Part shown: positions 1 to 64,000 of the stretch, piece after piece
Numbering within the stretch: position 1 is the first letter of the stretch
How the letters are laid out: each line of letters opens with the position of its first letter
NCBI GenBank assembly: GCA_950054155.1
Contig: CATLOT010000004.1
Location: 1 to 64,000 of the forward strand
Source of the DNA: an uncultured Bacteriovoracaceae bacterium
GTDB taxonomy: Bacteria > Bdellovibrionota > Bacteriovoracia > Bacteriovoracales > Bacteriovoracaceae
DNA: 64,000 nucleotides
Direction of reading: 5' to 3'
Program-made: the position numbers and the translations under genes
The notes under the pieces: generated by a model
Told to the model about the DNA's origin: nothing
Database searches by the model: none
Seen by the model: the letters and a program-made list of their open reading frames with translations, nothing else

Positions 1-64
1 TTTTGATGAGAAACTATTTTGGCACTTTAGATGCCGGATAAAAAGGAGTCGGGTTCATCTCATT

Positions 65-95
65 AGGTTGAGTTTGGCATAGCCAAACTCAACCT
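65..95 (-). terminator. Perfect hairpin downstream of ppc
   Basis: Two 14-base arms (65-78 and 82-95) are perfectly complementary around a 3-base loop. It begins 13 bases past the ppc stop codon, so it probably ends or protects the ppc transcript. No T-tract follows on the minus strand, so it is not a textbook intrinsic terminator. It could also be a dispersed hairpin repeat. Confidence 0.45.
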
Positions 96-108
96 GGCAC
101 TTTCTGGA

Positions 109-2439
109 TTAACCTGTAGTCATCATCCCAGAAGCAATTCCCGTAACAGTTACTCTCAATAGGCGAGCATCTTTTTTCTTAAGGGAGATGAGTTGAATGA
201 GATTGAGGGGATGGATCATAGGAGCGCGCAAACGCACACTCTCTTCAAGCCATGGGCGAAACCACAGAAGATCATCCTCACGAGTGACCTCATGAAAGAA
301 TGTCTTCGCTTTTAAGTATTCAGTATGAAATTTATCAAAGGCCTCTTTTGCTTCTTTCGCAGAGAGGTTTTCTTCAAGGTAGAGTTTGAAGACGGAGAGT
401 TCGACTTTGGCGAGTGTGAATCCTAGAATCTTCATGAAGCTCTTAAAGAAAGAGGACTTCGCATAGAATTGAAGGATGTCGTATTTGTCCTTAAGCTCAA
501 GCTCTTCCCATGCACTTCCTATGCCCCACCATGTGGGGAAGAGGACGCGAGTTTGTGTCCAACACAGTACCCATGGAATTGCACGAATCTTAAATTGCTT
601 TGCCGACTTATTGCGACTTGAGGGGCGAGAGCCAATTTTAAGTTGATCGAGATAATTATAGGGCGTTGTTTGAGCGACAAATTCTGGGAAACTGTCAGCA
701 GTGACAAAGTCCTTATATTTTTGATTGGTTTGATTGATGAGCTTTTCAAAGGCCTTGGAACTCATTTGATTGACTTTATTTCCCCTTTGGTGAAACTCTG
801 AGTAAATTTTGGCAATCTGACTTCTCATAATTTCAGGCGTACCAAAGTTACGGCCGACCATTTCCCCTTGAATGGTAGATTTAAAGATATTAATCGCAGA
901 CTTTGGCCACCACCCAATTTGTTCCTTAATTGAGCCTCCGCCTCGTTCTATACTTCCGCCATTTCCATGAAAGAAAACGGGGGTAAGTTTGAATCGTTTC
1001 AGAACTTTATCAAGGTCAATAAGGGTCTTTGAAATAAGGTAGCGGCTTGTGAGGGTTCCATTTTCTTTTGCGGAATCAGAGTAGCCCAGCATAACTTCAA
1101 AACGGCCATCCCAATTCGAAATATGCCTCTCTTTAACTTCAGGGGCTTTCTTAAAGAGATTCTTAAGGATCTGACTGCTGTCAACGAGGGCTTGCTTCGT
1201 TTCAAAGAGAGGAACCACAGGAAGGACTTGATCTTTGAAATGTTTTCTTACAAGAGAGATGCCGTTAAGAATGTCATCTTCACTAGCGACCATACTGAGG
1301 ACAAGACCACGGACATACCATTTGGCCTCATAGCCATTTGATATTTCTTTCAGAGTAGAAAGCATGCCATTTATTTTTTGTGATTCTTCATTGTTACTTG
1401 CAATGACCTCTGAATCTTCTCTGAACTCAAGGGGGAGGACCAAGGCGGGATAGAGCCAAGAGACGCTTTGAATATTTTTAAGATAGAAATTGTGTTCACC
1501 CCAGGTCTTCTCATAGCTCGTCAGAAGATCGAGAAGCTTGGCCCTGAATCTTTTGATTTTCTTGCCATCATTATTTGTAATTGTTCGGATCGCTTCCACC
1601 TCTTGTGCTAATTTGTCATGCTTAGTAAGAAGTGATTTTGTTTGACGCTCTAGAGTAGCACCTTTAAGTAGGCTTTGAGATTGCTTTAAGTTTTTTGAGA
1701 CAAAGGAGAGAATTTTCTTACGACTCCTTTGTAAACTGGCGAGCATTACTTTACTTTCAACAAAAGGGTGCCCATCTTTGTCACCACCAACCCATGTTCT
1801 AAAGTGGGCGGTGATCCCTCTTTGGTGGAGCATAACCTGTTCTCTTAAAATCTTAGAATCAAGAACGGTCTCATAAATTTGATGGGCTTCATCAAGAACT
1901 TCCGGCGGTGTCATTTTAGCCATTGAAGTGCGAAGAAGAATTTTAAAAATATGGTGAAGTCTTTGAGATTCCCTCTCTCTTGAGCGTTCATCCCACAGTA
2001 AGGTATAGAGAATACTTTCAATAACCTTAAAAAGTTCGAGTGACTCCGGAGATCTGGCTTCAGTCGGATGGGCCGTAAAAACATAGATAACGGCATAGGG
2101 TGACTCTTCTTCAATACGATCACCTTCTTTTTCTTTTAATCGATATTTTCGATAAACTGCCTCACAGCGGTTAATTAGCTCCATGTAGAGAGAGTAGACA
2201 TGGGAGATTGCCATAAGTTCTTCATCGGGAAGTTTCTGTAATTTTTGGTATTTCTTCTTGAGAAGAGCATATTTAACGTCATCACTTTCGGTGCGCGTAC
2301 TTTTCATGCTGACTCTGAGGTCTTCTATTTGATTAAATACTTTTCGGCCATGAACTTCTTTGATGGCCTTGCCATAGACATCAGTGGCTTTTCTTATAAG
2401 GGATCTGAGGGAAAGGGGGAGGTGTTCAATCGAACTCAT
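109..2439 (-). CDS. ppc: Phosphoenolpyruvate carboxylase, short form
   Basis: Catalyses PEP + bicarbonate to oxaloacetate + phosphate, the anaplerotic feed of the TCA cycle. Visible family motifs: FTAHPTEA with catalytic His124, VGGDKDGHP near residue 217, QGEM near 520, and the usual C-terminal TG ending. At 776 aa it is shorter than the typical 880-950 aa enzyme. The catalytic glycine-rich loop (H491 to about R499) reads FHGNGGSIERGG instead of FHGRGGxxGRGG: the Arg equivalent to E. coli R581 is Asn493 and a Gly is Glu498, while the His and the second Arg remain. A purine-rich AAAGG lies 7-11 bases before the ATG. Family assignment is secure; full activity is inferred. Confidence 0.95.
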   Translation of the reverse strand: MSSIEHLPLSLRSLIRKATDVYGKAIKEVHGRKVFNQIEDLRVSMKSTRTESDDVKYALLKKKYQKLQKLPDEELMAISHVYSLYMELINRCEAVYRKYRLKEKEGDRIEEESPYAVIYVFTAHPTEARSPESLELFKVIESILYTLLWDERSRERESQRLHHIFKILLRTSMAKMTPPEVLDEAHQIYETVLDSKILREQVMLHQRGITAHFRTWVGGDKDGHPFVESKVMLASLQRSRKKILSFVSKNLKQSQSLLKGATLERQTKSLLTKHDKLAQEVEAIRTITNNDGKKIKRFRAKLLDLLTSYEKTWGEHNFYLKNIQSVSWLYPALVLPLEFREDSEVIASNNEESQKINGMLSTLKEISNGYEAKWYVRGLVLSMVASEDDILNGISLVRKHFKDQVLPVVPLFETKQALVDSSQILKNLFKKAPEVKERHISNWDGRFEVMLGYSDSAKENGTLTSRYLISKTLIDLDKVLKRFKLTPVFFHGNGGSIERGGGSIKEQIGWWPKSAINIFKSTIQGEMVGRNFGTPEIMRSQIAKIYSEFHQRGNKVNQMSSKAFEKLINQTNQKYKDFVTADSFPEFVAQTTPYNYLDQLKIGSRPSSRNKSAKQFKIRAIPWVLCWTQTRVLFPTWWGIGSAWEELELKDKYDILQFYAKSSFFKSFMKILGFTLAKVELSVFKLYLEENLSAKEAKEAFDKFHTEYLKAKTFFHEVTREDDLLWFRPWLEESVRLRAPMIHPLNLIQLISLKKKDARLLRVTVTGIASGMMTTG

Positions 2440-2502
2440 AGAATAGACCTTTAGTGATGTGAATTTGCTCTATTATAGGACTGAATTCTTGAGAATGATA
2501 AA

Positions 2503-2531
2503 TAAAAAAAGGGCGTCTTAGAGACGCCCTT
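2503..2531 (-). terminator. Intrinsic terminator of the PfpI-like gene
   Basis: A 10-bp GC-rich stem (arms 2509-2518 and 2522-2531, 3-base loop) is followed on the minus strand by a run of seven T. It starts 8 bases past the stop codon of the PfpI/DJ-1 gene, a classical Rho-independent terminator. Confidence 0.85.
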
Positions 2532-2538
2532 ATTAAGC

Positions 2539-3096
2539 TTAGACGATTCTGTGGCGACCTTCGCTAATCTCCTCAATGAGCTTATTATTAAAAGCCTTGA
2601 GGTCATTAGGGTCACGAGAGGTCACAAGTCCTTCGTCACAGACAACCTCTTCATCAAGCCATTTTGCGCCGGCGTTTTGCAGGTCCATTTTAATGGAGTC
2701 ATAGGAAGTCATGCGACGTCCACGGACAACTTCGGCGTTAATGAGGGTGAGAGGGCCATGACAAATGGAAGCCACTGGCTTTTGGGTTTTCCCATTAAAG
2801 AATCCCTTCACAAAGCTGAGGGCCCGTTCGTCTTTTCTTAGAATATCCGGGTTGATTACGCCTCCTGGTAGGACGAGGGCATCAAAGTCATCAGCACGCG
2901 CTTCAGAGAGCGTCATGTCGACATCATATTCCTTACTCCAGTCAGTGCCTTTCCAGGAGCGAATTGTTCCGCTTTTAGGGGAAACAATGACTGCAGTAGC
3001 GCCTGCTTCTTCTAGTGCCTTCTTAGGACTAGAGAGCTCTGACTCTTCAAAACCATCTGTGGCGAGAATAGCTACTTTTTTGTTTTTGATTTTCAT
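2539..3096 (-). CDS. PfpI/DJ-1 family protein (YhbO-like)
   Basis: Member of the DJ-1/PfpI superfamily, class I glutamine amidotransferase-like fold, 185 aa. The nucleophile elbow is ASICHGP (Cys about residue 110) with the adjacent His, and LVLPGG precedes it. An N-terminal VAILATDGFEESE carries the conserved Glu near residue 18 that polarises the Cys. Relatives such as YhbO, PfpI and DJ-1 are tied to protein or nucleotide deglycation, glyoxalase activity and oxidative or carbonyl stress; the exact substrate cannot be read here. An AGGAGG ribosome site precedes the ATG. It lies downstream of acnB with a hairpin between, so it may be read separately. Confidence 0.9.
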   Translation of the reverse strand: MKIKNKKVAILATDGFEESELSSPKKALEEAGATAVIVSPKSGTIRSWKGTDWSKEYDVDMTLSEARADDFDALVLPGGVINPDILRKDERALSFVKGFFNGKTQKPVASICHGPLTLINAEVVRGRRMTSYDSIKMDLQNAGAKWLDEEVVCDEGLVTSRDPNDLKAFNNKLIEEISEGRHRIV

Positions 3097-3149
3097 AAAT
3101 CCTCCTGTTTAGGTTTGAATCCAGTTTAGGAGGGGGGAGGGGAGAAAGC

Positions 3150-3198
3150 TTGAGGCCTTCTATTAGAAAATGTTTAGATTTCTAATAAAAGACCTCAA
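3150..3198 (-). terminator. Long stem-loop after acnB
   Basis: Arms 3150-3169 and 3179-3198 pair over all 20 positions on the minus-strand RNA if two G-U pairs are allowed, with a 9-base loop. On the plus strand the same two positions become C-A mismatches, so the structure is optimised for the acnB transcript. It starts 8 bases past the acnB stop. No clear T-tract follows, so it may be a 3' stabilising element or a processing site as well as a terminator. Confidence 0.6.
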
Positions 3199-3206
3199 AT
3201 AAAAAT

Positions 3207-5963
3207 TTAGTTAACTGGTGGAGCAAATTGAGTCAGGACAATACCTTCGACAGCACTCTTATACTCTTCAATATTAGGAGTTCTTCCTAGAATAGTTGAG
3301 AGGATTACTACAGGAGTTGAGGCGAGAAGGGATTCACCTTTCTTCTCAGATGAATCTTCAACGACACGACCTTGGAAGAGGCGAGTTGAAGTGGCCATAA
3401 CCGTATCACCCTTCGCCGCTTTTTCTTGGTTCCCCATACAAAGGTTACAACCAGGTCTTTCAAGGTACATGACATTGTCGTACTTAGTGCGGGCTTCAGC
3501 CTTGGGGGCATTGTCGTCAAATTCAAAGCCTGCGTACTTTTGAAGAACTGGCCAATCGCCTTCTTTTTTAAGCTCATCAATAATGTTGTAAGTCGGAGGA
3601 GCTACGACAAGAGGAGCTTTAAATTCGACCTTCCCATTTTGCTTTTCGATATTCTTTAGCATTTGAGAAAGAATCTTAAGGTCACCTTTGTGAACCATAC
3701 AAGATCCAATGAAACCAAGGTTTACCGTCTTCTCACCTTTGTAGTGGGAAATTGGTCTGATGGTATCGTGAGTGTATCTCTTTGAGACATCTTCATTATT
3801 AACATCTGGGTCAGCGATCATAGGCTCATCGATCTGATCAAGATCAACAACAAACTCAGCTGCGTACTTAGCATTTTCATCAGGTCTAAGTGGTGGCTTA
3901 GTTCCAGATTTAATCTCTTCAATTCTCTTATTTGCTTTGTCGATAAGGCCTTGAAGAACCTGTGCTTTATTATCCATACCTTTATCGATCATTATTTGGA
4001 TACGCCCTTTGGCAATCTCAAGGGATTCAATAAGAGTTTCGTCATTTGAAATACAGATTGAAGCTTTTGCTTTCATCTCTGCTGTCCAGTCCGTAAAAGT
4101 AAAGGCCTGGTCAGAGAGGAGAGTTCCGATATGAACTTCAATGATACGACCCTGGAAAACATTCTCACCAAATTGCTTAAGCATTTGAGCTTGAGTGGCG
4201 TGAACCACATCACGAAAATCCATATGGTCTTTAAGATTTCCTTTAAAAGTGACTTTAACTGATTCAGGAATCGGCATAGAAGCTTCACCTGTTGCGAGGG
4301 CGAGGGCCACTGTTCCTGAGTCAGCTCCAAAGGCGACCCCTTTTGACATTCTTGTGTGAGAATCTCCACCAATAATAATGGCCCAGTCATCAATTGTGAT
4401 GTCATTAAGAACTTTGTGGATAACGTCGGTCATGGCAGAGTATTTCTTTTGAGGATCTCTTGCTGTGATAAGACCAAACTTATTCATGAAGTTCATGAGG
4501 CGTGGAATATTCTCTTGAGCTTTCTTGTCCCAAACTGAAGCTGTGTGACAGCCTGATTGATAGGCACCATCAACAGTCGGTGCAATCGTCGTTGCAGCCA
4601 TTGCTTCAAGTTCCTGTGAAGTCATAAGTCCTGTCGTGTCCTGTGAACCGACAATATTAACTTGAACGCGAACGTCAGAACCGGCGTGAAGAACTTTACC
4701 TTCTGCAACACCGAGAGCGTTCTTGTTAAAGATTTTCTCTACAGCAGTTAGTCCCTGACCTGCATGGCTCACTTCTTTTGAAGGAGCGTAAGCTGATTTG
4801 AGCTCTTGCCCAAGTGTTTCAGCAGCAAATGTTTGAAGCTTTTTACCAAAGACAACTGCGTATGAGCCACCCGCCTTGATAGACTCTAGTTTTTGAGGAG
4901 TAAGGGCCGAAGAGATATCAATAAGCTCTTCCTCGCCATTGTAGAGTTTCTTTTTCTTTGTATTAATTGTGAGAACAGTTCCTGTTGCAACAGAGTAAAC
5001 CTGCTCAAGCACTGGGTCACCATTGCCGTCTAGTACAACATTGCCCTGGTCATCTTTTTTCTTCGTCCAGTTCTTAAGGTCGATACCAATCCCACCCGTA
5101 ACATTCACAGTCGTGAGAAAGATAGGGGAGATACCATTTGTACCACCGACGATAGGAGCGATATTGATAAAGGGCACGTAAGGACTTGCTTGTTTACCAG
5201 TCCAAAGAGCGACGTTATTGACCCCAGACATTCTTGATGAACCAACACCCATTGTCCCTTTTTCAGCAATGAGCATGACTCTTTTGTCTGGGTGTTGCTT
5301 TTGAAGTTCACGAATTTCTTTTTGCGCTTCTTCAGAAATAAGACATTTACCGTGAAGTTCTCTGTCTGAGCGAGAGTGCGCTTGATTACCTGGAGAGAGG
5401 AGGTCTGTTGAAATATCTCCTTCACCAGCGACATAAGTAACAATCTTAATCTCTTCTTCGACTTCTGGAAGTTTTGTGAAGAACTCAGCTTTGGCGTAGC
5501 TCTCTAAGATGGCCTTCGCAATTTCATTACCAGACTTATAGGCTTCTTTGAGTCTTTGGTAATCAGCATCGTAGAGGAAAACTTGAGTTTTAAGAACGTC
5601 AGCTGCTTTGTTAGCGTTGTCCTTGTCTGCGCCAAGAGCGAGATCGAGAAGAACCTCAATAGAAGGCCCACCCTTCATATGAGAGAGGAGTTCAAAAGCA
5701 AAGTCAGGCGTGATTTCGTCGAGACTTTCACTCTTTGTGATGATGTCTTTAAGGAAGGCCGCTTTTTCAATTGCAGCGCTCGTAGTTCCTGGGATCGTAT
5801 TATAAATAAAGAACTTGAGAGCGTCCTCGCGGTGCTCGTGACCCGGTTGCTTGATGATAGTGATCACTTCTTTGAGAAGGTCGGCACCATCAATGGGCTT
5901 AGGGTGCAGACCCTGGGTTTTTCTGTCGGCAATTTCTTGTAAATACTGGTCGTATAGGCTCAT
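3207..5963 (-). CDS. acnB: Aconitate hydratase B
   Basis: Interconverts citrate and isocitrate in the TCA cycle using a 4Fe-4S cluster. The N-terminal HEAT-like region begins SLYDQYLQEIADRK and contains a PKPIDGADL segment as in AcnB. The swivel region has MGVGSSRMSGV, followed by SGCHTASVW, GGDSHTRMSKGVAFGADSG and GSCMVHKG. Cluster ligands are Cys755, Cys839 and Cys842 (CNLC). An upstream in-frame ATG at 6041 would add 26 residues; I prefer 5963, where a GGGGAAG ribosome site precedes MSLYDQ and the AcnB homology starts. The protein is 918 aa, about 50 more than E. coli AcnB. It lies 89 bases after the SQR gene and may share its transcript or have its own promoter. Confidence 0.95.
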   Translation of the reverse strand: MSLYDQYLQEIADRKTQGLHPKPIDGADLLKEVITIIKQPGHEHREDALKFFIYNTIPGTTSAAIEKAAFLKDIITKSESLDEITPDFAFELLSHMKGGPSIEVLLDLALGADKDNANKAADVLKTQVFLYDADYQRLKEAYKSGNEIAKAILESYAKAEFFTKLPEVEEEIKIVTYVAGEGDISTDLLSPGNQAHSRSDRELHGKCLISEEAQKEIRELQKQHPDKRVMLIAEKGTMGVGSSRMSGVNNVALWTGKQASPYVPFINIAPIVGGTNGISPIFLTTVNVTGGIGIDLKNWTKKKDDQGNVVLDGNGDPVLEQVYSVATGTVLTINTKKKKLYNGEEELIDISSALTPQKLESIKAGGSYAVVFGKKLQTFAAETLGQELKSAYAPSKEVSHAGQGLTAVEKIFNKNALGVAEGKVLHAGSDVRVQVNIVGSQDTTGLMTSQELEAMAATTIAPTVDGAYQSGCHTASVWDKKAQENIPRLMNFMNKFGLITARDPQKKYSAMTDVIHKVLNDITIDDWAIIIGGDSHTRMSKGVAFGADSGTVALALATGEASMPIPESVKVTFKGNLKDHMDFRDVVHATQAQMLKQFGENVFQGRIIEVHIGTLLSDQAFTFTDWTAEMKAKASICISNDETLIESLEIAKGRIQIMIDKGMDNKAQVLQGLIDKANKRIEEIKSGTKPPLRPDENAKYAAEFVVDLDQIDEPMIADPDVNNEDVSKRYTHDTIRPISHYKGEKTVNLGFIGSCMVHKGDLKILSQMLKNIEKQNGKVEFKAPLVVAPPTYNIIDELKKEGDWPVLQKYAGFEFDDNAPKAEARTKYDNVMYLERPGCNLCMGNQEKAAKGDTVMATSTRLFQGRVVEDSSEKKGESLLASTPVVILSTILGRTPNIEEYKSAVEGIVLTQFAPPVN

Positions 5964-6052
5964 TTCTTCCCCGGTTTTGAGTATTGATGCACCTCCGTAT
6001 TTATCAAATTGACACAGACTTAACAACGCCAAGTGCGCCAATTAGTGGGGGG

Positions 6053-7237
6053 TTAGCCGGTATAGCCTTTGAGCATTGCGTTCCAATACATAAAGGGAAT
6101 TCCATATTTCTTTGCCAGGAACATGGAAAGGCGCTCCTTGGATTGATCAAAGGGAAAAGTTTCGTCAGGGTTACCGTCATAGTCAAACTCAGCCATTATG
6201 GCCTTATGATAACCCGTGACAAGCGGACAACTTGTGTAACCATTGTAGTGTTGGTTCGGCTCACGCTGGTTAATAACCTCAAAAAGGTTGTGAACGAGGA
6301 TGGGGACTTGTTTTCGGATGGCCGCGCCTGTCTTTGAGGTGGGAAGACTACTCGCATCACCTAATGAGAATATATTGTTAAACTTATTATGTTGAAGGGT
6401 GAACTTATCGACATCCACCCAGCCATCGGAATTAGCCAGTGGTGATGTCTTGATAAATTCAGGAGCGCTCATCGGGGGAACTGCATGAAGGAGACTAAAC
6501 TCTCTTTCAATAATCTCGTTCGTTTCGATGTTTTTAAAAAAAGCCAATTGATTGGGACCGTCTACTTTAACAAGATTGAGCTTAAAAGATGTTCTTATGT
6601 TTCGCTCTTTAATAACTTTTTCAAGCGCCTCTCTATATTTTTGAACGCCAAAAACTCTTTCACCCGCCGTGACGAACTCGACTTGAACAGAGTCTCTTAC
6701 CTTTGCTTTTTGAAAGTATTCTTCAGCAAGGTACATTATTTTTTGGGGCGCTCCACCACACTTTATAGGAGTATTGGGATAGGTGAAAAGGGCGTTGCCC
6801 TTTTTTAGGTTAGAAATGAACTCAAAGGTACTACTGACATATTGATAGTCATAGTTAGAGCACACCCCATTTTTTCCTAAGCTTTCTCTAAGGCCTTCTA
6901 CTTTGTCCCAGTCTATTTGAATTCCGGGACAAACGATGAGGTAATCATATTCCAAGCTCTTCTTATTAGCTAAATGGACAGTATTTTGTTCTGGTGAAAA
7001 CTTGGTAACATACTCTTGTTCCCAGTGGACACCTGCTGGAATGACCTCTTTCATTGGCTTTTGAGATTTTTCTTTTGGGAAAATACCGCCACCAACCAGC
7101 GTCCACAGGGGTTGATAGAAATGAAGTTGAGCCGGATCAATTAAAGTAATTTCAAATTGAGAGAACTTTCTTGCAAGGAGCGCAGCAGTTGTAATGCCTG
7201 CTGTACCTGCCCCAACGATGACGATATGTTTTTTCAT
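6053..7237 (-). CDS. sqr: Sulfide:quinone oxidoreductase, mitochondrial SQOR type
   Basis: Membrane-associated flavoprotein that oxidises sulfide to sulfane sulfur and passes electrons to quinone. FAD-binding GAGTAG sits at residues 9-14. Two redox cysteines match human SQOR: Cys160 in IKCGGAPQKIMYL and Cys337 in GYTSCPLVTGYH; Cys126 is a further candidate. The C-terminus (FPFDQSKERLSM, then FMYWNAMLKGY) also follows the animal mitochondrial enzyme closely. Length 394 aa is normal for the processed form. It overlaps the DUF442 gene by 4 bases and ends a three-gene operon with a persulfide dioxygenase, which supports sulfide oxidation rather than NADH dehydrogenase function. Confidence 0.93.
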   Translation of the reverse strand: MKKHIVIVGAGTAGITTAALLARKFSQFEITLIDPAQLHFYQPLWTLVGGGIFPKEKSQKPMKEVIPAGVHWEQEYVTKFSPEQNTVHLANKKSLEYDYLIVCPGIQIDWDKVEGLRESLGKNGVCSNYDYQYVSSTFEFISNLKKGNALFTYPNTPIKCGGAPQKIMYLAEEYFQKAKVRDSVQVEFVTAGERVFGVQKYREALEKVIKERNIRTSFKLNLVKVDGPNQLAFFKNIETNEIIEREFSLLHAVPPMSAPEFIKTSPLANSDGWVDVDKFTLQHNKFNNIFSLGDASSLPTSKTGAAIRKQVPILVHNLFEVINQREPNQHYNGYTSCPLVTGYHKAIMAEFDYDGNPDETFPFDQSKERLSMFLAKKYGIPFMYWNAMLKGYTG

Positions 7238-7719
7238 TTTAACCTTCCCGTTGTGATCATTTGGGAAACGGTTTTGGTGAGATCAGGATGAATCAGGCCA
7301 ACTTCTTTACTAAAACTTAATGCCCTATTCTTAGGGTGACCTTTAACAAAGCAAGAAATAAGAGCTAATAAGGCGCTCACTCTATTGCCAGACATACAAT
7401 AGATGAGAACTTTTCCCGAACTATTTTCAATGAGTTGATTAAGAGCGAGAAGTTCCTCAAACTTTATATTTTCAACTTTACTGATAGGAAAGTGAATATA
7501 CTCAATTGAGGAACCCTTGAATGCTTCTTCATCGCTGAATTCTGTCTCGTGTATCTCTTTAACATCAATGGCTTTTGTAATGTGATACCTTTCGAGTTCC
7601 TTTATTTGGTCATGACTTGATATCTTGGAAGCAATGAAAACATGATCAACACGAACAAAGTGGTCAAAACTATCACTTTGCAGGTCAAATTCTTTATCTT
7701 GGAGGTTAAGGCTCTTCAT
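7234..7719 (-). CDS. DUF442/Blh-type phosphatase-like protein
   Basis: A 161-aa protein of the DUF442 family, a dual-specificity-phosphatase-like fold often linked or fused to persulfide dioxygenase (as in bacterial beta-lactamase-hydrolase-like Blh). The active-site loop is IYCMSGNRVSALLAL, a Cys-x4-Arg signature near residue 113, and HFPI precedes it. Its neighbours suggest handling of sulfane sulfur, possibly as a sulfurtransferase, but its reaction is not established. It sits 3 bases after the dioxygenase gene and overlaps the SQR gene by 4 bases, so it is the middle gene of the operon. Confidence 0.8.
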   Translation of the reverse strand: MKSLNLQDKEFDLQSDSFDHFVRVDHVFIASKISSHDQIKELERYHITKAIDVKEIHETEFSDEEAFKGSSIEYIHFPISKVENIKFEELLALNQLIENSSGKVLIYCMSGNRVSALLALISCFVKGHPKNRALSFSKEVGLIHPDLTKTVSQMITTGRLK

Positions 7720-7722
7720 AAA

Positions 7723-8589
7723 TTAGCTCTCAATTGTGAGTGGTATTTTTAAATATCTCTTTCCATTACCTTCACTTTGAGGGAGCTTGCCAGCATCAAT
7801 ATTGACCTGAATACTAGGAAGAAGGAGGGTCGGAGCTGCGAGCTTTTTATCTCGAGAGGTCCTAAACTCAATAAACTCATCTCTTGAAGTGGATTCTTTT
7901 AGTTGAATATTCTCCTTCTTATTTTCACCGATAGAACTTTCAAACTTTAACTCGCGCCCATTTGGCTGATAGTCGTGACCTGTAAAAACACGAGTGCTTT
8001 CAGGAAGGGTGTATAGCTTTTCTTTTATTGAGTCGTAGAGTTGCTCAGCACTTCCCGCGGGAAAATCACATCTTCCTGTGCCAAAATCTGGCATGAACAA
8101 AGCATCGCCGGTAAAGATCATATCCTCTATAAGGTAGGATGAGCAGGCAGGAGTGTGGCCAGGTGTGAAAAGAGTTCTAACCTCAATCGTTCCAAAAGAC
8201 ATAGTTTCATTCTCATCAAGAAGAATATCAAATTGAGATCCATCGACTTTAAAATTATCGAGATTGAAGTGCGCACTAAAGAGCTCTTGGACTTTCGTGA
8301 TATTCTTACCAATGGCAACTTTGATGTGAGGAATTTTAACCTTGAGGAGGTTGGCCCCACTTAGATGGTCAGCATGGGCATGGGTTTCCAGGACAGCGTG
8401 TACAGTAAGATCTTTCTCTTCAGTAAAGGCGATAAGCTTTTCTACTGATTGGTGGCCAATCTTTCCTGATGCAGGGTCATAATCTAAGACAGGATCAATG
8501 ATTAAGGCATCCTTCGTCTTCTCGTCATAAACAACATATGTTAAAGTATAAGTATTCTTATCAAAAAAGGTCTCAAGTTTTTTAGTCAT
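7723..8589 (-). CDS. Persulfide dioxygenase (ETHE1/Blh-like metallo-beta-lactamase fold)
   Basis: Oxidises glutathione persulfide to sulfite with O2 and a mononuclear iron. The metal motif ETHAHADHLSGA gives His70, His72, Asp74 and His75; further ligands lie in TPGHTP, GDALFMPDFGTGRCDFPAGS and FTGHDY. The GTGRCDFPxGS stretch is characteristic of ETHE1/Blh dioxygenases rather than glyoxalase II. At 288 aa it has the longer Blh-type C-terminus. It is the first gene of the dioxygenase-DUF442-SQR operon and is divergent from a Crp/Fnr regulator across a 93-base gap containing an FNR-type palindrome about 67 bases before the start, with a TATTAC-like -10 (8625-8630 on the minus strand). Confidence 0.92.
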   Translation of the reverse strand: MTKKLETFFDKNTYTLTYVVYDEKTKDALIIDPVLDYDPASGKIGHQSVEKLIAFTEEKDLTVHAVLETHAHADHLSGANLLKVKIPHIKVAIGKNITKVQELFSAHFNLDNFKVDGSQFDILLDENETMSFGTIEVRTLFTPGHTPACSSYLIEDMIFTGDALFMPDFGTGRCDFPAGSAEQLYDSIKEKLYTLPESTRVFTGHDYQPNGRELKFESSIGENKKENIQLKESTSRDEFIEFRTSRDKKLAAPTLLLPSIQVNIDAGKLPQSEGNGKRYLKIPLTIES

Positions 8590-8647
8590 TTTTATCTCCT
8601 AAAAAAGATCATTCTTTTTCTAGAGTAATAAAATTGAAGAGAGAAAA

Positions 8648-8665
8648 CCTTGATGGGGCTCAAGG
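8648..8665. promoter_or_regulatory. FNR/CRP-type operator in the divergent gap
   Basis: Perfect inverted repeat CCTTGA-N6-TCAAGG. The TTGA-N6-TCAA core has the exact geometry of an FNR site. Its centre is near -40 from a start predicted after the TATTAC box for the dioxygenase operon, an activating position, and only 26 bases before the regulator's GTG, where it could give autoregulation. A second site with the same TTGATGGG half lies at 9343. Confidence 0.7.
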
Positions 8666-8682
8666 ATAGGAGATAGAAAGGG

Positions 8683-9330
8683 GTGGAATATCCACTTTAC
8701 CAGGTGATTATTATGTTTTATCAGTTAGTTAAGCCCAATATCCAAAATAAGAAAGAACTCATTTTTAAGAAGAATGAAATCATCTACCATGAAGGTGACT
8801 TTCCAGAGTATCTCTATTTTATCGAGAGTGGAGTTGTGGGTCTCTTTCATATCTCAGATTCAGGAAAGGAGACCTTTTTCAGGGTATTTGGAAAGAATGA
8901 TATTCTCGGTCACCGCTCCTATTTCGCGGAAGAGCCCTACCATGCCTCCTCAATAGCCCTTTCACCAGTGACCTTAGCCGTCATTACAAAGGACGAGTGC
9001 CTTCGGATTTGCTCTGAGAACCCATCTCTCTTAAGGGAAGTGACAGCGAGAATGGCGAGAGACTTAGGCCATGCTGAACTGAGAATGGCCGGTTTATTGG
9101 ATAAGACAGTTCATAAGAGAGTGGCAGAGAGCTTGCTCTATTTAAAGTTAAAACATCCAAACTATACATGGTCTCGCCGTGAAGTTGCTGAATACTCGGG
9201 AAGTACAACGGAGACGGTTTCTCGAGTGATGACTTCACTAGAGGGAAAGAATCTCATCAAAAAAGAAGGCCGTGATTTTATCATCCTAGATGAACAAGGA
9301 CTTCTTGAAGCTGATTTTGATCTAGCATAA
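8683..9330 (+). CDS. Crp/Fnr family transcriptional regulator
   Basis: An N-terminal cyclic-nucleotide-binding-like beta-roll (about residues 20-115) is followed by a long dimerisation helix and a C-terminal winged helix. The recognition helix STTETVSRVMTSLEG carries the E-x-x-S-R contacts typical of FNR, which read TTGAT half-sites, matching the boxes at 8648 and 9343. It lacks the N-terminal Cys cluster of oxygen-sensing FNR; Cys96 and Cys100 (counted from the internal ATG) are the only cysteines and could sense thiols or sulfide (inference). Start: the GTG at 8683 has AGGAG about 9 bases upstream; the ATG at 8713 is an alternative with a weaker AGGTG. Confidence 0.9.
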   Translation: MEYPLYQVIIMFYQLVKPNIQNKKELIFKKNEIIYHEGDFPEYLYFIESGVVGLFHISDSGKETFFRVFGKNDILGHRSYFAEEPYHASSIALSPVTLAVITKDECLRICSENPSLLREVTARMARDLGHAELRMAGLLDKTVHKRVAESLLYLKLKHPNYTWSRREVAEYSGSTTETVSRVMTSLEGKNLIKKEGRDFIILDEQGLLEADFDLA

Positions 9331-9342
9331 ATCTTCTTATTC

Positions 9343-9356
9343 TTGATGGGTATCAA
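9343..9356. promoter_or_regulatory. Consensus FNR box before the Rieske gene
   Basis: TTGATGGGTATCAA is a full match to TTGAT-N4-ATCAA. It is in the 75-base gap between the Crp/Fnr gene and the Rieske gene, 50 bases before the latter's ATG. It shares TTGATGGG with the site at 8648, so one regulator probably uses both. Confidence 0.75.
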
Positions 9357-9405
9357 TGTTTCTTCTTATAAAGGAGATTAGACTAACTCTATCAGGAGTT
9401 ATGCT

Positions 9406-9909
9406 ATGTCCACTTCATCAAATAGATCTCTTCAAAGACGCGAATTCTTTAGTCTCTTAAGCTTGTCATGGATCGCCCTCGCTGCAGGAGCATCTGGCTT
9501 ACTTGGACTTGTCTTTCGTTACACATTTCCTAATGTTCGTTTTGAACCCGATCTTGAATTTCGGATTGGCTTTCTTGATGATTTTAAAGAGGGAGTGGAT
9601 GAAACTTACAAGAAAACGAATGGTGTGTGGGTTGTTCGTGCAGAGGGAAAGCTCTTTGCTCTTAGTAATATCTGTACCCATTTAGGCTGTATACCCAACT
9701 GGACTCCAACGACACAAACCTTTGAATGCCCCTGTCATGGTTCAGGTTACTATATTTCTGGGATTAACTTTAAAGGACCTGCTCCGAGACCTTTGGAGCG
9801 CTATCAAATTAAGAAGAATGCCGATGGGAGTCTTTCCGTAAATAAAGGAAAGGTCTATCGTTATGAAAAGGGACAGTGGGGATTAGTAGGCTCTGAAATT
9901 CAAGCTTAG
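9406..9909 (+). CDS. Rieske 2Fe-2S protein, probable Tat substrate
   Basis: Membrane-anchored Rieske iron-sulfur protein of 167 aa. The N-terminus has a twin-arginine QRREFFSLL motif followed by a hydrophobic segment (about residues 20-38), as in QcrA/PetC anchors. The cluster boxes are CTHLGC (Cys90, His92, Cys95) and CPCHGSGY (Cys108, Cys110, His111): ligands C90, H92, C108, H111 and a C95-C110 disulfide. No cytochrome b or c1 gene is adjacent, so it is an orphan here; its place next to a Crp/Fnr regulator and sulfide oxidation genes suggests an accessory electron-transfer role. AGGAG lies 7 bases before the ATG. Confidence 0.9.
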   Translation: MSTSSNRSLQRREFFSLLSLSWIALAAGASGLLGLVFRYTFPNVRFEPDLEFRIGFLDDFKEGVDETYKKTNGVWVVRAEGKLFALSNICTHLGCIPNWTPTTQTFECPCHGSGYYISGINFKGPAPRPLERYQIKKNADGSLSVNKGKVYRYEKGQWGLVGSEIQA

Positions 9910-9920
9910 GCGAGGTAAGA

Positions 9921-10637
9921 ATGATTTATGGAGTTGGCGATATAAAAAAAGAGGATCAAGTCTTTATAGAAAATATTTTCAAAAAACATGATCTTGCTTT
10001 TAAATTCTCCTCTTTGGATCAATTAAAAAACGAAAGGGTGATAAGTTTTGATAAAACGATAAGCCGTAAATTAACTAAAGAGGGAATTAAATTTTATAAT
10101 TGGGAGCTCCTCTTCGCTGTATTAGGTCCAAATGATCGTAGTGGAGAGTTAGTAAGTAAATTAGAGGAGAGAATTAAAATTCTTAAAAGTATTCTTTCTC
10201 TTAAATCAAAACCTATTGGGGAAGAATTACATGGAAGTATTCGTGTTAATAACCTCGCCAATTCTACGAAGTTTTATACGTGGCTCTTTGGTGTAGAACC
10301 GAAAGAGTGGACTCATCGTTATGTCACTTTCAAGCGAGAAGATACCGCCTTTAACTTTGTCTTGCTGGTGGCAGATGGCAAAGAACTTCACCAAGATACT
10401 CTTTATCACCTGGGAATGGGGGTGAGGAGTAAGGATGAAGTCGTTAATTTCTATCATTCAGCAGTTGAAAATGGGTTTCACATCGAAAAGCCTCCGCGCA
10501 CTACTTGGAGGGGAACCCCTCTTCACGAAATGTGGCTAAAAGACCCTGACGGAACTCTCATTGAGGTGTATGCTAGGCTTAGTAAACACGAACTTGAACA
10601 AATTCCAGAGGATAAGGAACCGTGGGATTTGGTCTAA
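9921..10637 (+). CDS. VOC family protein with extra N-terminal domain
   Basis: The C-terminal part (about residues 98-225) is a vicinal oxygen chelate domain resembling CadI/ArsI-like proteins: HGSIRVNNLANSTKFYTWLFG, a central HLGMGV, and WLKDPDGTLIEVYA with the metal-ligand Glu. The C-terminal EQIPEDKEPWDLV tail recurs in CadI-like proteins. The first 95 or so residues are mixed alpha/beta and I do not recognise them; the rest of VOC proteins lack such a region. It starts 12 bases after the Rieske stop, so they are probably cotranscribed. The substrate is unknown; arsenical C-As lyase activity is only one possibility. Confidence 0.75.
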   Translation: MIYGVGDIKKEDQVFIENIFKKHDLAFKFSSLDQLKNERVISFDKTISRKLTKEGIKFYNWELLFAVLGPNDRSGELVSKLEERIKILKSILSLKSKPIGEELHGSIRVNNLANSTKFYTWLFGVEPKEWTHRYVTFKREDTAFNFVLLVADGKELHQDTLYHLGMGVRSKDEVVNFYHSAVENGFHIEKPPRTTWRGTPLHEMWLKDPDGTLIEVYARLSKHELEQIPEDKEPWDLV

Positions 10638-10656
10638 CCTAGAGAGAAGACGTAGA

Positions 10657-11010
10657 ATGAAATTGACATACTATTTTAAGCACCAGCTTAAGTACCTGGC
10701 TTTTCTCTTAGGCGTCTTTGTCCTTCCCTTAGGGCTTTTTCTTCAATTTTCACCTTATAAAGAGCCAAGAGCAACCTACGTTATGTTGATCGTTCTGATC
10801 GTTTCTCAGTACGCTTACTACAATGAAAAGAGATTTCGAAATAAGATTGAAAAAGATGTCTCCCACATTCTTAAAGACGAATTAAAGAGAGTCCCTTCTC
10901 GCAAAGAAATTACCGAGCGCTCAACTTTTGTTGTAAAAGCAAGGGGCTTTAGCATTATTTTTAGTGGTATTCTTATTCTAACTTTGATGTTCTTTTATCA
11001 AGTCTTCTAA
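10657..11010 (+). CDS. Small membrane protein
   Basis: A 117-aa protein with hydrophobic segments at about residues 11-31, 39-54 and 98-116 and a charged, basic loop between the second and third, probably cytoplasmic. No family recognised. I use the ATG at 10657 because the ORF upstream of it overlaps the VOC gene in another frame. It lies 19 bases after the VOC gene and its 3' end overlaps the convergent phosphatase gene by 33 bases. Confidence 0.7.
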   Translation: MKLTYYFKHQLKYLAFLLGVFVLPLGLFLQFSPYKEPRATYVMLIVLIVSQYAYYNEKRFRNKIEKDVSHILKDELKRVPSRKEITERSTFVVKARGFSIIFSGILILTLMFFYQVF

Positions 11011-11751
11011 GTGAAGGATGAGTGAAGGGTCACTCGCAAAAATGATCCCTCGATGATTCATATAAGTAGAATCCTTTCGGTTAAGGTCTAGTGGTCTTCC
11101 TTTAAAATCGCTATTGAATCCACCTGCTTCTCTTTGAATAAGAGAAGTTGCAGCAAAGTCCCATAGGCTTCCCCCTCGCTTCTCCAAATGGGGCTCTTTA
11201 TAGTAAAGAGCAGGTGCTTCTTCAATGGTTTGAAGTGCGTTCATAACAGCAGGACCAGAATTCTTAATATTAACCTTTTGAGATTCGGAACTTTTAACCA
11301 AGAAAGTTTTTCCATTTCTAAGAGAGCCCTCTCCTTTCAGAGCAGAGTAGAGATTCTTACGGTGAGGATCATAGACCACTCCAATAAGAGGCTCTCCTTC
11401 TTTGGTCACAAGAGCAATTGATACTGCGTAACCATGTTTTCCCTGCGAGAAGGGGAGGGTTCCATCAAGAGGATCAATACACCAAAAGTATTCCTTCAAA
11501 AATCGACTCTCTTGCCAATGGGGAAGAGTTCCCTCTTCACTTAAAAGGCCAAGATTGTATTCTTCCAGGCTAGGGGTGAGATGTTCTATGATTAACTTCT
11601 CGCTTGCAATATCTGCTTGCGTGACTATTTGAGAGGCAAGATTATCTCCCCCCTCTTTAGAGAAAACCGCTGCATCCTTTGAGCTTTCAATCAGGTGACC
11701 TGCCTTTACAGCAGCTTCGCTTGCCCTTTCTAATAGATTGTTAAGGTTCAT
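10978..11751 (-). CDS. Inositol monophosphatase family phosphatase (CysQ/SuhB-like)
   Basis: Mg-dependent, Li-sensitive phosphatase superfamily. Metal-binding motifs visible: SEEG (Glu72-Glu73), DPLDGT (Asp93-Thr98) and the C-terminal GSLWDFAA with its Asp. Members hydrolyse inositol phosphates, PAP/PAPS or fructose-1,6-bisphosphate; the sequence alone does not separate these, though the LPFSQG stretch after DPLDGT is more CysQ-like. It is the last gene of an operon, overlapping the kinase gene by 4 bases. With a kinase and a PLP enzyme beside it, it may remove a phosphate added in the same pathway (inference). Confidence 0.88.
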   Translation of the reverse strand: MNLNNLLERASEAAVKAGHLIESSKDAAVFSKEGGDNLASQIVTQADIASEKLIIEHLTPSLEEYNLGLLSEEGTLPHWQESRFLKEYFWCIDPLDGTLPFSQGKHGYAVSIALVTKEGEPLIGVVYDPHRKNLYSALKGEGSLRNGKTFLVKSSESQKVNIKNSGPAVMNALQTIEEAPALYYKEPHLEKRGGSLWDFAATSLIQREAGGFNSDFKGRPLDLNRKDSTYMNHRGIIFASDPSLILHLEDLIKEHQS

Positions 11752-12602
11752 AAAAGAGCGACCTTTCTCATTCTATCGACGTAGGAATTTATTTTCCAGT
11801 GACCCGGAGACCATCCTTGAAGGAAGCGATAAAAATCACACCAGGCATAGGGGATGAGAGCGCGCCACTCTTGTTCTGCTTCTAAGTGGTTCAGCTCTTT
11901 GAAATAAAAATCATAGCATTCGTCGGCATATTGATGGAGGTCATTATCGTCATAAATACTGCTGAGAAAGTAGATAAGATCTTTTACACCGACACCACCG
12001 CCAACATATTGAAAATCGACCGCAGCAACCTCATCTTCATTAAATAGGAAGTTTGCGAGCTTCGCATCTCCATGGACAATTGTCTTGTATTGAGCACTCG
12101 TGAGTTTTTCATCAATTTTAGAAGCGGCCTCTTTAAGCTCAAGATCAGTCATTGCCGCAAGCTCGTCTGGTCTTGTCTGGAGATGCCAATAAGTTCCACT
12201 TTGCCATAGTCCTATAGGGGCCACATTGAGATAGTGATGGTGAAAGTGAGCAAGCCATGCCAGGCATGCTTTGACTTGCGTGAGAGTGAGACTCCTCTTT
12301 GGCGAAAATCCACTTTCCTTAAGGTCTTCTAATATAAGATAGTGATGATTCTCAATCACCCCTGAAGAATGATGTTTTGCCGTTTTGGCATTGGAGAGGG
12401 GGTGATGAAATTCGCGATACCAATGCCTCTCTATTTCATAGGAAGCCATCTTACGTTGGTGACCAATCGTGGTCGTCCATCCTCTTGGATGGTGAAGTTC
12501 GTTTGGAATAGTAACGAGTTTTAAGATGAGACTCTTATCAACGAGGTCGACTCTGAGAAGTTCACCATATCCACTCCAGAGTTGTTGAATAAGTTCAGTC
12601 AT
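11748..12602 (-). CDS. APH/CHK-like small-molecule phosphotransferase
   Basis: A 284-aa kinase of the aminoglycoside phosphotransferase superfamily. The catalytic loop is VHGDAKLANFLF (HGD-x4-N) and the metal-binding AVDFQ follows (DFG equivalent); ASYEIERHWYREF and LILEDL are typical of CHK/DUF1679-type and choline-kinase-like members. The substrate is not readable. It lies one base after the PLP gene and overlaps the phosphatase gene by 4 bases, so the three proteins are probably made together. Confidence 0.85.
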   Translation of the reverse strand: MTELIQQLWSGYGELLRVDLVDKSLILKLVTIPNELHHPRGWTTTIGHQRKMASYEIERHWYREFHHPLSNAKTAKHHSSGVIENHHYLILEDLKESGFSPKRSLTLTQVKACLAWLAHFHHHYLNVAPIGLWQSGTYWHLQTRPDELAAMTDLELKEAASKIDEKLTSAQYKTIVHGDAKLANFLFNEDEVAAVDFQYVGGGVGVKDLIYFLSSIYDDNDLHQYADECYDFYFKELNHLEAEQEWRALIPYAWCDFYRFLQGWSPGHWKINSYVDRMRKVALL

Positions 12603-12603
12603 C

Positions 12604-14406
12604 TTATAGAGTTGCTACGAACTGATCGAAAATTTCGCAATGCTTTTGAAGATTAAAGTCTGCTGCAACTGAAACTCGGACGATGTAATCCTTGTCACTT
12701 TCCTTGGTCGTCCCTTGAGTCGACGTGGCCGGAACTGTCCAGTAACATCCTTTTAATTGTCCATAACTTACACAGTGCTTACTCTCACTTGGGATTCCTT
12801 TAATCATCATCCTAATAAGGCGATGGTTGAGTTCTCTCTTGTAGTCTTCTTTCTCTTTCGCAGAATCTCCCTTAGTGGGAAGGTCTAAAGAAAAGACTGA
12901 GGGAGTAAAGGTGGCGTCTGCTAGTTCTTGAGAGACGAAATTAATTTTAGCGTTTGGAAGAGCTTTCTCAATATGATCAACAAAGGCCCGGGTGTTTCTA
13001 TAAGCGGCAGCGATACGCTCATTCATCGAGGGCATCTCACGGGTTAAGATCTGGATCTGTTGATCGGTCGCTTGATTATCACAAAGTGAGAGGTGATCGC
13101 TGACAAAGGGCATATACTCCTTAGCCAGTTCATTGGCGACAGCATAACCCGCTGTACACAGACCACCACTTGGAAACTTTGAACCACTTACATAAGAGAT
13201 GACTTTAGACTCATTGAGATAGCCATTAGGACCAAAGAATTTAACATTGGGGCAAAATGTTTGATCGAGAATAAAGACAGGGGCAACGGCTTCTTGAGAG
13301 TTTTTCGTTTTTCGAGAAGACTTTAAGACTTCCTGTAGTTTTATAAGGTCGGGAATTTCCACTCTTGGATTTGTTGGGATTTCCGCAATAATATAGGGAA
13401 CGGAGTCTTCCTGGGCACAATCTTTTAAAATGCGATCAAGCTCATCAACCATATTCTTACCACTATCCACGGGAAGGTCGATGATCTCAACACTCTCTAG
13501 GCAAGCAGCAACACGTCTGGCTTGATCATTCGTTCCTCCATAACAATTCGGTGGCACGATAAAGCTAATATTCTTTTCGGGGTGATTAACCTTTGCATGA
13601 TGAATAAGACCCATCATAGTGGCGTATTGAACAGAGAGGCCACATGAACCAAGAGCGGCATCTGTAGCAGACAGTGTAATTTCTTTGATCGTCTGATTAA
13701 GGGCAGTCGGGTCGCAGATCTTTTCCTCTTCAGCTTCACTGCCAAGAAGAAGGTAGATAGCCTTGAGGGAGTCTTGCGGGGTCATGGCAATTGACTCTCG
13801 TCGCCTGACGTGTTGAATTTCTTTAATATACTCCGGATCATTGACCTCAATAATACTGCCAAAACGATCATAGAGATTAAGGGTAAAGTCACCTTCTACG
13901 GTGCTTGAAGAATTAAAATTCTTTACGACGACGGTACTTCCTTCAAAGGGAGCTTTTACTTTAGGATCTGAAGAGTCAAGCACTTCAAATTGGTAGTTAT
14001 AAACTTCTTTTAAAACACTCTGATTGAGACACTCTGGTAGGGGATCAACGCTTATGAGACGTGTTTTCTTTTTGAGAAAGAGGTTTCTTCTGAATAGAGC
14101 GAGAAGTGGCATGGTCTGACTTGAAAACGCGACAACACTCTCGGGAGTCAAATGATTTGTCTTAGCAATTGCCCATTCAAGGACAGAGCTTAAGGGGTGG
14201 CCAAGGCGAATATAGTCATAAGCAGTAGGCAGGGACTCAAGGGTCTCTTTTGATATTTCTTTGAGCTGTTCAAGCTCTGCTATGAATTCTACTTTTGCGA
14301 GAGACTCATTATAGATATCAAGTCTATGTGTTGTCAGTCGAGTCCAGTCACTGGGGAGGTTTTCAACAATAGAGCCAAGAAGTGATTTTAATTCGCTATT
14401 AATCAT
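12604..14406 (-). CDS. Long PLP-dependent enzyme, Cys/Met metabolism type
   Basis: A 600-aa protein whose second half resembles cystathionine gamma-synthase-type enzymes: LGSCGLSVQYATMMGL, a PNCYGGTNDQ region, AEIPTNPRVEIPD, a conserved Asp in ILDQTF and the PLP lysine Lys410 in GSKFPSGG. Family members are normally about 380-430 aa. The extra N-terminal part holds a segment (YDYIRLGHPLSSVLEWAIA, then VVAFSSQT) that itself looks like the start of a Cys/Met enzyme, so the first 250 residues may be a large insertion or a degenerate duplicate. It is the first gene of an operon with a kinase and a phosphatase. Substrate unknown. Confidence 0.8.
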   Translation of the reverse strand: MINSELKSLLGSIVENLPSDWTRLTTHRLDIYNESLAKVEFIAELEQLKEISKETLESLPTAYDYIRLGHPLSSVLEWAIAKTNHLTPESVVAFSSQTMPLLALFRRNLFLKKKTRLISVDPLPECLNQSVLKEVYNYQFEVLDSSDPKVKAPFEGSTVVVKNFNSSSTVEGDFTLNLYDRFGSIIEVNDPEYIKEIQHVRRRESIAMTPQDSLKAIYLLLGSEAEEEKICDPTALNQTIKEITLSATDAALGSCGLSVQYATMMGLIHHAKVNHPEKNISFIVPPNCYGGTNDQARRVAACLESVEIIDLPVDSGKNMVDELDRILKDCAQEDSVPYIIAEIPTNPRVEIPDLIKLQEVLKSSRKTKNSQEAVAPVFILDQTFCPNVKFFGPNGYLNESKVISYVSGSKFPSGGLCTAGYAVANELAKEYMPFVSDHLSLCDNQATDQQIQILTREMPSMNERIAAAYRNTRAFVDHIEKALPNAKINFVSQELADATFTPSVFSLDLPTKGDSAKEKEDYKRELNHRLIRMMIKGIPSESKHCVSYGQLKGCYWTVPATSTQGTTKESDKDYIVRVSVAADFNLQKHCEIFDQFVATL

Positions 14407-14417
14407 TTGCTTCTCGC

Positions 14418-14783
14418 TTACTTTATTTCAAGAAGAATATTCTTTGCACCAAGATCAAGGGACTTTACAGTCTGGGCCTGAGGACCTGATTTATCCATGA
14501 CATTGCCAGACTTACTTAATCGAGCAAAGACTTTAAATGGCCCCTTGAAAGGAAGAGACTGAATCATTTTGTCTTTTTCGCTCAGTTCAAACTTGTAGGG
14601 AAAAGTAGGATTCTCAACTCTTTTTACGGCCAAAGGCATGGGCATCGAGCCATCAAATTTCTTGGCAAAAATAAAGAGAACACCTTGAGCTTTCTTGTCT
14701 TTATAGGTGACGGTTCCTTGAAGACTGTTGGCAAGGGCTAGAGTAGTAAAGAGAGTAAGGATAAGTGTCGTTAGTTCTTTCAT
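14418..14783 (-). CDS. Exported CcmI C-terminal-domain-like protein
   Basis: A 121-aa protein with signal peptide MKELTTLILTLFTTLALA. The mature part resembles the Ig-like C-terminal domain of cytochrome c biogenesis protein CcmI/CycH: VLFIFAKKFDGSMPMPLAVKR, a LPFKGPFKVFARLSKSGN run and a final ILLEIK. In CcmI this domain holds apocytochrome c; here it stands alone with no other ccm genes, so chaperone function is inference. An ORF upstream to 14825 exists, but the signal peptide places the start at the ATG at 14783. It starts 11 bases after the PLP gene in map order and could be the first gene of that operon. Confidence 0.7.
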   Translation of the reverse strand: MKELTTLILTLFTTLALANSLQGTVTYKDKKAQGVLFIFAKKFDGSMPMPLAVKRVENPTFPYKFELSEKDKMIQSLPFKGPFKVFARLSKSGNVMDKSGPQAQTVKSLDLGAKNILLEIK

Positions 14784-14825
14784 GGCCCCATAGTATTTAA
14801 CGAGAAATATGTTGTATAGGGCCAA

Positions 14826-15125
14826 TTATGAGTTCTTCTTCGCCTTGTTGATGACATTGATCAACTCTTTGAGCTGGACATTATTTTCGAGAGGGTGCCT
14901 TAGAGTTTTATCGGGAACGATTTTATAGCGATTGGAGCGGCCAACCTTTTCCTTTTCGATGTATCCGGCCTCTTCGAGCTCCTGAATGATTCCAAGGACT
15001 GACCTTTCTGTAATTCCAACACGTTGGGCTATCTCTCTGACAACAAGAGCTTCACTTGAAGCCAGGATAAAGTATACATGCCCGTAATTACTAAAGAATG
15101 TCCATTTTGTTTCATGTGAGCTCAA
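14826..15125 (-). CDS. Winged-helix transcriptional regulator, divergent from dabBA
   Basis: A 99-aa DNA-binding protein. After WTFFSNYGHVYFILA comes a winged helix with recognition helix ITERSVLGIIQELEEAGYI and wing EKVGRSNRYKI, a layout common to small regulators of the MarR/ArsR-like fold. I choose the TTG at 15125: AAGGAG lies 6 bases upstream and the homology begins there; longer readings run through the intergenic repeat into the dabB coding region. It is divergent from dabB, and the inverted repeat at 15171 between them is its likely operator. The inducing signal (for example bicarbonate or CO2 limitation) is not visible. Confidence 0.75.
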   Translation of the reverse strand: MSSHETKWTFFSNYGHVYFILASSEALVVREIAQRVGITERSVLGIIQELEEAGYIEKEKVGRSNRYKIVPDKTLRHPLENNVQLKELINVINKAKKNS

Positions 15126-15170
15126 CTCATTCTCCTTCGCGCTCAATTGTAGAGAACAGTAGTGAAATTG

Positions 15171-15196
15171 AATACATGAAAAAAATTGCATGTATT
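15171..15196. promoter_or_regulatory. Inverted repeat operator between regulator and dabB
   Basis: Perfect 8-base arms AATACATG (15171-15178) and CATGTATT (15189-15196) with a 10-base A-rich spacer, 42 bases before the dabB ATG and 46 before the regulator start. The position suits control of both divergent genes by the winged-helix protein. Confidence 0.6.
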
Positions 15197-15237
15197 TGAT
15201 TTCAGTGTTAGGCTCTGAAGTATCACAAGGAGTAACA

Positions 15238-16686
15238 ATGAAAGCATCGCGCCAAGTCGGCAAAAACCATTTCGCCGAGTCAAAATTTCTACTAGCCCCT
15301 TCCTTTATTTTTTTGGGACTGGCTCTTTGGTGTTCCTTCTCTTCACAAATCATTAATTTTGACTTCGCGGCCTTTAGTGGTGGTGCCCATTGGGGGTTTC
15401 AAATTGATGCTCTCTCGGGACTTATTGCTTCAACTGTTTCTTTCATCGGTTTTGCTGTTCTTCAGTTTTCTAACCGTTACTTAGAGGATGATCCTAAGAA
15501 AAAAATCTTCAAAAGAAATATTCTTATAACGGTGCTCGGTGTTTTAGGTTTTATCCTAGCGACGAACTTTTTACAGATGGTCATCTCTCTCGCTACCTCA
15601 TCATTCTTTCTCAATAAATTGTTGAGGCATTTTGAAGAGCGCGAAGGAGCACGCAAAGCTGCTTCAAGCAGGTTGTACCTGAGTCTTCTTGCTAATGGGC
15701 TTCTTCTTAGTGCAGCGGCTACTCTCTATTCAATAAGTGGAACCTTGGAATTAAACTCATTATTTCTAAGCCTTCAAAACAATGCAGCCGTTGAAACGAA
15801 TAGCCTATCCATCACTATTGCCTCACTCTTAATTGTTATCGCTGCCTTTATTAAGTGTGCCCAATATCCTTTTCACTCCTGGCTGCCTCAATCCATGGAA
15901 GCTCCCACTCCGGTCTCTGCTCTCATGCATGCTGGTATCTTGAATGCTGGTGGGTATCTCTTGGTAAGGATGAGTCCTTTGATGGTTGCAACACCTAAGG
16001 TGTCAATGCTCCTTGCTGTACTCGCTGCATTTTCGACATTGTGGGCGACCATTGTCATGCTCACGCAGACTTCCGTGAAGAAGAATATGGCCTACTCAAC
16101 AGTCGCTCAAATGGGCTTTATGTTACTCCAGTGTGCGCTCGGAGCTTATCAGGTTGCCGTTGTTCATATTGTCGGCCATGCCTTTTACAAGGCTTACTCC
16201 TTTTTAAGCTCTGGGGAAACAACTGACTTTGCTAAGCTTACGCGCTACTTTCCAACGGCCTATAAAGATAGTGCTCCGGGAAAAACGATCTTAACTCTCT
16301 TTTTAAGTACGACGGTTATCATGAGTTCCTATCTTCTTCTTGGGGGAGACTTCTATGGCGATATGAATAAGGTCTTTCTGCTTATCGTTCTCTCCATTGC
16401 TGTAGCACAGATCATGCTTAACTCTCAGAGAGTCGCTCAATCATTGAGTTTGGGAGCAAAGATTGTGATTCTCTATATTGCCTTAACGGTGGGAATGGAA
16501 AAGTTTCTTGCCTCTTCTCAGATAGGGTTAATGAAATTTGGGCAACAAGAATTAATCCTTATTGTTTCTATTATATCGAGTTCATTTTTCTTACTCTACT
16601 TTTTCCAAAATAATCTTTCGCGAATCAACAAGACAAAACTTGGGAAAAAACTCTACGTTAAATCTTTAAAAGGCAAGTTAGTTTAA
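15238..16686 (+). CDS. dabB: DabB, membrane subunit of the DAB inorganic carbon pump
   Basis: Proton-conducting membrane protein of the NuoL/MrpA family (PF00361) that partners DabA to drive cation-coupled uptake of CO2/bicarbonate. The sequence is almost entirely transmembrane helices; key elements are KCAQYPFHSWLPQSMEAPTPVSALMHAG and KKNMAYSTVAQMGFM, with the conserved Lys/His of antiporter-like subunits. The start at 15238 is set by AAGGAG 7 bases upstream. dabA begins 17 bases after the stop, and no other nuo or mrp genes are near, so this is a DAB component rather than complex I. Length is 482 aa. Confidence 0.92.
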   Translation: MKASRQVGKNHFAESKFLLAPSFIFLGLALWCSFSSQIINFDFAAFSGGAHWGFQIDALSGLIASTVSFIGFAVLQFSNRYLEDDPKKKIFKRNILITVLGVLGFILATNFLQMVISLATSSFFLNKLLRHFEEREGARKAASSRLYLSLLANGLLLSAAATLYSISGTLELNSLFLSLQNNAAVETNSLSITIASLLIVIAAFIKCAQYPFHSWLPQSMEAPTPVSALMHAGILNAGGYLLVRMSPLMVATPKVSMLLAVLAAFSTLWATIVMLTQTSVKKNMAYSTVAQMGFMLLQCALGAYQVAVVHIVGHAFYKAYSFLSSGETTDFAKLTRYFPTAYKDSAPGKTILTLFLSTTVIMSSYLLLGGDFYGDMNKVFLLIVLSIAVAQIMLNSQRVAQSLSLGAKIVILYIALTVGMEKFLASSQIGLMKFGQQELILIVSIISSSFFLLYFFQNNLSRINKTKLGKKLYVKSLKGKLV

Positions 16687-16703
16687 CTGTCAGCGAGGAA
16701 ACT

Positions 16704-19157
16704 ATGAAAGAACACTTTGACTTTATTCGAGCGAATGGTTCAGGAAGTGAATTAGATCCAAGACAGAGTTTTAAGTCAGCGGCGAAACTCTTAAGCCCCG
16801 CATGGGATACACGTGATTATGTGGCGGTTAATCCATTCTTTGGTTTTAAAAATAAGAACTTTTTAGAAGCCTCTCAGTACATAAAGGCAGCGCTTGGGGC
16901 ATCGATCCTCCCTAAGAGAGAATTTTTTCTTAAGAAATATCGTGAAGGAGAAATAACCGAGCGGGACCTTGATCTGGCTAAGAGAATTTTTGATCTCGAA
17001 TTCAAGGAGAATAAAGCAAGTTTAATCAGTAATGCAGAGCTTGTGAGTTTTATCGAAGCAGAGAGGAGCGAAGATAACGTTACCATCAAATGCCTGAGTG
17101 ACCTCTACGATGAAGAAAATCAAACGAATGTTACTGATGAATTAACAAAAGAAATTTCCCTATGGGCAAGTGCGTACTTTGATGAAGGACAAGCCTTATG
17201 GAAAGCTGATAAAAAAGGGAAGCGCTTCTACACTTGGTGGCGAAACTTATGCTGTGAAGATGTGTCGATTGATGAAATTAAGGACACTTTTCCTGGGCTT
17301 GTCGCATCTCTTCCTGAGTCACCTGAAGAGGCCCTTGATTTTCTCGTGAGCAAGTTAACGAAAAAAGTGAACCTTTCGGAAAGTGAGCTTAACGATTATT
17401 TCTTTAGACTAAGCCAAACTGTTAGAGGCTGGGTTTCTTATATCCATAAGTTTGAATTTGAAGCGAATAGAGATAATGATCAAAGCGAGCTTGAAAGGAT
17501 TGGAGGGGTGATTGACATTGTTGTCATGAGATTAACTTATGATTTGGCCTTGCTCGAAAAAATAAATGATCTTTCCTTTAAAAGAGAGAAGCACGGAACC
17601 TATGCCTCGGATATCCTCTATATATGGTTAAATGCTTATGAAACCTCTTACAGAAGAGAAGTTACGAAGCATTTGAACTTTAAGCCCCAAGGGTTAGGAG
17701 AGTCGGCACCCAAAAAGGTTCAAATGGCCTTTTGTATTGATGTGCGAAGTGAAGTTCTCCGTCGCCATCTTGAAGCCCAAAGCCCCGAAGTTGAAACGAT
17801 CGGCTTTGCTGGCTTTTTTGGTATGCCTATTTCTGTCAAAGGTCTTGGTCACAAGCAAGCAGATCAGAATTGCCCTATTCTTTTAACTCCTCAGTTTGAA
17901 GTAAGTGAAGAAGAGTCAGGAGTGGGACTTCTGGAAAAGAAGCAAGATTTTGTCAAAAAGAAGCAGTTGGGGAAAATTATTAAAAGAGCGGGGACCTCGA
18001 CTTTTTCATTCGCTGAAACAATGGGGTTCTCCTATATAAAGAAACTTTTTCAGTCTACATTTGGAGAGCATAAAGCGGGCTTAGATTTTTCATCGCTTGG
18101 CCTGAATGAAAAAGAGAAGAAACATATTCATTTGAAAATAGATTCAATCAGTAGTGAAGAAAAAGTAGAATTCGCCTTTGCAGCTCTTAAAAATATGGGT
18201 TTGAAAAAGAACTTTGGTGAATTCATCATCCTTGTCGGGCACGGAAGCCAGTCTGCCAATAATCCTTATGCATCAGCTCTTGATTGCGGTGCTTGTGCGG
18301 GACATAACGGGCATGATAATTCTAAGGTTCTCGTCGATATCCTTAATGACAATGTTGTGAGAGAAGAACTTAAGAATAAAGGGATTGATATTCCTTTAGA
18401 AACGCAATTTTTGTCAGGATGGCATAACACAACAACTGATAAAATAACTGTCGATTGGTTTTCAAATGAAGGCAATAGCGACGAAATTACGCTCATGACA
18501 AAGTGGTTTGAACAGGCCTCTCTTTCATGCCAGCTGGAACGAGGTAAACGCTTGCCTCAATGTGAAAAGTTACCAAGTGATGAGCTTAACCTTGAGCTGC
18601 AAAGAAGAGCAAATGATTGGTCGGAGATTCGTCCTGAGTGGGGCCTAGCCAGGAATGCAAGCTTTATTGTGGGAAGACGTGAGTTAACTCAGAAGATGAG
18701 CTTGGATGGCCGGGCATTTCTCCATAATTACGAATTCTATGAAGATAATGATCTTTCCATCCTTGAACTTATCATGACCGCTCCGATGGTCGTAACCAAC
18801 TGGATTAATATGCAGTATTACGCGAGTACTGTTAATCCCAAGCATTTTGGAGCGGGAAATAAAACCATCAATAACGTTGTGGGAGAGTTTGGCTGTATTG
18901 AAGGTAATGAGGGTGATCTTCTCAATGGTCTGTGTGAGCAGTCAGTCCTTTATAAGGGCGATTACTTTCATGAACCGATACGTTTACAGGTTTTTATCGA
19001 GGCCGAGACGTGGGCTATCGACAAAGTTATGGACAAACATCAGCTTGTCCGAGACCTTGTCGAAAATAATTGGCTTAGATTAATTTCAATATGCCCTACA
19101 ACAGGCGAAACTAAGATTTACCACGCTCAAAGGTGGTTTGATCTAGAAACTTTATGA
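16704..19157 (+). CDS. dabA: DabA, DUF2309 carbonic-anhydrase-like subunit
   Basis: Cytoplasmic Zn subunit of the DAB pump (PF10070, formerly DUF2309). Predicted zinc-site residues are present with family spacing: Cys344 and Asp346 in FCIDVRSE, His513 in VGHGSQSANNPYASALDCG and Cys528 in the same stretch; in the Halothiobacillus protein the last two are also 15 residues apart. Length 817 aa fits the family. Energised CO2 hydration with DabB would supply bicarbonate, possibly to PEP carboxylase and biotin carboxylases, because no RuBisCO gene is in this window. Its 3' end overlaps the convergent HPF-like gene by 6 bases. Confidence 0.95.
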   Translation: MKEHFDFIRANGSGSELDPRQSFKSAAKLLSPAWDTRDYVAVNPFFGFKNKNFLEASQYIKAALGASILPKREFFLKKYREGEITERDLDLAKRIFDLEFKENKASLISNAELVSFIEAERSEDNVTIKCLSDLYDEENQTNVTDELTKEISLWASAYFDEGQALWKADKKGKRFYTWWRNLCCEDVSIDEIKDTFPGLVASLPESPEEALDFLVSKLTKKVNLSESELNDYFFRLSQTVRGWVSYIHKFEFEANRDNDQSELERIGGVIDIVVMRLTYDLALLEKINDLSFKREKHGTYASDILYIWLNAYETSYRREVTKHLNFKPQGLGESAPKKVQMAFCIDVRSEVLRRHLEAQSPEVETIGFAGFFGMPISVKGLGHKQADQNCPILLTPQFEVSEEESGVGLLEKKQDFVKKKQLGKIIKRAGTSTFSFAETMGFSYIKKLFQSTFGEHKAGLDFSSLGLNEKEKKHIHLKIDSISSEEKVEFAFAALKNMGLKKNFGEFIILVGHGSQSANNPYASALDCGACAGHNGHDNSKVLVDILNDNVVREELKNKGIDIPLETQFLSGWHNTTTDKITVDWFSNEGNSDEITLMTKWFEQASLSCQLERGKRLPQCEKLPSDELNLELQRRANDWSEIRPEWGLARNASFIVGRRELTQKMSLDGRAFLHNYEFYEDNDLSILELIMTAPMVVTNWINMQYYASTVNPKHFGAGNKTINNVVGEFGCIEGNEGDLLNGLCEQSVLYKGDYFHEPIRLQVFIEAETWAIDKVMDKHQLVRDLVENNWLRLISICPTTGETKIYHAQRWFDLETL

Positions 19158-19508
19158 TGCTGTTGAAAAGTCAATCCTTAGCTTAGAGTAGGGTGCTGCA
19201 AAGCGAGTTAATTTCCACTCATTCAGCATTTTTTCGATATCTTCTTCAAGAAGCAAGTACGTTTGACTTGGGGAATGAGAAATCATCTTAGAACAAAAAT
19301 TCTTAGTTACAGATTTTATAGTGAGTTTTCCTACAAAACAGCTCCGTCTTTTTTCAAGCACAAGTTTGATAGTGCTATTCGCAGGACATTTTTCATGAAG
19401 ATCTTCAAGCTTTCGCTTGATTTTGAGCCTTTGCCTTTTGTCTAACTCAAAGCCAAGGCAAGTGATGGTGCTGTCATTTGAGAGATAAGATTCTCGAGAA
19501 TCCAACAT
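19152..19508 (-). CDS. HPF/RaiA-like protein
   Basis: A 118-aa protein. A region of about 80 residues (VTCLGFELDKRQRLKIKRKLEDL, the segment around KLTIKSV, then LLLEEDIEKMLNEW) follows the beta-alpha-beta-beta-beta-alpha layout of short ribosome hibernation factors (HPF/RaiA, S30EA). Such proteins bind the 30S A and P sites in stationary phase. The similarity is at the level of pattern only. An AAGGAGGCG ribosome site precedes the ATG. It is convergent with dabA. Confidence 0.5.
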   Translation of the reverse strand: MLDSRESYLSNDSTITCLGFELDKRQRLKIKRKLEDLHEKCPANSTIKLVLEKRRSCFVGKLTIKSVTKNFCSKMISHSPSQTYLLLEEDIEKMLNEWKLTRFAAPYSKLRIDFSTAS

Positions 19509-19621
19509 AACGCCTCCTTAGTTAAGTTATTGATAGTTGGCAATTCTTACCAACCTTTAATAAAATAATATCACCTTAAAAAACGTCAAGACTTAAACTC
19601 CAAAAAGGTGTGAGGATTTTC

Positions 19622-21766
19622 ATGAAAAAAGTTTTTTCAATAATTTACGTCTTCACTTTGATAAATTTTAGTGGAGTTTTTGCCTCTGATTCTGTTTCCT
19701 TAACGACGAGTGGAGGCGTCAGCCTTGGTGTCTATGAAGCAGGTTATCTCTATTACACGATTAAATTCGGAAATACTATAAACGATGACACTGTCAAAAT
19801 TTTAACCGGAGCATCAGCTGGAGCTCTCAATAGTTTTCTAGGGATTTTAGAGGGATGTAGTGATTCACCTGAACCAAGTGAATCTCTTTTTTGGAAAACC
19901 TGGATCCCCTTAGGTATTGATCAACTCTATCCCCCAAAGGAGAAAAGGCCAAAGAGTGTTTTAACGCGAGAAGGTTTGGAGGACATGTTCACCCTTTTGC
20001 AGAACCGTTGGCATAAAGGACTGAGAAAAGGTTGTCATGCCTATCTAGGGGTGAGCCTTACCCGTAAAGAATCAATTTTACCCTCAAACTCGTCTCTTAT
20101 CGACTATCCACGAATTATGGAGAGTACTGTCGTTCATATCACCGGGAGAGGGGAGGGGATCGCGCCAAAGGTTGAGAATGTGATCGTCAATCCACGCTCT
20201 TCTCAAATTACTCTTCCGCTAAGTAAGGATGACAATAAAAATTTTGAGATTTTAAAAAGCGTTCTCTTAGCCTCCTCAAGTTTTCCTGTTGCTTTTAAGC
20301 CTACAAGTATTCCTCACTGCATTTCAACACCTCCCCATAAAGAAGAGTGTAATGGAAAAAAAGTTCGCTATGATGAGTTCGTCGATGGGGGGGTCTTTAA
20401 CAATGGGCCTCTAGATTTAGCTTATAAAATAGCGGGAAAACTCAATATTTCAGATAGGACAACTTATTACTACTTTGATCCCGACTACAAAAATTTTCCC
20501 ACCGACGCTATTAGTACCAGCAGTGAATTTGAAGAAGGGATTATCAAAGAAGGCATGATCTTTTTAAAGAATTTTGTTCAATTCTCAAGGAGTACTAAAG
20601 TTTCTAATTTCCTCAATGATCATCCTGAACTTCTAAGTAAGGTTGAAATCATAAAAGGCAACCTCCCTTTGGCAAGTAGTCCGATGGAGGGTTTCCTTGG
20701 ATTCTTTGAAAAGGATTTTCGAGAATTTGACTTCTACATCGGGATGCTTGACGCAAAACTGGAAATGGAAAGGCGTTTTGGCGGCGAGAACCTAACTGTC
20801 GAGCAAATTGAGAAAATGAGATTTGAGTGGAAGCTACTTGAATGTTTGAACTCTGTTTTTAGTGGTGACTCTAGGGTTATGAGGTATTGTCGTGAGCAAA
20901 GAGAAATTAAGCCCAATCTTAGGGCTCTCTATGAGTATTCACTAAATCGACTCTATCTCGCTTGTAAGACAGAAAAAAAGGATGTCACGAATAGGTTTTG
21001 TCAGAATATAAGAAAAGAAGGGGAGCTGTCGAAATACTTTACAGAGCTCAATAGAAGGGATGATTTTGACCGCAGGTCTGAACTTCATTTTCTCTTTCAT
21101 GAGCTCAATAGGAAAAACTTTGAATTCAAAGACCTTGGTCTTAAGGGCAGTGAATCTCACCTTGGCCTTATCACTTTTAATCAAAAGTTAAGGGAGATCA
21201 TTAGTGACAGTATTGAAAATCAACCTGAAAACCATAAGTCTATTATCAAGAGAGCGGCTTATCCTCTCTTGAACTATATTACTTATACACCTGTTTTCTT
21301 TAGTCGCTATGGGCTTATCTCATCTAATACATTTGAGTTAGGTGTCAATCTTGGCTTTAACGCTGATGCTATTCGTTCTAGTTTAAAGTTAAATTTCGGT
21401 CTAAACCTGAATGGAATCGATAATTTAATTTATAGTGACAGTAAGGGATTAGGAGTTACTCCCTTTGTTGGTCTTATTGGTGAACCTCACTTCCTTGATT
21501 TCTCAAGTTATCAAATTGGCCTCTTCTATCGTACTGGTTATCAGCTGAGTTCAGAGGTGGACTTTTCAACAGACCGCTGTGGAAATGATCCCTTCCTAAG
21601 AAGGGAATTTGCAAATTGTTCCTTTTGGCTGCATCAGGCTGGTGTCTCTCTTAATATTTTGGACTTTATCAATGTGAGAGGACTTTACCAGTTTTCATTT
21701 GCTTCAGAATTTGCAGAGAGTAATCGCAATGAGCAATTCTCTCTGCTCTTTGGTTTGCAGTATTAA
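19622..21766 (+). CDS. Patatin-like phospholipase with C-terminal beta-barrel-like tail
   Basis: Signal peptide (residues 1-21, cleavage after VFA), then a patatin domain: oxyanion GGVSLGVYEAG (31-41), nucleophile Ser65 in GASAG, and catalytic Asp255 in DGG. A long helical middle (about 290-520) is followed by about 190 residues of alternating hydrophobic strands ending in SLLFGLQY, the aromatic end of an outer membrane beta-barrel. This suggests a surface-linked phospholipase, related in idea to PlpD/type Vd patatin autotransporters but with room for only about 8 strands and no obvious POTRA. Start: the ATG at 19622 has GTGAGG upstream and a clean signal peptide; the GTG at 19610 is an alternative. 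Confidence 0.88.
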   Translation: MKKVFSIIYVFTLINFSGVFASDSVSLTTSGGVSLGVYEAGYLYYTIKFGNTINDDTVKILTGASAGALNSFLGILEGCSDSPEPSESLFWKTWIPLGIDQLYPPKEKRPKSVLTREGLEDMFTLLQNRWHKGLRKGCHAYLGVSLTRKESILPSNSSLIDYPRIMESTVVHITGRGEGIAPKVENVIVNPRSSQITLPLSKDDNKNFEILKSVLLASSSFPVAFKPTSIPHCISTPPHKEECNGKKVRYDEFVDGGVFNNGPLDLAYKIAGKLNISDRTTYYYFDPDYKNFPTDAISTSSEFEEGIIKEGMIFLKNFVQFSRSTKVSNFLNDHPELLSKVEIIKGNLPLASSPMEGFLGFFEKDFREFDFYIGMLDAKLEMERRFGGENLTVEQIEKMRFEWKLLECLNSVFSGDSRVMRYCREQREIKPNLRALYEYSLNRLYLACKTEKKDVTNRFCQNIRKEGELSKYFTELNRRDDFDRRSELHFLFHELNRKNFEFKDLGLKGSESHLGLITFNQKLREIISDSIENQPENHKSIIKRAAYPLLNYITYTPVFFSRYGLISSNTFELGVNLGFNADAIRSSLKLNFGLNLNGIDNLIYSDSKGLGVTPFVGLIGEPHFLDFSSYQIGLFYRTGYQLSSEVDFSTDRCGNDPFLRREFANCSFWLHQAGVSLNILDFINVRGLYQFSFASEFAESNRNEQFSLLFGLQY

Positions 21767-21784
21767 AAGATCAACTCTTTCTTG

Positions 21785-22078
21785 TTAGTTGAGGCTTTTA
21801 AGAGCATTGATAATGTCTTTGGGTTCAGCACGCTTGACATAATCAACATTGAGGAAGGAGTAAACAATCTTTCCCTTTTTATCGATGACATATATCGCAG
21901 GAATGGGAAGCTCCCATGAATCATTACCTTGATTCTTTTCAAGATCGAGACCAAATTTAAGATATACCTCCCTAAGATCCTTTGGAAGCTTGAAGACAAG
22001 ACCATACTTTCTTGCTTCTTTGTTGAGGTTGTCCGTTAAAATCTCAAACTGAAGTTCATGCTGCCTTAAATTGCTCAA
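21785..22078 (-). pseudogene. Remnant of a peroxiredoxin/AhpC-TSA gene
   Basis: The 97 codons match only the C-terminal half of AhpC/TSA-type thioredoxin-fold peroxidases: DNLNKEARKYGLVFKLP, LREVYLKFGLDLE, and LPIPAIYVIDKKGKIVYSFLNVDY. The N-terminal part with the peroxidatic Cys is missing; an in-frame stop lies at 22103-22105 and yaaA follows. The only start is a TTG at 22078, so it is probably a 5'-truncated relic, though a short expressed protein cannot be excluded. Confidence 0.7.
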
Positions 22079-22108
22079 GATGATCTTGATAGGCTTTGGA
22101 TTTTAGTC

Positions 22109-22876
22109 TCAATTAGACTCTCTAGTGAAGACAGGCTCGTTTTCGCTAGAGAGTTTCTTATTATAGCGGTAGCCATCTTTATCAAAGGAAAGGAGGTCTT
22201 TGGGGTTAGTGATTTCATTCTCAATTATATAACGCGACATCATTCCTCGTGCTTTTTTAGCGAAGAAGCCAACCATTTTAAAATCGTTACCTTTCTTTTC
22301 TTTAAAGGCTGGGGTGATAACAGAGCCTTTAAGCTTTTTGGTTTCCACAGCCTTAAAGTACTCATTACTAGCACAATTAATAAGGACTTCTTCTCGTTCA
22401 AGAAGTTCGTTGAGTTGTTCTGTGATGGTTGTACGCCAAAAGTCATAGAGATTGCGATTGTCTCCAACGGGAAACTTGGTTCCCATTTCGAGTCGATAAG
22501 GCTGGACAAGGTCAAGAGGACTTAAAAGTCCATATAGGCCTGAGAGAATTCGGAGGTGATCTTGAGCGAACTTAATTTCTGAGGAGTTCATGGTGTCAGC
22601 ATCTAGTCCAACGTAAGTATCTCCCTTAAAGGCGAACATTGCCTGCTTGGCATTTTCAAGGGTGAAGGGAGGGCTGAATTCTTGGTAGCGTTTCATGTTG
22701 AGGGAGGTGAGATCATCACTTAGCTTCATAAGCTTAGAGATTTGAGTGGCATCACACTTGCGAAGTTCCTTAATCAGGGTCTCTGCTTTTGGCAGACTTT
22801 TCAGTTTTGTGAACTTCTTGGTCGGTGCGGGCGTTTCAAAGTCTAATTTCTTTGCTGGCGATAGAACAACGATCAT
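22109..22876 (-). CDS. yaaA: Peroxide stress protein YaaA
   Basis: A 255-aa UPF0246/DUF328 protein. Diagnostic stretches: the start MIVVLSPAKKLDF, FKGDTYVGLDA, LRILSGLYGLLSPLDLVQPYRLEMG, LINCASNEYFKAV and the C-terminal KKARGMMSRYI. In E. coli YaaA lowers free intracellular iron and DNA damage during H2O2 stress, and the family binds DNA. Full length and intact. The peroxiredoxin relic just downstream hints at a former oxidative-stress pair. GGGAGAAATT precedes the ATG. Confidence 0.95.
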   Translation of the reverse strand: MIVVLSPAKKLDFETPAPTKKFTKLKSLPKAETLIKELRKCDATQISKLMKLSDDLTSLNMKRYQEFSPPFTLENAKQAMFAFKGDTYVGLDADTMNSSEIKFAQDHLRILSGLYGLLSPLDLVQPYRLEMGTKFPVGDNRNLYDFWRTTITEQLNELLEREEVLINCASNEYFKAVETKKLKGSVITPAFKEKKGNDFKMVGFFAKKARGMMSRYIIENEITNPKDLLSFDKDGYRYNKKLSSENEPVFTRESN

Positions 22877-22991
22877 AATTTCTCCCTTATTGTGTAGGGA
22901 GGTTACCTAATTTCTACGCAAGTTATCAAGGGAGAAGCGGTTGAAATCAATATTATGATTGAGAAAATGGCTGAAGAGACTATTGCTAAGT

Positions 22992-23007
22992 TTGACCAGT
23001 CGGTCAA
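22992..23007. promoter_or_regulatory. TetR-type palindrome before the TolC-RND operon
   Basis: TTGACC-AGTC-GGTCAA, a perfect palindrome with the GACC-N4-GGTC core used by TetR-family repressors such as NemR/AcrR. It lies about 130 bases before the TolC-like gene. No TetR gene is in the window, so the regulator would be encoded elsewhere. Palindromes of this size occur by chance, so the assignment rests on the position and core. Confidence 0.4.
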
Positions 23008-23140
23008 CAATTTAAAGAAATTGTCTCAATAGTCTTTTTTTATGTAACTTTTCAATAAACTGACAATTAATAAATACTTTCAGGAGAGTTATTTTGGTAC
23101 GATTTCTTTTATTTTATTGTTTTAATCGAAGGATTTGATT

Positions 23141-24595
23141 GTGAGCGGCATCTCAAACTCAGCTGGAAGTTTCCTCTTCGTTGTGTGTTTACTTTCCCAA
23201 CCTGTTAGTGCTTCTTCCTCAGGGGTTATCCATAGACTTCTTAGCAGTCTCAATGAGAAATCTAATACCCTGAAAATAGCGGACCACCTCAATATCTCGA
23301 GTCAATTAACTTTAGATACGGAGCTCTTTATTTTTGAGCCAACTGCCTTCATAAGAGGGAGTTATTCGAATCAGGATATTGTGCCTACATCTCCCTTTAC
23401 GCCTTCAAATACTGAAGTCAAAGAATATGAGATTGGAGTAAGCAAGCAATGGGACTTTGGTGTTAAATCCGATCTCTCTTATCTCTATCAAGATAGTGCA
23501 ACCATCTTTCCAGCAAGATCAAACTTCTTCTTTCAGGCACCGACACTTCAATTGAGTTTGACGACGAGTATTTTCAAGGATCTTGTGCACAATCGTTATG
23601 ATCATCTCATCAAGAGCCAAAATCTCTCAAAGTCTGCGACAGATTTAAATACTAAGGTTGAAAAGAAGGCGATAATGGTCCAGGCCTTACTGAGCTTTTC
23701 ATCCCTTTTGGAGCAGTCCCAAACACTGGAGCTTCAAAAGGATATATGTAAGCAGACGCGAACTCAATCCCGTCATTTAAGGCAAAAGAGAAAGAGGGGG
23801 TCTGTTTCTGCAAGAGAGTACCTACAAGGAGAGAAGGAACTTACGAGCTGTCTCGCAACGATTGATAATCTTGAGAAGAATATTACCGAGGCCAAAGAAA
23901 ACTTTGCAGCAGACTATAATATTTCCTATGACGACTTCTCTGGTGTGAGTACTGATGAACTCTTTGATGAAGCTGAAAGACTCTATCTTGCGAGTCATTC
24001 CAATGCCAATGACGTTGATCTTGATAATCAAGATGAAATAAAAAGCCTTAGCTTGCAAATTAATGCACTTGAAGCAAAACAGGCTCAGCTTGATGCTGAG
24101 TCCAGTACAAATCTTGCTCTTGAAGTTCGCTCAGGATTAGCTGGAATAGGGGATGATTTTTCGAATTCAAATAGAGACCTCACTGATGTTGATTATCCCT
24201 TCATCTATCTTGGACTAAAACTAGATTTGCCTCTTAAAGACAGGACGGCTGTCGCAAAGGCTGGGGCTAATCGCTACCAGCTTAAAGCCAATAGACTGCA
24301 AAAAACTCAACTAGAGCATCAGAAACAGTATCGTTTTAAAACCCTCGAAAAGACCCTTGCTAAGGATTTTGAAATTTATGAAAAATATAAGAAAACAGTG
24401 AACCTCTCAAAGAATATTATCAAAGAGGGGCGCAAAGATTTTGTTAATGGGCGTCTCGATTTTAACTCCCTCACCGAACTCAATAAGAGTTTACTCGTTG
24501 AGCAGAGAACACTCTCAAGTCATAGAACAAGTTTGATTGTTCGAGTTGTCGAGTATCTCGATTTTTATCAATTCTTTGACAATTACCTTAAGTAG
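23141..24595 (+). CDS. TolC-family outer membrane efflux protein
   Basis: Signal sequence (hydrophobic core about residues 10-22, ending VSASS), then two repeats of strand-helix architecture: barrel strands followed by long coiled-coil helices rich in charged residues (DLNTKVEKKAIMVQALLSF and, later, LQKTQLEHQKQYRFKTLEK). Length 484 aa fits TolC/OEP proteins. The GTG at 23141 is preferred because AAGG lies 8 bases before it; a TTG two codons earlier is possible. It forms an operon with the RND pump that starts 8 bases after its stop, but no periplasmic adaptor gene is present. Confidence 0.85.
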   Translation: MSGISNSAGSFLFVVCLLSQPVSASSSGVIHRLLSSLNEKSNTLKIADHLNISSQLTLDTELFIFEPTAFIRGSYSNQDIVPTSPFTPSNTEVKEYEIGVSKQWDFGVKSDLSYLYQDSATIFPARSNFFFQAPTLQLSLTTSIFKDLVHNRYDHLIKSQNLSKSATDLNTKVEKKAIMVQALLSFSSLLEQSQTLELQKDICKQTRTQSRHLRQKRKRGSVSAREYLQGEKELTSCLATIDNLEKNITEAKENFAADYNISYDDFSGVSTDELFDEAERLYLASHSNANDVDLDNQDEIKSLSLQINALEAKQAQLDAESSTNLALEVRSGLAGIGDDFSNSNRDLTDVDYPFIYLGLKLDLPLKDRTAVAKAGANRYQLKANRLQKTQLEHQKQYRFKTLEKTLAKDFEIYEKYKKTVNLSKNIIKEGRKDFVNGRLDFNSLTELNKSLLVEQRTLSSHRTSLIVRVVEYLDFYQFFDNYLK

Positions 24596-24603
24596 GAAGA
24601 AAC

Positions 24604-27600
24604 ATGAAGTTTTTAGAATTTCTTCAAAAGAATAAGCTTTTTATTCACTACCTAACGATCGTGACCATTATTGTTGGGACGTTTGTTATGTTCAATATGC
24701 AAAGGGAAGCCCGGCCAAATGTCGACTTTAATCGTGTCGCCATCGCTGCCGTTTATCCGGGGGCTTCTCCTAATGACATCGAAGAGCTTGTTATAGACCC
24801 GATTGAAGAGAAAATTGCTGAAGTCGATGGGATCGAAGAGTATCGCTCTGTAAGTTATGTTGGTGCCGGTTCAATTTCAGTAACTATCGACGACACCTAT
24901 CCCAATCCTTCCGAGATTGTAGATGAACTGCGCCGAAAAATTAGTGAAGTGAATGATCTCCCTCAAGAAGTAGACGATCCTGTCGTCACAGAAATTAAGG
25001 CGATTAATATTCCGGTCTTGAATATTGCCATGTACGGGGATGCCTCCGCTTTTGATTTTAAGATGGAAGCAGAAAAGTTTAAGGACTTTCTTCAACTTCA
25101 AGAGGGCGTCCAAAGTGTCGATTATTCAGGTATTGGCGATCTTCAGATAAAGATAAAGGCTGATCCTAAAAAGTTAGATAAGTACGATATAACGCTGGCG
25201 GAAATCCTCTCAAAGCTCTCTTCATGGGCGAAACAAAAACCGGGTGGTCTATTTGAAAACAATAATCATGTCGCGAATTTAACCATTGGTTACGATTTTA
25301 ATGAAATAGAGAAGCTTAAAAACTTTGTTGTCCGTTCTAACGATTATGGACAAAAGGTTCTTCTTAAAGATATCGCCGACATTAAGTTTGAACTAGAAAA
25401 GCTTCAAACGGGATCAATCTATGGAAGTAAGGATGCGGTTCTCTTCACCGCCGTTAAAAAGCCATTTGATGATTCTATTCGTGTGGTAGATGGACTCAGA
25501 GAGGCAATCGTTAAGTATCAAGGAAGTTTAACAAAGGGCTTGAAACTTCAAATGTATGAGGATCAATCGAAAAGGATTCGCGATAAACTTAAAATCGTGA
25601 TTTCAAATGCGGTGTCTGGCCTGATCCTGGTTTTGATCATTCTTCTGATCTTCCTTGATTGGCGCTCTGCTGTGGTAACCTCCGTTGGTATTCCGGTGGC
25701 CGTTTTAGGGGGGATAGCACTGGTTTATTTCTTGGGTAATACCATGAATTCCCTGGTTGTTGTTGGGGTGATTATTGTCCTTGGGATGCTTGTTGATGAT
25801 GCTATTGTTGTTTGTGAGAATATCTATAGTTATATTGAGCGAGGTTTTCATCCGATTAGAGCTGCTATTAATGGGACTTCAGAAATTGCTCTTCCTGTTC
25901 TCGCTTCCGTTTTAACGACAGTCTTTGCCTTTCTTCCGATTGCCTTTATGAAGGAAATTATCGGTCAGTTTCTAAGAGTCATTCCTATTACTGTTATCGC
26001 AATGCTGGTTGTTTCTTTGTTTGAGGCACTTCTCATCCTGCCAATCCATGCGGAAGAGATTATGAAACCCAAGAAGGAGAAGAAGAAGCATTTCTTTGAT
26101 CGTGTAGAAAAGGCTTATTCTAAGTATCTCGTTTGGAGTATTTCAAAACGCTGGATTCTTCTTGGTGGGCTGACCATCTTCTTTGCCTTCTCCTTAGTTC
26201 AAGGAAAGAAAATCTTCGAACGCTTTAGTCTCTTTCCTGCTGAAGGGCTCAATGGGATAAGTGTGCGTTTGGAGCTTCCTAAAAATTCTCCTCTTTATAA
26301 AACCAAAGCTTATGTAAAAGAGCTTTCTCAGGATCTTGAAGCTGTGAGTGAAGGGACATTTGATAATATTTATTCAAATCTTGGACAAGTGACGACTGGT
26401 GGTAATGCAGGTTCTCGTCAACACGGCTCTCACCTTGCGATGGTTAATGTGTCTTTCACTTCAGATCCCGATTTTATCTATAAAGAGAAAAGAATTGTCG
26501 CCAATATCAATAAGGCGGTTGATAAGTTTAAAGAGCGCACTGGACTTAATGTAAGTATGACAATTGATAGACCAGGTCCTCCTATTGGAAAGCCAATCCA
26601 GTTTCAGGTAACCTCACGGGACTTTGAATTTGGCAGCATGATTGTTGAACAAATTAAAGCAGAGCTTAGTAAGATTAAGGGGGTTCATTCTCTTATTACC
26701 GATCTCGATGGAGATAATGTCCGCTATCGCGTTGAAGTTGATAATGAACTTGCTGTGTCTGAGGGAGTTGACCCTGCTGTTATCTCTAGAACTATATTTG
26801 CTTCTTCAACAGGTGTTGTCGGGGAAGAGATCCTTAAGAATAATGAGAAAGTTGAGATTTTATTAGCTCTCAAGGATGCAGGGGATAGTCCTGTCGATGA
26901 TATTAGTAAGTTGAAGGTGAGAAATAACAATGGTCAGGCCGTTCCCCTTTCCACATTTGTCACCATTGTAAAAGAATCTGGTCCTTCTTCGATACAACGC
27001 TTTAACGGAATAAGAACCATCACTCTCTTTGGTGAAGTGAATGATGATGTTATTTCTGGTAAACAGGCGAATGCTCAAATTGAACCCTTCATTGAAGAGC
27101 TTAAGAAAAAACATCAGAACCTTAGAATTCAAGTAGGCGGGGGAGAGAAGGATCGTATGAATGCTGTCAGCGATACGATGAGGCTCTATCTTCTCGCTAT
27201 TGTTCTTATTTTTATGGTGATCTCCCTCACTTTTCAATCGGTGATTTATCCTTTTCTTGTTCTTACGGCAGTTCCAATGGGACTAAGTGGGGTTGTGTGG
27301 TCTCTTGTTCTTCACGGAAAGAGTCTCTCGATCATGGGGATTATCGGAATTGTTGGTCTCTCTGGGGTCGTTGTGAATGTTTCGATTATCTTTCTTAAAT
27401 TTATTCAAGATAACCTGCAAAAAGGGAAAGGCTTTCAAGAGTCAATTATCGAAGCCGGGGTGACGAGGTTGCGTCCGATTACGATGACCACACTCTCAAC
27501 CTTAATCGGTCTTTTGCCTACTATTTACGGAGTGGGGGGAGTCGATACCTTTGTTCAGCCCATTGCTCTGGTTCTAGGGTGGGGACTTTTTGTGGCAACG

Positions 27601-27708
27601 ACATTGACTATTTTCTTCTTACCCGCAATTATGAGTTTCTTTGGGTTTTTAGCCACTGTGGAAGAGAAGCATCAAGCAGAGGTTGATATTATCGAACAGC
27701 ATCTATAA
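24604..27708 (+). CDS. RND (AcrB-like) efflux transporter
   Basis: A 1034-aa inner membrane pump of the HAE/AcrB class, with TM1 at about residues 12-32, two large periplasmic loops and TM clusters near 335-480, 510-530 and 860-1010. The proton-relay LGMLVDDAIVVCENIY in TM4 has both essential Asp residues, and YPGASPNDIEELVIDPIEE is the usual porter-domain start. Substrate unknown. Cotranscribed with the TolC-like gene; an AEC transporter follows after 12 bases. The adaptor (MFP) expected of a tripartite pump must come from another locus or be dispensable. Confidence 0.93.
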   Translation: MKFLEFLQKNKLFIHYLTIVTIIVGTFVMFNMQREARPNVDFNRVAIAAVYPGASPNDIEELVIDPIEEKIAEVDGIEEYRSVSYVGAGSISVTIDDTYPNPSEIVDELRRKISEVNDLPQEVDDPVVTEIKAINIPVLNIAMYGDASAFDFKMEAEKFKDFLQLQEGVQSVDYSGIGDLQIKIKADPKKLDKYDITLAEILSKLSSWAKQKPGGLFENNNHVANLTIGYDFNEIEKLKNFVVRSNDYGQKVLLKDIADIKFELEKLQTGSIYGSKDAVLFTAVKKPFDDSIRVVDGLREAIVKYQGSLTKGLKLQMYEDQSKRIRDKLKIVISNAVSGLILVLIILLIFLDWRSAVVTSVGIPVAVLGGIALVYFLGNTMNSLVVVGVIIVLGMLVDDAIVVCENIYSYIERGFHPIRAAINGTSEIALPVLASVLTTVFAFLPIAFMKEIIGQFLRVIPITVIAMLVVSLFEALLILPIHAEEIMKPKKEKKKHFFDRVEKAYSKYLVWSISKRWILLGGLTIFFAFSLVQGKKIFERFSLFPAEGLNGISVRLELPKNSPLYKTKAYVKELSQDLEAVSEGTFDNIYSNLGQVTTGGNAGSRQHGSHLAMVNVSFTSDPDFIYKEKRIVANINKAVDKFKERTGLNVSMTIDRPGPPIGKPIQFQVTSRDFEFGSMIVEQIKAELSKIKGVHSLITDLDGDNVRYRVEVDNELAVSEGVDPAVISRTIFASSTGVVGEEILKNNEKVEILLALKDAGDSPVDDISKLKVRNNNGQAVPLSTFVTIVKESGPSSIQRFNGIRTITLFGEVNDDVISGKQANAQIEPFIEELKKKHQNLRIQVGGGEKDRMNAVSDTMRLYLLAIVLIFMVISLTFQSVIYPFLVLTAVPMGLSGVVWSLVLHGKSLSIMGIIGIVGLSGVVVNVSIIFLKFIQDNLQKGKGFQESIIEAGVTRLRPITMTTLSTLIGLLPTIYGVGGVDTFVQPIALVLGWGLFVATTLTIFFLPAIMSFFGFLATVEEKHQAEVDIIEQHL

Positions 27709-27720
27709 TAAAGGTTTAAT

Positions 27721-28641
27721 GTGGCACAATTTCTCGTTCTTATCATTTCTTTTGTAACGGGATTATTGTGTCAAAAGAATAAGAGCTTTCCTAAAAGCAC
27801 TGGGCATTCCCTTAATCTCTTTATTATTTATGTGTCCTTGCCGGCGCTCATTCTCGTCAAAGTTCCTCGCATGATAAGTGACCTCGATCTAAATGGGGAC
27901 TGGTGGATTCCCGTTTCGATGATGTGGTTTGCTTTCTTTTTGGCGGTCTTTCTTGTTTTTGTCATTGGAAAAGCCAAAAAATGGCCTGCTCCTACTATGG
28001 GAGCACTGATGCTCACCGTTGGGCTTGGAAATACGAGCTTTGTCGGTTTTCCGATTCTTGAGGCGCTCATTGGGCCAGAGGCCATTCCTGTGGGCATCCT
28101 CGCTGATCAACCAGGCTCGTTTCTTCTTGTTTCGACTCTTGGGATAGTGATCGCTTCAAGTTTTTCCGGAGAAAAGGTTAGCGTAAAGACCATTCTACGC
28201 AGACTTTTTACTTTCCCTCCCTTTCTCACCATTATTTTCTCCCTCTTTTGGAGTCTTCTTGGAGTGCCGGGAAAGGGGATTGTGACAGGAGCAATGACCC
28301 CCATTGCTGCCACCCTTGTTCCCCTTGCTCTCTTTGCTGTCGGTTTTCAAACGAAGGTTAATTGGGAAGTACTTATAAGACGAAGGTCGGCCATAGGTAT
28401 TGGCCTTTTATTAAAACTTTTCTTAATTCCTCTTGTTTGCTGGCTTCTCTACTGGAAAGCTCTGGGAAAAGAAAACTTTTATACCCAAGTCTCTCTTTTG
28501 GAAGCGGCGATGGCCACGCAGATCACCTCCGCAGTCGTTGCCGCAGAATTTGATGTGGACCCTGAGTTGGCACAGCTTATGGTGACACTGAGTGTTCCCT
28601 TGTCTCTAATAACTGTGCCTCTTTGGCATTTCTGGCTTTAA
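27721..28641 (+). CDS. AEC family transporter (auxin efflux carrier type)
   Basis: A 306-aa membrane protein with ten or so hydrophobic segments. Family marks: the N-terminal SLNLFIIYVSLPALILVKVP, a VGLGNTSFVGFPIL crossover near residue 100 and the C-terminal EAAMATQITSAVVAAEFDVDPELAQLMVTLSVPLSL. Bacterial AEC members move malonate, malate or other organic acids; the substrate here is unknown. GTG start 12 bases after the RND gene, so it probably shares that transcript. Confidence 0.88.
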   Translation: MAQFLVLIISFVTGLLCQKNKSFPKSTGHSLNLFIIYVSLPALILVKVPRMISDLDLNGDWWIPVSMMWFAFFLAVFLVFVIGKAKKWPAPTMGALMLTVGLGNTSFVGFPILEALIGPEAIPVGILADQPGSFLLVSTLGIVIASSFSGEKVSVKTILRRLFTFPPFLTIIFSLFWSLLGVPGKGIVTGAMTPIAATLVPLALFAVGFQTKVNWEVLIRRRSAIGIGLLLKLFLIPLVCWLLYWKALGKENFYTQVSLLEAAMATQITSAVVAAEFDVDPELAQLMVTLSVPLSLITVPLWHFWL

Positions 28642-28755
28642 GGTGCCTTTTTCTAGTGTATTTAAGTTCTTGAAATAATTGTGTTTTCCTAAGATTAACA
28701 AAACACTTCCTCGACAACGTTTTGTCGTATTTAAGTGGTTAGGGATAATAAGGAG

Positions 28756-30096
28756 ATGAGAGTAACAATCGCAGGGGCCTCCGGATTTGTGGGGCGTAAC
28801 TTTATCAATCATTATAAGAATGATCTTAAGATCAGAGCCCTGAGCCGTAGTGATCGAGAGGATGAGGGCGAGCTGAAGTGGCGAAGTGCGGATCTCTTTA
28901 GTTATCAAAGTGTTTCCCCCGTTCTAGAGGGCACTGATGTCGCCATTTATTTGGTCCATTCTATGCTTCCAAACTCACGCCTTTTTCAGGGGGACTTTCA
29001 AGATACGGACCTTTTCTTGGCCGATAATTTTGCCAGGGCCTGCAAGCGCCACGGTGTAAAACAAATTATCTATCTTGGTGGTCTTGATCCTGAAAAGAGT
29101 TCTTCTCAGCATCTAGAAAGTCGAAAGGAAGTTGAGGAGGTCTTTAGAGCGACAGGGATTGCGACGACAGTGTTACGCGCAGGAATGGTTGTCGGTAAAG
29201 GAGGCTCTTCCTTTGAAATACTTAAGAACCTTGTTCTAAACCTTCCGATGATGATTCTCCCTCAATGGACTAAGAGTAATACTCAAGCCATTTATATTGA
29301 GGACCTCATTCGTGTTCTCAAATACTGTATTGGAAATGAAAAAGCTTTTAATAAAACGATAAATGTAGTGAATGGCGAAAGTATCACTTATAAAGAACTG
29401 ATTGAAGTCGCAAGTGAGCGCTTTAAGGGTCCAAAACTACTTATTCCAGTTCCTATCAACTACACTTCCTTTTCTAAACTTTGGGTCACTCTTTTTGGAC
29501 AAACAGACTATGAATTGGTTTCACCCTTAATTGATAGTCTCACCTGCGACCTCCCAAGTCCTAAAATACCTGAAGAAATTGATTCATTGATTAAGTTTAG
29601 AACCTTTAAGGAGATGCTATTAGAAATTCCGCTGGAGCGCGAAAGAAAGAAGAAGTCTTCAAAGAAGTTTGAAAGTAATACCGTTCGCTCGATTCAGCGT
29701 CTTCCTAATCCCAAGGGACTTAATGTCCATGAGGTGAGTGAGGCCTATAGTTTTTGGCTTCCTCGCCACATGAAAAATCTTATCCAAGTTAAGGGAAACG
29801 GGGATTTTCTTTATTTTAAACTTCTCTTTCTTCCTTGGCCTCTTTTGACCCTGCATCGACAAAAAGATAGTGAGGACCTCAATAGGGTGAAGTTTCATGT
29901 TGTGGGGGGGATCCTAACAAAGACGAAAGATACTGGCTGGCTTGAGTTTCGCAAAGTTTGTGGTGATCAATTTACTTTGGCGTCGATTAATAATTTTGTT
30001 CCCTCCCTTCCTTGGTATATTTACAAATACACACAAGCCTTTGTTCATCTAAGAGTGATGCATGCCTTTGGCCGCTATTTGAATCGACTAAAATGA
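28756..30096 (+). CDS. SDR/NmrA-like NAD(P)-binding epimerase with C-terminal DUF2867-like domain
   Basis: The N-terminal half is a Rossmann-fold atypical SDR: MRVTIAGASGFVGRNF, then YLVHSM, IIYLGGL and VLRAGMVVG. It lacks a clear YxxxK pair (QHLESRKEVEE is at that place), as in NmrA-like members. The last 140 residues, from about SEAYSFWLPRHMKNL, resemble the DUF2867 domain seen fused to such SDRs, a START-like fold. Function unknown. The ATG at 28756 begins the Rossmann motif but is immediately preceded by GGAG, too close for a normal site; a GTG 21 bases upstream is possible. Confidence 0.82.
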   Translation: MRVTIAGASGFVGRNFINHYKNDLKIRALSRSDREDEGELKWRSADLFSYQSVSPVLEGTDVAIYLVHSMLPNSRLFQGDFQDTDLFLADNFARACKRHGVKQIIYLGGLDPEKSSSQHLESRKEVEEVFRATGIATTVLRAGMVVGKGGSSFEILKNLVLNLPMMILPQWTKSNTQAIYIEDLIRVLKYCIGNEKAFNKTINVVNGESITYKELIEVASERFKGPKLLIPVPINYTSFSKLWVTLFGQTDYELVSPLIDSLTCDLPSPKIPEEIDSLIKFRTFKEMLLEIPLERERKKKSSKKFESNTVRSIQRLPNPKGLNVHEVSEAYSFWLPRHMKNLIQVKGNGDFLYFKLLFLPWPLLTLHRQKDSEDLNRVKFHVVGGILTKTKDTGWLEFRKVCGDQFTLASINNFVPSLPWYIYKYTQAFVHLRVMHAFGRYLNRLK

Positions 30097-30141
30097 GATA
30101 AAAAAACTGAAATTCACCCTACTCTTTGCTATTCTTTTTTC

Positions 30142-31344
30142 ATGAGTAAAAAAATAGCCATTATTGGCGCTGGTCCAGCGGGGCTCTTTAGCGCTTATCT
30201 TCTTCTTAAAGCAGGTTTTGAAGTGGCCCTCTATGATCAATCTTCTGGGGTTGCTAAGAAATTTCTCATTGCTGGAAATGGGGGACTCAACCTTACTCAC
30301 TCAGAGGACTTGGATCGCTTTGCCAAGAGATATGGCAAGGATGAGGTCCTCTTCAGAAGGCTTCTTCATGCCTTTTCCCCTGAGGATTTACGCTCCTGGT
30401 GTCAAGAAATAGGCATAGAGACCTTTGTGGGAAGTAGTGGTCGTGTTTTCCCAAAGGAGATGAAAGCAGGCAAAGTGGTTGTGAACTGGCTCAACTCTTT
30501 AAAAGAGTATGATCAATTTTCTCTTCACTTAAAGCATCGTCTGAAAGAATTAAAGAGTGGTCGCCATCTTATTCTCGAGGGAACTGAAGGGGACGTTGAA
30601 GTTAAAGCTGACTTCATCATTCTCGCCTTAGGCGGAGCAAGTTGGAAAAAGACAGGCTCTGATGGAGAGTGGAAGGCGTTATTAGATGGTCAGGATATTG
30701 AGGTTAAGGAATTTAAAGCTATGAATTGTGGCTTTGAAAGAGAGTGGAGTTCCTTCTTTATCCAAAGTGTAGATAGAGCACCTTTTAAGCATGTGGAGAT
30801 TTCTCTTCATTCCCATAAAGCAAAAGGTGATCTTATGATCACACCCTATGGTGTTGAAGGAGGGGTTATTTACGCTCTTTCTCATTTGATAAGAGATGAA
30901 ATCGAGAAGCATTCCAAGACAACCATTTATATCGACCTTTTTCCCAATCTTTCTCGTGAAGAAATTTTAGAAAAAATTGAGAACAAACCGAAGAAAACGA
31001 GTCTCAGTAATTACTTGCGAAAGGCCCTTCGTCTAAACAAGAGTGGATTTATCTTATTAAAGGAGCTTCTTGAACCAGAGACTTTTCAAAATATGGATTT
31101 ACTCTCTAAGGCACTTAAAGAAATCCCTTTGCCTCTCACAGGAGTAAGACCTCTTGATGAGGCGATCTCAACTTCAGGAGGAGTGGGCTTTAATGAAGTT
31201 GATGATCAATTTCAAGTAAAGAAGCTACCTGGTTTGTACGCTATTGGCGAGATGCTCGACTATGAAGCCCCCACTGGAGGCTATCTTTTACAAGGGTGCT
31301 TTAGTAGTGCCTATGTTGCCTGCCAAAGCATCATAAATTCTTAA
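30142..31344 (+). CDS. HI0933/BaiN-family flavoprotein
   Basis: A 400-aa FAD-dependent protein. The dinucleotide site is IAIIGAGPAGLFSAYLL, FLIAGNGGLNLTHSE is the family-specific loop, ILALGGASWKKTGSDG is central, and the second FAD region is LYAIGEMLDYEAPTGGYLLQGCFSSAY. The family includes BaiN/RdsA-type reductases and is widespread with mostly unknown substrates. It ends in a 4-base tail-to-tail overlap (31341-31344) with recQ. Confidence 0.9.
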   Translation: MSKKIAIIGAGPAGLFSAYLLLKAGFEVALYDQSSGVAKKFLIAGNGGLNLTHSEDLDRFAKRYGKDEVLFRRLLHAFSPEDLRSWCQEIGIETFVGSSGRVFPKEMKAGKVVVNWLNSLKEYDQFSLHLKHRLKELKSGRHLILEGTEGDVEVKADFIILALGGASWKKTGSDGEWKALLDGQDIEVKEFKAMNCGFEREWSSFFIQSVDRAPFKHVEISLHSHKAKGDLMITPYGVEGGVIYALSHLIRDEIEKHSKTTIYIDLFPNLSREEILEKIENKPKKTSLSNYLRKALRLNKSGFILLKELLEPETFQNMDLLSKALKEIPLPLTGVRPLDEAISTSGGVGFNEVDDQFQVKKLPGLYAIGEMLDYEAPTGGYLLQGCFSSAYVACQSIINS

Positions 31345-33149
31345 GACGAGGCATTAATAATCGAAAGAAAGTCCTGTCCATACTTCTCATAGATGACGGG
31401 GCCAATCCCACTTATTTTAAGAAGGTCATCCTTTGTTTGGGGACGGTAATGAGCCAGGTTTTGAAGAAGCTTATTGGTGGCCACTTGATATGCAGGGACG
31501 CCGAATTCATCAGCTTTTTGACCTCGGTACTCACGAAGAGTTTGATAGAGAGGTGTTTGCTCTAATTCAGAGTGAGCGGATGAGGAGGGAGTACTCTGCT
31601 TTACTTTCTTTCTCTTTTTAAATTCTCGAACGATGAATTCACATTCACCTTTAAGAAGAATAGAAGACTTTGGTGTAAGCTCTAGGGTTTTATAGCGCTC
31701 ATTGATGGAGAGGAAATCTTGAGCAATGAGTGTTTCTGCAAGTGATTTCCACTCCTCTTTTGAAAGTTCTTTGCCAATTCCAAAAACGGAGAGCTCGTTA
31801 CTTTTAAACTTAATGACCTTCTCACTCATTTTTCCAAGAAGAAGATCAATAAAATGTTGAATGCCAAAGCGTTTTTGGCGAGTTTGCTCGCGGTAGACAG
31901 CACTTAAGAATTTACGTGCCGCTGTAGTAGCATCTCTTTTAGGGACTTGCCCTTGGCAGACATCACAGTGACCACAGTCCTCGTTATTTTCCTCACCAAA
32001 GTAATTTAAAAGAATCTTTGTTCGACAATCTAAACTCTCGCAAAATTGATACATTTGATTGAGTTTCTTGGTGTTTAATTCTTTATGGCCATCGGTCATT
32101 TCAGACATGGTGATAAAGCGCATGTAAGTCGTAAGGTCGCCAAGTCCATAGAAAAGGTAGGAATAACTTTGTTCCCCATCTCGGCCCGCACGGCCACTTT
32201 CTTGATAGAAGTTTTCAAGGTTCTTGGCCATACCATTGTGAATGACATAGCGGACATTGGGTTTATCAATTCCCATTCCAAACGCAACGGTGGCAATAAC
32301 TAAAATATCGTCTTCATTTTCAAAGACATTGAGGCTCTTTTGACGGGCCTTATGATCCATCTTGCCATGGTACATGATGACATTCTTATCGGTTTCCTCT
32401 GTAAGGCGATCATATATTTTCTCTACTTCCTTTATGGTAGGACAATAGATAATGCCGCATTCTCCTCGATGCTCTTCAATGATTTCACTGATTCTAAACT
32501 TAGCATTTTCCTTGCGTTCAGTGCGATAGAAAATATTTTCACGATTAAAACTTGAGATAAATTCCAGTGGCTCACTGAGATTGAGTTGGCGAGCGATATC
32601 TCTTCTGACTAAGAGGTCAGCAGTCGCTGTAAGGGCAATTATTTTAGTTTGGGGAAATTGCTCTTTAATGTGACCGAGAAGAAGGTAGTCTTTTCGAAAG
32701 TCATGGCCCCATTGAGACACGCAGTGAGCTTCATCAATAGCAAAGAAGCTAATCGTGCACTTTGAAAGAATATCCCAGGTGTTGGGAGAATTGAGGCGCT
32801 CTGGTGACATGTAGAGAAGGTCGATATCACCTGCGATCATACGCTCTTGAATTTCGAGAACTCTTTTAAACTCAAGAGAGGAGTTGAGGTATTCAGCCTT
32901 AATATCTTTCATCTTAAGAGCATTGACTTGGTTTTCCATTAAGCTGATCAGGGGGGAGATCACAATCGCCATCCCCTCACTAACGATGGCAGGGACTTGG
33001 TAGCAAAGGGACTTACCACCTCCCGTGGGCATGAGGGTAAGGATGTCGTTGCCAGCAAGGAGACCCTCAATAATCTCTCTTTGTTGAGAGCGAAAAGAGT
33101 CATGGCCGAAATGGGTCTTAAGGACGGAGGTGATGGAGTCTGTTGTCAT
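31341..33149 (-). CDS. recQ: ATP-dependent DNA helicase RecQ
   Basis: 3'-5' helicase of recombination and fork repair. Walker A is MPTGGGKSLCYQVPA, motif II is DEAHCVSQWGHDFR (DEAH plus the RecQ aromatic loop) and motif VI is QESGRAGRDG. The RQC zinc site follows (CRTKILLNYFG, CGHCDVC), then a winged helix, and a C-terminal HRDC domain from about residue 525 (LYQTLREYRGQKADE to KYGQDFL). Length 602 aa is typical. Its terminal 4 bases overlap the BaiN-like gene on the other strand. Confidence 0.96.
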   Translation of the reverse strand: MTTDSITSVLKTHFGHDSFRSQQREIIEGLLAGNDILTLMPTGGGKSLCYQVPAIVSEGMAIVISPLISLMENQVNALKMKDIKAEYLNSSLEFKRVLEIQERMIAGDIDLLYMSPERLNSPNTWDILSKCTISFFAIDEAHCVSQWGHDFRKDYLLLGHIKEQFPQTKIIALTATADLLVRRDIARQLNLSEPLEFISSFNRENIFYRTERKENAKFRISEIIEEHRGECGIIYCPTIKEVEKIYDRLTEETDKNVIMYHGKMDHKARQKSLNVFENEDDILVIATVAFGMGIDKPNVRYVIHNGMAKNLENFYQESGRAGRDGEQSYSYLFYGLGDLTTYMRFITMSEMTDGHKELNTKKLNQMYQFCESLDCRTKILLNYFGEENNEDCGHCDVCQGQVPKRDATTAARKFLSAVYREQTRQKRFGIQHFIDLLLGKMSEKVIKFKSNELSVFGIGKELSKEEWKSLAETLIAQDFLSINERYKTLELTPKSSILLKGECEFIVREFKKRKKVKQSTPSSSAHSELEQTPLYQTLREYRGQKADEFGVPAYQVATNKLLQNLAHYRPQTKDDLLKISGIGPVIYEKYGQDFLSIINASS

Positions 33150-33248
33150 AGGTTATTCTTACATGGACGAAGGTCTTTTTTCAGGCCTAGTTTCATAATT
33201 CAGATAAAAGATTGACTTTACTAGGGCATTGAAGCATTGTGCCAAGCT

Positions 33249-34583
33249 ATGTCTGAATTTAATAAATTGAACCTCAATAATGACCTCCTTAAGGCCATCA
33301 AGGCCAAGGGATATACTTCTCCAACACCTATTCAAGCCGAAGCGGTACCACCGCTCCTTAAAGGTAAAGACCTGCTAGGAATTGCTCAAACGGGAACAGG
33401 AAAGACCGCCGCTTTTGCGTGGCCGATCATCAATAAACTGGCAAAGGATAAGACTAAAACGAAGCCTAAGAACTGTCGTGCGCTTATCCTAACGCCAACA
33501 CGTGAGCTTGCCTCCCAGATTTGTGAAAACTTTCGCACCTACAGTAAGGGCATGGGAATCTTTAGTGGGGTTATCTTTGGTGGTGTTGGCAAGCAAGGTC
33601 AGATCACGATGATGAAAAAGGGCTGTGATGTTCTCATCGCGACACCGGGAAGACTCGTTGATTTAATGAGCGAAGGCTTTATTACCTTTGATCAGCTTGA
33701 AATTTTCGTTCTTGATGAAGCCGATCGCATGCTCGATATGGGCTTTATTCATGATATTAAAAAAGTCATCGCGCTCTTACCAAAGAAGAGGCAGACGATG
33801 CTCTTTAGTGCAACGATGCCGTCTTCTATTTCAGGGCTTGCGAAGTCCCTTCTTGATAATCCGACTCGTGTTGAGGTGACTCCAGAAAATACGACGGTAG
33901 AGAAGATTGATCAGACTGTTTTGATGGTTGAAAAGAAGAATAAAATGCATCTGCTTAAAGAGACCCTTTCTGATGCAACCATTAAGAGTGCTCTTGTTTT
34001 CTCTCGCACTAAGCATGGAGCTGATCGCATTGTGCGCGAGCTACTAAAAAGCGAAATCTCAGCTGTTGCCATTCATGGTAATAAGGCCCAGGGGGCACGC
34101 GAACGTGCCTTAAAAGATTTTAAAGCAGGTAAGTGTAAAGTTCTCGTGGCAACTGATATTGCTGCTCGTGGGATTGATATTGATCGGGTGACCCATGTAA
34201 TAAACTTCAATCTTCCTGAAGATGCGGAAAGCTATGTTCACCGTATTGGAAGAACGGCGAGAGCGGGGAGAGATGGGGTTTCTGTTTCTTTCTGTGAGGC
34301 GACGGAAGTTAAGCTTCTTAAAAATGTTGAGAAGTTTATTAAGTACAAGATTCCTGTCAATACAGATCATGACTTTCATGTGGTTCACACCAAAGAAGAA
34401 ATCGCTGCTCAGGAAAAACTCAAGAAAGAAGCAAAGGCTAAGCACCTTGCCGATCGTCAAAAAGTAAGAACGAAGAAGCGTAATTCTCAAAACGCAAGAA
34501 GTGGTTCCATCCGTACGAAGAAGGCCCCCTCAAAAAATACTAAAAAGAAAGTGACAAAGAAAAAGCGCGGCAGCCGACGCTAG
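33249..34583 (+). CDS. DEAD-box RNA helicase, RhlE-like
   Basis: All helicase motifs are present: Q motif near PTPIQAEAVP, Walker A AQTGTGKTAAF, PTRELASQ, TPGRLVDLM, DEAD in LDEADRMLDMGF, SAT in LFSATMPS, and motif VI HRIGRTARAG. The C-terminal tail (from about residue 400) is strongly basic (KKEAKAKH, then KKKVTKKKRGSRR), which fits RNA tethering. The ATG at 33249 starts at the conserved F-x-x-L region; the ribosome site is weak, and a TTG 12 bases upstream also exists. It abuts a convergent RRM gene with no spacer. Confidence 0.92.
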   Translation: MSEFNKLNLNNDLLKAIKAKGYTSPTPIQAEAVPPLLKGKDLLGIAQTGTGKTAAFAWPIINKLAKDKTKTKPKNCRALILTPTRELASQICENFRTYSKGMGIFSGVIFGGVGKQGQITMMKKGCDVLIATPGRLVDLMSEGFITFDQLEIFVLDEADRMLDMGFIHDIKKVIALLPKKRQTMLFSATMPSSISGLAKSLLDNPTRVEVTPENTTVEKIDQTVLMVEKKNKMHLLKETLSDATIKSALVFSRTKHGADRIVRELLKSEISAVAIHGNKAQGARERALKDFKAGKCKVLVATDIAARGIDIDRVTHVINFNLPEDAESYVHRIGRTARAGRDGVSVSFCEATEVKLLKNVEKFIKYKIPVNTDHDFHVVHTKEEIAAQEKLKKEAKAKHLADRQKVRTKKRNSQNARSGSIRTKKAPSKNTKKKVTKKKRGSRR

Positions 34584-34982
34584 CTAGGACTTCTTGACCT
34601 CTAAGAGAAGGTCAAGGCCCTTTTTCATTTTCTTTTTCTTCGTTGTTGGCATTGCCTTAACTTCTTTTCGCGCTTCCTCTGTTGAGAAAGGCATGCTCTC
34701 GTTTTCAACGGCCTTTGATACTTTTAGCTTTCTTCCCATATAGGGACGCCCATTGAGACCACTAAGAGCTCTTTCAAACTCATCTTTCTTAGAGAACTGA
34801 GCAAAGGCAATGCCTTTTCTTCTCTTGGTTCTCTTATCAGTAGGCATGAAGAGGTAAGTCACCTTGCCATAAGTGCTAAGAAACTTTTGAAGACCTTCCT
34901 CATTGAGTTTGTAGTTAAGATTTCCAACATACAAGGTGGGGACAAGGGCATTTTTTTTAGCGACGGCAAATGGTGATTTCAT
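34584..34982 (-). CDS. RNA-recognition-motif protein
   Basis: A 132-aa protein with one RRM (about residues 15-95): RNP2 is LYVGNL and RNP1 is KGIAFAQF, with the conserved aromatic residues. Short basic tails flank it (KKKKMKKGLDLL). Bacterial RRM proteins bind RNA and in cyanobacteria act in cold stress and localisation; the target here is unknown. It is directly convergent with the DEAD-box gene (stop codons one base apart), so the pair share no promoter. AGAGGTCC precedes the ATG. Confidence 0.9.
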   Translation of the reverse strand: MKSPFAVAKKNALVPTLYVGNLNYKLNEEGLQKFLSTYGKVTYLFMPTDKRTKRRKGIAFAQFSKKDEFERALSGLNGRPYMGRKLKVSKAVENESMPFSTEEARKEVKAMPTTKKKKMKKGLDLLLEVKKS

Positions 34983-35037
34983 AGGGACCTCTTTTAAGAA
35001 TCCCTATGAATATCATGAAATTGCGAACTTAGGGGAA

Positions 35038-36021
35038 TTAAGAAATAATTTCACGTAAATAAGTCAGTGATTTTATACGTTCTTCCTTGTCATAAATTGC
35101 AGAGACCACCATTAACTCATCCGGGTTAAAGTCCTCACAAAATGCCGTCAGCTTGGCCTTAACGGTGGTGGGAGAGCCAATAAAGCTGTACTTGAGCATA
35201 CGCTGGGCCATAAATTTCTCAGCCGAACTCCAGTAGTCTTCTATATTTTCTATTGGTGCAGGAAAGTGATTGCGAGTCCCTCTTCTGAGGTTCACGAAAG
35301 ACTGTTGCTGGCTTGTTGCCAAGTAATGGGCCTTTTCATCAGTCTCAGCAATGATAATATTCACTCCTAACATAAGGTAGGGCCTTTGAGCTTGGGCTGA
35401 TGGCGCGAAGTTCTCTCGGTAGAGTCTTACTGCCTCACGAATGGCATCGGGGGCAAAATGGGAAGCAAAGGCGTAAGGAAGGCCGAGATGAGCAGCAAGT
35501 TGTGCTCCAAATGTACTTGAGCCTAAGATCCAAAGGGGGACTTCTTGACCGACTCCCGGGGTTGCGACAATAGGATCGTTAGCACTTTCCTTGGAGAGAA
35601 AATGTTGAAGCTCAACGACATCACTTGGAAAGCTTTCTGATGATTTGGCATCGGTTCGCAGAGCACGCAACGTTTTTTGATCTGTGCCTGGCGCGCGGCC
35701 AAGGCCGAGGTCAATGCGTCCCGGGTAGAGAGCATTGAGAGTCCCAAACTGCTCTGCGATTGTAAGAGGCGAATGATTCGGAAGCATTATGCCACCAGCA
35801 CCAACCCGAATATTCTTGGTCTTACTTGCAAGATGGCCAATAACGACGGAGGTGGCCGCACTCGCGATTGCCTTCATATTATGATGCTCGGCGACCCACA
35901 AGCGATTGTAGCCCAACTCGTCGAGTGCTTGAGCTACTTCGACGGTGTTATCAAATGTTGTTTTTAAGTCTTGATCAGCGCCTACAAAGACGAGGTCAAG
36001 AACGGAGAGTTTAGGTTTCAT
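35038..36021 (-). CDS. Luciferase-like flavin monooxygenase (YhbW-like)
   Basis: A 327-aa member of the bacterial luciferase-like group 1 flavin monooxygenases: VAEHHNMKAIASAATSVVIGHLAS, then RVGAGGIMLPNHSPLTIAEQFGTLNALYPGRIDLGLGRAPG, which is the family signature, and ILGSSTFGAQLAAHLGLPYAFASHF. It should use reduced FMN with an aldehyde, alkane or other substrate not identifiable here. Its start overlaps the 3' end of the Old Yellow Enzyme gene by 4 bases, so the two are an operon, and both are flavin enzymes under the control region at 37080. Confidence 0.9.
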   Translation of the reverse strand: MKPKLSVLDLVFVGADQDLKTTFDNTVEVAQALDELGYNRLWVAEHHNMKAIASAATSVVIGHLASKTKNIRVGAGGIMLPNHSPLTIAEQFGTLNALYPGRIDLGLGRAPGTDQKTLRALRTDAKSSESFPSDVVELQHFLSKESANDPIVATPGVGQEVPLWILGSSTFGAQLAAHLGLPYAFASHFAPDAIREAVRLYRENFAPSAQAQRPYLMLGVNIIIAETDEKAHYLATSQQQSFVNLRRGTRNHFPAPIENIEDYWSSAEKFMAQRMLKYSFIGSPTTVKAKLTAFCEDFNPDELMVVSAIYDKEERIKSLTYLREIIS

Positions 36022-37067
36022 AGTGTTGGATAATCCGTATAGCCTTCTTCAGTACTACCGTAGAAGAGTTCAGGTCTTGCTTCGTTGAGGGGAGCTTTCT
36101 TTTTAAAGCGCTCAACCAGATCAGGGTTAGCGATAAAAGAAACGCCAAAAGCGACGGCATCAGCGATTCCATCCTCAAGAGCACGGTTGGCACTTTCGCG
36201 GGTGAACTTTTCGTTAGCAACGAAGACACCGTTAAAGAGTTCTTTAAGCTTTGGCGCAATACTATCTTCTGCAAAGGCTTCGCGCGTGAAGACGAAGGCG
36301 ATATTTCTTTTATTAAGCTCTTTTATAACGTGACTAAAGAGCGCGAGAGGGTTTGAGTCTCCCATATCATGAGCATCACAGCGTGGGGCGAGATGGACTC
36401 CGACGCGATCAGATCCCCAGACACTTATGAGTTCATCTACAATCTCTGTTAGAAAACGAACACGGTTTTCAATGCTGCCACCATATTCATCAGTTCTCTT
36501 ATTCGTTGAATCCTGAAGAAATTGATCGACGAGGTAGCCATTAGCTCCATGGAGTTCGACCCCGTCAAAGCCAGCTTCCTTGGCGTTAAGTGCTGCCTTT
36601 TTGTAATCGGCTATAATGCCTTTTATTTCATGAATTTCAAGAGCTCGCGGGGTTTCATAGTTGGTTATAGGGCGGACGTGGGAGACGTGTCCCTCTGGTC
36701 GAATTGCACTTGGGGCAACAGGGGAATTGCCATCAAGGAATTGAGAGTGAGAGATACGCCCCACATGCCACAGTTGGCTGAAGATTTTTCCTCCGTTTCT
36801 TTGAACGGCAGAGGTGATCTTTTTCCAGCCATCGATTTGCTCCTGACTCCAGATTCCTGGCGTATTGGCATAGCCGACAGCACTTGGACTAATAGCCGTT
36901 GCTTCAGTGAGGATAAGTCCTGCACTTGAGCGTTGTGTGTAGTATTTGAGCATAAGGTCATTAGGGATTCTATTATCAACAGCACGGGCCCTCGTTAAAG
37001 GGGCCATAATAATTCTATTATTGAGTTTTATATTACCTAAAGAGAGGGGGCTAAAAATGTCAGTCAT
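36018..37067 (-). CDS. nemA: Old Yellow Enzyme, NemA-like ene-reductase
   Basis: FMN-dependent reductase of activated alkenes, nitro compounds and N-ethylmaleimide. Signs: RIIMAPLTRARA near the start, QLWHVGRISH, the substrate pair His-x-x-Asn in ELHGANGYLVDQFL, and the NKRTDEYGGSIENR signature. Length 349 aa from the ATG at 37067, chosen because AAGGA lies 8 bases upstream; a longer reading to 37100 would run through the operator. It is divergent from an ArsR-type regulator whose operator O1 (37080-37099) lies 13 bases upstream, so repression by blocking the promoter is likely. E. coli nemA is controlled by the electrophile sensor NemR in an analogous way. Confidence 0.93.
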   Translation of the reverse strand: MTDIFSPLSLGNIKLNNRIIMAPLTRARAVDNRIPNDLMLKYYTQRSSAGLILTEATAISPSAVGYANTPGIWSQEQIDGWKKITSAVQRNGGKIFSQLWHVGRISHSQFLDGNSPVAPSAIRPEGHVSHVRPITNYETPRALEIHEIKGIIADYKKAALNAKEAGFDGVELHGANGYLVDQFLQDSTNKRTDEYGGSIENRVRFLTEIVDELISVWGSDRVGVHLAPRCDAHDMGDSNPLALFSHVIKELNKRNIAFVFTREAFAEDSIAPKLKELFNGVFVANEKFTRESANRALEDGIADAVAFGVSFIANPDLVERFKKKAPLNEARPELFYGSTEEGYTDYPTL

Positions 37068-37079
37068 AAAGAGATTCCT

Positions 37080-37099
37080 TGTTAGAACTTTATCTAACA
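37080..37099. promoter_or_regulatory. ArsR-type operator O1, nemA side
   Basis: Perfect 7-base arms TGTTAGA-N6-TCTAACA. It lies just upstream of the nemA ATG, over its probable -10 region. A second copy (O2) has the same arms and spacer length; their centres are 52 bases apart, about five helical turns, so dimers would face the same side. Confidence 0.8.
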
Positions 37100-37111
37100 T
37101 TAAGACACCTC

Positions 37112-37125
37112 TTGATTGAGATCAA
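37112..37125. promoter_or_regulatory. Consensus FNR box between O1 and O2
   Basis: TTGATTGAGATCAA matches TTGAT-N4-ATCAA in full. Its centre is about 41 bases from a nemA start predicted near 37077, a class II activator position. It has the same core as the box before the Rieske gene, so the Crp/Fnr protein at 8683 is a candidate. Confidence 0.7.
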
Positions 37126-37131
37126 CCTCTT

Positions 37132-37151
37132 TGTTAGAATCTTGTCTAACA
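37132..37151. promoter_or_regulatory. ArsR-type operator O2, at the regulator's own start
   Basis: The same TGTTAGA-N6-TCTAACA repeat, ending one base before the regulator's ATG, so bound protein would block its own translation start region or transcription initiation. Only the 6-base spacer differs from O1. Confidence 0.8.
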
Positions 37152-37439
37152 ATGAAAGCGTGTAAAGAAATACCTCTCGAAAAGATTTTTAAAAGCCTTA
37201 GCGATCCTATTCGCATGAGTGTGGTGCGCCAGCTTCTTTTAAGTAAGGAGGAGATGACGTGCGGCTCTTTTGAATACTGCGTGAATAAGGCGACCTTTTC
37301 CCATCACGTGAAAATACTTTTAGAAGCTCATATTATCTGTGAAAGAGTTGAGGGCACGAGAAAGTATTTAAATTTAAATCCCCAAATTAAAAAACTCTAT
37401 CCAGGTCTGATTAAGACCATTAAAGACTCTCAAAACTAA
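37152..37439 (+). CDS. ArsR/SmtB-type regulator of nemA, Cys-rich
   Basis: A 95-aa helix-turn-helix repressor: LEKIFKSLSDPIRMSVVRQLL is the ArsR N-terminal signature and ATFSHHVKILLEAHII the recognition helix. It has four cysteines (Cys4, Cys37, Cys43, Cys63), plausible sensors of electrophiles or metals; Cys37 and Cys43 are in the EEMTCGSFEYC segment before the recognition helix. It is divergent from nemA with two operators between, so it is inferred to repress nemA and itself. The ATG at 37152 abuts operator O2. Its 3' end overlaps the next gene by 4 bases. Note that E. coli NemR is a TetR protein, so the pairing here is different. Confidence 0.88.
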   Translation: MKACKEIPLEKIFKSLSDPIRMSVVRQLLLSKEEMTCGSFEYCVNKATFSHHVKILLEAHIICERVEGTRKYLNLNPQIKKLYPGLIKTIKDSQN

Positions 37440-37990
37440 AAGCTTATTTTAAAGACTGGAATATTGGAAAGAGCACCTAAAGATGTGAAGAGAGCATCCT
37501 TAGCATCAACAGTGTGATGAGCAGGATCGGTGCTATCGTAAATCTCTTTAGCGACGCCCGCTATTGTCGCCCCTGCGACGGCGCAGAGAAATTGTTGGGT
37601 GGAGTTAAAGCGAACTTTAAGGTTAAAAAGCTGGGGACCATGTTTACAAGCAGTCTTTGAAAGATAGCCAATATAGGCACCAGCTTCAATATGCTTCTTT
37701 TTATCGTCCTCTCGATTCGTACGGCTAAGTTCATCCGTTATAAAAATCATTTTGGTAGCATCAGAAAAAGTATCCTCAAGGCCGTAACTCTTTAATTGAG
37801 TACTCTGGGTCGCGACCTCTTCGATAAGCTCGTAGGGAAGATCGCTAGTGTAATCAAAATGAAAAGGGGCTCGCTCTTTAAATTCATAATTGAGTTCTGG
37901 ACAGCCCTCGGTGCGGCAGTTGGCTAGACTGGGAAAGTCTTCAGCATGGAGGGAAACAAGGGAAAAGAGGCTAATTAAAATGATTTTCAT
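37436..37990 (-). CDS. Exported YfiM/DUF2279-like protein
   Basis: A 184-aa protein with a 16-residue signal sequence (MKIILISLFSLVSLHA). The second half has KKKHIEAGAYIGYLS, then VAGATIAGVAKEIYDS and KDALFTSLGAL, a pattern like the predicted periplasmic proteins of the YfiM/DUF2279 type (KxKH followed by GKE-YD and a D-ALGA helix). Four Cys may form disulfides (Cys24 and Cys29, then two later). Function unknown. It overlaps the convergent regulator by 4 bases. Confidence 0.6.
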   Translation of the reverse strand: MKIILISLFSLVSLHAEDFPSLANCRTEGCPELNYEFKERAPFHFDYTSDLPYELIEEVATQSTQLKSYGLEDTFSDATKMIFITDELSRTNREDDKKKHIEAGAYIGYLSKTACKHGPQLFNLKVRFNSTQQFLCAVAGATIAGVAKEIYDSTDPAHHTVDAKDALFTSLGALSNIPVFKISF

Positions 37991-38131
37991 AAAGCTATAT
38001 TAATGACTTTTACGGAAAAACAGGTACTTCTGGAAAAAACGATAGGGGATGTCAGGAATTTAGGCAGATTTTAGGCAAAAAAGATCCTTTTTTATTAGGT
38101 AATGATGAAGCAACGTGCTAAGTTGGGGTTA

Positions 38132-38161
38132 TTGAAGTTGTTCCTATTTTTCTCTTAGATT
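38132..38161 (+). promoter_or_regulatory. Possible promoter of the cold-shock gene
   Basis: TTGAAG (38132-38137), 18-base spacer, TAGATT (38156-38161). Transcription from here would give a leader of about 70 bases before the ATG, in line with long cold-shock leaders. The boxes are imperfect, so this is a weak call. Confidence 0.3.
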
Positions 38162-38238
38162 AAATACCCAATTTCAGTTTGTTATTTTTTTGCGTAAGGT
38201 GCTCAGCACTTTTCGCCGTTTTCCTCATAGGAGTTATT

Positions 38239-38436
38239 ATGAGTACAGGTACAGTAAAGTTTTTTGACGAAACAAAAGGTTTTGGATTTATCACACCAGA
38301 AGGTGGAGAAAAGGACCTCTTCGTTCACATCACAGGTGTTGTTTCACACGAAGCACTCAGAGATGGTGACAAAGTAGAATTTGAAATTGGTGAAGGACAA
38401 AAAGGTCCTTGTGCAGTTCAAGTCAAAAAGATCTAA
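38239..38436 (+). CDS. Cold-shock protein, CspA family
   Basis: A 65-aa OB-fold nucleic acid chaperone: RNP1 KGFGFITPE and RNP2 LFVHI, beginning STGTVKFFDE. It melts RNA structure and may act as an antiterminator in cold. TAGGAG lies 6 bases before the ATG at 38239, and an upstream in-frame ATG at 38179 is not preferred because the family starts here. A strong terminator follows 6 bases after the stop. Confidence 0.95.
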   Translation: MSTGTVKFFDETKGFGFITPEGGEKDLFVHITGVVSHEALRDGDKVEFEIGEGQKGPCAVQVKKI

Positions 38437-38441
38437 TGAAG

Positions 38442-38465
38442 GGGAGCCTGAGCGCTCCCTTTTTT
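38442..38465 (+). terminator. Intrinsic terminator of the cold-shock gene
   Basis: GGGAGC (38442-38447) pairs with GCTCCC (38454-38459) across a 6-base loop, followed by six T (38460-38465). Confidence 0.8.
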
Positions 38466-38479
38466 CTTTGCCTTCGGGC

Positions 38480-39145
38480 ATGAGTGCGAGATCCCATTCT
38501 CGTATCCTCGACAAAAAGCTTGGATTCCGAATCAAGCGTATCGAAAATAAGCTTTCCCAAAAATATCAAAGTTATGATCAGAGCGTGACCTTCAGTGGTC
38601 AAAAGAAGCACTATCCCGGTAGTGAAGCTTGGGTTGGACTCAATCCGGATGCTTTGCAAACTCCCTATAGTGAAATCTATGATGCTCTTTGCTTTATTCG
38701 CTCTATGATGCCTGAAGAGGGAAGCGGAACCATTGTTGATATTGGTGCTGCTTATGGGCGGGTCGGATTTGTTAAAGAAGAGGTTTTTCCTCTTTGGCAT
38801 TTTATTGGTTATGAACTGATAAAAGGTAGGCAACAAGAAGGACAAAGAGCATTTGAAAAATGGGAGCTCTCAAATAGTGAGATGATTTGTCAGAATGTTC
38901 TTGATGAAGATTTTGTGCTTCCTGAGGCGAAAATTTTCTTCCTCTATGATTTTAGTGATGGTGACGATGTTGACGCTATTCTTACTCTTCTTGAAAAGAG
39001 AGAGAGTATTTTCTTGATCGCCCACGGTGCCAGGGCCTCCTCTCTTTTAAGTCGTAAGTTTAAGGGATTGAGACCAATATACCAAAGTCAGCTTAGAAAT
39101 TCGGTCTGCATCTTTACCTCGACTAAATCCAGTCAATTCAGTTAA
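38480..39145 (+). CDS. SAM-methyltransferase-like protein, DOT1-like motif I
   Basis: Rossmann-like class I methyltransferase core: motif I VDIGAAYGRVGFV (near residue 90), FIGYELI as motif II, and FFLYDFSDGDD in place of motif IV. The preceding YPGSEAWVGL and the helical N-terminus are not recognised. It is clearly related to the protein at 41277 (VDLGSGYGRVGLV, FIGYE, FYLYDPF). The target is unknown; a small molecule or protein is possible. The start is unclear: the ATG at 38480 has no ribosome site and comes 15 bases after the csp terminator, while the open frame extends up into csp. Confidence 0.65.
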   Translation: MSARSHSRILDKKLGFRIKRIENKLSQKYQSYDQSVTFSGQKKHYPGSEAWVGLNPDALQTPYSEIYDALCFIRSMMPEEGSGTIVDIGAAYGRVGFVKEEVFPLWHFIGYELIKGRQQEGQRAFEKWELSNSEMICQNVLDEDFVLPEAKIFFLYDFSDGDDVDAILTLLEKRESIFLIAHGARASSLLSRKFKGLRPIYQSQLRNSVCIFTSTKSSQFS

Positions 39146-39180
39146 AATAAACTCCATTGAATAGAGTTTAAGGAAGGATT

Positions 39181-39681
39181 ATGCAGGTTCTTGAAGATAT
39201 TTATGAAGAAATTAAGGAGAAAACGGACTTCACAGCCTTTGATAAATTTGAAGACCTTATCAAGAAAACCATTACGAAAGCCGTTATTTCTGGTGATGAT
39301 AACCCCAAAATTTTTTCAGTAAGTCTTAAGTTTCAACAACTCCTAGAGGGCTTAGTTTACTTCGCTAACTCAAAGGGAAAAGAGAAGGCAATGGACGTTG
39401 GGGCCCAAACGCTTCTGATTATTACCGATGCCATGCAATTTGATCTCGATGAAAACGAAGCCTTTCTACTCTACCATCTCAATAAAATGGGTAAATTTAG
39501 AAAGCGTGAATCTGATCTTCTTAGTGAGCTTAAGAAGTTGTGGCAGCAATATCCTGAGTATGAAATGGAAGAGAGAGAATTTTCTCGAAGCCTAAAGAAT
39601 CTAATGAGAGCGAAATTTATAAATTACCGTAAGGGTAATATTCTTCTCAATACCTCATTTGTCGTACGCTATAGAATCTAA
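39181..39681 (+). CDS. Hypothetical protein
   Basis: A 166-aa mostly helical protein, about a third charged residues, no signal peptide or membrane segment. The last 60 residues (SDLLSELKKLWQQYPEYE, then SLKNLMRAKFINYRKGNILL) look like a winged-helix-type helical end but this is only a pattern. Strong AAGGAAGG ribosome site before the ATG. An inverted repeat (TAAACTC-N9-GAGTTTA, 39148-39170) lies just upstream. Its end overlaps the convergent glycosylase gene by 27 bases. Confidence 0.65.
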   Translation: MQVLEDIYEEIKEKTDFTAFDKFEDLIKKTITKAVISGDDNPKIFSVSLKFQQLLEGLVYFANSKGKEKAMDVGAQTLLIITDAMQFDLDENEAFLLYHLNKMGKFRKRESDLLSELKKLWQQYPEYEMEEREFSRSLKNLMRAKFINYRKGNILLNTSFVVRYRI

Positions 39682-40254
39682 GAAAACATCCATTTCTTTC
39701 TTCCATAAGATACTCCGAGCTAGGGGATTACACCGAGTCGGTGTCGGCCAGTACCAAACATGATTGATAAGATCATTCTCAAGATTATTTTCCTGAAGTA
39801 ATCCAAGAAGGAGATTTTCAATACCCGGCTTTCTGCGACAGGTGAAAAATAGGGGAGTCGTCTTCATGAGTTTTCTAAAGCGAGGCGATAAGGTCTTAAA
39901 GGTGACTCTACCTTTTTTGTGGGCATCAAAGAGAATCGTATCAGAGGGATCAAGGGCATCTTTATTGGGGACTATAGCTTCATCCACGATATTAGTCATA
40001 GCAATGCCATGCTTTTGAAGGAAGGCCTTCTTGTCTTTAACACTCCAATTTTTCTCAGCTGCCTTTTTTGGATTTAGGAGGAGCTGAATAACCTTCCAAA
40101 AGTGGTTGCGTGAATTGTTGTAGTAGAAGAACTCGCCCTCTGGTTTTTGATCATCGATTGAGCGGGCATTTATTGAACCCATTGTTCCCAATATAATGAA
40201 GTTAACATTGCCTTTTGGTATAAATATGGGGATTTCGTCTTTGTGCTTTATCAT
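39655..40254 (-). CDS. Uracil/hypoxanthine-DNA glycosylase superfamily protein
   Basis: A 199-aa protein of the UDG superfamily: IILGTMGSINA is the first catalytic-loop motif, FFYYNNSRNHFWKVI the water-binding and aromatic loop (like QYYAHPRNxFW), GIAMTNIVDEAI follows, and PTPTRCNPLAR is at the minor-groove loop position. The family removes uracil, hypoxanthine or mismatched bases; this one is more like the hypoxanthine or double-strand-specific members than Ung. The 27-base tail overlaps the gene at 39181 on the other strand. Confidence 0.75.
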   Translation of the reverse strand: MIKHKDEIPIFIPKGNVNFIILGTMGSINARSIDDQKPEGEFFYYNNSRNHFWKVIQLLLNPKKAAEKNWSVKDKKAFLQKHGIAMTNIVDEAIVPNKDALDPSDTILFDAHKKGRVTFKTLSPRFRKLMKTTPLFFTCRRKPGIENLLLGLLQENNLENDLINHVWYWPTPTRCNPLARSILWKKEMDVFLDSIAYDK

Positions 40255-40323
40255 TGAAGTAATCTATCAGATCTCTTCCCAAGAGAATAGCTTTACTCAG
40301 AAACTGTGTGCTAGGCTGTGATA

Positions 40324-41286
40324 ATGGATATTAATAAGCATATACTATCTGAAGAAACGATAGTTGAAAGTCATGTAAACGAGCCTCTTAAGCTTAAATG
40401 GACTGATGCTAACTTTTCAAAAGTTTTTGGTCTGCGAAATATTGCGGCTCACATTTTTACGATTCCGCCTGGTTATCGGAGTAGTGAGCCCCATGCCGAA
40501 AAGTGTGAAGAAGAGTTTGTGTTTGTCCTTAGTGGTGAAATTGATCTGTGGCTTAACGGCAGGATTAAAACAATGAAAGCTGGGGATTGTATTGGTTTTC
40601 CTGCTGGTACGGGTGTTGGACACTGCTTTATTAATAATAGTGGGTCTGAATGCAGGATTTTTGTTTCTGGCGATAGAACGAAAGAAGAGAATCAATGCTA
40701 CTTCCACCTTGATCTCTCTTTGAAAAAAGAGTGTGGGGATTTTTGGTGGGAGGAGTGCCCTGTCCAGAATCTCGGTGATCACGATGGGTGGCCGGGAGAA
40801 GTTTTTATCTCTCATAAAGAAGACTTTCTTAAAGCTTTTAGGGATACCTCTTTAATGCCTATTAATGCTTTTGATAAGCTAGTTCCTGCAAGCTTTTCCT
40901 ATCCTGGAGATAGCGAAACCTTTGGAGATGGCCTGTGTTTAAGCCGACTCTTTAATATGGAAAATATTGCTATTTGGCTTGAACGACTGGCTCCAGGAAA
41001 GCGCAGCTCCTGGCCTCATGCTCATAGTAAAGAAGAGGAGTTTGTCACTATATTAAAGGGCGATCCTGATGTGTGGCTAAATGGGGACGAGATTAGAGTT
41101 CGCGAAGGGGATGGTGTCGACTTTAAAGCAGGATCTCGTGTTGCCCATACTCTCATTAATAATACGACAGACGATATCTTTTATCTCTGTGTGGGAGAGT
41201 GTAGTCCCCAAGGAGATAAAATTTTCTATCCTCTTCATCCCCTTCGTAATGCGGAGATGAAAGAGAAGGGATTACTGTGGGAATAA
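40324..41286 (+). CDS. Bicupin protein
   Basis: Two cupin barrels in 320 aa. The first (about 40-130) has PPGYRSSEPHAEKCEEEFVFVLSGEIDLWLNG and an AGDCIGFPAGTGVGHCFIN second motif; the second (about 215-300) has LAPGKRSSWPHAHSKEEEFVTILKGDPDVWLNG and GSRVAHTLIN. Each shows His-x-(H/E)-x-E-type metal ligands. Substrate unknown. It overlaps the following methyltransferase-like gene by 10 bases and so is translationally coupled to it. Confidence 0.8.
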   Translation: MDINKHILSEETIVESHVNEPLKLKWTDANFSKVFGLRNIAAHIFTIPPGYRSSEPHAEKCEEEFVFVLSGEIDLWLNGRIKTMKAGDCIGFPAGTGVGHCFINNSGSECRIFVSGDRTKEENQCYFHLDLSLKKECGDFWWEECPVQNLGDHDGWPGEVFISHKEDFLKAFRDTSLMPINAFDKLVPASFSYPGDSETFGDGLCLSRLFNMENIAIWLERLAPGKRSSWPHAHSKEEEFVTILKGDPDVWLNGDEIRVREGDGVDFKAGSRVAHTLINNTTDDIFYLCVGECSPQGDKIFYPLHPLRNAEMKEKGLLWE

Positions 41287-42335
41287 GATCACAAGAGTTG
41301 ATTGAAAGTGTCCTCTATAATCCGGGTAACGACTATTGTCTTAAAGATGTTGATATTCAGATTCTTGCAGATTCCTATGTCCTGAGTGCCTTGTCTAAAA
41401 GTGCCTTTCAGTACCTGAAGGAACAATGGTGGTTACAGCAAAGAAGAGAGGATATTTCCTATAAAGATTTCCTTACACCTCTTTTTAAAAGCTATCTCAG
41501 TTCTCTTAAATTCTTAGATCGTGACAGTGAAAAGGTGCCTCAGTTTAAAAAACTATCTCAAAGGGCGGAAGCATTTGAACGTGATGTTTTAAGTGAAGTG
41601 CTTTTAAGGGCACAGAGTGAACAGAAAGAATTTCTTGCCCGTTCTCTTTCTTTTATGAAAGAGCTCTTTCTTAGAGAAGAAGGGGATCAGAGAGGAGTGC
41701 TTCAAAGTGATGGCCATAAAGGGATAGAGCTTTACCGCACCTTTGATGGTTTGGACATTATTTTCGAACTTAATTATCAGCTCGATAGAGAGATGAAAAT
41801 TACGCAGAAGAAAGAGAGGCTTTATGAAAAGGCCGGTGTTGGGGTACAGTCTGGTTATTCAACAATTCTCTTGGCCTTAGCCCACCTTGAAGAGCACTAC
41901 GGTTTGAGCGGCAAAAAAATGGTGGATCTTGGATCAGGGTATGGCCGTGTGGGATTGGTGAGTGCTCTTTATTGTGAAGAGATTGACTTTATTGGCTATG
42001 AGTATGTTGCCCATCGTGTGGATGTTTCAAATCGAGCGGCTAAAAACTTAGAATTAGAAAAGAGTTTACTCTTTGTGACTCAAGACCTTTCTCTATCTGA
42101 TTTTTATATCCCTCAGGCAGATATTTTCTATCTCTACGATCCTTTTACTGAAGAAACGTACCACTTCATTCTTAAGCAAATTGTCGAACTTAGCCAGCTC
42201 CAAAGAGTTATTGTGGTGACGAAGGGAAATGCTCGTGCTTGGTTGGAAAGAATTTCTAGTGACAATAACTGGAGTTCTCCAGTCTTTATTGATGAAAGTA
42301 ACCTTTGTATTTTTGACTCAGAGGAAGCTAAGTAG
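41277..42335 (+). CDS. SAM-methyltransferase-like protein, paralog of the 38480 gene
   Basis: A 352-aa protein. The first 190 residues are helical and unrecognised (IESVLYNPGNDYCLKDVD, many Leu/Lys/Glu). The C-terminal half is a class I methyltransferase-like fold: VDLGSGYGRVGLV, FIGYEYVAHRV as motif II and FYLYDPFTEE as motif IV. It pairs with the shorter protein at 38480. The GTG start overlaps the bicupin stop region by 10 bases. Enzyme activity and target are inferred only. Confidence 0.65.
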   Translation: MGIRSQELIESVLYNPGNDYCLKDVDIQILADSYVLSALSKSAFQYLKEQWWLQQRREDISYKDFLTPLFKSYLSSLKFLDRDSEKVPQFKKLSQRAEAFERDVLSEVLLRAQSEQKEFLARSLSFMKELFLREEGDQRGVLQSDGHKGIELYRTFDGLDIIFELNYQLDREMKITQKKERLYEKAGVGVQSGYSTILLALAHLEEHYGLSGKKMVDLGSGYGRVGLVSALYCEEIDFIGYEYVAHRVDVSNRAAKNLELEKSLLFVTQDLSLSDFYIPQADIFYLYDPFTEETYHFILKQIVELSQLQRVIVVTKGNARAWLERISSDNNWSSPVFIDESNLCIFDSEEAK

Positions 42336-42405
42336 TTGAAATTTAATTCATCTTTTTCATTTAAAGGTCTTAGTATTTTATTGAGTTTTGTAGATAAGAT
42401 TAAAG

Positions 42406-44970
42406 GTGAAATCTTTAATCGTTGTTCTCTTTTCTCTTTATTTAGCATCTAGCTGGGCGTTAGATGATGAGAGGTATGACGCTAAAAAACCTACCTTCTT
42501 CTTGAATGCGGGTTTTCTTCTCAAGGATTTGAATGATCCTGAAAGTGGATTTTCGTCTAAAGGTGAAGAGTTTTTAAAAACAATAATCTCAAGTCAGAAA
42601 TTTAATATCATCTTAACGGATGCCCCCTGGCCAGATCTAACTGGAGGGATCGATCCCCTTAAAGATAATCCTAAGCTCAAAAACCTCTTCTTTAGGCTTG
42701 GTAAGAAAGTATTCGAAGATGATTTTGATTTTTCAAAACTAACACCTGACTTTAATTTTAGTGTTCTCCCAAGAAGATGCACCATTCAGGGGGTGCCCGT
42801 TGATATTGAATTATGCAAAGAGCTGATTTCAGTAGAATACCGCTGGGTTAAAGAAGGTAAAGAATGTGGCTTATTTGAAGTAGGTGCTCAGCAATGGATC
42901 GAATTGGTTAACCTTAATTATTGTAAAGCCGATTACTTAATTGAGTTTGAAGACAAACTTCAGTCCCAAGTTCTTTCCCATTGTGCGGAGTCGATGTCTT
43001 GTCTGAATAAGGTTATGAATGATGAAAGCCTAAGTCTTGTCGATACCTTTCATGACCTTCTTCTCAAAAGTCGTATTGATTCTCTTAGGACAAAAATAAC
43101 AAGAGATGAAGCTTATCAGTATGAAGAAGACTTAACGCAATTAAGGAGGGAGATTGACCAGTTTCGATTACAGTGCGAAACGGAAAATGATTTTAGCTTT
43201 ATAAAAGAAAACCTAGATCCTGATGGTGTAGGAATGGAGCTCTATCAAAAGGGTCTTGCTGATTTAGAAAAAGGTTTTCTGATTCACTCCAAGGGTAGTT
43301 TTACTGAGGAAGAAAAGCGAGAAACCTACGCTCAATCTATTGGTGCCCTTAATAAATGCTTGCGTGAAGAACTTCAAAAGTTTAAAGAGAATCAGAGAGA
43401 CGGTTCCCGAATCCTTCCGGAAAATGAAAAATGGATTGTTAAAATGTGTCAGTATAATCAATTTAATTTTTTACTCTCTGAAACGGCGAAGAAAGAGGCC
43501 GGTGAAAAGTATTATCTCAGCCTTGATAACCTCACCTGTATATGTCCGACTAAGGAAGTGAGAAAGCTTAGTCGCCAGGATATACCTTCCCTTCGTTCAT
43601 TCAACATTAACTATGATTCCCAACGATGTTTTGACGCTGTTATTGATAATAGTCAAAATATAGAAAAGCTTTCACTTTATCAGGAAATGAGAAGGTTCTC
43701 TAACAATATAGGAGTGAGAGATCCTAGTTATGTAAAGCTTGCTGAAGAGAATTTTAAAAAGTGTCTAAATGATGGCGAAGGGTCACGTGAAGAATGTGAA
43801 AGGATATCGCTGGTAAGAGCGAAGGGGGAAGTGATTTATAATAATCTCCTTGATAATAAAGAGTATGGATCCAATGAAACGATTCGTTTATCCCGACAAG
43901 AGGGAGAAAAGGAAAGATTCATAAAATCTTTTATTGAAAATACAAAGGTCACGACTTGCTTTAGTGATTATTCAAATAAGACCGATTTCTATAAAAAGTG
44001 TAAGGACTTAGCGAGTACTCTTCTTGTTGTTCAAGAGCCTATCAAGCGCCGAGGGAGAGAAGTTATCGACACCAGTAAAATGGCTCAAGACGCTCTTGTT
44101 GATGATCTTGATGAAATCGTTGTAGAGCTTGATCGTGAGATTTCAGTCTTTCATTGGGGAGAAGTCAGTCTTTTAAATGGGGCAAAAGCTGATCAGCCTA
44201 TACCTGTTCAGTCACTTTGTTCTCGTGGATATTTGAATTTGAGGCAGAAGATGTTTCATGTTGGTCCTGTCGGTAATTTCTTTGTGCCAGTTTCAGATAA
44301 TGTCACAAATGCCGGACGAGGTCTTTATGCTGCTGCTGATCCCAACTCAACTTCTCAATTTGGAGATACTCTCTTTGAAATTAAGGTTCCTAAAGGGGAA
44401 AAATATCTTGATTTGAGAAGAAAGGGCTCAAACGGAGGTATCCCTCTAAGTAAAGATACTCTTCAGAAATTGAGTGATGCTGGATGCAATGTCGGATATC
44501 ACGCCAAACGTTATTATGAACAAGAAGTGGGAAGAGGCCATCACGCCGATCGCGTTTTAATTGATAAAGCAGTTTTTGAGTCTAAGGGGACTTGTCACCG
44601 CCTCTTTTCTCGCGCTATCAACGAACTTGATGTAGGACTTCTCTCTTATAGTTACGAAATGGATGTTAATAGAATTTGTGATTCTAAAACACGAAGTAGA
44701 GGTGCTTTTGTCTTTATTGATATGAATTTTAGAGGAAGAGTCAATCAATTTAATCAAGAGTCTATAACTCATGCTTTAAAAGAGTTTAATGATAAGGGGA
44801 CACCAATACCTGAAGAAATTAAAAGAATTATGCAGATCACTGAGCGTACCTTTAGGGGGGCTTCAGAGTTTAATAGAAATACCTCAGATGAAGAAGTTAT
44901 GGAGTATTGGAAAGAAAGACTCTTTCACTGTGATGGCCTGAAAGAGGAGTTTCTTCACGTGCCACAGTAA
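42406..44970 (+). CDS. Large exported protein, possible ADP-ribosyltransferase-like C-terminal domain
   Basis: An 854-aa protein with signal peptide (MKSLIVVLFSLYLASSWA). The central region is Cys-rich and mostly helical with no domain I recognise. Around residues 610-660 it reads KMFHVGPVG (His618), then GRGLYAAADPNSTSQFG (Tyr641), then an FEIKVP strand. In PARP/ART-fold toxins a His and a Tyr in G-x-Y-x-A-x-x-P-x-x-S context form the NAD site, so the resemblance is close, but no third catalytic Glu is certain. It could be a secreted ADP-ribosyltransferase effector (inference). The 3' end overlaps selO by 16 bases. GTG start. Confidence 0.55.
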   Translation: MKSLIVVLFSLYLASSWALDDERYDAKKPTFFLNAGFLLKDLNDPESGFSSKGEEFLKTIISSQKFNIILTDAPWPDLTGGIDPLKDNPKLKNLFFRLGKKVFEDDFDFSKLTPDFNFSVLPRRCTIQGVPVDIELCKELISVEYRWVKEGKECGLFEVGAQQWIELVNLNYCKADYLIEFEDKLQSQVLSHCAESMSCLNKVMNDESLSLVDTFHDLLLKSRIDSLRTKITRDEAYQYEEDLTQLRREIDQFRLQCETENDFSFIKENLDPDGVGMELYQKGLADLEKGFLIHSKGSFTEEEKRETYAQSIGALNKCLREELQKFKENQRDGSRILPENEKWIVKMCQYNQFNFLLSETAKKEAGEKYYLSLDNLTCICPTKEVRKLSRQDIPSLRSFNINYDSQRCFDAVIDNSQNIEKLSLYQEMRRFSNNIGVRDPSYVKLAEENFKKCLNDGEGSREECERISLVRAKGEVIYNNLLDNKEYGSNETIRLSRQEGEKERFIKSFIENTKVTTCFSDYSNKTDFYKKCKDLASTLLVVQEPIKRRGREVIDTSKMAQDALVDDLDEIVVELDREISVFHWGEVSLLNGAKADQPIPVQSLCSRGYLNLRQKMFHVGPVGNFFVPVSDNVTNAGRGLYAAADPNSTSQFGDTLFEIKVPKGEKYLDLRRKGSNGGIPLSKDTLQKLSDAGCNVGYHAKRYYEQEVGRGHHADRVLIDKAVFESKGTCHRLFSRAINELDVGLLSYSYEMDVNRICDSKTRSRGAFVFIDMNFRGRVNQFNQESITHALKEFNDKGTPIPEEIKRIMQITERTFRGASEFNRNTSDEEVMEYWKERLFHCDGLKEEFLHVPQ

Positions 44971-46370
44971 GTATTTTTGACGACTTCTCCTGCCGCTGGC
45001 TCCTCATCCAAGCCAAAAGATTCACTTTGCTCTTCGAATGGATTTTTAAGAACTTTATTCACTTGATGAAAGAGAGAGAAATCGCCCTCATGGCCAAGGT
45101 CAATGACTTTTTCGATAATATGATTACGTGGAGTATAGAGCGGGTTGATTCCATAGAGTTGCTCAAGTTCGGATTCATCAATATTCTGGAGCCAATTCTC
45201 TTTAAAGTCATGAAGCTCTTTGCTTTCTGGGAAGAAAGTGGATTCATCACTGTAAAGGCGGGGGAGTTCTCTAAAGGCCTTGGTAAAGTCTAGTTTTTCT
45301 TTTTCTAACAACGAGAGAAATTCTTCGACTAGAGAGGAGTTGTCTTGATCTTTAAGCGCCATTTTTTGAGCAAAGATTTCCTCTCTCTTCTTTTCAAAGA
45401 GGGGAAAGAGCTTTTCTAATTCTTTTTCTACCTTATTGATCGCCACATCAATATCACTATCAATGAGGGGGAGAAGACAGTCAGCCAGACGAAGGATATT
45501 CCACTTGGCAATGGGAACTTGATTCCAAAAACTATATCGTCCCTGTTCATCAATGGAGCTGAACTTCTTATGAAAAGAGAATTTATCCATGAAGGCGCAA
45601 GGGCCATAGTCAATTGTGATGGCATCAAGGGCAAAATTATCGGTATTCATCACGCCATGAATAAATCCAAGGCCTGACCATTTTGCGACGAGATCACTTT
45701 GGCGTCTTGTGAACTCTCTTAAAAGGGCAAGGCATCTTTCCGGTTGGTCTTTTAAGGAGAGGAGATTGGGGTAGTGTCTCTTTAGGGTGTAATCCAAGAG
45801 GACTTTGAGGTTTTCATGATCTTTTTTAAAAGCAAAATATTGGAATGTCCCTACTCTAATATGACTACTGGCAACCCGTGTAAAGACCCCACCGGGCTCT
45901 GGACCAAATTGGCGAAGAACAGTTTCACCCGTTCCTATGGCCGCAAGGGCGCGGGTGGTGGGAACACCAAGAGTGTGCATCGCTTCACTGACGATATATT
46001 CCCTTAGGACTGGTCCAAGTGCACTTCTTCCGTCACCGCGACGAGAGAAGGGGGTTTGACCTGAACCCTTGAGTTGGATATCGAAACCATTAACTTCGCC
46101 GAGGAGAAGGGCGCGCCCATCGCCGAGTTGAGGAACGGGATGACCAAACTGCATACCCGCATAGGCCATTGCAATGGGATCACTACCTTTAAAAAGTTTT
46201 TGACCTGAAAAAAATTGAGTCAACTCTTCCTGAGAAAAACCATGGATACCTAGCTCTTGAGCGAGTTCCTCATTTAAGGCAATGAGCTTTGGTTGAGAAA
46301 AGTCCGCGGGACTTTGTCTCTTGTAGAATTCTTCGGGGAGTGTTGTATAGGTATTGTTAAAGGATATCAT
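44955..46370 (-). CDS. selO: SelO/YdiU protein adenylyltransferase
   Basis: A 471-aa pseudokinase-fold enzyme that AMPylates protein Ser/Thr/Tyr residues. Family stretches: MAYAGMQFGHPVPQLGDGRALLLGE, QLKGSGQTPFSRRGDGRSALGPVLREYI, GVPTTRALAAIGTGE, HGVMNTDNFA and IDYGPCAFMD. Bacterial SelO is often near 480-520 aa; this one is slightly short. The conserved C-terminal Cys (selenocysteine in many eukaryotes) is present in YCGT at the end. In E. coli SelO acts in redox homeostasis through S-glutathionylation. Confidence 0.93.
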   Translation of the reverse strand: MISFNNTYTTLPEEFYKRQSPADFSQPKLIALNEELAQELGIHGFSQEELTQFFSGQKLFKGSDPIAMAYAGMQFGHPVPQLGDGRALLLGEVNGFDIQLKGSGQTPFSRRGDGRSALGPVLREYIVSEAMHTLGVPTTRALAAIGTGETVLRQFGPEPGGVFTRVASSHIRVGTFQYFAFKKDHENLKVLLDYTLKRHYPNLLSLKDQPERCLALLREFTRRQSDLVAKWSGLGFIHGVMNTDNFALDAITIDYGPCAFMDKFSFHKKFSSIDEQGRYSFWNQVPIAKWNILRLADCLLPLIDSDIDVAINKVEKELEKLFPLFEKKREEIFAQKMALKDQDNSSLVEEFLSLLEKEKLDFTKAFRELPRLYSDESTFFPESKELHDFKENWLQNIDESELEQLYGINPLYTPRNHIIEKVIDLGHEGDFSLFHQVNKVLKNPFEEQSESFGLDEEPAAGEVVKNTYCGT

Positions 46371-46425
46371 AGGAGCATATTAGCAGGGCATGGGTAGGCA
46401 TGTTAAGGTTAAGGGGGGAGGAATT

Positions 46426-47811
46426 GTGCAGATTTTAAAAATAATAGCTTTACAGGCACTTTGGTTTCTCATTGTGCTCTACGGAAAAGACTATTCGCCC
46501 TTAATAGGTGTCCTTGGGGCAGGTGTCTTCGTTTTACTCGATCTCCTTTTCTATAGACCTAAAGCTGGAATAAGGAATTACCTCTCAAGGCTCCTTTTCT
46601 TTATTTGCTTTGGTGCCCTTCACGATTTTCTTCTTCTAAAGATGAATATCGTTAAGACGGGGAGCTATAGTCTTAACTTTCTCCTATTATGGGTGGTCTT
46701 CATTGGCTACTATGATGAAATTTTTAATAAAATGAGAAAACTTCCTCTCTTGGTTAAAGTTCTCTTTGGTGGGATTGGGGGAGCACTGGCCTATAATGCA
46801 GCCATTCGCTTAGGTGCACTTGAAGCTTCAGATAATAAGTTTTGGGCCTTAATGACATTTACTTTTATTTCATGGTCTTTCTTTTTTCCTTTTAGTTTAT
46901 GGTTATATGATATGAAAAGTTTTAAAGATAAAATCCTTGATGCACTAGTTGTAACTTCTTTTGATTCAAGTGGTTATAAAAGGCACTCCCAGGACTTTAA
47001 AGAAATTGCTCCCGCCGCTGGCAAGAAGGTTCTCGTAACAGGTGGAACGGGGGGCATTGGAAGAAGCGTTGTTGAGCAACTTCTCAATCTCAAGTGCTCG
47101 GTTCACTTCATGGGGCGAAATAAAGAGAAGGGCGAGCAATACGCTCAAAAAGGAGGACACTTTCATCAGCTTGATATGGCGGCCTGGTCGCAAATTCAAA
47201 GCACTTGTGATGAGTTTGATGAAGCATTTGACTATGTCGTTCTTAATGCCGGTGGTATGCCCGAAGAACTTACTCTTAATGAGAAGGGCGTTGAAATGCA
47301 ATGTGCCTCTCAACTTATTGGTCATTATCGCCTCATTAAGACTCTTAAGGACAAAGGTCTCTTAAAGCCTGCTGCTCGTATTGTCTTTGTGAGCTCTGGA
47401 GGAATGTATTTACGAAAACTTGATCTCAAAGAACTCCTTAAGCCAGATGATTATGATAAGGTTGCAACCTATGCCAATGTCAAAAGGGCTCAAGTGACCT
47501 TTGTTGAGGAAATTGTTAAGGATGAGGAATGGAAAGACTATAATCTCTTTTCTATGCATCCTGGCTGGGTTGATACTGGTGGCCTAAAGGAAGCCCTTCC
47601 TGGGTTTTATAAACTCTTTGGAAACAGGTTACGAAATGCGCAACAGGGTGCGGACACAATCGTTTGGTTACTCCTTACTCCTAAGGACCCTGAGCGCGGT
47701 GGCTTCTTCTTTGATAGAGAGAAAGTTTCACCCGTTATTCACAGCACCTTTAGCCCCGATGCTCGGCAAAGAGAAGATCTTATGAAACTGGTAAAGAGCT
47801 ACTCTCTGTAA
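46426..47811 (+). CDS. DUF2878-SDR fusion protein
   Basis: Residues about 1-160 are membranous with five or six helices and resemble DUF2878. Residues about 200-450 are a classical short-chain dehydrogenase: VLVTGGTGGIGRS cofactor motif, VLNAGG, VFVSSGGMY and catalytic YANVK (Tyr and Lys), with HPGWVDT. The family is like DHRS12/retinol dehydrogenase-type SDRs. In other bacteria DUF2878 is a separate gene near lipid-modifying enzymes, so a membrane-anchored SDR for a lipid substrate is inferred. The GTG at 46426 has GGGGAGGAATT before it and starts at the membrane domain; an ATG at 46390 is possible. Confidence 0.75.
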   Translation: MQILKIIALQALWFLIVLYGKDYSPLIGVLGAGVFVLLDLLFYRPKAGIRNYLSRLLFFICFGALHDFLLLKMNIVKTGSYSLNFLLLWVVFIGYYDEIFNKMRKLPLLVKVLFGGIGGALAYNAAIRLGALEASDNKFWALMTFTFISWSFFFPFSLWLYDMKSFKDKILDALVVTSFDSSGYKRHSQDFKEIAPAAGKKVLVTGGTGGIGRSVVEQLLNLKCSVHFMGRNKEKGEQYAQKGGHFHQLDMAAWSQIQSTCDEFDEAFDYVVLNAGGMPEELTLNEKGVEMQCASQLIGHYRLIKTLKDKGLLKPAARIVFVSSGGMYLRKLDLKELLKPDDYDKVATYANVKRAQVTFVEEIVKDEEWKDYNLFSMHPGWVDTGGLKEALPGFYKLFGNRLRNAQQGADTIVWLLLTPKDPERGGFFFDREKVSPVIHSTFSPDARQREDLMKLVKSYSL

Positions 47812-47893
47812 AATAGGATGCGACTCTAAGTGATTAAAATTAGCGGCTTCTGGGCTTAAACTCTCTTAAAGAATAGGAAAAAGCTAATTAAAT

Positions 47894-47918
47894 GGGGCAA
47901 TAAATCGATTATTGGCCC
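47894..47918. promoter_or_regulatory. Inverted repeat before the 2OG oxygenase operon
   Basis: CAATAA (47898-47903) and TTATTG (47909-47914) with a 5-base spacer, flanked by GGG and CCC so the arms extend with one mismatch. It lies about 30 bases before the 2OG oxygenase start and could be an operator or leader hairpin. Short and unproven. Confidence 0.3.
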
Positions 47919-47944
47919 ACGCAATTTGGCCTTACTATGGCCCT

Positions 47945-48568
47945 ATGCAGATTAGTGAGACCTGTAGAAATTCGAATACGACTTTTGAAAGCATAGGGCA
48001 TAACCTTGAGGAACAAGGTTATGTCTTCGTGCCTCAACTTCTTAGTGAAAGTCATGTGAGTCATCTTCTGACCCTTTTCCAAAAGAAGCTAGAAAATGAT
48101 GCCTTTCATGAAGCAAGGGTCGGAACAAGCTTAGAGAAAACCCTTGAAAAGCGCATTCGAAAATCAGAAACAGCATGGATTGAGGATTGGAGTGATATTG
48201 ATTTTCTCTCTCTCTTCTATGCTGAATTAATGTCCAAATTAAATCTCTACTTCTTTTTAAGTTTAAAGAGATGGGAATCACAATTTGCCTTCTATCCTCG
48301 AGGTGGTTTTTATAGGAAACACCTCGACCAATTAAGAGGTGAGCGCCATCGCCAGATCACCAGTATTTTCTATCTTAATGACTGTGTTAAAGGCGGAGAA
48401 CTCATCATTTATGACCGAGAGGATAAAGGAAAGGTGGCGCTGACTGTCTCTCCTCGTCAGGGGGATTTGGTTATTTTCCAGTCTTCTCAAATTTTTCATG
48501 AAGTAAAAGAAGTTTACGATCATCGCTTTAGTTTAACGACTTGGTTTAGAGATGATTCTGATTTTTAA
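47945..48568 (+). CDS. 2-oxoglutarate/Fe(II) dioxygenase (prolyl-4-hydroxylase-like)
   Basis: A 207-aa double-stranded beta-helix enzyme. Iron ligands are His126 and Asp128 in RKHLDQ and His185 in IFHEV; Arg194 in HRFSLTTWF is the 2-oxoglutarate anchor. IFYLNDCVKGGELIIYD and SPRQGDLVIFQS are typical of P4H-like members. Substrate unknown; family members hydroxylate Pro or other side chains. The ATG at 47945 was chosen over a TTG at 47912 because the repeat lies there; the ribosome site is weak. It is 9 bases before the ATP-grasp gene, the first of a five-gene run. Confidence 0.85.
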   Translation: MQISETCRNSNTTFESIGHNLEEQGYVFVPQLLSESHVSHLLTLFQKKLENDAFHEARVGTSLEKTLEKRIRKSETAWIEDWSDIDFLSLFYAELMSKLNLYFFLSLKRWESQFAFYPRGGFYRKHLDQLRGERHRQITSIFYLNDCVKGGELIIYDREDKGKVALTVSPRQGDLVIFQSSQIFHEVKEVYDHRFSLTTWFRDDSDF

Positions 48569-48577
48569 GGAAGGTTT

Positions 48578-50002
48578 ATGAGTAGAGAAATAGAAATGAA
48601 AAGTCCTGATAACTTTGAGCAGGATCATCACTTTTACCCAAAGGCGTTGAACTCACAATTGCATCCTATTGTGAGTCATTTTTTTAATTTAAATAAAGAT
48701 CAGATAATTAAACGCTATCTTCATCTCAATCCTCAAGTCGCTGAAGATACTCTTAGGGAGATCCTCTCTTATGTTCCCGAATATTATTTTTGGGGTGGAA
48801 GTGATCTCTTCTACGTCACGACTGAGACGGGAAAGAGGAGGATGGTTGTTCTTGAGACTAATTCATGTCCTTCTGGTCAGAAGTCAATGCCCCCTCGAAG
48901 TGATACTGATGAGTACAGAGGCTATCGTTTTCTCATTGAAAACTCATTTCTTCCCCAACTTAATAATAACCTCCCAGAGGGGGTTCTCGCCATAATTTAC
49001 GATAAGAATTACATGGAGACATCGGGTTATGCTCAAACCCTTTCTGATATGACTGGAGAGCCTGTTTATCTTGTTCCTCACTTTAATAATGAAGAGCAGT
49101 ATATCGAGTGGGAAGATGGAGTGATGGTCATCAGCCTTCCAGATGGTGAAAGGAAGCGTGTTAGGGCATGTATTCGCTACGTCACACAAAAACCATGGAA
49201 TCGTCTGCCTACGACATCAAAGACTTTTATAAGCAACTCCTCTCTCGTTTGCCTTTCCGGAGGGAGAAATAAGCTTCTTGCCAATAAAGCCTATGAGCTT
49301 CTTAACTCTGAGTTAGCCGAGTCAGGGTTGCAGATACACACTCCTGAAACCATAAAAGACGTCAATAAAGTTGAAGTCCCTCTATGGGTGGAGCGCTTTG
49401 GCGGTAAGGCCGTGATTAAAAACCCCTACTCAAATGCGGGGCAAGGGGTGTGGACCATTACTAATGAAAGTGAACTTCAGACATTTATGGATGAGAATCA
49501 TAGTTATGGTCAGTTTATTGTGCAGAGTCTTGTAGGCCACTTTGAATGGAGTTCAACGAGTAAGCATGGAAAATTCTTTCATGTGGGAACTGTTCCCAAT
49601 AAAAAGGGAAATATCTTCGTCTCTGATCTTAGAGTCATGGTTTGTAGTTCCCCTTCAGGTTACTTGCCTTGTGCTATGTACGCGCGCCGAGCGCGTTCTC
49701 CACTTGAAGCACAGCTGACAACAAATAGCTGGGATGTTTTAGGAACAAATCTTTCTGTGAAAAAAGCTCAAAACGAATGGGATAGTGAAACCAGTCGTTT
49801 AATGCTGATGGATCGTAAAGACTTTAATTCACTTGGAATTGGTATTGATGATCTCATTGAGGCCTTTATTCAATCGGTTCTAAGTGTTATTGCCATTGAT
49901 AAGATGGCGAAGCGATTAATCAACAAGAAGGGGCAATTCAAAATGAAGTTATTTAAGTCTCTAGATAACGACGAAGCTCTCTTAAAGGAAATAATGGTTT
50001 AA
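48578..50002 (+). CDS. ATP-grasp ligase
   Basis: A 474-aa ATP-grasp superfamily enzyme. The N-terminal subdomain has VVLETNSCPSGQ, the middle GGRNKLLANKAYELL, the nucleotide-binding KAVIKNPYSNAGQGVWTI, and the metal-binding DLRVMVCSS with MYARRARSPL. Such enzymes join a carboxylate to an amine or other nucleophile with ATP. The product is unknown. The ATG has AAGGAAGG before it, and the AstE-like gene starts 2 bases after the stop, so the pair is likely translationally linked; this ATP-grasp-AstE pairing is known in peptide-tagging and amidoligase gene neighbourhoods. Confidence 0.85.
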   Translation: MSREIEMKSPDNFEQDHHFYPKALNSQLHPIVSHFFNLNKDQIIKRYLHLNPQVAEDTLREILSYVPEYYFWGGSDLFYVTTETGKRRMVVLETNSCPSGQKSMPPRSDTDEYRGYRFLIENSFLPQLNNNLPEGVLAIIYDKNYMETSGYAQTLSDMTGEPVYLVPHFNNEEQYIEWEDGVMVISLPDGERKRVRACIRYVTQKPWNRLPTTSKTFISNSSLVCLSGGRNKLLANKAYELLNSELAESGLQIHTPETIKDVNKVEVPLWVERFGGKAVIKNPYSNAGQGVWTITNESELQTFMDENHSYGQFIVQSLVGHFEWSSTSKHGKFFHVGTVPNKKGNIFVSDLRVMVCSSPSGYLPCAMYARRARSPLEAQLTTNSWDVLGTNLSVKKAQNEWDSETSRLMLMDRKDFNSLGIGIDDLIEAFIQSVLSVIAIDKMAKRLINKKGQFKMKLFKSLDNDEALLKEIMV

Positions 50003-50004
50003 TT

Positions 50005-51024
50005 ATGAGTCACATTAAAGTTATAAAAACAAAGGATGATCTCGACCTCGAAGAATTTGAGGCAGGCGAAGTTCACCGTGTCCACGTTCATCTCACGGAT
50101 AATCCTCTTGGTGTCCCTTGGCGAATTCCTGTTATTCTAGTTAAGGGAAAATATGATGGACCTGTTTTAGGAGTAACGGCAGCACTTCACGGTAATGAAC
50201 TCAATGGTATTTCGACGATCTTTAAATTAATCGAAGATATTGATCCAAATGAACTTCATGGTAGTTTGATACTTGTACCGATTAGTAATGTGCCGGGCTA
50301 TCTCGGCAATAGAAGGTTTTTTTCTGATAATGTCGATTTAAATCGTATTATGCCTGGTAAAGAAAATGGATCAACAAGTCAGCTCTATGCTCATTTCTTT
50401 ACGTCTAAAATAATTAGTAAGTTTGAATATCTTCTCGATCTCCATACAGCGAGTCATGGCCGAGTGAATAGCCTTTATATCCGAGCAGACTTAGAGAATG
50501 AGGATACGCGGACATTAGCCTATCTTCAAAATCCTCAAATCATTGTCCAGAAGTTCGATGAGGAGGGGACACTACGCGGTTGGGCTAATGAAAGGGATAT
50601 TCCAGCGATTACAATTGAGATTGGTAATCCAAGTGCATTTCAGCACTCTCTTATTGATGAGACTTTAGAGGGAATTCTTAACACCCTTCGACATTTAAAG
50701 ATGATACCGGGGCGAGTTGAAAATATGGTAAACGATGCCACGGTGTGTGATCACAGCTATTGGATTTATTCTAAGAAAGGCGGTATCGTAGACGTTCTCC
50801 CGTCATTGGCCGACGAAGTGACAAAAGGTCAGGTGATCGCTCGCATCTATGATGTATTTGGCCAAATTCGTGAAGAAGTGGTCGCCGACAAGAATGGTAT
50901 CGTCATTGGGAAGAATATAAACCCTAGTTGTAACGCTGGTACTCGCATACTGCATTTAGGCGTCAACTTCATCGATCCTGCACCTGAAACCATTCCGGGA
51001 CACGACGATTTTAATGATCATTGA
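50005..51024 (+). CDS. AstE/AspA-like zinc carboxypeptidase-fold hydrolase
   Basis: A 339-aa member of the succinylglutamate desuccinylase/aspartoacylase family (M14-like). Zinc ligands His62 and Glu65 in ALHGNELNG, and His147 in LLDLHTASHG; Arg in VDLNRIMPG binds substrate carboxylate. A C-terminal biotinyl-lipoyl-like beta-barrel domain (from about 255: KKGGIVDVLPSLADEVTKGQVIARIYD) is typical of the longer members. It cuts an acyl or amino acid from an amide. With the ATP-grasp gene it would form a make-and-remove pair (inference). It overlaps the GNAT gene by 11 bases. Confidence 0.88.
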   Translation: MSHIKVIKTKDDLDLEEFEAGEVHRVHVHLTDNPLGVPWRIPVILVKGKYDGPVLGVTAALHGNELNGISTIFKLIEDIDPNELHGSLILVPISNVPGYLGNRRFFSDNVDLNRIMPGKENGSTSQLYAHFFTSKIISKFEYLLDLHTASHGRVNSLYIRADLENEDTRTLAYLQNPQIIVQKFDEEGTLRGWANERDIPAITIEIGNPSAFQHSLIDETLEGILNTLRHLKMIPGRVENMVNDATVCDHSYWIYSKKGGIVDVLPSLADEVTKGQVIARIYDVFGQIREEVVADKNGIVIGKNINPSCNAGTRILHLGVNFIDPAPETIPGHDDFNDH

Positions 51025-51550
51025 AACAGAAAGATTAGATTTAAGACCTTGGAAAGAAAGTGACCGTGAGCCCTTTTATCAAATGTGCTCAGACCCTGAA
51101 GTGATGGAGTTTTTTCCTAAAACTCTTAATCGCGAGGAGAGTGATGCCTTTGTTGATAAGGCGATGGCAGCGATGGATGAACAAGGCTGGGGCCTCTTTG
51201 CTGTAGAGATACGTGACACAGAAGAGTTCATTGGCTTTATTGGTTTAAATAAACCTCAGTTTGATGCTCCTTTCACTCCTTGTGTAGAGATTGGTTGGCG
51301 ACTGGATAAGAAGTATTGGAAGAAAGGTTTCGCAACGGAAGGTGCTCAGGCCCTACTTCAATTTGCTTTCATTAAAGTAGACACGGATGAAATTGTCTCT
51401 TTTACTTCCAAGCTAAACAAACCGAGCATTAAGGTTATGGAAAAAATAGGAATGACAAGAGATGAAGCAGGTGATTTTGATCACCCCATGGTTGAAGAGG
51501 GCAGTCCTCTTCGCCGTCATGTTCTCTATCGTTACAAGAAAGGAAAATAA
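51014..51550 (+). CDS. GNAT acetyltransferase, RimJ/RimL-like
   Basis: A 178-aa GNAT-fold acetyltransferase: TERLDLRPWKESDREPFY at the start is the RimJ/RimL-like signature, IGWRLDKKYWKKGFATEGAQALLQFAF is the acetyl-CoA-binding motif A, and SFTSKLNKPSIKVMEKIGM follows. These acetylate N-termini, small amines or amino acids. It overlaps the AstE-like gene by 11 bases and ends directly before the glyoxalase start, so it belongs to the same operon. Confidence 0.88.
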   Translation: MIIETERLDLRPWKESDREPFYQMCSDPEVMEFFPKTLNREESDAFVDKAMAAMDEQGWGLFAVEIRDTEEFIGFIGLNKPQFDAPFTPCVEIGWRLDKKYWKKGFATEGAQALLQFAFIKVDTDEIVSFTSKLNKPSIKVMEKIGMTRDEAGDFDHPMVEEGSPLRRHVLYRYKKGK

Positions 51551-52027
51551 ATGTCAGAAACTGCGGGCTATAGATTTAACCATACTATGCTAAGAGTAAA
51601 AGACCCTAAGGCGTCTCTTGAATTCTATCAAGAAGTTTTGGGAATGACTCAGATTCGAAGGCTTGATTTTGAGGAGTGGAAGTTTTCACTTTACTTTCTC
51701 GCTCATATAACTGGGGAAGTCCCTTCTGAAGAAGAGGAAAATGCCAAGTACACTTTTGGAAGAGAGGGCGTTTTAGAGCTTACCCACAACTGGGGAACCG
51801 AAGAGCTAAAAGAAACTCCTTATCATGATGGAAATAGTGAGCCACAGGGCTTTGGGCATATTTGTATTTCGGTACCCGATATTCACAAGGCGTGTGAACG
51901 ATTTGATCGTCTTGGAGTCACTTTTAAGAAGCGGCTTGAAGATGGCAATATGAATAATATTGCTTTTATTAAAGATCCTGATGGCTATTGGATTGAAATT
52001 GTTCAACCCGACTTTATGAAGCGATAG
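51551..52027 (+). CDS. gloA: Glyoxalase I (lactoylglutathione lyase)
   Basis: A 158-aa enzyme resembling the eukaryotic long zinc form: FNHTMLRVKDPKASLEFYQEVLGM, MTQIRRLDF, LELTHNWGTE, GFGHICISV and DPDGYWIEIV. Metal-ligand positions are His in FNHTML, Glu in LELTHN, His in FGHI and Glu in WIEIV. It converts the methylglyoxal-glutathione hemithioacetal to lactoylglutathione. Its ATG directly follows the GNAT stop. It may be a passenger in this operon rather than part of the ligase pathway. A hairpin follows 11 bases after the stop. Confidence 0.93.
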   Translation: MSETAGYRFNHTMLRVKDPKASLEFYQEVLGMTQIRRLDFEEWKFSLYFLAHITGEVPSEEEENAKYTFGREGVLELTHNWGTEELKETPYHDGNSEPQGFGHICISVPDIHKACERFDRLGVTFKKRLEDGNMNNIAFIKDPDGYWIEIVQPDFMKR

Positions 52028-52038
52028 CGCTTCTCAAA

Positions 52039-52065
52039 GGCCGGCGAGGGGAATACTCGCCAGCC
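52039..52065. terminator. Hairpin between gloA and the outer membrane protein gene
   Basis: Arms 52039-52048 and 52056-52065 pair over 10 positions with one mismatch, 7-base loop. It sits between two convergent genes and may end both transcripts; neither strand has a strong T-tract. Confidence 0.5.
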
Positions 52066-52079
52066 GATGGGAGAAGGGT

Positions 52080-52793
52080 CTAGAAATTAGCAAGCCTTGA
52101 GACCGCTTGCTTCGTCTTTTTAAATAATTTATCACCAAAGCTTACACCAACCATAAATCCAACACTGATATCCTCTAGATTATCCGGTGTATCGCTTGAG
52201 TATTGTCTTACATTTCCACCAGCAAGGTACTTAGCTTCCGTTTCACGGTATTTTGTATAGCTTGCAAAGACTTTGTAATTGATGGCCTCAAGAACTGAAC
52301 TTTGGGGGCGGTAGTTTTTAAACTGAAGACCGAGCTTTCCTCCATAGCCCCATAACTCCTGACCGTTATCTTCATGATCTCCCGTTGCTGGATCTAGGTA
52401 TTCAGCAGAGTTACTAAGGTCAGAGCTATTGTAGAAAACTCCAATGAAGGGAGCATAACTCCAGTTACTCTCATCACTCTTAATGTGATACTTCAAAGTC
52501 GGTCCAACATTAAAGGACTGCCAATTAAAGTCATCTGTCTGAGTTGGATTGCCACCAAAGGAAAAGGAGAAGTCTTTCTGTCTTCCGATAGAGTAATTAG
52601 CGTCAATACTTAAATCAAAGTTGTCCCAAGCGTAACCAAGAGAAACCTCTGAGGTGAAAGCATTCTGTCCTTTGTAAGAACCATTGTCCCCACTGATTTC
52701 CTTTCTTAAGGCACCACCAGAGAGGTCCACATAGACTGAAGCGAGGGTTGAAGTTGAGAGTAGAGAAAGTGTTAAAAGCGTTTTTATTTTCAT
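52080..52793 (-). CDS. Outer membrane beta-barrel protein
   Basis: A 237-aa protein with signal peptide MKIKTLLTLSLLSTSTLA, then alternating-polarity strands (VYVDLSGG, EVSLGYAWDNFDLSIDANYS, FNVGPTLKYHI, APFIGVFYNSS and so on) and a conserved Asn/Gly-rich loop pattern. It looks like an OmpA/OmpW-like small barrel. Ligand unknown. GGAGG lies 6 bases before the ATG. Confidence 0.75.
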   Translation of the reverse strand: MKIKTLLTLSLLSTSTLASVYVDLSGGALRKEISGDNGSYKGQNAFTSEVSLGYAWDNFDLSIDANYSIGRQKDFSFSFGGNPTQTDDFNWQSFNVGPTLKYHIKSDESNWSYAPFIGVFYNSSDLSNSAEYLDPATGDHEDNGQELWGYGGKLGLQFKNYRPQSSVLEAINYKVFASYTKYRETEAKYLAGGNVRQYSSDTPDNLEDISVGFMVGVSFGDKLFKKTKQAVSRLANF

Positions 52794-52897
52794 GTTAAAC
52801 CTCCAAGTTTTGTTATTTCCATTGTCTTCACTGAGAGAATTTTTAGATGTGTCAAAAAGTCACAGTCTAAAGATTTTTTTTGAGTTAAAATAAAGGA

Positions 52898-53533
52898 ATG
52901 CAGCTCTTAATTGTTGAAGATGAAATTATTCTCGCCAGTAAATACAAAGATTATTTAAGCCCTTTATATGACCACATAGACAGCACTGGGGGCTTTTATG
53001 AAGCTAAAGAGAAAATTGAAGAGGAAGAATATGATGTTATTCTTCTCGATTACAATCTTCCCGACGGAAATGGTCTTGAATTAGCAAAGCTTTTAACTCA
53101 GGAGTTACCAGCAGCTGTTAACCAGCCTGTTGTTGTCCTTATTACAGGATACTCTAAAGAAACCATCGCCATTAGAAGCTTAAATTTAGGAGTATTTCGT
53201 TATTTAGAGAAGCCTGTGGAAAAAGGAACCTTAGTTGAGATTTTTTCCCTGGCAAAAGAAGAGGCCATAAAGCGTAATACTTACAAAGAACTTTCCCTTA
53301 ATTTTACAATTTCAAAGCCCTGTGAAGAGAGGCTCAAGAATGAGTACTTTGTTTCACCTCGAGAAATGGAAATCATTTCAAAAATCCTTATTCACGGTAA
53401 GAATAAGCCTGTGGCCGAAGATCTTGGTATTTCTGCTGGAACCGTTAGAAATCACCTCAGTAACCTCTTTCAAAAACTGCATGTCAGCAATAAAGAAGAG
53501 TTGCGCGAGAAAATCAAGAAAATGAATCTTTAA
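52898..53533 (+). CDS. Response regulator with LuxR-type output (NarL family)
   Basis: A 211-aa protein. The receiver domain has the phospho-acceptor Asp51 in LLDYNLPDG, the acidic pair EDE at residues 7-9, and Lys in LEKPVE. The C-terminal LuxR-type HTH has SPREMEIISKILIHGKNKPVAEDLGISAGTVRNHLSNLFQKL. It ends in a 4-base tail-to-tail overlap with the convergent kinase gene at 53530, so the two may form a pair although convergent. Confidence 0.92.
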   Translation: MQLLIVEDEIILASKYKDYLSPLYDHIDSTGGFYEAKEKIEEEEYDVILLDYNLPDGNGLELAKLLTQELPAAVNQPVVVLITGYSKETIAIRSLNLGVFRYLEKPVEKGTLVEIFSLAKEEAIKRNTYKELSLNFTISKPCEERLKNEYFVSPREMEIISKILIHGKNKPVAEDLGISAGTVRNHLSNLFQKLHVSNKEELREKIKKMNL

Positions 53534-55218
53534 GAGGGAAGGCTTACTCTAAAAGTGTTTTGATTATGTGAAAAAGAATAACTCACTTCACCTCCCATTT
53601 TAGTGACGATATCTTTCACAATGGGTAGCCCTAGACCTCGATCTGATCCTTCTTTTGTCGTATAGAAGTTATTAAAGAGCTCTTTAGGCTTTGGGATTTT
53701 TTCACCAGCATTTTGAAAGAGAAGAGTGAATTGCCCATTTTCTTGAGTAAGTGTGATCGTGATAGCTCTTTCTGAGGGCGACTGGGTTTTAATGTGTTCA
53801 ATAGCATTATCGAGGAGGTTAGAGAATGCGCCCAGAATCTCCAAGTAGGGGCCTTGAATAATCGCTTCCTTTAGCGTGGTCTCGATCACAATCGTGATGT
53901 CCTCTTCCTCGCACCATGAAGAATACTGCCTCTTTAGATCTTTAAGAAGAGTAATAAGATTGATGGATTGTATGGTCGAATGAGATGAGTGAGAGGAAAG
54001 GTTCTTTGCAACAGACTTCAGACGTTCCAATGCTTCGAGACTCTTATTTAGCTCATCCTTAGATTGAGAGATCTCACCCTTATTGAGGTTTTCTTGTGCA
54101 TCAGATAAGCAGTAGGTTAAAATACTAAGTGGATTCTTAATCTCATGGGCCATTTTAGCAGCAAATTCTCCTCTTTCACTGAGGGTTTTCATTTTCTGAA
54201 GAGAATTATTAAGGGTCTCTTTCTCTTTTTCTTCGCGCCTTATTCTAAGAGAGTAAAGAAAGAGAATGAGGATAATGGATATGGCAAGGATGACACTTAT
54301 TTCAAGGATTCTTTTCTGAGTTTGTGATTTCTTGTTAAGCTCAGCATGATTAATATTAATAGAGAAATTTTGCCAAGAAGGCAGGAGGACTTTTTTTAGG
54401 ACCTCATTGACTCTCTCTTTTATGGCCTCCATGCGAAGAGATATTCCTTTGTGGGTATCTTTAGTATTCGCGAATTGTTTTCTTGTTTTGAGTATTTCAC
54501 CAAAATAAAGTTTGATCTCAGTCTTTTCAACTTCATTGAGGAGAGTATTATCAAGGCGCTTAAGAAAGTCCTTCTGGGAAGTGAGGCTTTCTTTTAGGGA
54601 ATTCCTCGTTGTAACGATCCATTGGATGAAATCTATGATGCTTTGAATTTCTTCTAGTTTTCCTTTTTGGACATAAGAGACATCGAGGGATTTTTTGAGG
54701 TCATTTAAAACAGGGAGGGACTTTGACCATTGAGAGAGGCGGTCTTTGAGACCTGGAAGAAAATCTTGCTTCTTCTTTATTCTCTTTGCGATCTTTACTT
54801 CTAATGCTTGAAAGAGTTTTTCCCAATTCGTTGAGAGTTCTTTTTCTTTTGATGACATGGCCTTTAGAGTTTCTAGGCGTTTGAACTGAAGTGCTTGAAA
54901 ATCGGCTTCAAGTTTATCAATCTCTTGAAAACTAATATGAGGACCAAGGAGGGTATTTTGAAGTGTTTTCTTTGTCTTAAGATAGGCTTCTTTTTTTTGA
55001 TCATGTAATAATCTATTGGGATAGATGCTAAGAAAGTAGCTTTTTAATTCACTAGAATAGTTTATAAAACTTAAATGAGCATGTGACTGAAGGTCTCTAT
55101 CTACGATGTCATTGTTAAGGGAGGACTGCCCATCGAGATGAATTTTTGCAACCCCTGCAATGAGGAGAGAAATCGTCGTTATGGTTACAATAGTGATGAG
55201 AGATTTTAAATTAAACAT
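53530..55218 (-). CDS. Sensor histidine kinase with long periplasmic coiled coil
   Basis: A 562-aa membrane kinase. TM1 is at about residues 6-26 and TM2 at about 308-326; the long periplasmic region between them is highly helical and charged. The dimerisation domain has phospho-acceptor His358 in MAHEIKNPLSIL; the ATPase domain has NLLDNAIEHI (N box) and SDRGLGLPIVKDIVTKMGGEV (G boxes). No HAMP is obvious. Likely partner is the response regulator at 52898 by proximity. Signal unknown. Confidence 0.9.
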   Translation of the reverse strand: MFNLKSLITIVTITTISLLIAGVAKIHLDGQSSLNNDIVDRDLQSHAHLSFINYSSELKSYFLSIYPNRLLHDQKKEAYLKTKKTLQNTLLGPHISFQEIDKLEADFQALQFKRLETLKAMSSKEKELSTNWEKLFQALEVKIAKRIKKKQDFLPGLKDRLSQWSKSLPVLNDLKKSLDVSYVQKGKLEEIQSIIDFIQWIVTTRNSLKESLTSQKDFLKRLDNTLLNEVEKTEIKLYFGEILKTRKQFANTKDTHKGISLRMEAIKERVNEVLKKVLLPSWQNFSININHAELNKKSQTQKRILEISVILAISIILILFLYSLRIRREEKEKETLNNSLQKMKTLSERGEFAAKMAHEIKNPLSILTYCLSDAQENLNKGEISQSKDELNKSLEALERLKSVAKNLSSHSSHSTIQSINLITLLKDLKRQYSSWCEEEDITIVIETTLKEAIIQGPYLEILGAFSNLLDNAIEHIKTQSPSERAITITLTQENGQFTLLFQNAGEKIPKPKELFNNFYTTKEGSDRGLGLPIVKDIVTKMGGEVSYSFSHNQNTFRVSLPS

Positions 55219-55252
55219 TCTCTTCTAATCGTACTAAGCGTAGAAGATGTTA

Positions 55253-56608
55253 TCAATATGATGTTTTGTCACAGTGAAAGGGGAGTTTGAGACGAAAGGT
55301 TGAACCACCGAGCTCGTTTCTTTCATAGAGAATATCACCATGCATAGCTTCCATTATTTTTTTGACGATATAGAGCCCTAGTCCTGAGGAACGCTCTCCA
55401 TTGGTCGGTCGACTTGAAGTTGTGCCAAACTTCTTAAAGAGTTTATGAACCTCATTATCTGGGATTCCCACTCCTTGATCCTTTACTGAAAGAATAATCT
55501 CATTTGCTTCTTTTTTGAGACTAACTTCAACTTTTCTTTCCTTGGGAGTGTATTTGAGTGCATTAGAGATAATATTATTAAAGGCAACTTTAAAATATTT
55601 GGCATCGAGGTCAATGACAATTTCGTCGTTGTGATGAGGAAATGAAAAATCAATTTCTTTCTCTTCAATAAGGACTTGATTCTCCTTTATGACCTCATTA
55701 ATGACTTCAGTGAGATTCTTTTTTTCCGGGGTGAATTCGATTCGTCCCTGTTCAAGTTGATTAGTTCTCAGAAGGTCTGAAACCATTTCCTCAATCTTCT
55801 TCGTTGTCTGTTCTGTGATTTTGATTTCCTTCTCTGCGCCCTCTGTTTTTCTATCAATGATACGAAGATATCCGTTGATAACCATGAGGGGGTTTCTGAG
55901 GTCGTGAACGACCCATCTGAAAAGGTCATCCTTCTCTTCATTTAAAAGATTGAGCTCCGAATTTTTAAGGAGCATATAACCATTCTGTTCAGCAATCTTC
56001 CTTCTATAAAGAAAAGCCTCCCTGAAATTAGACTCATGAAGGTAACTATTAAAGGCCCCAATTATGGTCGCGGAAACGAGAAAGAATGATTGAAGGATGA
56101 CTTCACGGACACTGATGTAGGGATTGTTGTAATAGACAAGATATGTGATGAGAAGAAGGATGATTTGCGTCCCAATGGCATAAACGAAGCGTTGCCTTAG
56201 AAAGGAGGTATTAAAGAGGAAAACGAGCATCATCCCTGGAAAGTAATACATTCCAATGGAAGGGTCAGAGAGACCTAGCATGAAGGCAATGCCAACTCCC
56301 GCTGAGATGACGACAGTACTTGCTGTTGTTTGGATGAGTTTGATTGAGGGCGTTTTTATCCGCAGGATGATGCTTGAGATGGAAATTATGGAGATGATGA
56401 TAATTCGAATGGTAAGAAGTTCATTGATAAGGTGTGGATAGTAGTAGTAATCGATAAGGATAAAGAACGCATAGAGGAAGTTGCCCACACCAAGAGCCAT
56501 GAGAATATTAGGCAAGCTCTCCGCATAGAACTCTTTTGTAAATGAGCTCTCTTTCTCCTTGTCCTCGAAGGTAAGAAAGAGGCTTTGTTTCTCTTTTTGA
56601 AAATCCAT
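55253..56608 (-). CDS. Sensor histidine kinase with six-helix membrane sensor
   Basis: A 451-aa kinase. The first 190 residues contain six to seven hydrophobic segments, resembling the MASE-type membrane sensor group. The kinase core has phospho-acceptor His235 in RWVVHDLRNPLMVINGYL, the N box NIISNALKYTP, the G1 box VKDQGVGIP and G2 SSGLGLYIVKKIMEAMHG. It lies 34 bases downstream of the gene at 53530 in map order on the same strand, so the two kinases may be one operon. Confidence 0.9.
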   Translation of the reverse strand: MDFQKEKQSLFLTFEDKEKESSFTKEFYAESLPNILMALGVGNFLYAFFILIDYYYYPHLINELLTIRIIIISIISISSIILRIKTPSIKLIQTTASTVVISAGVGIAFMLGLSDPSIGMYYFPGMMLVFLFNTSFLRQRFVYAIGTQIILLLITYLVYYNNPYISVREVILQSFFLVSATIIGAFNSYLHESNFREAFLYRRKIAEQNGYMLLKNSELNLLNEEKDDLFRWVVHDLRNPLMVINGYLRIIDRKTEGAEKEIKITEQTTKKIEEMVSDLLRTNQLEQGRIEFTPEKKNLTEVINEVIKENQVLIEEKEIDFSFPHHNDEIVIDLDAKYFKVAFNNIISNALKYTPKERKVEVSLKKEANEIILSVKDQGVGIPDNEVHKLFKKFGTTSSRPTNGERSSGLGLYIVKKIMEAMHGDILYERNELGGSTFRLKLPFHCDKTSY

Positions 56609-56647
56609 ATGACAACTCTTCGGCTAAAGCATGGAAATCCTAAGGGT

Positions 56648-56679
56648 TTGACTCCGTACTATGGTACGGAGTATATAGT
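56648..56679 (+). promoter_or_regulatory. MerR-type promoter of the ars operon
   Basis: -35 TTGACT (56648-56653) and -10 TATAGT (56674-56679) are separated by 20 bases, the long spacer of MerR-controlled promoters. The spacer is covered by a perfect dyad ACTCCGTAC-N4-GTACGGAGT (56651-56672). The start of transcription is predicted near 56686, on the regulator's own ATG, implying a leaderless message. Confidence 0.8.
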
Positions 56680-56685
56680 GCCTCT

Positions 56686-57105
56686 ATGAAAGAAAAGTTT
56701 ACTATTGGAAAGCTTGCTCATGAGGCGGGCGTAAATGTCGAAACAGTGCGTTTCTATGAAAGGAAGGGCCTTATTCAGCAACCAGTGAATGGGACTGGCT
56801 TTAGAACCTATCCAAAATCAGCTGCTCAGCGCATAAGGTTTATTAAGAGAGGCCAGGAATTAGGCTTCAGCCTTAAGGAGATTAAAGATATTTTAGCCCT
56901 TCAATTAAGAGACAAAGCAAAATGTTCGGACATGCTTTTAAAGACTGAAGCTAAGATTTCTGAAATTGAAAAAAAAATCAAAGACCTTGAGCGCATGAAG
57001 GATTCCCTGTCTCAATTTGCTCAGTGTTGTGAGGACAAGGATATTCCCTTGAGTGAATGTCCTGTTTTAGAGTGCTTTATTGAGTTAGGAGGTTGTTGCT
57101 CATGA
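56686..57105 (+). CDS. MerR-family metal(loid) regulator of the ars operon
   Basis: A 139-aa MerR activator: winged-helix FTIGKLAHEAGVNVETVRFYERKGLI, then a coiled-coil dimer helix. Cys80 (KAKCSD), Cys114 and Cys115 (QCCE) and Cys125 (SECP) correspond to the three mercury-binding cysteines of MerR, with 35 residues between the first two; extra Cys are at 130, 137 and 138. It is the first gene of an arsenic operon, so it probably senses As(III), Sb(III) or a related metal. It controls its own promoter. Its stop overlaps arsC by 4 bases. Confidence 0.88.
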   Translation: MKEKFTIGKLAHEAGVNVETVRFYERKGLIQQPVNGTGFRTYPKSAAQRIRFIKRGQELGFSLKEIKDILALQLRDKAKCSDMLLKTEAKISEIEKKIKDLERMKDSLSQFAQCCEDKDIPLSECPVLECFIELGGCCS

Positions 57106-57530
57106 ATATCCTTTTTCTATGCACTGGTAATTCGTGTCGCTCTCAGATGGCCCATGGATTTGGCAATCATCTTAAAAGTGACAAATATAAATTCTATTCC
57201 GCGGGGACAAAGAAGCATGGATTAAATCCCTATGCCGTCGAAGTGATGAAGGAAGCAGGCGTGGACATCTCCCATCATGAGTCCAACACCACAGATGAGT
57301 TACCTCAAGAGACAATGGATATTGTCTTTACAGTTTGTTCAGATGCCCATGAAAATTGTCCCTTTTTCCCCGGAGGAAAAGTGATTCATGTAGGCTTTGA
57401 TGATCCGCCACGATTAACAGTAAAGGAAACCGATGAAGAAAAGAAACGTGAAGTTTATCGCCGTGTGAGAGACGAGATAAGAGCTTTTGTTGAGAATATT
57501 GAAGAATATGTTGGAGTAGAGAATGACTAA
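57102..57530 (+). CDS. arsC: Arsenate reductase ArsC, thioredoxin-coupled
   Basis: Reduces As(V) to As(III) in the cytoplasm. The LMW-phosphatase loop is CTGNSCRS with Cys7, Cys12 and Arg13; the redox cysteines are Cys79 and Cys86 in FTVCSDAHENCPF. This is the arrangement of B. subtilis ArsC (10, 15, 82, 89). Length 142 aa. The ATG at 57102 follows a strong AGGAGG and overlaps the MerR stop as ATGA. It is followed by acr3 with an 8-base overlap. Confidence 0.95.
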   Translation: MNILFLCTGNSCRSQMAHGFGNHLKSDKYKFYSAGTKKHGLNPYAVEVMKEAGVDISHHESNTTDELPQETMDIVFTVCSDAHENCPFFPGGKVIHVGFDDPPRLTVKETDEEKKREVYRRVRDEIRAFVENIEEYVGVEND

Positions 57531-58554
57531 TGAAGCTGAAAAAATGGGCTTTTTTGAACGCTACCTGAGTGTATGGGTTGCGGCGTGTATAGTTGTCGGC
57601 ATTGTTTTAGGGCAGATCCTTGGCGGTTCGATTCAAGTGCTTAGTAATCTCAATATTGCTAAAGTAAACCTTCCTGTAGCGGTTCTTGTTTGGTTGATGA
57701 TTTTTCCAATGATGGTGCAAATTGATTTTAGCTCTATTAAAGATGTTGGTCGAAACCCTAAGGGACTAGGTCTCACTCTCATTATCAATTGGATTATCAA
57801 ACCCTTTACGATGGCATTTTTTGCTTGGATTTTCTTTGATAAGGTTTTCTCCAGTTTCTTAACACCTGCTCTTGCAGAAGAGTATATCGCTGGAGCGATC
57901 CTTCTCGGAGCTGCGCCTTGTACGGCCATGGTCTTTGTCTGGTCTTATCTCACGAAGGGAGATCCTGAATACACGTTAGTCCAAGTTGCTATTAATGATT
58001 TAATTCTTCTCTTTGCTTTCATTCCCATCGTGCGCTTTCTTTTGGGGGTAACGGATATTACGATTCCCTTTGATACTTTAATATCGTCCGTCCTTATTTT
58101 TGTTGTTCTTCCTCTTCTTAGTGGTGCCATTGTTAATAAGGTTCTTATTAAAGGGAAAGGAAAAGATTGGTTTGAGTCTATTTTTCTTGCTAAGCTAAAG
58201 CCTGTTTCCATTATTGCCCTTCTTTCTACTTTGATTCTCCTCTTTGCCTTTCAAGGGTCAAAGATTATTGAAAATCCCTTTCATATTTTACTCATTGCCA
58301 TTCCCCTTACAATTCAAACTTACTTTGTTTTCTTCGCAGCCTGGGGACTTGGGAAAAAGATGAATCTTCCTCACTGTATATTAAGTCCAGGCTCAATGAT
58401 TGGTGCGAGTAACTTCTTTGAACTTGCTGTGGCCGTCGCTATCGCTCTCTTTGGGCTCAACTCTGGAGCGGCTTTAGTAACAGTCGTTGGTGTTCTTATC
58501 GAGGTGCCCGTCATGCTAAGTCTTGTGAAGATATCAAATAAATGGAGATACTAA
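57523..58554 (+). CDS. acr3: Acr3-type arsenite efflux transporter
   Basis: A 343-aa transporter with about ten TM helices. [23 protein letters not shown] is the Acr3 start. The conserved Cys lies in [32 protein letters not shown], and [10 protein letters not shown] and [24 protein letters not shown] also match. It exports As(III) as arsenite using the proton motive force. It overlaps arsC by 8 bases and arsH by one base. Confidence 0.95.
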
Positions 58555-59210
58555 TGGATTATTTAAAAAAGGAAGAGTTTAACCTTAAGCCTGAAGGGTT
58601 AACCTTAAGCCCGCACAAGCCAAGAATTCTTGTTCTCTATGGGTCTCTTCGTGAAAGGTCCTATTCGCGTCTTCTTGCCGAGGAAGCTGGCCGCATCCTT
58701 GAATACATGGGCGCTGAAGTTCGTTTTTATAATCCAGATGGACTTCCCACTTACGATTATGAGCGTTCGCTTGAGCATCCTAAGGTTCAAGAGCTAAGGG
58801 AACTTAGTCTTTGGTCTGAAGGTCAAGTTTGGTCGAGTCCCGAGTTACACGGAAATATGTCAGGACTATTAAAAACTCAAATCGATTGGATACCTTTAAC
58901 CATGGGGGCTGTGAGACCAACACAGGGGAGAACGCTTGCCCTCTTACAGGTTAGTGGTGGTTCACAAAGTTTTAATGCCGTAAATAATATGAGGGTACTG
59001 GGGCGCTGGATGCGCATGATTACGATTCCCAACCAAAGTTCTGTTGCTAAGGCTTACCAGGAATTTCATGAAGACGGGCAAATGAAAGAGTCTAGTTTTA
59101 GAAATAGAGTGGTCGATGTTATGGAAGAGCTTATGCGCTTCACTTATCTTACGAGAGATCACTCTGAGTTTCTTGTTGACCGCTATAGCGAAAGGCTAGG
59201 CGGCAATTAA
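58554..59210 (+). CDS. arsH: ArsH, flavin organoarsenical oxidase
   Basis: A 218-aa NADPH-dependent FMN protein: the flavodoxin-like loop [15 protein letters not shown], then [40 protein letters not shown] and [21 protein letters not shown], all ArsH signatures. It oxidises trivalent methylarsenicals or reduces quinones, protecting from oxidative stress. The ATG at 58554 is chosen because GGAG lies 6 bases upstream and the codon overlaps the acr3 stop; an ATG 12 bases earlier exists. Confidence 0.93.
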
Positions 59211-59558
59211 TTCATCGATTGTTCGCATTAATTCATTGATCTGGACGGGTTTATCGATAAGGTCTATTCCACCGGCTTCAATAACTTGTTGTCTTGTGTA
59301 CTGACTGAAACCGGAGATAAGAAGAACATGGGGCGATAGCGGCCGCTCTTTGATTTTTCTGAGAAGTTCAACTCCATCCATGTTGGGCATCATAATATCG
59401 CTGATCACCACTTTGATGTCATTTTCCTCGATAACTCTTAAGGCATCGAGTCCATCTTCGGCCATAAAGACTCTGCGGTTTTCTCCGGCAAGGATATCTG
59501 ATAATGACTCTCTTAATTCTGGATAATCATCCACCACTAAAATTTGCACTTCCTTCAT
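59196..59558 (-). CDS. Single-domain response regulator (CheY-like)
   Basis: A 120-aa receiver domain alone. Acidic pocket Asp10-Asp11 (VVDD), phospho-acceptor Asp54 in [11 protein letters not shown], and Lys in LIDKPVQ. It has no output domain, so it works as a phospho-relay or by protein contact. The ATG at 59558 has GGAG 6 bases upstream; a GTG at 59570 is possible. It overlaps arsH by 15 bases on the opposite strand. Confidence 0.9.
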
Positions 59559-59793
59559 ATCTCGCTCCACTTTCGAATTTAAGATGAATTCTTCATATAT
59601 TACATCTTTACGGTATTTTTTGGGAAAGAATTAATAGGAATTTATTGATAGGTGCGATTTTGTTTAGGTTTTGTCCAAATCATGAAGAGAGATCAGAGAA
59701 TAATTTACAAAAGTCACCCTTTAAGTCCTCGAAAGTGTTAGGTTTAGAGAAGTTATGACTCAGTGCATTTTAAGGGTGTTAAAAGGAGATTTT

Positions 59794-60315
59794 GTGAAGA
59801 TTTTAATTTTATTTCTCATGAGTTTGAGCATCTTTGCTCAAGTAGACCTCAGTCAATATGACTTAAAAACGAGCCAAATTGAAATTATTCGCAAATTTGA
59901 AGCATCGGGAAAGTATACTGACGAATTTCTCCACAAGTTTGCGCGAGCAGCCCATAATCAGAATCAAGCTGAGATTCGTCGCCAAAATATGTATATCCCT
60001 GAATATACAGAGGATGAGCTAAAGGAAACTATTCTTTGGGCACGCGGGGGAGCCTTTGCGGCCTATGCTGATTACGCAGGTTTTCGCTTTTTAGGAGAAG
60101 CCTATAGGGCAGATTGTCCTAATGTGGGTCTTTTTCGCTTTGGCCGCGCCAGTGGAACCGAATTTATTCCCCAGGACGTGATGAGAGAGGCCATTAATAC
60201 CTCTCATGCTCTCCAAACTGCCTATGCGAGAGACCGAGATCAGTTTCCTCACTACTTTATCGAATTAGCTAAGAAATATGGCTTCGCTATTTATCTTGAA
60301 AAAGTTGAAGACTAA
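59794..60315 (+). CDS. Exported hypothetical protein
   Basis: A 173-aa protein starting at a GTG with AAAGGAG before it, and a signal sequence (MKILILFLMSLSIFA). The mature part is helical, with a YIPEYTEDELKETILWA segment and a single Cys in RADCPNVGLF; no domain recognised. It ends in a 4-base tail-to-tail overlap with yebC. Confidence 0.7.
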   Translation: MKILILFLMSLSIFAQVDLSQYDLKTSQIEIIRKFEASGKYTDEFLHKFARAAHNQNQAEIRRQNMYIPEYTEDELKETILWARGGAFAAYADYAGFRFLGEAYRADCPNVGLFRFGRASGTEFIPQDVMREAINTSHALQTAYARDRDQFPHYFIELAKKYGFAIYLEKVED

Positions 60316-61022
60316 GGGAGATTGTCATAGACGGTGACAACATCATCGTCTTCTTCCAAGAGACCAATGAGCTTGTCAACTTGCTCGAGTGTCTCTTCAT
60401 CAGCGTCTTCTTTAAGAGTAAGAGGAACTCGAACTAAGCCTGCTTCATCAGGAGTGATGTCGAGCTCTTGAAGCTTTTCCTGAATGGCACCAAAGACGTC
60501 CATAGGCCCTTTGACCTCATACATGTCATCCTCAAGTTCCACATCTTCTGCACCAACATCAATCATTTCAAGAGTAAACTCATCTTCATCAATTCCCTCT
60601 GAAGGGATTTGAAAAACAGCTTTTCTTTCAAAGATAAACTGAAGAGATCCATTCACACCGAGTGAGCCACCACACTTTTTAAAGTAACTTCTGACATTTC
60701 CGGCTGTACGTGTCGTGTTATTAGTTGAAGCTTCTACGAAGATCGCAACACCATTTGGGCCATAGCCTTCATAATTAACATCTTCATAACCAGCTCCATC
60801 TCCACCTTGGCCTTTTTTGATGGCACGGTCGATATTGTCTTTTGGGACATTGAACTTCTTGCATCTTTCAATAGCAACCTTGAGAAGAAAGTTTGTGTCA
60901 GGATCGGCGCCACCACTCTTAGATGCTTTGAAAACATCTTTTAGAGCACGAGTATAAACCTGGGCCTTAGCTCTATCTGTGGCACCTTTCTTCGCTGCAA
61001 TTTTCGCGGACTTTCTTCCCAT
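60312..61022 (-). CDS. yebC: YebC/PmpR family transcriptional regulator
   Basis: A 236-aa DNA-binding protein (PF01709). Family stretches: the start MGRKSAKIAAKKGATDRAKAQV, DPDTNFLLKVAIERCKKFNVPKDNIDRAIKKGQG, YEGYGPNGVAIFVEASTNNTTRT and the Glu/Asp-rich end. The usual start MAGHSKWAN is replaced by GRKSAKIAA, as in some YebC_II-type members. Relatives regulate quorum sensing or translation; role here unknown. Confidence 0.93.
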   Translation of the reverse strand: MGRKSAKIAAKKGATDRAKAQVYTRALKDVFKASKSGGADPDTNFLLKVAIERCKKFNVPKDNIDRAIKKGQGGDGAGYEDVNYEGYGPNGVAIFVEASTNNTTRTAGNVRSYFKKCGGSLGVNGSLQFIFERKAVFQIPSEGIDEDEFTLEMIDVGAEDVELEDDMYEVKGPMDVFGAIQEKLQELDITPDEAGLVRVPLTLKEDADEETLEQVDKLIGLLEEDDDVVTVYDNLP

Positions 61023-61085
61023 GATGAAACCTCTATAAATAAGTTATCAGTCTTTATAGCAAAGAAGAGGCAGGATTGTGAATAT

Positions 61086-63242
61086 TTAGGTGTTTGTTTT
61101 TTGCGAGGTGTCGCTCTTTAGAATATAGATTATTATAAGCAGAGCGGCGATAAAGACGCTGCCATTTAAGAAGGCAGACCCCTCAAAGATAAGCTTTGCA
61201 AAGTTTTTACTGAAGCCAAAGAGCAGGCCAAAGCTATTAAAGAGTAAATGAAAAAGAATGGCGTTGAGAAGACCTCGCTTTTCGTAGATATAGGCCATAA
61301 GAAAGCCACCAATAAAAGTGTGGCCCCACTTGAAGAGGCTAAAGTGGATAATTGCGAAAAACAGGCTTGAAAGAGTTGCTGCGATCAGAAAGCTGTATTG
61401 ATTTCTAAAGCCCTTGAAGATGATACCTCTAAAAAGAATTTCCTCACAGAAAGCAGGAATAACCGCAAAGAGAAGAAAGTAGCTAAATCCTGAGGCAAAT
61501 TGGTTTGAGCCAAAGACCTCTGGGAATTTTACCTTTAAAGTTTCAAGCTCAGGGAGCATTTGAAAGAGGTAGTTAAAGCCGAGAGAAAGGGCAAAGGCGC
61601 AGAACAAGAGCTTTAAAGCATAGCCTTTCTCTATTTTTCCCCATTGGTAAGTTTTGACGAGATCAAGACCAGAGTAGGATGTCAGAAGAACGGCAACACC
61701 TAAGCAAAAGAGAAGGGGGGCAAAGAGAAAATTAAAGAGGTCAATTTCTAGGATACTTATAAGTGTCCCCCCATAGACATAGCCGACAAAGGAAAGAGCG
61801 AAGGCCAAGAAACCATGGGCGGGAGTGAGGCGAGAAGTTTTCCTTTTTTTCTTAGAGAGAAGATCACTGACACTAACGGTGTCGCTCTTACCTTTCCACT
61901 GAACGGTAAAAGCACCAAGGCTAAACCAAATCAAAAAGAAACTAATGATGATATTAACGGCAAAAGCTAAGAAAGCAGCTGCGTAGTGTGGAGATGTTTG
62001 CAAAAGGTTCTCTGTTATTAAAGGGAAATTGACCAGAGGAAGAAAGGCAGAGGAATAGGAGAGTTTAACATCCATAACACCAATCGTTACAATGGGAATG
62101 ATAAGAAGAAAAATAAGAAGCGTTACCATGGATTGAGCTTGAACTCTTGATTTAGAAAAGGAGCACACCAAGAAGCAAAGAGAAGAAAGAAAAATAGCTC
62201 CGGAAACAGTTCCAATAAAGATGATAAGAAGTTTCACAAAGGTCAGTTCGGGAAGAAATTGAAAGAGAAAATTAGAATTGCCCCAAGAGTAAGCAACAAT
62301 GGACTCTATCGAGTAGGGGAGAAGTGTCAGGAGTCCCTGCAAGGCAACGTTGAGGTATTTCCCAATGAAGATCTCATGAAGACTGACAGGATTCATGAGA
62401 AGCACTTTATAGGTGTTCTGATCCCTCTCTCCGATCGTCGTATTAATCGTGGGATTAAGAATTGAAATTAAGAGAAAGAAGAGGATGATCGCCCCAAGAC
62501 CCAGTCCAAAAGTTTTGGCAAATTTATCTGAACTTCGATCAAGGTTGACGTCTTTAATGGCGAGAGGATTGAGGGCATTCTTTGTTATGCCCTTCTTCTC
62601 TTTATATTCAATGATAAGCTGATCCTCAAACTTTTGAAGGAGTTCTTCAATATATTTTTTGGCAGCCTTAGAGGTATTCTTATCATCATTGTAAAAAAGA
62701 TAAGTGGTTAATAGTGGGCTATTATCTTCATCTTGATGTTCAAAGAAAGCAACATGAAGATCAGCGAGGTCTTGATATTTTTTTTGGAGGATCTCAAGAG
62801 AGTGAAACATTTTCTCTCGAGCAAGGGAGAGTTTATCATTATTATCTTTTAGCTCTTCGGTATCCTTTGTGACTTGAGTTTTTAGGCTCAAAGACTTGTC
62901 TTTGAGATCATGATACTCTTCGTAGTGCCTACGGTAGTTGATAATCTCATCTTCAGATAAGGTCTTGTTTAAGGGCACTAATTTAATTTTAGCGTCATCC
63001 TGTAGCGCTTTCTGAATATCTGGAGCGACAGCTCCTTGATAACTAATATTAAAAACAGTGTTATCCTTTAAAGGAGCCTCAATATTGGCTTCTTTGTAGG
63101 TTGCGGCCTCGAGAACAAAGATCACATAGAGAGGGATACCAAAGAGAGGGATGAAAAAGTTCGTAAAGAGAACAGATTTATCTCTCATGATCTGGAGAAA
63201 TTCTTTTTTAAAGACGACTTTAATATTTCTGAGTGAAATCAT
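61086..63242 (-). CDS. ABC-2 permease fused to a CPBP intramembrane protease
   Basis: A 718-aa membrane protein. The N-terminal 430 residues are an ABC-2/NatB-like permease: KKEFLQIMRDKSVLFTNFF, a periplasmic region of about 200 residues rich in Asp/Lys, then TM helices including TTIGERDQNTYKVLLMNPVS. The C-terminal part is a CPBP (CAAX/Abi) protease-type domain with CEEILFRG (Glu-Glu), a FFAIIHFSLFKWGH pair of His and HLLFNSFGLL. Such fusions with NatA-type partners are known. It overlaps the ATPase gene by 4 bases. Confidence 0.88.
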   Translation of the reverse strand: MISLRNIKVVFKKEFLQIMRDKSVLFTNFFIPLFGIPLYVIFVLEAATYKEANIEAPLKDNTVFNISYQGAVAPDIQKALQDDAKIKLVPLNKTLSEDEIINYRRHYEEYHDLKDKSLSLKTQVTKDTEELKDNNDKLSLAREKMFHSLEILQKKYQDLADLHVAFFEHQDEDNSPLLTTYLFYNDDKNTSKAAKKYIEELLQKFEDQLIIEYKEKKGITKNALNPLAIKDVNLDRSSDKFAKTFGLGLGAIILFFLLISILNPTINTTIGERDQNTYKVLLMNPVSLHEIFIGKYLNVALQGLLTLLPYSIESIVAYSWGNSNFLFQFLPELTFVKLLIIFIGTVSGAIFLSSLCFLVCSFSKSRVQAQSMVTLLIFLLIIPIVTIGVMDVKLSYSSAFLPLVNFPLITENLLQTSPHYAAAFLAFAVNIIISFFLIWFSLGAFTVQWKGKSDTVSVSDLLSKKKRKTSRLTPAHGFLAFALSFVGYVYGGTLISILEIDLFNFLFAPLLFCLGVAVLLTSYSGLDLVKTYQWGKIEKGYALKLLFCAFALSLGFNYLFQMLPELETLKVKFPEVFGSNQFASGFSYFLLFAVIPAFCEEILFRGIIFKGFRNQYSFLIAATLSSLFFAIIHFSLFKWGHTFIGGFLMAYIYEKRGLLNAILFHLLFNSFGLLFGFSKNFAKLIFEGSAFLNGSVFIAALLIIIYILKSDTSQKTNT

Positions 63243-63982
63243 GTTTGACTTCTCTTTTGCTCATCTAATAAAGCGTGATAGAAGGCTTCGGTAATATTCT
63301 TTGATTCATATTCTCCAATGAGCTCTTCATAGGTTGTGTCTTTGACGAGATGACCTTTTTCAATCATAATAATGCGATCACTGATATACTCGACTTCACT
63401 AAGAATATGAGTGCTAAAGATGATCGCCTTTCCCCGCTCTTTTTCTTTGATCAAGTAATCCATAATGTCCTTGGAGACGACAAGGTCAAGAGATGCGGTG
63501 ACTTCATCAAAAATAAGAATTTTAGGATCGTGGATAATAGAGGAGCTGATGAGAGAGCGCTGCTTTTGGCCACTTGAAAGTTCTGAGTAATGTTTATGAA
63601 GACACTCTTGCAGTGAGAATTCTTCTGTTAGCTCTTCGATTCGGCTTTTCGTTTGCTTCTTAGAGAAGCCTTTCATCTCGGCGAGAACTTCTAAGGTTTC
63701 TTGGACAGTAAAGCTCTCATAGAGTTCCATGTCACTGGTGAGGTAGCCAAGTTGTGATTTGATTTCTTTATAATGATCTTTAAAGTTAAGACCAGCAAAT
63801 TCGATACTTCCTTCTGTCGGAAGTAGAATTCCTGCAATCATATTGAGGGTTGTGCTTTTTCCTGCACCATTTGAGCCAAGGAGGGCCGTGACTTCACCAA
63901 AGGGAATATCAAAAGAGAGACTTTCAACGGCGACAGTCTCTTGAAAGACCTTTCTTAGGTTTTGAACTTTTATAGCGGACAT
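63239..63982 (-). CDS. ABC transporter ATP-binding protein (NatA-like)
   Basis: A 247-aa ATPase with Walker A GSNGAGKST, the LSSGQKQR signature, Walker B ILIFDEVTASLD and switch His in FSTHIL. It energises the fused permease at 61086, presumably for sodium or peptide export as in NatAB, but the substrate is unknown. The ATG at 63982 follows GAGGAG. Confidence 0.95.
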   Translation of the reverse strand: MSAIKVQNLRKVFQETVAVESLSFDIPFGEVTALLGSNGAGKSTTLNMIAGILLPTEGSIEFAGLNFKDHYKEIKSQLGYLTSDMELYESFTVQETLEVLAEMKGFSKKQTKSRIEELTEEFSLQECLHKHYSELSSGQKQRSLISSSIIHDPKILIFDEVTASLDLVVSKDIMDYLIKEKERGKAIIFSTHILSEVEYISDRIIMIEKGHLVKDTTYEELIGEYESKNITEAFYHALLDEQKRSQT

Positions 63983-64000
63983 ATCTCCTCATCGGGATAA

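Follow-up and report, generated by a model that had tools for sequence, protein, structure and literature searches.

Five closely packed open reading frames raise the question of which of their products act together and on what kind of substrate. They occupy positions 47945 to 52027 of the window, by which we mean the entire 64,000-nucleotide stretch of DNA that was analyzed, and a preliminary description had read all five as one pathway built around an ATP-grasp ligase and a zinc hydrolase.

Layout of the locus and conservation of its central pair

All five open reading frames are on the + strand, in the order 2OG-Fe(II) oxygenase (OG; 47945-48568; PF13640, 6.6e-21), ATP-grasp ligase of 474 amino acids with a glutathione-synthetase-like predicted fold (GRASP; 48578-50002), AstE/DoeB-like zinc amidohydrolase of 339 amino acids with a complete set of catalytic residues (AstE; 50005-51024; PF24827, 9.3e-33), GNAT acetyltransferase (51014-51550; PF13302, 1.8e-39), and glyoxalase I (51551-52027; TIGR00068, 201.5 bits against a cut-off of 120). 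For OG, an in-frame TTG at 47912 is likewise open. The reading frames and the gaps of 9, 2, -11 and 0 bases given in the preliminary description were all borne out, and of its family assignments four were confirmed by domain match and the ATP-grasp assignment was backed by the predicted fold. So compact an arrangement would fit a single transcript with coupled translation. A scan for sigma-70-type promoters found promoter-like sites no more commonly than in shuffled sequences. The locus is flanked on the opposite strand by SelO (44955-46370) and by an open reading frame without a Pfam match (52080-52793), and a DUF2878-SDR gene lies upstream of the five, 133 bases away.

A pattern scan for GRASP across 84,980 species genomes recovered 59 loci with 50 to 74% identity, and because GRASP alone was the query, adjacency of AstE was not built into the sample. 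The loci came mostly from Bacteriovoracales-type Bdellovibrionota and from Bacteroidota (Tenacibaculum and Saprospiraceae), together with single records labeled Dadabacteria, Halanaerobiaceae, Cloacimonadota and gammaproteobacteria, among which binning errors may account for some. AstE was encoded directly 3′ of GRASP in 45 of the 59 loci, with a median gap of 0 and a gap of at most 20 bases in 44 of the 45, and it lay one to three genes beyond GRASP in another 9, where a second ATP-grasp gene was always among the intervening genes. In the remaining cases, two contigs ended too early and three loci had no nearby AstE, one of them (L067) being a short contig that ends after a second ATP-grasp gene and the other two (L040 and L047) belonging to genomes with an AstE orthologue elsewhere.

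The two genes also co-occurred. GRASP was present in 16 of 59 genomes of relatives, all 16 of which carried an AstE orthologue (E < 1e-100), and the only other relative with an AstE orthologue was G007, a genome that is 75% complete. A survey of the phylum detected GRASP in 47 of 369 genomes, every score lying either above about 700 bits or close to zero, and thus the family is sharply bounded; in the class that includes Tenacibaculum, 7 of 295 genomes carried it. Five further nonduplicate loci emerged from the two surveys, and all five kept the pair, one with a second ATP-grasp gene in between. The window's genome has a single copy of GRASP, which is 50-75% identical across phyla. Literature searches of open-licence papers found no description of an ATP-grasp/AstE pair or of an ATP-grasp/polyamine operon. 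We conclude that the unit under conservation consists of the two middle genes, GRASP and AstE, kept together across distant bacteria. Accordingly, the proposal that the ligase and the hydrolase form a bond-making and bond-breaking pair was supported by a synteny that extends outside this strain, through Bdellovibrionota and Bacteroidota, and by co-occurrence in relatives.

The remaining three genes look like local neighbors that fall outside the conserved unit. The closest solved relative of OG is PDB 4iw3, which we take to be a Pseudomonas prolyl hydroxylase. OG homologues were found in 13 of 59 genomes, GNAT orthologues (E <= 1e-25) in 4 of the 36 genomes searched and glyoxalase orthologues at the same threshold in 3 of the 36, the window's own genome being included in the latter two counts. 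In one distant genome (G011, locus L077), AstE, an OG homologue directly after it and a pyroglutamyl-peptidase are contiguous and adjoin both a RimK gene and a deoxyhypusine-synthase-like gene, with GRASP 4 kb away; in another (G006, locus L082), an OG homologue directly adjoins the deoxyhypusine-synthase-like gene. These arrangements hint at a loose functional link for OG and at nothing beyond that. A five-gene pathway, in which the oxygenase and the acetyltransferase would tailor the ligase product and the glyoxalase would complete the pathway, draws on the operon-like packing in the window's genome, on the gene order in G011 and on a precedent in E-64 biosynthesis, which joins a 2OG oxygenase to an ATP-grasp ligase of the glutathione synthetase fold (PMC12568646). 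Against it, homologues of the three genes were detected beside the pair in none of the 59 other loci, and where a genome has both, its OG homologue usually lies away from the pair, such that we regard this pathway as very unlikely. Synteny and the rarity of the GNAT and glyoxalase orthologues led us to reject the five genes as a single module, and this part of the preliminary description did not hold.

A plasmid or phage origin was also rejected, as there was no plasmid match, no occurrence in viral contigs and no PHROG match, and no viral fold was matched at E <= 0.001. As for a defense system, PADLOC returned no match for the pair and only a broad CRISPR-associated 2OG model for OG.

Predicted folds and conserved residues

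By sequence, GRASP matched no family over its cut-off in Pfam, NCBIfam or PHROG and none in the PDB, and a profile search of PDB sequences gave nothing convincing. The match to the RimK family (NCBIfam TIGR00768) was weak, at E 0.0048 and 16.3 bits against a cut-off of 143.4. When 37 GRASP homologues were scanned against Pfam, the ATP-grasp matches all fell below threshold, and none of the 37 matched the glutathionylspermidine (Gsp) synthase family. Comparison by hhalign with Gss, YgiC and YjfC was not significant (E 0.044, probability 1%), and assignment to that family by profile was rejected on this ground. Moreover, no astA to astD genes were found among the neighbors examined in the window. 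The observation that no known name fits was supported for the pair.

An AlphaFold2 model of GRASP (pLDDT 87.5, pTM 0.90) was compared with solved structures by Foldseek. The best match was 3n6x (E 1.1e-8, probability 1.00, TM about 0.41), deposited as a putative glutathionylspermidine synthase, which assigns the model a glutathione (GSH)/Gsp-synthetase-type fold. Yeast (1e-7), human and soybean GSH/hGSH synthetases followed, and then ArgX, LysX, RimK and Ddl; TTLL6 was also among the matches (E 0.01), and E. coli Gss was absent from the best 50 matches listed. Because TM-scores to the best folds were only about 0.4, the domain arrangement or detail of the modeled GRASP differs from theirs. We conclude that GRASP is a new ligase family of known fold, outside the sequence family libraries searched.

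Residues D76, E93 and N95 were invariant in an alignment of 37 sequences, as was PSGQKSMP, and the segment from D76 to P105 that holds them (48803-48892, + strand; D76, E93-x-N95 and PSGQKSMP) is the presumed Mg2+/acyl-phosphate site. The D76...E93-x-N95 spacing is presumably that of the Mg-ligand motif of human GSS, and the three residues may be equivalent to those of GSS and Gss. Gly74 was invariant as well and, with equivalence again judged by spacing, occupies the arginine position of R-x-D, such that the presumed catalytic arginine of GSS, Gss and Cp1B would be replaced by glycine in GRASP.

The fold match bears on whether GRASP is the lineage's glutathione (or similar thiol) synthetase, serving the adjacent glyoxalase I. 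Eukaryotic-type GSH/hGSH synthetases have a predicted overall fold in common with GRASP, and a GSH-type glyoxalase I is encoded downstream in the window. Neither these synthetases nor the fungal Cp1B of E-64 biosynthesis, however, has a sequence family match to GRASP, GRASP has no link to a gamma-Glu-Cys pathway, and conservation of the pair does not extend to the glyoxalase. Moreover, a GshB-like gene is present in most relatives with or without GRASP, the window's genome included, nearly all of these matches being below the equivalog cut-off. GRASP is therefore no stand-in for an absent GshB, its role as a glutathione synthetase is weakened because the GshB-like gene is present regardless, and we give a thiol pathway hardly any credence.

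AstE passed the cut-off for the AstE_AspA_cat domain (PF24827, 113.8 bits against 25) and fell below the equivalog cut-offs for both AstE (TIGR03242, 24.5 against 305.65 bits) and DoeB (TIGR02994, 91.2 against 402.7 bits). Its AlphaFold2 model (pLDDT 91.8) matched DoeB (7e-28), CphZ (5e-20) and E. coli AstE (6e-13), and then aspartoacylase and CCP5. Residues H62, E65, H147, R104 and E205 were invariant in 33 sequences, with the zinc motif H62-G-N-E65 encoded at 50188-50199 (+ strand), and from knowledge of the family we take H62, E65 and H147 to be zinc ligands, R104 the carbonyl arginine and E205 the general base. Arg114, beside Asn113, varies to His or Thr. We conclude that AstE, as modeled, is an intact zinc-dependent amidohydrolase, with DoeB as its nearest relative and CphZ as the next. 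In a tree, GRASP-linked AstE formed one clade (99/97), separate from the AstE linked to RimB/RimK, and the window's genome also carries a RimB-RimK-AstE paralogue cluster elsewhere.

DoeB/EutE of ectoine degradation is the nearest relative of AstE among both solved folds and named sequences. One way to read this likeness is that the two enzymes synthesize and break down a dipeptide-like osmolyte as a compatible solute or osmotic store, comparable to NAGGN or ectoine. Consistent with that, a LysR regulator nearest NhaR lies immediately upstream in 17 loci of Bdellovibrionota, and many carriers are marine by name, ecology being judged from record titles only. The regulator scored below the NhaR cut-off (131 versus 219 bits), however, AstE is only about 20% identical to DoeB/EutE (91 bits against 403, in round figures), and no further gene for ectoine or NAGGN metabolism turned up among the recurring neighbors. 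We therefore consider an osmolyte unlikely.

Recurring partners in other genomes

A second ATP-grasp gene lay within 3 kb in 14 loci, being S6-ligase-like in L077 and GshB-like in Saprospiraceae (L056). Within fetched loci, which span up to about 8 kb, arginine decarboxylase and agmatinase genes were found in 12 of 59, nearly all from Bacteroidota; 13 loci encoded a VOC protein, and 10 of the 59 had a deoxyhypusine-synthase-like gene. L133 also carries the arginine decarboxylase, agmatinase and deoxyhypusine-synthase-like genes, and L077 the last of these. Partner order differed among Tenacibaculum, L054/L066/L069, Saprospiraceae and L133, a variation that speaks for a repeated or maintained association. 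Treating five arrangements as separate events, an approximate binomial calculation gave about 1e-7, a figure that assumes independence and is indicative only. The polyamine link is absent from most Bdellovibrionota. Among the window's relatives, the deoxyhypusine-synthase-like gene was present in 9 of 16 genomes with GRASP versus 28 of 43 others, and thus no obligate dependence of GRASP on it was found. The agmatine/polyamine genes that neighbor the pair in Bacteroidota are circumstantial evidence that one substrate may be an amine derived from arginine, in that phylum at least.

Other neighbors would fit a protein substrate equally well. RimK modifies ribosomal protein S6, tubulin ligases modify tubulin, and RimB and the M14-type CCP deglutamylases trim such additions. 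The main rival reading is a tagging system of this sort, in which GRASP would append residues to the terminus or a side chain of a protein and AstE would trim them. Both folds occur in tagging systems (TTLL6 for GRASP and CCP5 for AstE), the RimK gene that adjoins AstE in L077 scores over the S6-ligase cut-off, SET-domain and kinase/PP2C genes recur near GRASP loci, and RimK/RimB is a known ligase/protease pair (PMC12239564). The pair resembles RimK-RimB(-AstE) clusters in coupling a ligase to a hydrolase and differs from them in that GRASP is not RimK, no retropepsin accompanies the pair and GRASP-linked AstE is a separate clade. Moreover, the best fold matches of GRASP are small-peptide ligases rather than RimK or TTLL, the nearest relatives of AstE cleave small N-acyl amino acids or dipeptides, and in Bacteroidota the pair is clustered with genes of arginine/agmatine metabolism. 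With these points against it, we find protein tagging rather unlikely.

Proposed function of the pair

Two known systems couple a ligase to a hydrolase in a comparable way. In E. coli Gss, a synthetase and an amidase are joined in one protein, the likeness being that of an ATP-grasp ligase coupled to an amide hydrolase; here the hydrolase is of the zinc AstE type and is encoded by a separate gene. The resemblance to Gss, YgiC and YjfC lies in a putative Gsp synthase as the top fold match of GRASP and in polyamine genes near the pair in Bacteroidota, whereas GRASP lacks a significant sequence or profile match and has Gly for the R-x-D arginine. According to a citation in PMC12568646, YgiC and YjfC are peptide-spermidine ligases. 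Cyanophycin clusters likewise combine an ATP-grasp synthetase with CphZ, a zinc hydrolase of the AstE type that splits the product (PMC10206079). GRASP belongs to another ligase family, however, no cyanophycinase was seen among the recurring neighbors, and CphZ is a more distant fold match to AstE than DoeB is.

We favor, with a probability of roughly 0.55, the reading that GRASP makes, and AstE breaks, a small soluble amide, either a peptide or a peptide-amine conjugate. GRASP would phosphorylate a small acid or peptide at a carboxylate and join the activated acid to an amine, which might be an amino acid or a polyamine-like amine, and AstE would hydrolyze the same class of amide. Together, the two enzymes would set the level of the amide or would store and release it, as Gss or CphA/CphZ do, and a further unit may be added in many lineages by a second ligase that is RimK-like or GshB-like. 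We infer the one bond shared by ligase and hydrolase, the small-molecule substrate and any polyamine role. We offer more tentatively a narrower version, in which the pathway, spread across Bdellovibrionota, Bacteroidota and a few other phyla, would reversibly conjugate a peptide or amino acid to a polyamine or to agmatine and would draw further steps from the VOC protein and from the product of the second ATP-grasp gene.

Several observations run against the small-amide reading, namely, the missing R-x-D arginine, the TM-scores of about 0.4, the nonsignificant Gss/YgiC/YjfC profile comparison and the sparse polyamine link in Bdellovibrionota. We note also that the SET-domain and kinase/phosphatase neighbors fit protein modification equally well.

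GRASP falls outside the family libraries searched, yet it is strongly conserved and tied to one hydrolase, and the pair is a compact unit of two proteins and one predicted reversible bond. The recurring second ligase and the arginine/agmatine genes offer concrete guesses at the substrates. If the product is a protein tag, the pair would represent a new reversible modification; a new peptide, or a new conjugate of peptide and polyamine, would instead give predatory and marine bacteria a further class of metabolite.

Genes recurring near the ligase-hydrolase pair

In two phyla, a GNAT-nitrilase fusion protein was repeatedly found near the conserved pair formed by GRASP, the ATP-grasp ligase gene, and AstE, the AstE/DoeB-like zinc amidohydrolase gene (fetched loci L018, L024, L029, L033, L077, and L133; coordinates below that carry a locus number are within that locus). 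In several Bdellovibrionota, a small Ser/Thr-kinase-like gene adjoins a PP2C-like phosphatase gene close to the same pair (L025, L026, L032, L033, L052, and L077). Proteins that are SET-domain-like by appearance were also repeatedly encoded close to RimK/AstE or GRASP loci (L033 6027-6503, L071 5926-6546, L072 7430-7993, and L090 9172-10015). In Tenacibaculum, two families of small acidic proteins, c7 and c8, repeatedly lie between polyamine genes and GRASP (L057 6902-7450 and similar), and the representatives scanned gave no Pfam match.

Other reading frames in the window

An open reading frame at window positions 42406-44970 encodes a secreted-looking product of 854 amino acids, for which a Pfam scan returned no match. 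The protein encoded at 46390-47811 carries a DUF2878 region at its N terminus and a short-chain dehydrogenase domain at its C terminus.

Oxygenase homologues and a second AstE cluster

Homologues of the window's 2OG oxygenase were seen in other genomes. Within G011, pyroglutamyl-peptidase, 2OG oxygenase, and AstE genes form one unbroken run, which is adjoined by divergent RimK and deoxyhypusine-synthase-like genes (L077 5427-9597). Within G006, a deoxyhypusine-synthase-like gene is located 14 bases from a prolyl-hydroxylase-like 2OG oxygenase gene on the same strand (L082 4934-6588). A second paralogue of AstE is encoded on contig C9 of the window's own genome, where its gene forms a separate cluster with those for RimK and a RimB-like retropepsin (L081 7925-10304).
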